From: an archaeon
Lineage (GTDB): Archaea; Thermoproteota; Nitrososphaeria; Nitrososphaerales; CADDZS01
Assembly (NCBI GenBank): GCA_021806865.1
Contig: JAKAPU010000066.1
Location: 1-12,663 of the forward strand
DNA length: 12,663 nt
Reading direction: 5' to 3'
Made by a program: the position numbers and the translations under genes. The notes beneath the pieces are model-generated. The model was not told the origin of the DNA, ran no database searches, and worked only from the letters and a program-made list of their open reading frames with translations. Positions 1-12,663 of the stretch are shown here, piece by piece; position 1 is the stretch's first letter, and the number at the start of each line of letters is the position of its first letter.

Positions 1-33
1 GTACGTGTGCGAATCAAGAAGGCAGAGAGGTGA
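1..33 (+). CDS. Possible C-terminal tail of an upstream gene (partial)
   Basis: The frame starting at base 1 is open and reads VRVRIKKAER before a TGA at 31-33. A basic tail ending inside the Shine-Dalgarno sequence of the next gene is what a tightly packed operon would give. Ten residues cannot identify a family. If real, it is the gene immediately upstream of the MoaD-like gene, where a molybdenum or tungsten enzyme would be expected, but that is inference. The frame starting at base 3 is also open to a TAA at 36-38. Confidence 0.3.
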   Translation, partial: VRVRIKKAER

Positions 34-34
34 T
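27..34 (+). promoter_or_regulatory. Shine-Dalgarno sequence that fixes the CTG start
   Basis: GAGGTGAT is complementary to the 3' end of archaeal 16S rRNA and ends four bases before the CTG at 39. No ATG, GTG or TTG lies at usable spacing in frame, so this site is the main argument for a CTG start. Confidence 0.6.
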
Positions 35-38
35 TTAA

Positions 39-344
39 CTGCGGTTTCTGGTCAGATACGTTGGACTTGCAAGACAACTCGCAGGAATCGATGAAGAATC
101 AATCACTCTTTCCGACGAAGGAAAAAAGCAGGAAACAACCCTGGATCGAGTGATAGAAATGGTTTGCAAGCTCCATCAGGGCGAGTTGGCCGAAGCATTT
201 GCAGCCAAGGGTGGGACCTCTCTGGGGCAACTCATGATCGAGATAAATGGTGAAGCCGTGCGAATCCGCGAAAGCAAAAATATCAAGATTCAAGAATCCA
301 ACCCAATATCGATTCTTATGGTTCCAACCATCGTCGGCGGGTAA
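39..344 (+). CDS. MoaD/ThiS-like sulfur-carrier protein, CTG start
   Basis: A 101-residue beta-grasp (ubiquitin-like) sulfur carrier. The N-terminus (LRFLVRYVGLARQLAG) matches the first beta strand and helix of MoaD, and the protein ends VPTIVGG, the di-glycine tail that is adenylated and thiocarboxylated by MoeB-type E1 enzymes. MoaD donates sulfur to molybdopterin; paralogues serve tungsten aldehyde oxidoreductases. The first in-frame ATG (159) and GTG (150) would delete the N-terminal strands. CTG at 39 keeps the whole fold and lies four bases after GAGGTGAT (27-34), a near-perfect anti-16S match, with an in-frame TAA just upstream at 36-38. CTG at 48 is a weaker alternative. The gene converges with the cytochrome b gene at 403-1242. 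Family call is fairly sure; MoaD versus a tungsten-enzyme-specific paralogue cannot be decided. Confidence 0.78.
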   Translation: MRFLVRYVGLARQLAGIDEESITLSDEGKKQETTLDRVIEMVCKLHQGELAEAFAAKGGTSLGQLMIEINGEAVRIRESKNIKIQESNPISILMVPTIVGG

Positions 345-402
345 CTCAATTGTTCTTGAACTGGCTAATCCACGTAAATTCTTCATAGCGTAGCTCAGAA
401 AC

Positions 403-1242
403 TCAAGTCGGCTTCTCTTGTTTGTCTTCGAGCGGCAAACCATAGAAATTCTCCGCAACAAATTCGGCTATCCGTCTTTCCTTGAACTTTGAGTCCATTC
501 CTCCCTGTGAAAGACCAGTTGCCTTCATTCGTAGCTTTTCAAATATCGCAAAATACGGGGTCATGATAGCGTGGAGAAACCGAGTGAATGGAGCAGATCC
601 GAGCAGCAGTGTCACAAGCACGAGGTGCAGAGCGTAGATGGTGTATGCACCAAATAGATCCTGACCATAACCAAAGAATTCGGTTGCGAATCCCGTTATG
701 ACAGTGAGAAAGAGCGCAGAGAAGAAAACGACGTCTGCCCTGAATGTCAACGGGTTTCTCTCGGCAGGGTTGGTCATCAGTCTGTAAGCGAAAATTGCGC
801 AGCCAACAATCAACATGGCACCACTTACGTTGCCGAGGATTCTCACTGGCCAGGTGAATGGCATCGGCTCGCCACTCGGATTGAAAATATAAGCAAATGT
901 GGTTGTCAGGGCTAGTCCGACAAAACCCCACATCATTGTCGCGTGAGTTAGCCAGCGCGACTTCGACTTTGCGTATAATGGTTTAATGAGAACTGCGTCT
1001 TCTTTGAGTGACCCTGCGGCAGTTGTAATTATCGATGGTAGCGTAATCACCTCTCTTATTCTTTTCACTAAATTCTTGGGTATGCTTGAATTGTGCCAGC
1101 GCGTTATCTTGTATAGTACACCCAAGACTACACAAACAAAAACGATCAAACCACCAATCTCAATAATGTGAACAGGAACAAAATTTGGAAAGCTCACGTC
1201 CAAGAGAACGTGACTAATAATTTGTCCGTATGCCATATTCAT
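403..1242 (-). CDS. NarI-like cytochrome b membrane subunit
   Basis: A 279-residue integral membrane protein with five hydrophobic segments at about residues 24-45, 98-120, 135-155, 170-190 and 198-216, the layout of NarI and the related HdrE/DsrM cytochromes b. Candidate haem ligands are H100 (start of helix 2), H206 and H224. The 18-residue gap between H206 and H224 equals that between the two helix-5 haem ligands of E. coli NarI (H187/H205). NarI has two ligands on helix 2, but only H100 is evident here, so one or two haems are possible; H25 could be another ligand. Its start lies seven bases after the stop of the Fe-S protein gene, so the two are one operon. Inferred role: passing electrons between the Fe-S protein and the quinone pool. 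No NarG-like catalytic subunit or NarJ chaperone is in the window. The C-terminal 50 residues are hydrophilic and probably cytoplasmic. Confidence 0.72.
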   Translation of the reverse strand: MNMAYGQIISHVLLDVSFPNFVPVHIIEIGGLIVFVCVVLGVLYKITRWHNSSIPKNLVKRIREVITLPSIITTAAGSLKEDAVLIKPLYAKSKSRWLTHATMMWGFVGLALTTTFAYIFNPSGEPMPFTWPVRILGNVSGAMLIVGCAIFAYRLMTNPAERNPLTFRADVVFFSALFLTVITGFATEFFGYGQDLFGAYTIYALHLVLVTLLLGSAPFTRFLHAIMTPYFAIFEKLRMKATGLSQGGMDSKFKERRIAEFVAENFYGLPLEDKQEKPT

Positions 1243-1249
1243 TCTCTCG

Positions 1250-1879
1250 CTACTCGCTGAAATACAGGACGTTCGGTTTCGTGCCGGCGGACGGCAGGAG
1301 AGGTAGAGGAGAAGCTCCTTTCTTGTCTATGTATCGGGATGGCTTACTGTTCGGATCATCTAAATCTCCGAAAATTCTGCATTGGACAGGACACGTGATG
1401 ACACAGGCCGGCTCAAGCCCTCTATCGACTCGGTGATAGCAAAAAGTGCATTTCATGGCTGTCTTGCTGCCTGTTCCATGGTTTGGATCTTGGACACTGT
1501 AGCGCAACTTCTCAAATGGGTTGAGATCGTCGCCGGAATATCCAGAGTTTTCATCTGGGAGGAACATCGCACCGTAGGGGCACGCTCCAACGCACGTGCC
1601 TTCGCCGCTGCATTTATCGGGGTTTACGAGAACAATGCCATCATTACGTTTCGATATTGCGCGCGTAGGGCAATTCTTTAGGCAGGGTGGATCCGAACAG
1701 TGGTTGCACAGAATTGGGATGAAAAGCCTCTTGTTCTTCTGGTTGTGCGGCAACTCCTTCTCAAGCACCCTCGCAAAGAGAACCTCCTTTGGTGTAGTAT
1801 TCTCCGCCTTGCATGCAATTGTACAAGCATCACAACCGATGCAACGACTCAGGTCAATCAGCATGCCAAGGCGAGACAT
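1250..1879 (-). CDS. Four-motif Fe-S electron-transfer protein (NarH/DmsB type)
   Basis: A 209-residue cytoplasmic Fe-S protein of the DmsB/PsrB/NarH class, with no signal peptide. Cysteine groups: C13-C16-C19-C23; C58-C61-C66-C70; C90-(E93)-C96-C100; C144-C147-C159-C163, plus an extra C167. Groups one, two and four are complete. In group three the second cysteine is glutamate (E93, codon GAA in CSGEGTCVGACP). In NarH the corresponding position is also not cysteine and that site holds a [3Fe-4S] cluster, so three [4Fe-4S] plus one [3Fe-4S] is the likely content. It is first in the operon with the cytochrome b gene (seven-base gap). Such proteins relay electrons between a Mo/W catalytic subunit and a membrane subunit; the catalytic partner is not seen, and the nearby MoaD-like gene suggests it lies beyond the left edge. 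The ATG at 1879 is close to the first cluster motif, usual for this family. Confidence 0.85.
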   Translation of the reverse strand: MSRLGMLIDLSRCIGCDACTIACKAENTTPKEVLFARVLEKELPHNQKNKRLFIPILCNHCSDPPCLKNCPTRAISKRNDGIVLVNPDKCSGEGTCVGACPYGAMFLPDENSGYSGDDLNPFEKLRYSVQDPNHGTGSKTAMKCTFCYHRVDRGLEPACVITCPVQCRIFGDLDDPNSKPSRYIDKKGASPLPLLPSAGTKPNVLYFSE

Positions 1880-2203
1880 TTTGAATTGAATTACCTGCGC
1901 TTACTTCATGAGAGCCGCGATCAATCTATTTACATTTCCTAGGAGCGTAGAAATTCAGGCAGTGGTGTGCCCATCATACAGACAACCCTTGCAGTTGTGC
2001 TTCACTAAATGCGCGATAGTCGAAATTGAGGCCATTCATTGTGAACACAGGGCACGGGCACTTTTTATTTCTATTGTTCAAACTTTGACCGATTAAGTGT
2101 CTGGGCCAAACTCGTGAATCGTTGCTGTGTGGCGTGTTTTGTTTAACGCTACAAAGTACGAAACTTGTTCATTTTCGGGTGCTGAATGAAGTCATTCGTT
2201 AAA
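1880..2203. other. Intergenic region, 324 bases, no gene seen
   Basis: It separates two genes read in the same direction. It holds the weak TATA candidate near 1931, another A-rich stretch on the minus strand at about 2058-2070, and a small palindrome, GAATGA-AG-TCATTC (2184-2197), seven bases past the decarboxylase stop. The two-base centre is too tight for a good RNA hairpin and no U-run follows. Short open frames here show no coding character. Confidence 0.6.
1924..1938 (-). promoter_or_regulatory. Candidate TATA box for the Fe-S/cytochrome b operon
   Basis: On the minus strand GAAATGTAAATAGAT lies about 52 bases before the ATG at 1879. This would start transcription about 25 bases before the gene. 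It is AT-rich among mixed sequence but not a strong match to the other boxes in the window. Confidence 0.3.
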
Positions 2204-3964
2204 TTACGCTTTCTTGCAGATAACGTCGAGTACAGCTTGTTTGTTATTTGTTTTGATGTGCGCAATCGCTCTTTGCAAGGCAGGGGCAACTTCCTTGGGA
2301 TCTGTAACCCTTTCGCCATAGCCTCCGAATGCTTCAACCACTTTGCTGTATTCTCCCGGAGGATCAATGTAGACCCCTATGTACTTCTTATTGCGAACGG
2401 ACCAGCCCTTTGGATAGAGTTGATCGATAGGCTGGCGTTCGGCAGCCCATCCCTGATTGTTGAATATCACTGTCAGAAACGGTAAATTGTAAGTGCTTGA
2501 AACCCAGTGTGCTGCGTCAGGCACTGAAAAAATGTATGATCCATCCCCAACGCATGCTATTACTAGGCTTGAGGGGGATGCGAGTTTGGCTCCAAGTGCT
2601 TGTCCCAGCCCACGCCCTAAGAACCCAGAGAATGTTTGGCCCAGATATGTCAGAGGTTTAGTTATCTCCACTTGATTTTGGTCAAGTGTGTACTCGTTGA
2701 CTATGACTGTATTTTCATCGATTGCTCTGTTTATCTCGTGCGAAAGCCAAACCATGTCTATCGGTGAGTCAGAGGAATGCAAGATTGCTGTTTCTCTGGA
2801 TTTTTCTTTCCATCGCTCATGCACTTGTGCAATCTTGGCCTTTCTTTCGCTCAATCTTGATAACGACGAAGCGTCAAACGTCGTGGATTCGACTTTCTCT
2901 CTCAGTCTCCTAAGAAATGAGCTGCTATCGCATCTGACTTGCAAATTTACACGGAAACTCCACATTGGGATATCTGAGCGCAGCGGGTCCTCGTCTATCT
3001 GAATGACATTTGCCGATTCTTTTGGACTGCTTATTGACGGAATCCAAGGCACTGGGCAATCCAGGAAGATGATCGTATCAGAGTTTGAAACAAGCTCGGT
3101 CGGATCAAAACCCAAATGCATAGGATCTTGCGTCGAGCAATTCATGAACGTTCTCACTGTTTCGACCACCCCGATGCCGAGAGTGTCGCATATCTTTTGC
3201 AAATCCTTGACCGCCTGAGGGCTTCTACCTACCGAGCCAGCAATAAGCAGCGGATTTTGTGCTTCTATCAATGAAGAGAACACGCTTCCGACTACTTCGT
3301 CGGAAGTCTCGGTTGGATGCGTCGGATTTGACAGGGCAGGATTGTTCAACTTCACTTCTCTCATGCTTTCCATAAGAATTTCTCTTCCGAAGGTCAAGTA
3401 AACCGGGCCTTTTGGCTCAGAATTCGCTATCTTGAATGCTCGCGCAATAACCTCTGGGAGGTTCTCTATGCGTTTTATCTCATAATCCCATTTTACAAAT
3501 TCCCGAACGATTCCGTGCTGGTCAAATACATCTTGGCCCCAATGTATCCAGAGATTCCTGCTGCCAGGATGACCGTACTCAGTGAGAGGTGTCTTGCCGG
3601 CTAGCAAGATCAAAGGGGTGTGTGACCGAGACGCATTCATCAAATTGCCCAGAGCATTGCTAGTACCAACGTTGACGTGGACTGCCACTCCTGCTGGTTT
3701 GCCTCTGAGAGCTGCGTATCCTAAGGCCATGGCAGTCGAAACATTTTCGTGCGGGATATTGAGGGATTTCAGAGTATTTGCCTCTGCTGCCGCCATTTTA
3801 ACGAGCCCGTCCTGAATCGGCGCAAGGTCCGTTCCACCAGTAAGTAACAGGCATTCCAGACCAGAATGAACCATTAGCACAAGAATAGCCTGAGCTACAT
3901 TCTCTACTTCCACAACAGGGCGATTATCTTCCAATTTCTGTATTTCACTCGAGTTACATGCCAT
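2204..3964 (-). CDS. ThDP-dependent decarboxylase/acetolactate synthase-like enzyme
   Basis: A 586-residue three-domain thiamine-diphosphate enzyme, the usual length for the acetolactate synthase/benzoylformate decarboxylase superfamily. The PYR domain (about 20-185) contains HENVSTAMALGYA, with E73 in the place of the Glu that activates the cofactor, and a NALGNLMNASRSHTPLIL segment typical of this group. A central nucleotide-like domain follows (about 215-360). The PP domain has the ThDP/Mg motif GDG (473-475) to NN (502-503). All catalytic landmarks are present, so it should be active. Substrate cannot be read from sequence; a 2-oxo acid decarboxylase or carboligase is likely. No small regulatory subunit gene follows, which argues against biosynthetic IlvB. 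An aldehyde product would fit the neighbouring MoaD/Fe-S/cytochrome b genes, but that link is inferred. ATG at 3964 is supported by a TATA-like box 24 bases upstream. Confidence 0.85.
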   Translation of the reverse strand: MACNSSEIQKLEDNRPVVEVENVAQAILVLMVHSGLECLLLTGGTDLAPIQDGLVKMAAAEANTLKSLNIPHENVSTAMALGYAALRGKPAGVAVHVNVGTSNALGNLMNASRSHTPLILLAGKTPLTEYGHPGSRNLWIHWGQDVFDQHGIVREFVKWDYEIKRIENLPEVIARAFKIANSEPKGPVYLTFGREILMESMREVKLNNPALSNPTHPTETSDEVVGSVFSSLIEAQNPLLIAGSVGRSPQAVKDLQKICDTLGIGVVETVRTFMNCSTQDPMHLGFDPTELVSNSDTIIFLDCPVPWIPSISSPKESANVIQIDEDPLRSDIPMWSFRVNLQVRCDSSSFLRRLREKVESTTFDASSLSRLSERKAKIAQVHERWKEKSRETAILHSSDSPIDMVWLSHEINRAIDENTVIVNEYTLDQNQVEITKPLTYLGQTFSGFLGRGLGQALGAKLASPSSLVIACVGDGSYIFSVPDAAHWVSSTYNLPFLTVIFNNQGWAAERQPIDQLYPKGWSVRNKKYIGVYIDPPGEYSKVVEAFGGYGERVTDPKEVAPALQRAIAHIKTNNKQAVLDVICKKA

Positions 3965-3982
3965 ACTTCTTTGAGAGTGGCT

Positions 3983-3994
3983 TGTTTAAAGCAT
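3983..3994 (-). promoter_or_regulatory. TATA box of the ThDP enzyme gene (leaderless)
   Basis: Minus-strand GCTTTAAACAAG is centred about 24 bases before the ATG at 3964, the distance expected when the transcript starts at or near the start codon. The same GATGCTTTAAA core recurs at 6391-6401 before another leaderless-type gene. Confidence 0.5.
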
Positions 3995-4075
3995 CATTGA
4001 TGGATTAATTTGCGTTTTTGAAAATAATGGTGTGTTCCCATGCCTTTCGTCACCCATGATAAACCTGTCCTAGTT

Positions 4076-5503
4076 TCAACCTGCAGGTAGCTTTACCTTC
4101 ACTAAAACGAAAGGAATGGCAAGAGAATTGATTATCCCGAGCCAGACGTACGTGTTCCTTAAAGATTCGACGAACAATACCCTATCGTGTAACGGTATGG
4201 TCAGTGGGTTCAGGGAAGACGTAATCATCGATGTTATCAAGCTGTAAGGAGCAGTGAATGTCATGAATAGAACGGCGATGCTCAGACTCACGGTGAAACC
4301 AACGCTCCACAACATTGCTCTGAAGGCTGAAGCTATCCCCCTTCTTTCAATCGGTACGGAAGCCATTATCGTACGTATGTTCGGCGATACGAACAGCCCG
4401 CTGCCGATGCCGACAAGGACCATGTACGCCGCTGTGTAGATGTATGGAGTTGTTTCGCCTACGGTAGAGAATAGAAAGAGAGAGATGCTTGTGAGCGCCA
4501 GGCCGGAAGTGGTGAGCGGCACCAAGTACTTCGCCCTGTCCGAAAATAGTCCGCTCAATGGGCCGGATGCAAGAAATGCTATCTCAAGCGGCAGTATCCT
4601 GATTCCTGCGTCGAACGGGCTCAGCCCAACGGACAGCTGCAAGTACAGGCTGAGTAAAAGGAGTACCGCGCCCCACGCTATTGCGTTCAAAAGCAGCGCA
4701 GAGACCCCAGCAGTGAACTCTCTTATCTTCAGGAGTCCTAGGTCGAGCATAGGTTCCCTTGACCTCCTTTCCTGCCAGACGAAGACAGTGATGCTGACCA
4801 TGCTGATAAGCGCAAGCAAGATTACCACGTAAAGAGTTGATTGACTGATTCCATAAGCCGTGTAGGTGAGTGCGAGCAAAAGCGAAGTTACAAAGCACAT
4901 GAAGGAAGAGATCCCCACCCAGTCCATCCCCCTGCCCTTGTCGAGTTTTGCAATTTCCTTCAGTCTCCTGTGAGCCCAGACCGTCCCGAAGATTCCTATC
5001 GGGACATTTATGTAGAAGAGAGCTCTCCAGTCGAGCGCCGAAAGAATGAGACCGCTAAGTGTCAGCCCAGCCATGCCACCGAAACGGAATCCGAGCTGGT
5101 TTACGCCAAGCGAGAGTCCGAGCCGGTCTTTGGGAGTTGCATCAGTTATTATTGCTGCGCTGTTCGTGAATATTACACCAGAGCCCAGGCCCTGGATCGC
5201 CCGAAATCCGATCAACATCGCTGGATTCAAGGAGGCGCTTGAAAGAAAGGAGCCTACTGTGAACACGACGAAGCCAAGGTTGTAGATCTTCACCCTCCCG
5301 TAGATGTCGGTCATTCTCCCGATCAAGAGAAGCGCCACCGTGCTTCCGAGCATGTAGGACTGCGTGAACCAGATAGCCTCCTCGGCGTTGGCGTGCAATG
5401 CGGCGGCAACCTCCGGGAACCCGACGATGACTATCCTTGAGTCTATGCCGGCCATCAGTACTCCCACCGTGGTCACCGTCAAGACAGTCCACTTGTACTC
5501 CAT
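4076..5503 (-). CDS. MFS multidrug exporter, DHA2 (EmrB/QacA-like)
   Basis: A 475-residue polytopic membrane protein with roughly 14 hydrophobic segments, the DHA2 layout of drug:H+ antiporters. Visible family motifs: an acidic residue in helix 1 (MAGIDSRIVIVGFPEV, D21; usual form LDxTIVNVALP), motif A GRMTDIYGRVK (62-72), motif B RAIQGLGSG (101-109), a degenerate motif C near 132-152, and DWRALFYINVPIG (158-170) characteristic of EmrB/QacA-like exporters. Replacement of the usual VNVALP by VIVGFP is a small departure. Efflux of toxic or lipophilic compounds is inferred; substrate unknown. The gene looks more GC-rich than the decarboxylase gene beside it and is separated from it by 111 bases with a promoter, so it is probably its own unit. 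A hairpin-forming AT-rich inverted repeat lies in its upstream region (5536-5560). Confidence 0.85.
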   Translation of the reverse strand: MEYKWTVLTVTTVGVLMAGIDSRIVIVGFPEVAAALHANAEEAIWFTQSYMLGSTVALLLIGRMTDIYGRVKIYNLGFVVFTVGSFLSSASLNPAMLIGFRAIQGLGSGVIFTNSAAIITDATPKDRLGLSLGVNQLGFRFGGMAGLTLSGLILSALDWRALFYINVPIGIFGTVWAHRRLKEIAKLDKGRGMDWVGISSFMCFVTSLLLALTYTAYGISQSTLYVVILLALISMVSITVFVWQERRSREPMLDLGLLKIREFTAGVSALLLNAIAWGAVLLLLSLYLQLSVGLSPFDAGIRILPLEIAFLASGPLSGLFSDRAKYLVPLTTSGLALTSISLFLFSTVGETTPYIYTAAYMVLVGIGSGLFVSPNIRTIMASVPIERRGIASAFRAMLWSVGFTVSLSIAVLFMTFTAPYSLITSMITSSLNPLTIPLHDRVLFVESLRNTYVWLGIINSLAIPFVLVKVKLPAG

Positions 5504-5535
5504 CTAAGCTCGAAGTAGTTGCCTGGAACAAGTTG

Positions 5536-5560
5536 AAAAAATAGCTGGCGACTATTTTTT
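5536..5560. promoter_or_regulatory. AT-rich inverted repeat upstream of the MFS gene (promoter/operator)
   Basis: AAAAAATAG (5536-5544) and CTATTTTTT (5552-5560) are perfect 9-base inverted arms around a 7-base loop, 33-57 bases before the MFS ATG. On the minus strand the outer arm plus neighbour reads CCAAAAAAATAG, similar to a BRE/TATA element. The repeat could be an operator overlapping the promoter or a factor-independent terminator for a plus-strand transcript; no gene ends here on the plus strand, which favours the former. Confidence 0.4.
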
Positions 5561-5592
5561 TGGCGCGGCTAACCGACTGAAGGTTCCTCCTT

Positions 5593-5802
5593 ATGAACGC
5601 GGATCAATCAGCAGAGGGACCCTTCCGTGATCTTTCTTTCACGGTGTTTGGGATATTGAAGCTGCCCACTGGCGCTTCGATTGCTCTTTCTGGAAGCTCT
5701 CCAGCTGTTACGGTTATTCGGTCACAGATAGATGGAGGACAGGCACTACTCCTAGGGGCAGGGAAGTGGTCGCTGCGTCGCAATGATAAACAGCGGGTCT
5801 GA
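5593..5802 (+). CDS. Doubtful small ORF, 69 residues
   Basis: An ATG-initiated frame with no recognisable family, no Shine-Dalgarno sequence (GGTTCCTCC precedes the ATG) and no clear TATA box at leaderless distance. The middle (residues about 19-58) is moderately hydrophobic and glycine/serine-rich, ending RRNDKQRV. It may be a chance frame or a remnant. It is listed because nothing else occupies this gap. Confidence 0.2.
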   Translation: MNADQSAEGPFRDLSFTVFGILKLPTGASIALSGSSPAVTVIRSQIDGGQALLLGAGKWSLRRNDKQRV

Positions 5803-5999
5803 AAATCAACCTGTTATTCTTGACCGCTTCCTGAGCTTTCTCGGTTGTTGCGTCATGGATCCGGGCACCGTGTGCTAACTACGTGTACGCAATGCACGAT
5901 AAACAGCGTGGATGTCCATCAGCGACAAACCCGCTTGTCTCGAGAGGACGGACAATCCGTAAAAAGAAGCGTTACCCATGACAATACTGACGAACAATC
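5803..5999. other. Gene-poor stretch before tatA
   Basis: With the doubtful ORF removed, 5504-5999 is about 500 bases without a confident gene. An 11-base direct repeat GATAAACAGCG occurs near 5786 and again near 5891, each preceded by GCAATG within a few bases. An A-rich stretch CCGTAAAAAGAA (about 5957-5968) might serve as the tatA promoter. I see no tRNA or other RNA gene. Confidence 0.5.
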
Positions 6000-6239
6000 A
6001 TGGCTTGGGATGACCTAGTGGTCTGGGTTCTCATAATAGCAGTGGTAGTATTCCTGTTCGTAGCCAACAAGATTCCAGAGATTGCAAAAGGACTGGGACA
6101 GGCGAGGAAAGAGTTCGAACAAGCGTCGAAGGGGCTAACAAATCCGGCGAACGCGGGCAATCCTCAGACAAACCAATTCTTGGCTTCAGGCAATTCCGCC
6201 TCGACTGCACGGCAGGAGAAGGGCCCTGCTAGTGTTTGA
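6000..6239 (+). CDS. tatA: Twin-arginine translocase subunit TatA/E
   Basis: A 79-residue protein with the TatA plan: a very short N-terminus (MAWDD), one membrane helix (about residues 6-23, VVWVLIIAVVVFLFVA), then the amphipathic helix NKIPEIAKGLGQARKEFEQ and a flexible polar tail. The hinge is ANKIPE rather than the common FGPKKLPE; the phenylalanine-glycine pair is absent, as in some archaeal TatA proteins. It oligomerises with TatC to pass folded proteins, often Fe-S or Mo cofactor enzymes, across the membrane. No tatC is in the window, so TatA is encoded apart from it. Its transcript would run toward the insertion element 90 bases downstream; the element end contains a UUCGG-loop hairpin that might terminate it. 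Family call is firm; TatA versus TatB is less so. Confidence 0.85.
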   Translation: MAWDDLVVWVLIIAVVVFLFVANKIPEIAKGLGQARKEFEQASKGLTNPANAGNPQTNQFLASGNSASTARQEKGPASV

Positions 6240-6320
6240 ATCCACTCATAGTCGCTGCCCAAAATGAAGAAATCGATACGCGTGGAAAGACGCGGGAACA
6301 GATAGCCTCGGAGTTGGCTT

Positions 6321-6328
6321 GGAAACTG
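6321..6328. repeat. Target-site duplication, left copy (GGAAACTG)
   Basis: The exact octamer GGAAACTG abuts the left terminal inverted repeat and recurs directly after the right one at 8798-8805. Eight-base duplications are the rule for the IS6 family. Confidence 0.9.
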
Positions 6329-6379
6329 GGTTCTATTTCATCTTCGGGTGATTTGAAAGGGCGTTTCACTTCGGGTGAA
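6329..6379 (+). repeat. Left terminal inverted repeat of the IS
   Basis: It starts GGTTCTATTTC and holds two direct copies of CTTCGGGTGA (6342-6351 and 6369-6378), 27 bases apart. The inner copy forms TTTCAC-TTCGG-GTGAAA (6364-6380), a hairpin with a UUCGG-type loop. The mismatches with the right end cluster at 6352-6356, between the paired copies, suggesting the decamers are what is conserved, probably as transposase-binding sites. Confidence 0.88.
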
Positions 6380-6395
6380 AATTTAGGTTATGATG

Positions 6396-6405
6396 CTTTA
6401 AATAA
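6396..6405 (+). promoter_or_regulatory. TATA box for the first IS passenger ORF (leaderless)
   Basis: CTTTAAATAA is centred about 28 bases before the ATG at 6429. It sits just inside the left terminal repeat, so the element carries its own promoter for this ORF. Confidence 0.55.
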
Positions 6406-6428
6406 CTGAATGTCTCGACTTTCTGCTA

Positions 6429-6647
6429 ATGCAATACAAGTTCTTAGCATTTCGATACGGAACAATAAGGATGCCTAAAGTGCAAGAGAATGACTTCACC
6501 GAACTGACACTTCTAAATCAGCTAGCCGCTGGTGATCAAGGAAAGAAATTGGGAAATCTAATCAATGATGGATGGAAAATACAAAACTTGCAAGTGCTAA
6601 AAGAAGGAAAGGGCTATCTTTGGATTCTGCTAATGGGAAAGGAATAG
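6429..6647 (+). CDS. Small DUF4177-like protein carried by the IS
   Basis: A 72-residue protein: MQYKFLAFRYG as the first strand, a helix, then NLINDGWKIQNLQVLKEGKGYLWILLMGKE. The pattern of short strand, LN...GW and a closing hydrophobic strand resembles DUF4177-type small alpha/beta proteins, whose function is unknown; this is a resemblance by eye. A TATA box at leaderless distance supports expression. Its 3' end overlaps the transposase 3' end by 34 bases on the opposite strand, so the two genes converge and may make overlapping antisense transcripts. A role in modulating transposition is possible but unproven. Confidence 0.6.
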   Translation: MQYKFLAFRYGTIRMPKVQENDFTELTLLNQLAAGDQGKKLGNLINDGWKIQNLQVLKEGKGYLWILLMGKE

Positions 6648-7813
6648 CCATTTCCTACTTTGATCATTGCCTGCTCAAGTAGTTCTAGCCATTTATTCTT
6701 TGAATACAATCCGATTCCCGCACGCTGAGCTGGAGTCATTCCTTCGAGAGCTTCGTGTGGCTTTACGAAGTTATAGTGAATCCTGAATCCTTCAGGAATC
6801 TGTGTCTCCATAGATTTCCATCCACGTTGAACCTTCAATCGTTCTCTGGTCGTGCCGTTAGCTCTCTCGATTCGATTATTGTTCTTATTCGGCAATTTGC
6901 CTAATCCACAATTTGCAACATGAACTCCTTTACCAAAGATTCTAGTTACTGACTGTTTGTACGCCTTCGCTGAATCGGTGAATACCTTCTCTGGTCTGAA
7001 TCCGTGAGCATTTTGCAAAGCAGTACTGAACGCTTGTGCAGCTCCATAATCATCTCTGAATTTAGACAGTTGCGAGGCAAGCATGAATCTTGTTTTTCTA
7101 TCCATTACTTGCCAAAGGTAGGCTATCCTTTTGTTGTTCTTACCGAGATTACCACCTTTCATATGTTGGAATACTTCATCTACGTGCCACATCTCCGAGA
7201 GATTTGTCGGAGCTAACGAATTTACGTACTCGGAAATCTTTGGCACGAATTTCTGAATCCAACGATAGATAGTAATCTTTCCTAATCTCATATCAAATTG
7301 ATTATTCAAAATTCGGGCTGTCTTTGCTAGAGATGTTCCCGAAAAGTAAAGGTCAAGGCATAGAGAGACTGTTTCGGGTGAATACTTTGCTTTCTTCAAA
7401 AGAGAATAGCGAAATTTGTGCTTGCAGTCTTTGCATTTGTAAATCTGCTTTTCAGCGTCATGACCGAATTTCCAAACGCGAATAGAACCGCACTTTTCAC
7501 ACTGAATAGAATCATCTGAGAATACCTTTGGTTTTGGCTTCTGTTCGATTTCTACTTGAGAGGCAATCCAGAACTTTACAGCGTGAATATGCTTGCAGAT
7601 TCCTACTTCTTCATGTCTGTGCTTGAAATCGAGACAATTACAAAGGTATTTTCCGTCAATCAGTCTAACCAAATATGCGATCTCTTCGACCGTCTGAGAG
7701 GGAACGGAGAAAGAACCGTCTCCGTTCTCAAGGATAGTCTTTTCCTTTGCGATCTGTTCGCCTCTCGTCATTCGGCTTAGCGAATTGTTGTCGGTTGAGT
7801 TCTGGTCGCTCAT
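6614..7813 (-). CDS. tnpA: DDE transposase, IS6 type, with SWIM and zinc-ribbon domains
   Basis: A 399-residue transposase. Order: SWIM zinc finger (C58-x-C60 ... C73-x-H75), zinc ribbon (C105-x2-C108 ... C127-x2-C130, about 105-135), helix-turn-helix region (about 145-190, SLAKTARILNNQF), then an RNase H-fold DDE core with D212 (WHVDEVF), D280 (VFTDSAKAY) and E316 (NNRIERANGTTRERLKVQRG), the last two 36 apart as in IS6-family enzymes. The C-terminus HYNFVKPHEALEGMTPAQRAGI is also characteristic. No frameshift or stop, so it should be active. It cuts and joins the ends at 6329 and 8797. Most IS6 transposases are about 230-250 residues; the extra N-terminal SWIM domain accounts for much of the difference and probably adds DNA or protein binding. 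ATG at 7813 has a TATA-like box about 29 bases upstream. Confidence 0.92.
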   Translation of the reverse strand: MSDQNSTDNNSLSRMTRGEQIAKEKTILENGDGSFSVPSQTVEEIAYLVRLIDGKYLCNCLDFKHRHEEVGICKHIHAVKFWIASQVEIEQKPKPKVFSDDSIQCEKCGSIRVWKFGHDAEKQIYKCKDCKHKFRYSLLKKAKYSPETVSLCLDLYFSGTSLAKTARILNNQFDMRLGKITIYRWIQKFVPKISEYVNSLAPTNLSEMWHVDEVFQHMKGGNLGKNNKRIAYLWQVMDRKTRFMLASQLSKFRDDYGAAQAFSTALQNAHGFRPEKVFTDSAKAYKQSVTRIFGKGVHVANCGLGKLPNKNNNRIERANGTTRERLKVQRGWKSMETQIPEGFRIHYNFVKPHEALEGMTPAQRAGIGLYSKNKWLELLEQAMIKVGNGYSFPISRIQR

Positions 7814-7903
7814 AGATGTGTGTATATCAGGGCATGTGTATAAACATATTGCTATAACACAAAGTATATCTATCTGTATGTGTGTATAAGTCCATGACGA
7901 GAA
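7814..7903. promoter_or_regulatory. Divergent promoter/operator region inside the IS
   Basis: Ninety bases separate the transposase (-) from the ribbon-helix-helix gene (+). Minus-strand TATA GTTTATAC (about 7838-7845) fits the transposase; plus-strand AAGTATATCTAT (about 7862-7873) fits the other gene. ATGTGTGTATA occurs identically at 7816-7826 and 7878-7888, with a shorter ATGTGTATA at 7834-7842 overlapping the transposase TATA box. Such direct repeats are typical ribbon-helix-helix operators, so the adjacent gene product probably represses both promoters. Confidence 0.55.
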
Positions 7904-8083
7904 ATGGCTAGGTTACAAATAGTCCTCAAAGACGACACTGAGCAAAGGCTCAGGGAGACTATTTTCAAAACAAAAGGAATGAAAAAAGGGAACATCAGCG
8001 AAGCGATTGAAGAGGCAATAGAATTATGGATTCAGGAACAGATAGAGAAAGAGAAAACACAGAAGGCAAAGAGAGAAAAATGA
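7904..8083 (+). CDS. Ribbon-helix-helix DNA-binding protein (59 residues)
   Basis: It starts MARLQIVLKDDTEQRLRE and continues through GNISEAIEEAIELWIQEQ. An N-terminal strand (RLQIVL) is followed by a helix, a KGN turn and the second helix, the plan of CopG/Arc-like regulators such as those in antitoxins and plasmid copy control; a lysine/glutamate-rich tail ends the protein. Such proteins bind as dimers to short direct or inverted repeats, and suitable repeats lie immediately upstream. The stop overlaps the next start as ATGA (8080-8083), so the genes are translationally coupled. An ATG at 7894 is out of frame and gives a five-codon peptide. Likely role: autorepressor and repressor of the transposase; inferred from position. 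Confidence 0.78.
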   Translation: MARLQIVLKDDTEQRLRETIFKTKGMKKGNISEAIEEAIELWIQEQIEKEKTQKAKREK

Positions 8084-8532
8084 GTATTCCTTTGCTGACA
8101 GAACTTGAAAATATCTGCAAAACAAGAATCAAGATCAATGAAGACGATCGAACACAGCTCATGAAGGATAAGGAAGAATTTGCCGAAAAAGCTCAGGGTG
8201 TTGCAGATTATGCTCATAGACAGAAAGGAGATCGTGAAATACTTTGGTTATGTGATGCCGACTTGTTCTATCTAAGATCAGCACTGGCTCTCCTAGTTGT
8301 AGACCTTCTTGATGAAATAAATCGAGTATGGAAAACACAAAAACTAATGTTGCTAGCATTCAAACAAGAACTTTCAGACCTGAATGAAGAGTCAAAGGAA
8401 GAGCTTTTTTCCAAAATCCAAGAGCTAGAAACGAAATACGATGTCAGCCATAATGGAATACTGACATATCTGGAACAGGTCAAGAAGAACAACATCTGGT
8501 TTCAAGAACCACTTGGAGATGGGAAACAATGA
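8080..8532 (+). CDS. Unrecognised helical IS passenger protein (150 residues)
   Basis: It starts MSIPLLTELENICKTR at the ATG overlapping the upstream stop. The frame stays open upstream to 8026, but that part is the shifted reading of the ribbon-helix-helix tail. The protein is predicted almost wholly helical, charged, with heptad-like runs near 45-110 and no cysteine or catalytic motif that I recognise. It has no membrane segment or signal peptide; the run FYLRSALALLVVDLLDEI is probably a buried helix. The next gene starts within its stop (ATGA at 8529-8532), giving a three-gene coupled unit. Function unknown; an accessory protein of transposition or a partner of the following helical protein are both possible. 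Confidence 0.7.
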   Translation: MSIPLLTELENICKTRIKINEDDRTQLMKDKEEFAEKAQGVADYAHRQKGDREILWLCDADLFYLRSALALLVVDLLDEINRVWKTQKLMLLAFKQELSDLNEESKEELFSKIQELETKYDVSHNGILTYLEQVKKNNIWFQEPLGDGKQ

Positions 8533-9104
8533 GCTATCATCAGAAGCTAGCACAGATCGAAGAAATGCGAAATGCCGTCATGCTCACGGATTTGAATATT
8601 CAGCTTACCGACTTGCTTCACTCACACTTAGAAATGGTCATACTTCAATGCAAAAATCTTGGAATAGCATTTCCCAATTTAGACAGAACTATTGATCTGA
8701 TGAAAAAGGAACAAGCTTTGGTCAATAAGATACTCTCTATTACGCCTTCACCCGAAGCGAAACGCTCTTCTTTTTCACCCGAAGACGAAACAGAACCGGA
8801 AACTGAAAAGCCACTAGAGTGCGGGCAAATGAACTTTCAATTTGAAAGATCGCGAAGGATTCCTTTCTTTTCTAGGCTTCAAATGCGTCTAGGAGGGAGA
8901 GCTTGCTACCGCGTAGCCGGCAGTGACGGCGAGAGCATCCAACTTTTGTTAATAGTTCTGTCAACAGAGTTTTTTCAACCCTCTAGGCAGGCTACGAAGA
9001 ACGCCTGCGACTGCTTGAACCTCGTCTTATGCCGCAACAGTTGGGGGTTGCAGAGAAACAACATCCCCTGGCCGAACATCGAGTCACTAGTCTGCGTCGA
9101 TTGA
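8529..9104 (+). CDS. Helical IS passenger protein whose frame runs out of the element
   Basis: It starts MSYHQKLAQIEEMRNAV at an ATGA overlap. Residues 1 to about 72 are helical and mostly polar. Codons from about 8747 to 8797 are the right terminal repeat (PSPEAKRSSFSPEDETEP), where residue 89 ends. No stop occurs in the element, so the remaining 102 residues, starting ETEKPLECGQ, come from the flanking DNA and look like chance coding. The functional protein is probably only the first 75-90 residues, with a tail that would differ at each insertion site. Function unknown; it is likely a partner of the preceding product. Confidence 0.5.
   Translation: MSYHQKLAQIEEMRNAVMLTDLNIQLTDLLHSHLEMVILQCKNLGIAFPNLDRTIDLMKKEQALVNKILSITPSPEAKRSSFSPEDETEPETEKPLECGQMNFQFERSRRIPFFSRLQMRLGGRACYRVAGSDGESIQLLLIVLSTEFFQPSRQATKNACDCLNLVLCRNSWGLQRNNIPWPNIESLVCVD
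8747..8797 (-). repeat. Right terminal inverted repeat of the IS
   Basis: Read on the minus strand it starts GGTTCTGTTTC and has CTTCGGGTGA at 8775-8784 and 8748-8757, the same spacing as on the left. It lies inside the reading frame of the last passenger gene, where it encodes about 17 residues. Confidence 0.88.
8798..8805. repeat. Target-site duplication, right copy (GGAAACTG)
   Basis: This is identical to 6321-6328 and in the same orientation. Removing 6329-8797 plus one copy restores a continuous presumed pre-insertion sequence lying about 80 bases past tatA. Confidence 0.9.
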
Positions 9105-9211
9105 CAATACAACTGCACTAAAACTGCACTGCTCAAGACTGCACCATGGCATCTACATGCCGTTGTTTTATGTACCTCTACACACTTGTTATCCATTTTT
9201 CTACTTCTAAT
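8806..9211. other. Flanking DNA right of the IS, no independent gene seen
   Basis: About 400 bases contain only the accidental tail of the passenger frame. Small structures: GCTAC-CGC-GTAGC near 8907-8919, followed at once by GCCG-GCAGTGA-CGGC, and GGGGGTTG paired with CAACATCCCC across a CAGAGAAA loop (about 9043-9067). These might be RNA hairpins or remnants of an older element. I could not fit a tRNA on either strand. Confidence 0.45.
9112..9145 (+). repeat. Left arm of a second inverted-repeat pair (ACTGCAC units)
   Basis: It contains three ACTGCAC units. Block A, ACTGCACTAAAACTGC (9112-9127), matches the reverse complement of 10044-10059 at 14 of 16 bases; block B (9128-9145) matches that of 10009-10027 at 16 of 18 with one gap. 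The arms bracket one gene of about 650 bases. ATTGAC just outside (9100-9105) pairs with ATTGAT outside the right arm. Confidence 0.6.
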
Positions 9212-9856
9212 TTAATCATCATTATTTTCTTCTTCTGCGGAATCTTCTTCCGCATCCTGCTCGCTCCGCCATCTTTCAACCCTGACTCCATCATCGTTGT
9301 ACAGCCATCCGTCACTGCCTCTGTTCAACTCCTCGTAGACTGGTTCGCCGTCCTGATCAAACAACCTGCCCCACTCGCCGTGCTCCCTGTGGTAGCCCCT
9401 GTCCTCTTCAATTTGCGCAATATCTTTTCCGCTGTCATATCCATGATCCGATTGACGCCTCGCTTGTTCCCGTCTTTCCCTCACATCATTATTCCACGCC
9501 TCACCAAATTGAATCCCTTTTTCTATTGCGTGCTTGTAGAGCTGCATCTTTCTCGGAAACTTCGAGTATGGATACGTCCTTGTTTCAGTCAGCACATTAG
9601 CCATGACTACAATCTCTTTGTCGCTCAACTTTGCCGTAATCTTCGTTCTCCGTTCGTATTTCTTGAACTGTGCGATGACAACCCTTCTGTGGAGCAATAT
9701 CAGATGATTGAACACCAGAGCCTTCTCTTTTGAATTGACTCCAGTTATTGCAAGGGCTCTCAGTGCATTCCTGATGTCAAAATCGCTCATCCTGATCCTG
9801 TGCTCGCAGCTCACGTAGAATCTGTTTGTAGGTATTCCGAATCTATCACCATCCAT
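9212..9856 (-). CDS. Unrecognised protein with acidic C-terminal tail (214 residues)
   Basis: I do not recognise a family. From ATG 9856 it starts MDGDRFGIPTNRFYVSCEHR; a TTG at 9865 would add three residues but directly follows a stop. The N-terminal half (about 20-115) is helical and basic, with KKYERRTKITAKLSDKEIVVMANVL, which could be nucleic-acid binding. The middle is arginine/glutamate-rich (RERREQARRQ), then aspartate/glycine-rich repeats (LFDQDGEPVYEE, WLYNDDGVRVERW) and a strongly acidic end (DAEEDSAEEENNDD). The acidic tail could be a DNA mimic or halotolerance feature. A TATA-like AAATTTT about 25 bases before the ATG suggests a leaderless transcript. The gene lies alone between two inverted-repeat arms, so it may belong to a small mobile or integrated unit; it has no DDE, tyrosine or HUH motif that I can see. 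Confidence 0.6.
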   Translation of the reverse strand: MDGDRFGIPTNRFYVSCEHRIRMSDFDIRNALRALAITGVNSKEKALVFNHLILLHRRVVIAQFKKYERRTKITAKLSDKEIVVMANVLTETRTYPYSKFPRKMQLYKHAIEKGIQFGEAWNNDVRERREQARRQSDHGYDSGKDIAQIEEDRGYHREHGEWGRLFDQDGEPVYEELNRGSDGWLYNDDGVRVERWRSEQDAEEDSAEEENNDD

Positions 9857-9874
9857 TTCTATCAATCAACCATC

Positions 9875-9970
9875 ATCAAAATTTGATTCATCGATCAACA
9901 GCTCCATGCAATGCAACGTACTTCGATAGACAACAAACAACAGTTTGATTGCATTGATTGATCGATCCAT
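9875..9970. promoter_or_regulatory. Promoter with TTGATTGAT/ATCAATCA repeats
   Basis: The 13-base palindrome ATCAAAATTTGAT (9875-9887) contains the likely TATA box for the gene at 9212-9856. Around it are repeated ATCAATCAA (9861-9869), ATCGATCAA (9890-9898) and the inverted TTGATTGATCGAT (9954-9966). The clustering points to an operator or to an iteron-like region. Confidence 0.4.
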
Positions 9971-10008
9971 TGTTGGTAGCTCGCTATTGGCAGGAAAGGG
10001 AGGCGCCG

Positions 10009-10059
10009 GGTGTAGTTTTGGAGCAGTCCGTGAGATTGCGTGCGCAGTTTTTGTGTAGT
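10009..10059 (-). repeat. Right arm of the second inverted-repeat pair
   Basis: Block B (10009-10027) and block A (10044-10059) are inverted relative to the left arm and separated by 16 extra bases. The arm ends 12 bases before the stop codon of the membrane-nuclease gene. I found no flanking target duplication. Confidence 0.6.
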
Positions 10060-10071
10060 CATCAATTTAGC

Positions 10072-11325
10072 TCACGCTTTACCTCCGAGCTGTCTCAAAA
10101 GCCTCCGAAACATCTCCTTCAGCTCATTCCCTGATTCAGGGTCTTTCTTCGAGAGCATCACAGGTGTCGAGACTCCTTTCCAGTTGGTTAGTTGATCAAA
10201 CGGAATCAGGCAAAGCCATTTCCGACCATTGCTCCTATTCTTGACTGCAATGACCACTGACACCTTGTGCTTCTGGGAGGCAACCGTTTCAGGAATGATA
10301 TCTTCGGGAGAGATGCGACGCTGGTTTCTCTTCGGCTCGTCGTAGAGCATGTACGACTTTGCGTTGACTACTGCAACTATCCTAGATACATCGGATGACG
10401 AAAGAGTGATGTCAGGATCTCCCTGAGCCTTCCTCCTCTCCACACCAAAGCCTGCGTCCCGAAACATCGACGCGAACTCCTCCTCCGTCTTCTCGCCAAT
10501 GTCCCGGCTGGCCCTTCCGTCATCTCTTGTTAGAGTCGTCAGCTGTGATTGCGTGGACAAGTTTCCCTCGCGGGCTGAGAGCACCTTCTCCCGCCGATCG
10601 AGATCACTTTCCCTCTCCACCTGAAACTGCTTCAACTTGTCATAGATCTCGATCCTGTTTGCAAGGTCTTCCTGCAACCTTTTCATCGACTCGATATCTT
10701 TGTGGTACTCGTCCAGTAGAGTCCTGAAACTCTTCTGAAACGAGTTGTATCCGTTGACCATGATGCCGTAGTTTCTGGCATCCTCAGCATATCTCGCGAA
10801 GAGCTCGTCCATCTTGCTTGAGATCTCCTTGTTCTGAACTTCGATCTGCTTCACCTTGGAGTTGAAGGCGTCGGTGATGTCCTTCTTGAACTGGTCGATT
10901 TCGGATCTCAGCAGAGATGTCTGTCTGCCGATGTTGGAGTTGAAGCTGTCAAGTAAAGGCAGGAAATGACCCTTGACCTCTTCAGATATCAAATCCAAGC
11001 CATTGCTTATCCTGATTCCATCCTCCCTCCCAACCCACTCGCCGAATGAGACAAGCAGCCACGAGACGCAAACCGAGGCAACGCCGAATCCAAGCATCAT
11101 CTGAGCGTACTTTGCTCCTACCACGTCTAGAGATTCCGCGAGCTCGTTGAACAGTATCATGGACGGGTAGACGCCGACGAGAACAGATCCTACCTTAGCC
11201 ACAAGTGAAAGCGAGCGCTCAGATATTCTGAGCCTTAGGGCGCCACCAGCTATTGGGGCGAGGAGCATGGCCAAGGGTAGGAATATCTCTGGCGGAACCT
11301 GCAAGGTGAGTGGCGACATTTCCAT
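10072..11325 (-). CDS. Membrane-anchored coiled-coil protein with PD-(D/E)XK-like nuclease domain
   Basis: A 417-residue protein. Three hydrophobic segments (about 14-30, 42-60, 75-93) are followed by a long helical/coiled-coil stalk (about 130-255; RLQEDLANRIEIYDKLKQFQVERESDLDRREKVL). The C-terminal alpha/beta domain begins DIGEKTEEEFASMFRDAGFGVERRKAQGDPDITL. The helix glutamates E281-E283, GDPDI (D303/D305) and VVNAKSY (N321-x-K323) line up with the PD-(D/E)XK active site, except that the usual Glu/Asp of motif III is Asn. Order and topology recall RmuC (membrane anchor, coiled coil, nuclease fold), though sequence identity is not evident. It may cut or bind DNA at the membrane; activity is uncertain because of the N for D/E change. 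Its ATG directly follows the stop of the 61-residue gene, with GGAGGCGAT as Shine-Dalgarno sequence. Defence, recombination or element maintenance are candidate roles. Confidence 0.65.
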   Translation of the reverse strand: MEMSPLTLQVPPEIFLPLAMLLAPIAGGALRLRISERSLSLVAKVGSVLVGVYPSMILFNELAESLDVVGAKYAQMMLGFGVASVCVSWLLVSFGEWVGREDGIRISNGLDLISEEVKGHFLPLLDSFNSNIGRQTSLLRSEIDQFKKDITDAFNSKVKQIEVQNKEISSKMDELFARYAEDARNYGIMVNGYNSFQKSFRTLLDEYHKDIESMKRLQEDLANRIEIYDKLKQFQVERESDLDRREKVLSAREGNLSTQSQLTTLTRDDGRASRDIGEKTEEEFASMFRDAGFGVERRKAQGDPDITLSSSDVSRIVAVVNAKSYMLYDEPKRNQRRISPEDIIPETVASQKHKVSVVIAVKNRSNGRKWLCLIPFDQLTNWKGVSTPVMLSKKDPESGNELKEMFRRLLRQLGGKA

Positions 11326-11511
11326 CTAATCGCCTCCATCGTTGTCAGCTGCATCCAGGCTCAGGAGCGCTTTCCTGACTTTTGTTTGATACTCTTGTAG
11401 ATCCAACTTGAACTCACGGATCTCTCTGCCAAGCTCGTTCAATTTCTTGCGAATCATTGCATCCAGTAGCGACGCATCAGCGACTTCCACCGTAGCAGCA
11501 TTATTCGCCAT
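11326..11511 (-). CDS. Small coiled-coil protein coupled to the membrane nuclease
   Basis: A 61-residue, almost wholly helical protein (MANNAATVEVADASLLDAMIRKK, then LNELGREIREFKLDLQEYQTKVRKALLSL). Leucine and isoleucine spacing from residue 15 to 52 fits a coiled coil. Its TAG stop directly abuts the ATG of the nuclease gene, and its last codons hold the Shine-Dalgarno sequence GGAGGCGAT for it, so expression is coupled. It probably pairs with the coiled-coil stalk of the partner as a regulator or assembly factor. No DNA-binding motif is obvious. It resembles antitoxins only in size and placement. Confidence 0.6.
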   Translation of the reverse strand: MANNAATVEVADASLLDAMIRKKLNELGREIREFKLDLQEYQTKVRKALLSLDAADNDGGD

Positions 11512-11596
11512 AGAGAGATGAGCAACTCGTTCATAGCGGAATCGCTCCGGATGATAGTTGTCGTTTGTTCTGGATTCCCCATCTCTTTGGAGTCTG
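11512..11596. promoter_or_regulatory. Upstream region of the minus-strand nuclease operon
   Basis: No convincing TATA box is seen within 35 bases of the ATG at 11511; CTATGAAC (minus strand, about 11530-11537) is the only weak candidate. The region is shared with the divergent operon. Confidence 0.3.
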
Positions 11597-11618
11597 GACG
11601 TTAAGGTGCCTTAACGTC
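11597..11618. promoter_or_regulatory. Perfect 22-bp palindromic operator candidate
   Basis: GACGTTAAGG and CCTTAACGTC are exact inverted 10-base arms around TG. It lies just upstream of the TATA box at 11626-11634 of the plus-strand operon and about 86 bases before the divergent operon. A dimeric winged-helix protein, perhaps the one encoded at 12040-12369, is the obvious candidate to bind it. Confidence 0.65.
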
Positions 11619-11625
11619 TACAACC

Positions 11626-11634
11626 CATATATCA
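11626..11634 (+). promoter_or_regulatory. TATA box of the two-TM/winged-helix operon (leaderless)
   Basis: CATATATCA is centred 26 bases before the ATG at 11656, so the mRNA should start at the start codon. This also argues against the TTG at 11650. Confidence 0.6.
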
Positions 11635-11655
11635 CTCGCAAGCTGAAGATTGGAC

Positions 11656-12021
11656 ATGGGCAGCAAAGAGCCAAAAATTCAAGATAGAAGTGAAGAAGCA
11701 GACTTTGAGTTATCGGATCTTTCGGAACTGTATGGCTTGCTCAGGCGCGACGCCAAGTTTCTCATCCAGGATCTGTACTCCGGTGTGAGCGCGTACAGGA
11801 TCGTGGCGTATCTTCTCGGCCTCATGACAGCTTTCGGGTTTGCATTAGTGTTTGTAGCTCTGGGCTCTTCCTCGATCGAGATCACTCCCAGCTTCTTTTA
11901 CTGGGCGCTTTCACTCGTACTCATCTCTTGTTTGGGCGCGGCCGTGTTCGCACGGGAGTACTTCCTGCTGAGGAAAAAGTACAGGCAGCTATTCGAAACG
12001 GCGAGGGAAAGGCTGCGCTAG
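11656..12021 (+). CDS. Two-TM membrane protein of unknown function (121 residues)
   Basis: It starts MGSKEPKIQDRSEEADFELS: a charged N-terminal region of about 45 residues precedes two membrane helices (about 48-70 and 80-99) and a basic C-terminal helix (REYFLLRKKYRQLFETARERLR). No signal peptide or enzyme motif is seen. Both termini are predicted cytoplasmic. The stop TAG is followed 18 bases later by the in-frame TTG start of the winged-helix gene, so the two form an operon. Coupling of a small membrane protein to a DNA-binding regulator suggests a sensor or anchor for the regulator, by inference. A TTG at 11650 would add two residues and is disfavoured by the promoter position. Confidence 0.65.
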   Translation: MGSKEPKIQDRSEEADFELSDLSELYGLLRRDAKFLIQDLYSGVSAYRIVAYLLGLMTAFGFALVFVALGSSSIEITPSFFYWALSLVLISCLGAAVFAREYFLLRKKYRQLFETARERLR

Positions 12022-12039
12022 CATTGGAAACAAAACAAA

Positions 12040-12369
12040 TTGCCATCCATCTCACCTTCTCTACCGGGCGTTGCAAAGCGGATACTGCAATACCTCGAGA
12101 GCATAGACGAGTCCTCCGGGAGGGCAAAGAAGATGGACTTTTTGAGGATCGCTGGGAACGAGACAAACGCAAACCAGTGGATAGACTATCTCTCTAGGTG
12201 CAACCTGATTTCTGAGCAGATTGACGCGCGCGGAGATGAAAACAGCAGCAGCAAGAAGTACTACGTCAAGACAGAGCTGGGGCAGAAGGTGCACGAAGTA
12301 CTCAGAAACCACGACCAGTTGGGCCCTCTCCTGGACGACCTGAGCAGGATGAAGAGGCGGAGGTCGTGA
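12040..12369 (+). CDS. Winged-helix transcriptional regulator (HTH_45-like)
   Basis: A 109-residue protein. The core runs from GVAKRILQYLESIDESS (helix 1) through KKMDFLRIAGNETNANQWIDYLSRCNLISEQ (helices 2-3) to KKYYVKTELGQKVHEVL (wing strand and helix 4). The closing pattern Y-x-TELG resembles archaeal winged-helix proteins of the HTH_45/arCOG type. The C-terminal RMKRRRS is basic. TTG at 12040 is the only start after the upstream in-frame stop that keeps helix 1; no strong Shine-Dalgarno sequence is visible, so translation may depend on the preceding gene. It probably binds as a dimer; the palindrome at 11597-11618 before its own operon and the repeated sites at 12390-12566 just downstream are candidate targets. 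Confidence 0.75.
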   Translation: MPSISPSLPGVAKRILQYLESIDESSGRAKKMDFLRIAGNETNANQWIDYLSRCNLISEQIDARGDENSSSKKYYVKTELGQKVHEVLRNHDQLGPLLDDLSRMKRRRS

Positions 12370-12389
12370 TTCAACAATGGATAAGATCA

Positions 12390-12566
12390 CTAACACGTTC
12401 CGTTCTGATTTATTAATGCGTTAGCTCTCTGAGGCGGATTCTCTAACACATGTTGGTCGTGGGATGATTTCGTCTTGCTACCCTTTCTCGGCTTCTGTTG
12501 CGGACGTGTTAGGAAATCCGACCAAAATCGCTAACATATTTATAAATAAACAAGGAACGCGTTAAC
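12390..12566. repeat. Array of six CTAAC(A/G)CGT-like sites
   Basis: Sites: CTAACACGTT (12390-12399), inverted GCGTTAG (12418-12424), CTAACACA (12443-12450), inverted ACGTGTTAG (12504-12512), CTAACAT (12531-12537) and inverted ACGCGTTAAC (12557-12566). Orientation alternates. The strongest pair share CTAACACGT(T)CCG, one being inverted. They lie in the 225-base gap before a gene starting at 12595 and flank its TATA box. This could be a cooperative operator or origin-like iterons. Confidence 0.5.
12534..12550 (+). promoter_or_regulatory. TATA box upstream of the right-edge gene
   Basis: ACATATTTATAAATAAA is the most AT-rich stretch near the right end and lies about 53 bases before the ATG at 12595, giving a leader of about 25 bases. 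Confidence 0.5.
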
Positions 12567-12594
12567 CCATCATTGTCCGCATCCTCTGCACGAT

Positions 12595-12663
12595 ATGACA
12601 AGCTCGGTCTCAGATTCAACCCCTTTTTCCAAGGACATCTTTACTACGACGATCCGTATAGAT
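12595..12663 (+). CDS. 5' part of a gene continuing past the window (unidentified)
   Basis: An ATG opens a frame that stays open to the edge: MTSSVSDSTPFSKDIFTTTIRID, 23 residues. The serine/threonine-rich start gives no family. Support comes from the TATA box and clustered repeats upstream and the lack of any other gene in the gap. No convincing Shine-Dalgarno sequence precedes it. Confidence 0.45.
   Translation, partial: MTSSVSDSTPFSKDIFTTTIRID

Follow-up and report, generated by a model that had tools for sequence, protein, structure and literature searches.

We propose, with a probability of about 0.9, that the 12,663-nucleotide stretch of DNA analysed here (the window) contains a complete, inserted, IS6-related DDE transposon that carries passenger genes and is a member of a modular family of cargo transposons. 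Comparison of sequences shows the ends with their 8-bp duplication, an empty site, an architecture found throughout the family, cargo that differs around a near-identical core and a regulator fold that changes along the transposase tree; it also indicates that the window element is not an isolated case but a member of a family. The host is most likely a soil archaeon of the Nitrososphaeria. The complete element spans 6329-8797 (2,469 bp), bounded by an inverted repeat and an exact 8-bp duplication, and its features are as follows.

6000..6328, plus strand: tatA-like gene of the host, into which the element is inserted; its final codons and stop lie beyond the element, at 8806-8817.
6321-6328, no strand: left 8-bp target duplication, GGAAACTG, placed by sequence and empty-site comparison.
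6329..6379, plus strand: terminal inverted repeat next to the 3' end of the transposase gene, with tip GGTTCTATTTCATCTTCGGGTG and GGGTG/GGGCG iterons at +17, +30 and +44.
6429..6647, plus strand: possible ORF of 72 aa that converges on the transposase gene and overlaps its 3' end; unsupported.
6614..7813, minus strand: transposase of 399 aa with a zinc ribbon, an IS240/IS6 DDE domain and a weak SWIM-like match.
7904..8083, plus strand: ribbon-helix-helix (RHH) gene, 59 aa, divergent from the transposase; putative transposition regulator.
8092..8532, plus strand: passenger, 146 aa, orphan; predicted all-helical at low confidence.
8529..8797 (within the element), plus strand: second passenger ORF, with an ATGA overlap with the first; open to 9104.
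8747..8797, minus strand: terminal inverted repeat on the cargo side, with tip GGTTCTGTTTCGTCTTCGGGTG and two iterons, at +17 and +44.
8798-8805, no strand: right 8-bp target duplication, GGAAACTG, placed by sequence and empty-site comparison.

A preliminary description of this DNA had reported an exact 8-bp duplication directly flanking an ungapped 51-bp inverted repeat, and both were reproduced. The arms, 6329-6379 and 8747-8797, match without gaps at 42 of 51 positions, far above the 30-31 reached by the best 51-nt inverted match in eight dinucleotide shuffles of the whole window (arms 500-4000 nt apart). The tips begin with GG and contain an internal cTGTt motif (GGTTCTGTT and GGTTCTATT at the two ends), and GC content is 0.40 within the element versus 0.50 in the 3-kb flanks. 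The insertion point lies three codons ahead of the stop of the tatA-like host gene, which runs uninterrupted across the site in six relatives (L163, L164, L165, L166, L167 and L169). Rejoined with a single 8-bp copy, the window flanks read ...AWKL, then KSH and the stop; the uninterrupted gene ends in ...KL plus three residues and a stop in five relatives (GNS in L163, KSS in L164, NKK in L165 and L167, SKK in L169) and in ...KL plus NHVAS in L166. Because these gene ends match the rejoined flanks, the breakpoints are 6329 and 8797, and all six relatives agree with the limits first proposed.

The element had been described as holding the transposase plus four other genes. The transposase, the RHH gene and the 146-aa ORF are well delimited; the 72-aa ORF gave no Pfam match at E<=1 and no match to a similarly placed small gene in L113, and the ORF from 8529, lacking a stop within the element, continues across the repeat and the duplication as far as 9104, which means that the element does not define its 3' end. 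What survives of two coupled helical proteins is therefore the first, for which a single-sequence structure model was all helical at a mean pLDDT of 61, too weak for a fold search; among 5.8 billion proteins, only this protein itself was found. The RHH gene scores just above the Pfam cutoff for PF16762 (RHH_6; 27.9 bits, cutoff 27).

Four transposase residues (D212, D280, E316 and R323) are invariant in 28 aligned sequences, and their positions suggest that they form the catalytic DDE triad and its accompanying R. The window transposase scores 55.8 bits against PF13610 (cutoff 27). The NCBIfam IS6 model was the best for all four transposases scanned, at 97.5 bits (window) to 115.9 bits, all under the cutoff of 125. 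The IS1 family, which resembles this one in a zinc-binding N-terminal domain, gave the second-best model for three of the four but scored below IS6 in all of them (72.1 bits for the window, under the cutoff of 100). The DDE domain, the 8-bp duplication and the GG/TGTT tips fit the original label of IS6-type, but with the NCBIfam cutoff missed, "IS6-related" is the safer term.

As described in a review (PMC7986276), the zinc-finger clade h of IS6/IS26 shares the 8-bp duplications, the GG tips with a TGTT motif, the DDE followed by R at +7, a zinc-finger N-terminal part and the PF13610 domain. That review gives IS6 elements as 700-1760 bp long and essentially single gene, with repeats of 15-20 bp (PMC7986276), whereas the window element has 2,469 bp, passengers and a 51-bp repeat, and the family here spans 2.1-5.1 kb with ends of about 50 bp that contain a duplicated 27-bp site. 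The passengers, the divergent regulator gene and the NCBIfam IS6 score under cutoff also set it apart. The same review names ISDsp3 as the single IS6 member reported with a passenger (PMC7986276); it too is of IS6 type and encodes more than a transposase, but by that description it has a lone hypothetical passenger, in one copy in one bacterium, in contrast to the archaeal family, which has several passengers, exchanges cargo and includes a slot for a regulator. Genes unrelated to transposition lie between the terminal repeats here, as in a tIS, an insertion sequence with passenger genes, a placement supported by the 27 delimited elements described below, by recognisable domains and by recurring cargo.

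Twenty-six further elements with paired ends and perfect 8-bp duplications were found in Nitrososphaeria MAGs and genomes of their order. Including the window element, the 27 measure 2,093-4,487 bp, none is compact, and in every one the non-transposase ORFs lie inside the repeats, where the preliminary description had placed the passengers; a further element, 5,079 bp long and with repeats matching at 60/60 positions, is outside this count. Among 80 transposase stretches of at least 300 nt (a set that takes in duplicates, fragments and cases at contig ends), a perfect 8/8 duplication accompanied end matches of at least 14, 15 and 16 of 20 in 34, 29 and 24 cases, versus 1, 0 and 0 in each of two mock-complement controls. 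For over half of the 80, no acceptable ends were found, partly because contigs end there, and others may be decayed. A looser scan (13/20 tip, 7/8 duplication) gave matches for 61 of the 80 and was left unused because its control also gave matches.

Most relatives' tips resemble those of the window element; the six exceptions, L010, L099, L109, L113, L127 and L123_5989 (one end), were retained though one or both tips lack the GG start. L120 was retained at a 14/20 tip match, and two L018 fragments were merged. Left out were L105 and L112, which duplicate L010 and L014, and also L007, L014, L095 and L107, with tips judged chance or doubtful. L101, L104, L119 (13 of 20) and L200 served as comparison loci outside the 27; the target duplication is absent in L104 and 6/8 in L101, and one L104 end is only 74% identical to the L101 ends.

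A small divergent DNA-binding gene adjoins the transposase in 24 of the 25 elements with an intact transposase start, and in seven of eight further transposase loci examined outside the 27 (the exception is L106). Its folds are mutually unrelated: 14 RHH-like, 7 AbrB-like and 3 zinc ribbons. In leave-one-out tests, all 14 RHH-like genes ranked first of 371, and seven of eight AbrB-like genes ranked second, outranked by a further AbrB-like gene that had remained in the decoy set. Few exceed Pfam cutoffs (MazE in L099, L102 and L126; RHH_6 in the window), other matches being weak or absent. Regulator class is unclustered on the transposase tree, requiring 11 changes against a shuffled mean of 11.2. 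L131 has no slot regulator, though L123_10454, whose transposase DNA is 85% identical to that of L131, does have one. Position and co-inheritance with the transposase are what suggest that the slot gene, in the window and elsewhere, is a transposition regulator.

RHH and AbrB/MazE are classic antitoxin folds, and the small gene and its coupled neighbour could instead be toxin-antitoxin (addiction) cargo that stabilises the transposon and has no role in transposase control. A gene of 90-180 aa lies closely behind or overlaps the small gene in the window, L005, L008, L124, L102 and L125; L008 and L123_10454 have an RHH gene and partner in common despite distant transposases; and the AbrB-like gene of L101 is followed, on the same strand and about 180 bp on, by a gene for an NYN domain, a nuclease-type fold. 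We nevertheless consider an addiction module unlikely. In four pairs (L009/L101, L007/L103, L013/L014 and L119/L130) the transposase keeps its small gene even as the adjoining DNA changes, in L099, L126, L121 and L104 the next gene faces the small gene, and zinc ribbons occupy the same slot. Apart from NYN, no toxin family appeared among the 25 of 76 and 25 of 60 families listed, nor among further domains found.

The enclosed ORFs might also be mostly chance frames or decayed host DNA, making these long insertion sequences with filler. A Pfam scan of 96 passengers yielded 76 families at E<=0.01, but of the 25 listed most were single-member and several fell on one protein, so many passengers lack a clear match; the longest-first rule used to choose ORFs overlooked real genes in some cases and picked antisense frames in others, and the window's 72-aa and read-through ORFs are unsupported. 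Such a reading is nonetheless quite improbable, as some passengers recur between elements, including a 261-aa cargo protein of L132 conserved in L119, and third codon positions are where eight pairs (two of non-regulator or partner genes, six of regulators) diverge most, although the effect is weak in two. Other passengers have recognisable domains: NYN, a DNA methylase with a weak Mrr-like segment, an aspartyl protease and a proteasome-like domain. The DNA methylase was the only defence cargo among 25 of 60 families listed. A compact IS6 beside unrelated genes with chance repeats, or a pseudo-compound of two copies, was also weighed, as IS6 elements commonly have a single gene and frequently give rise to pseudo-compound transposons (PMC7986276). 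It is scarcely credible: the window element has a single transposase and inverted, not direct, ends, the empty-site orthologues agree with the outer breakpoints, passengers lie inside the ends of 26 relatives, and 0 of 27 elements are compact.

In the cargo-transposon reading that we prefer, the transposase would bind two tandem sites of about 27 bp at each end and move all DNA between the ends. The small divergent protein, more probably than not, would bind the 90-bp intergenic region and repress transposase expression, possibly binding the ends as well. Cargo would be exchanged by recombination between co-resident elements, such as serial insertions at one site; the window cargo would comprise the orphan 146-aa protein and the product of the read-through ORF. 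Two elements in one genome have regulator and transposase in common (90% identity) and no cargo in common, and L123 has four element starts in a row. A tentative generalisation, which may well prove wrong, is that a fixed kernel of duplicated-site ends and IS6-like transposase must pair with a regulator of any of at least three unrelated folds while the remainder can be exchanged without restriction; serial insertion into a single 8-bp target (L123) would provide the substrate for swapping.

Bacterial Tn3-type cargo transposons have the same layout of transposase, regulator and variable passengers between inverted repeats, but their transposase belongs to another family, and the window element is much smaller, with no resolvase recognised in it. 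If true, the modular kernel would be an archaeal counterpart of such bacterial passenger transposons. A survey of these archaea had reported cargo-carrying elements of this kind missing; the family, which has delimited ends and in which empty sites, insertion sites in common and turnover of cargo can be seen, offers a small gene-shuttling system for archaea. It also makes the regulation of IS6-type transposases testable, a subject on which little is known according to the IS6 review (PMC7986276).

The preliminary description had looked to multiple copies with all passengers as proof. No second copy of the window element with the same cargo was found, but at the family level L119 and L132 form such a pair, with cargo, RHH gene and transposase in common (70% over 2,218 bp), unrelated flanks and differing perfect duplications. 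Across 400 genomes, 42 had matches to window element DNA, on the transposase, ends and RHH gene, with none on the 146-aa passenger among those listed; in its own and nine other genomes, the L102 element had transposase and end matches and no same-cargo copy. None of 83 pattern matches in viral contigs was confirmed as a relative. An end pair in L198, considered as a non-autonomous derivative, had unrelated tips and was taken as chance. No IS6-like end pair with a duplication was found at eight loci with kin of the window or L101 end, which retain only lone ends and transposase remnants.

The window holds a real, complete, cargo-carrying IS6-related transposon that belongs to a family; its architecture and mobility are shown by comparative genomics. 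The preliminary description had placed an 8-bp duplication around a 51-bp inverted repeat, and its positions are exactly right; the repeat (element 6329-8797, duplication 6321-6328 and 8798-8805) is far above chance, with 42 matches in 51 nt versus a best of 30 to 31 in eight dinucleotide shuffles of the window. The genes of the element are as follows.

Transposase, 399 aa: between the repeats, minus strand
Ribbon-helix-helix (RHH) gene, 59 aa: divergent from the transposase
Passenger ORF, 146 aa: between the repeats
Further ORF: begins at an ATGA overlap with the preceding ORF, no stop codon within the element

The IS240/IS6 DDE domain of the transposase passes its Pfam cutoff, and zinc-ribbon and SWIM matches fall below theirs. 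For the IS6 assignment originally proposed, IS6 is the top NCBIfam model, with a score of 97.5 below the cutoff of 125; IS1 ranks second, and an IS1/IS1595-type zinc-binding model from NCBIfam is passed. A word-based comparison with 5.8 billion proteins matched the 146-aa protein only to itself. Immediately right of the element, GC skew shifts strongly (9001-11500). A 417-aa protein encoded at 10072-11325 (minus strand) has no match above cutoff in a Pfam scan; its beginning is hydrophobic, its middle resembles a coiled coil, and its C-terminal part, judged by eye from a motif, looks nuclease-like.

Upstream of the element, positions 6000-6328 encode what we take to be a TatA-like protein. When this flanking DNA was searched in 300 genomes, 53 had matches, with the tatA part matched at at least 10 distinct places, and seven of these were compared (L163-L169). 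The gene could be read uninterrupted to its end in six (L163, L164, L165, L166, L167, and L169), and L168 had no readable tatA-like gene in the frame used. Joining the window's flanks with one 8-bp copy yields a protein ending ...IASELAWKL, junction, KSH, stop; its counterpart in L164 ends ...IATELAWKLKSS, stop. Five of the six relatives end in KL plus three residues, and L166 in KL plus five. Because these gene ends agree, excision of 6329-8797 with one duplication restores the ancestral gene end, and the proposed breakpoints, 6329/8797, are borne out by uninterrupted orthologues in six relatives. DNA identity to the window is about 71 to 79% over the matched pieces, and the empty-site test is therefore an orthologue comparison with strains other than the window's. 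In the window, the C-terminal tail and N-terminal part of the gene lie in different frames; both parts share one frame in the five relatives read from a start codon. Either gene decay or assembly error would account for this break.

A search of genome contigs with an alignment of 28 transposases matched 43 loci, nearly all labelled Nitrososphaeria or Thaumarchaeota, the remainder labelled only as archaeon or bacterium, plus one Thermoplasmata. In one relative's order, 95 of 400 genomes had a transposase match at E of at most 1e-60, and 40 stretches were taken from these, the strongest new matches and then a sample of weaker ones. The loci used contained 80 transposase stretches 300 nt or longer, some duplicated and some truncated at contig ends; a perfect 8-bp duplication combined with 15/20 or more tip matches was present for 29 of them, versus none in each of two mock-complement controls. 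Dropping duplicates and doubtful cases left 27 elements including the window's, 2,093 to 4,487 bp long, every one carrying non-transposase ORFs. An additional element outside the 27, L200, spans 5,079 bp with a 60/60 repeat and the duplication TGCATTGG. In L018 (455-2748), paired ends with a perfect duplication enclose an IS6-like transposase that is split by a 300-aa rve-type transposase ORF. Two close kin of the window transposase, P0002 and P0005, are labelled Rhabdochlamydiaceae MAGs, reflecting either misbinning or transfer. Six stretches (L192-L197) have lone ends 80 to 88% identical to one window repeat over 39 to 50 bp, some with transposase remnants and none with a matching second end and duplication.

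Tips in the window's branch read GGTTCTGTT-N2-ATCTTCGGG or near variants. Farther in, copies of the motif GG[GT][TC]G lie near +17, +30, and +44, averaging 1.59 per 62-bp end versus 0.08 in inner stretches, with at least two copies in 29/54 ends versus 11/2,324 inner stretches; several distant members (L056, L122, L126, L127, and L129) lack the motif at their ends. Ends also match themselves at a 27-bp offset (identity of 0.407 versus 0.281 for inner stretches), and each thus looks like two tandem copies of a single site. PMC7986276 reports IS6 repeats of 15 to 20 bp, and the ends of the present elements are longer.

A small divergent ORF of about 44 to 71 aa adjoins the transposase start in 24 of 25 elements, the other two of the 27, L015 and L018, having a broken transposase 5' part. 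Fourteen are RHH-like, seven AbrB-like, and three zinc ribbons; L131 lacks a gene in this slot and has an AbrB-like ORF elsewhere. An internal start codon was adopted in L004, L056, L127, and L129, and in L120 and L129 the transposase frame, taken at its longest open extent, runs into the slot gene. Classes assigned by eye were compared by leave-one-out profiles with 370 other small ORFs of the same elements: RHH-like genes ranked first in 14/14, and AbrB-like genes (L104 added) second in 7/8, outranked by the decoy AbrB-like ORF of L131, with L127 only fifth (E=2) and doubtful in class. Zinc-ribbon genes, outside this test, were 53 to 54% identical in two compared pairs, and Pfam gave above-cutoff support for only some slot genes. 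Of eight more transposase loci that do not belong to the 27 elements, seven have a divergent gene that by eye is RHH-like or AbrB-like, L106 having none. A transposase tree with 27 tips, namely L101, L104, and 25 of the 27 elements, requires 11 changes of regulator class versus a shuffled mean of 11.2, and the class is therefore wholly unclustered. The regulation and mechanism of these elements we infer.

Two elements of one genome (G106), L101 and L104, have in common a 1,342-bp block (90% identity) spanning regulator and transposase, with unrelated cargo on both sides: L101 carries an NYN-domain gene plus an unknown of 302 aa, and L104 carries a gene with weak similarity to wHTH proteins plus two unknowns. 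One L104 end is 98 to 100% identical to both L101 ends over 52 to 55 bp, the other 74%. L104 has no duplication and L101 6/8, which fits past recombination without proving it; G106 may be a bin, and possibly a mixed one. In 32 pairwise rows of at least 70% identity (one a self-comparison, some pairs repeated), homology stops somewhere from 89 bp before the end of the transposase match to 6 bp beyond it; the exception is L054/L058/L060, with about 200 bp more in common. Upstream, homology reaches 204 to 310 bp before the transposase start in L009/L101, L007/L103, L013/L014, and L119/L130, covering a homologous regulator, and in L054/L060; L119/L132 have 1,065 bp in common, and other pairs stop near or within the start. 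L119 and L132 have a 261-aa cargo gene, the RHH gene, and the transposase in common; their flanks are unrelated and their duplications read TTCATTAT and ATAAAACA, a case of cargo that travelled together with its core.

Third codon positions were the most divergent in 8/8 readable homologous gene pairs between elements (six regulators and two other passengers), weakly so in two; the given frame left a ninth pair unreadable. Domains recognised in cargo include NYN, aspartyl protease, proteasome-like, and a DNA methylase followed in one ORF (L121, 2851-4149) by a weak Mrr-like restriction segment. By eye, small membrane proteins seem common downstream of the transposase. Among the matches listed for IS6, archaea/Thaumarchaeota, and passenger/cargo genes, and for broader topics, in open full-text literature, no title or abstract opening described cargo-carrying archaeal IS6-like elements.

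One chromosomal place, an insertion hotspot with flanks 82 to 88% identical, is occupied by different elements in three genomes (L123, L124, and L131), flank identity ending at the element ends. Junctions in L131 and L124 read ...TTGTTTTAG, element, TGTTTTAG..., and that in L123 reads ...TTGTTTCGA, element. From 3643 to 12940 and onward, L123 holds three complete elements in series with single copies of TGTTTCGA between them, then the start of a fourth, this 8-bp target being common to the serial elements. By eye only, the site lies a few bases beyond a TATA-like stretch.
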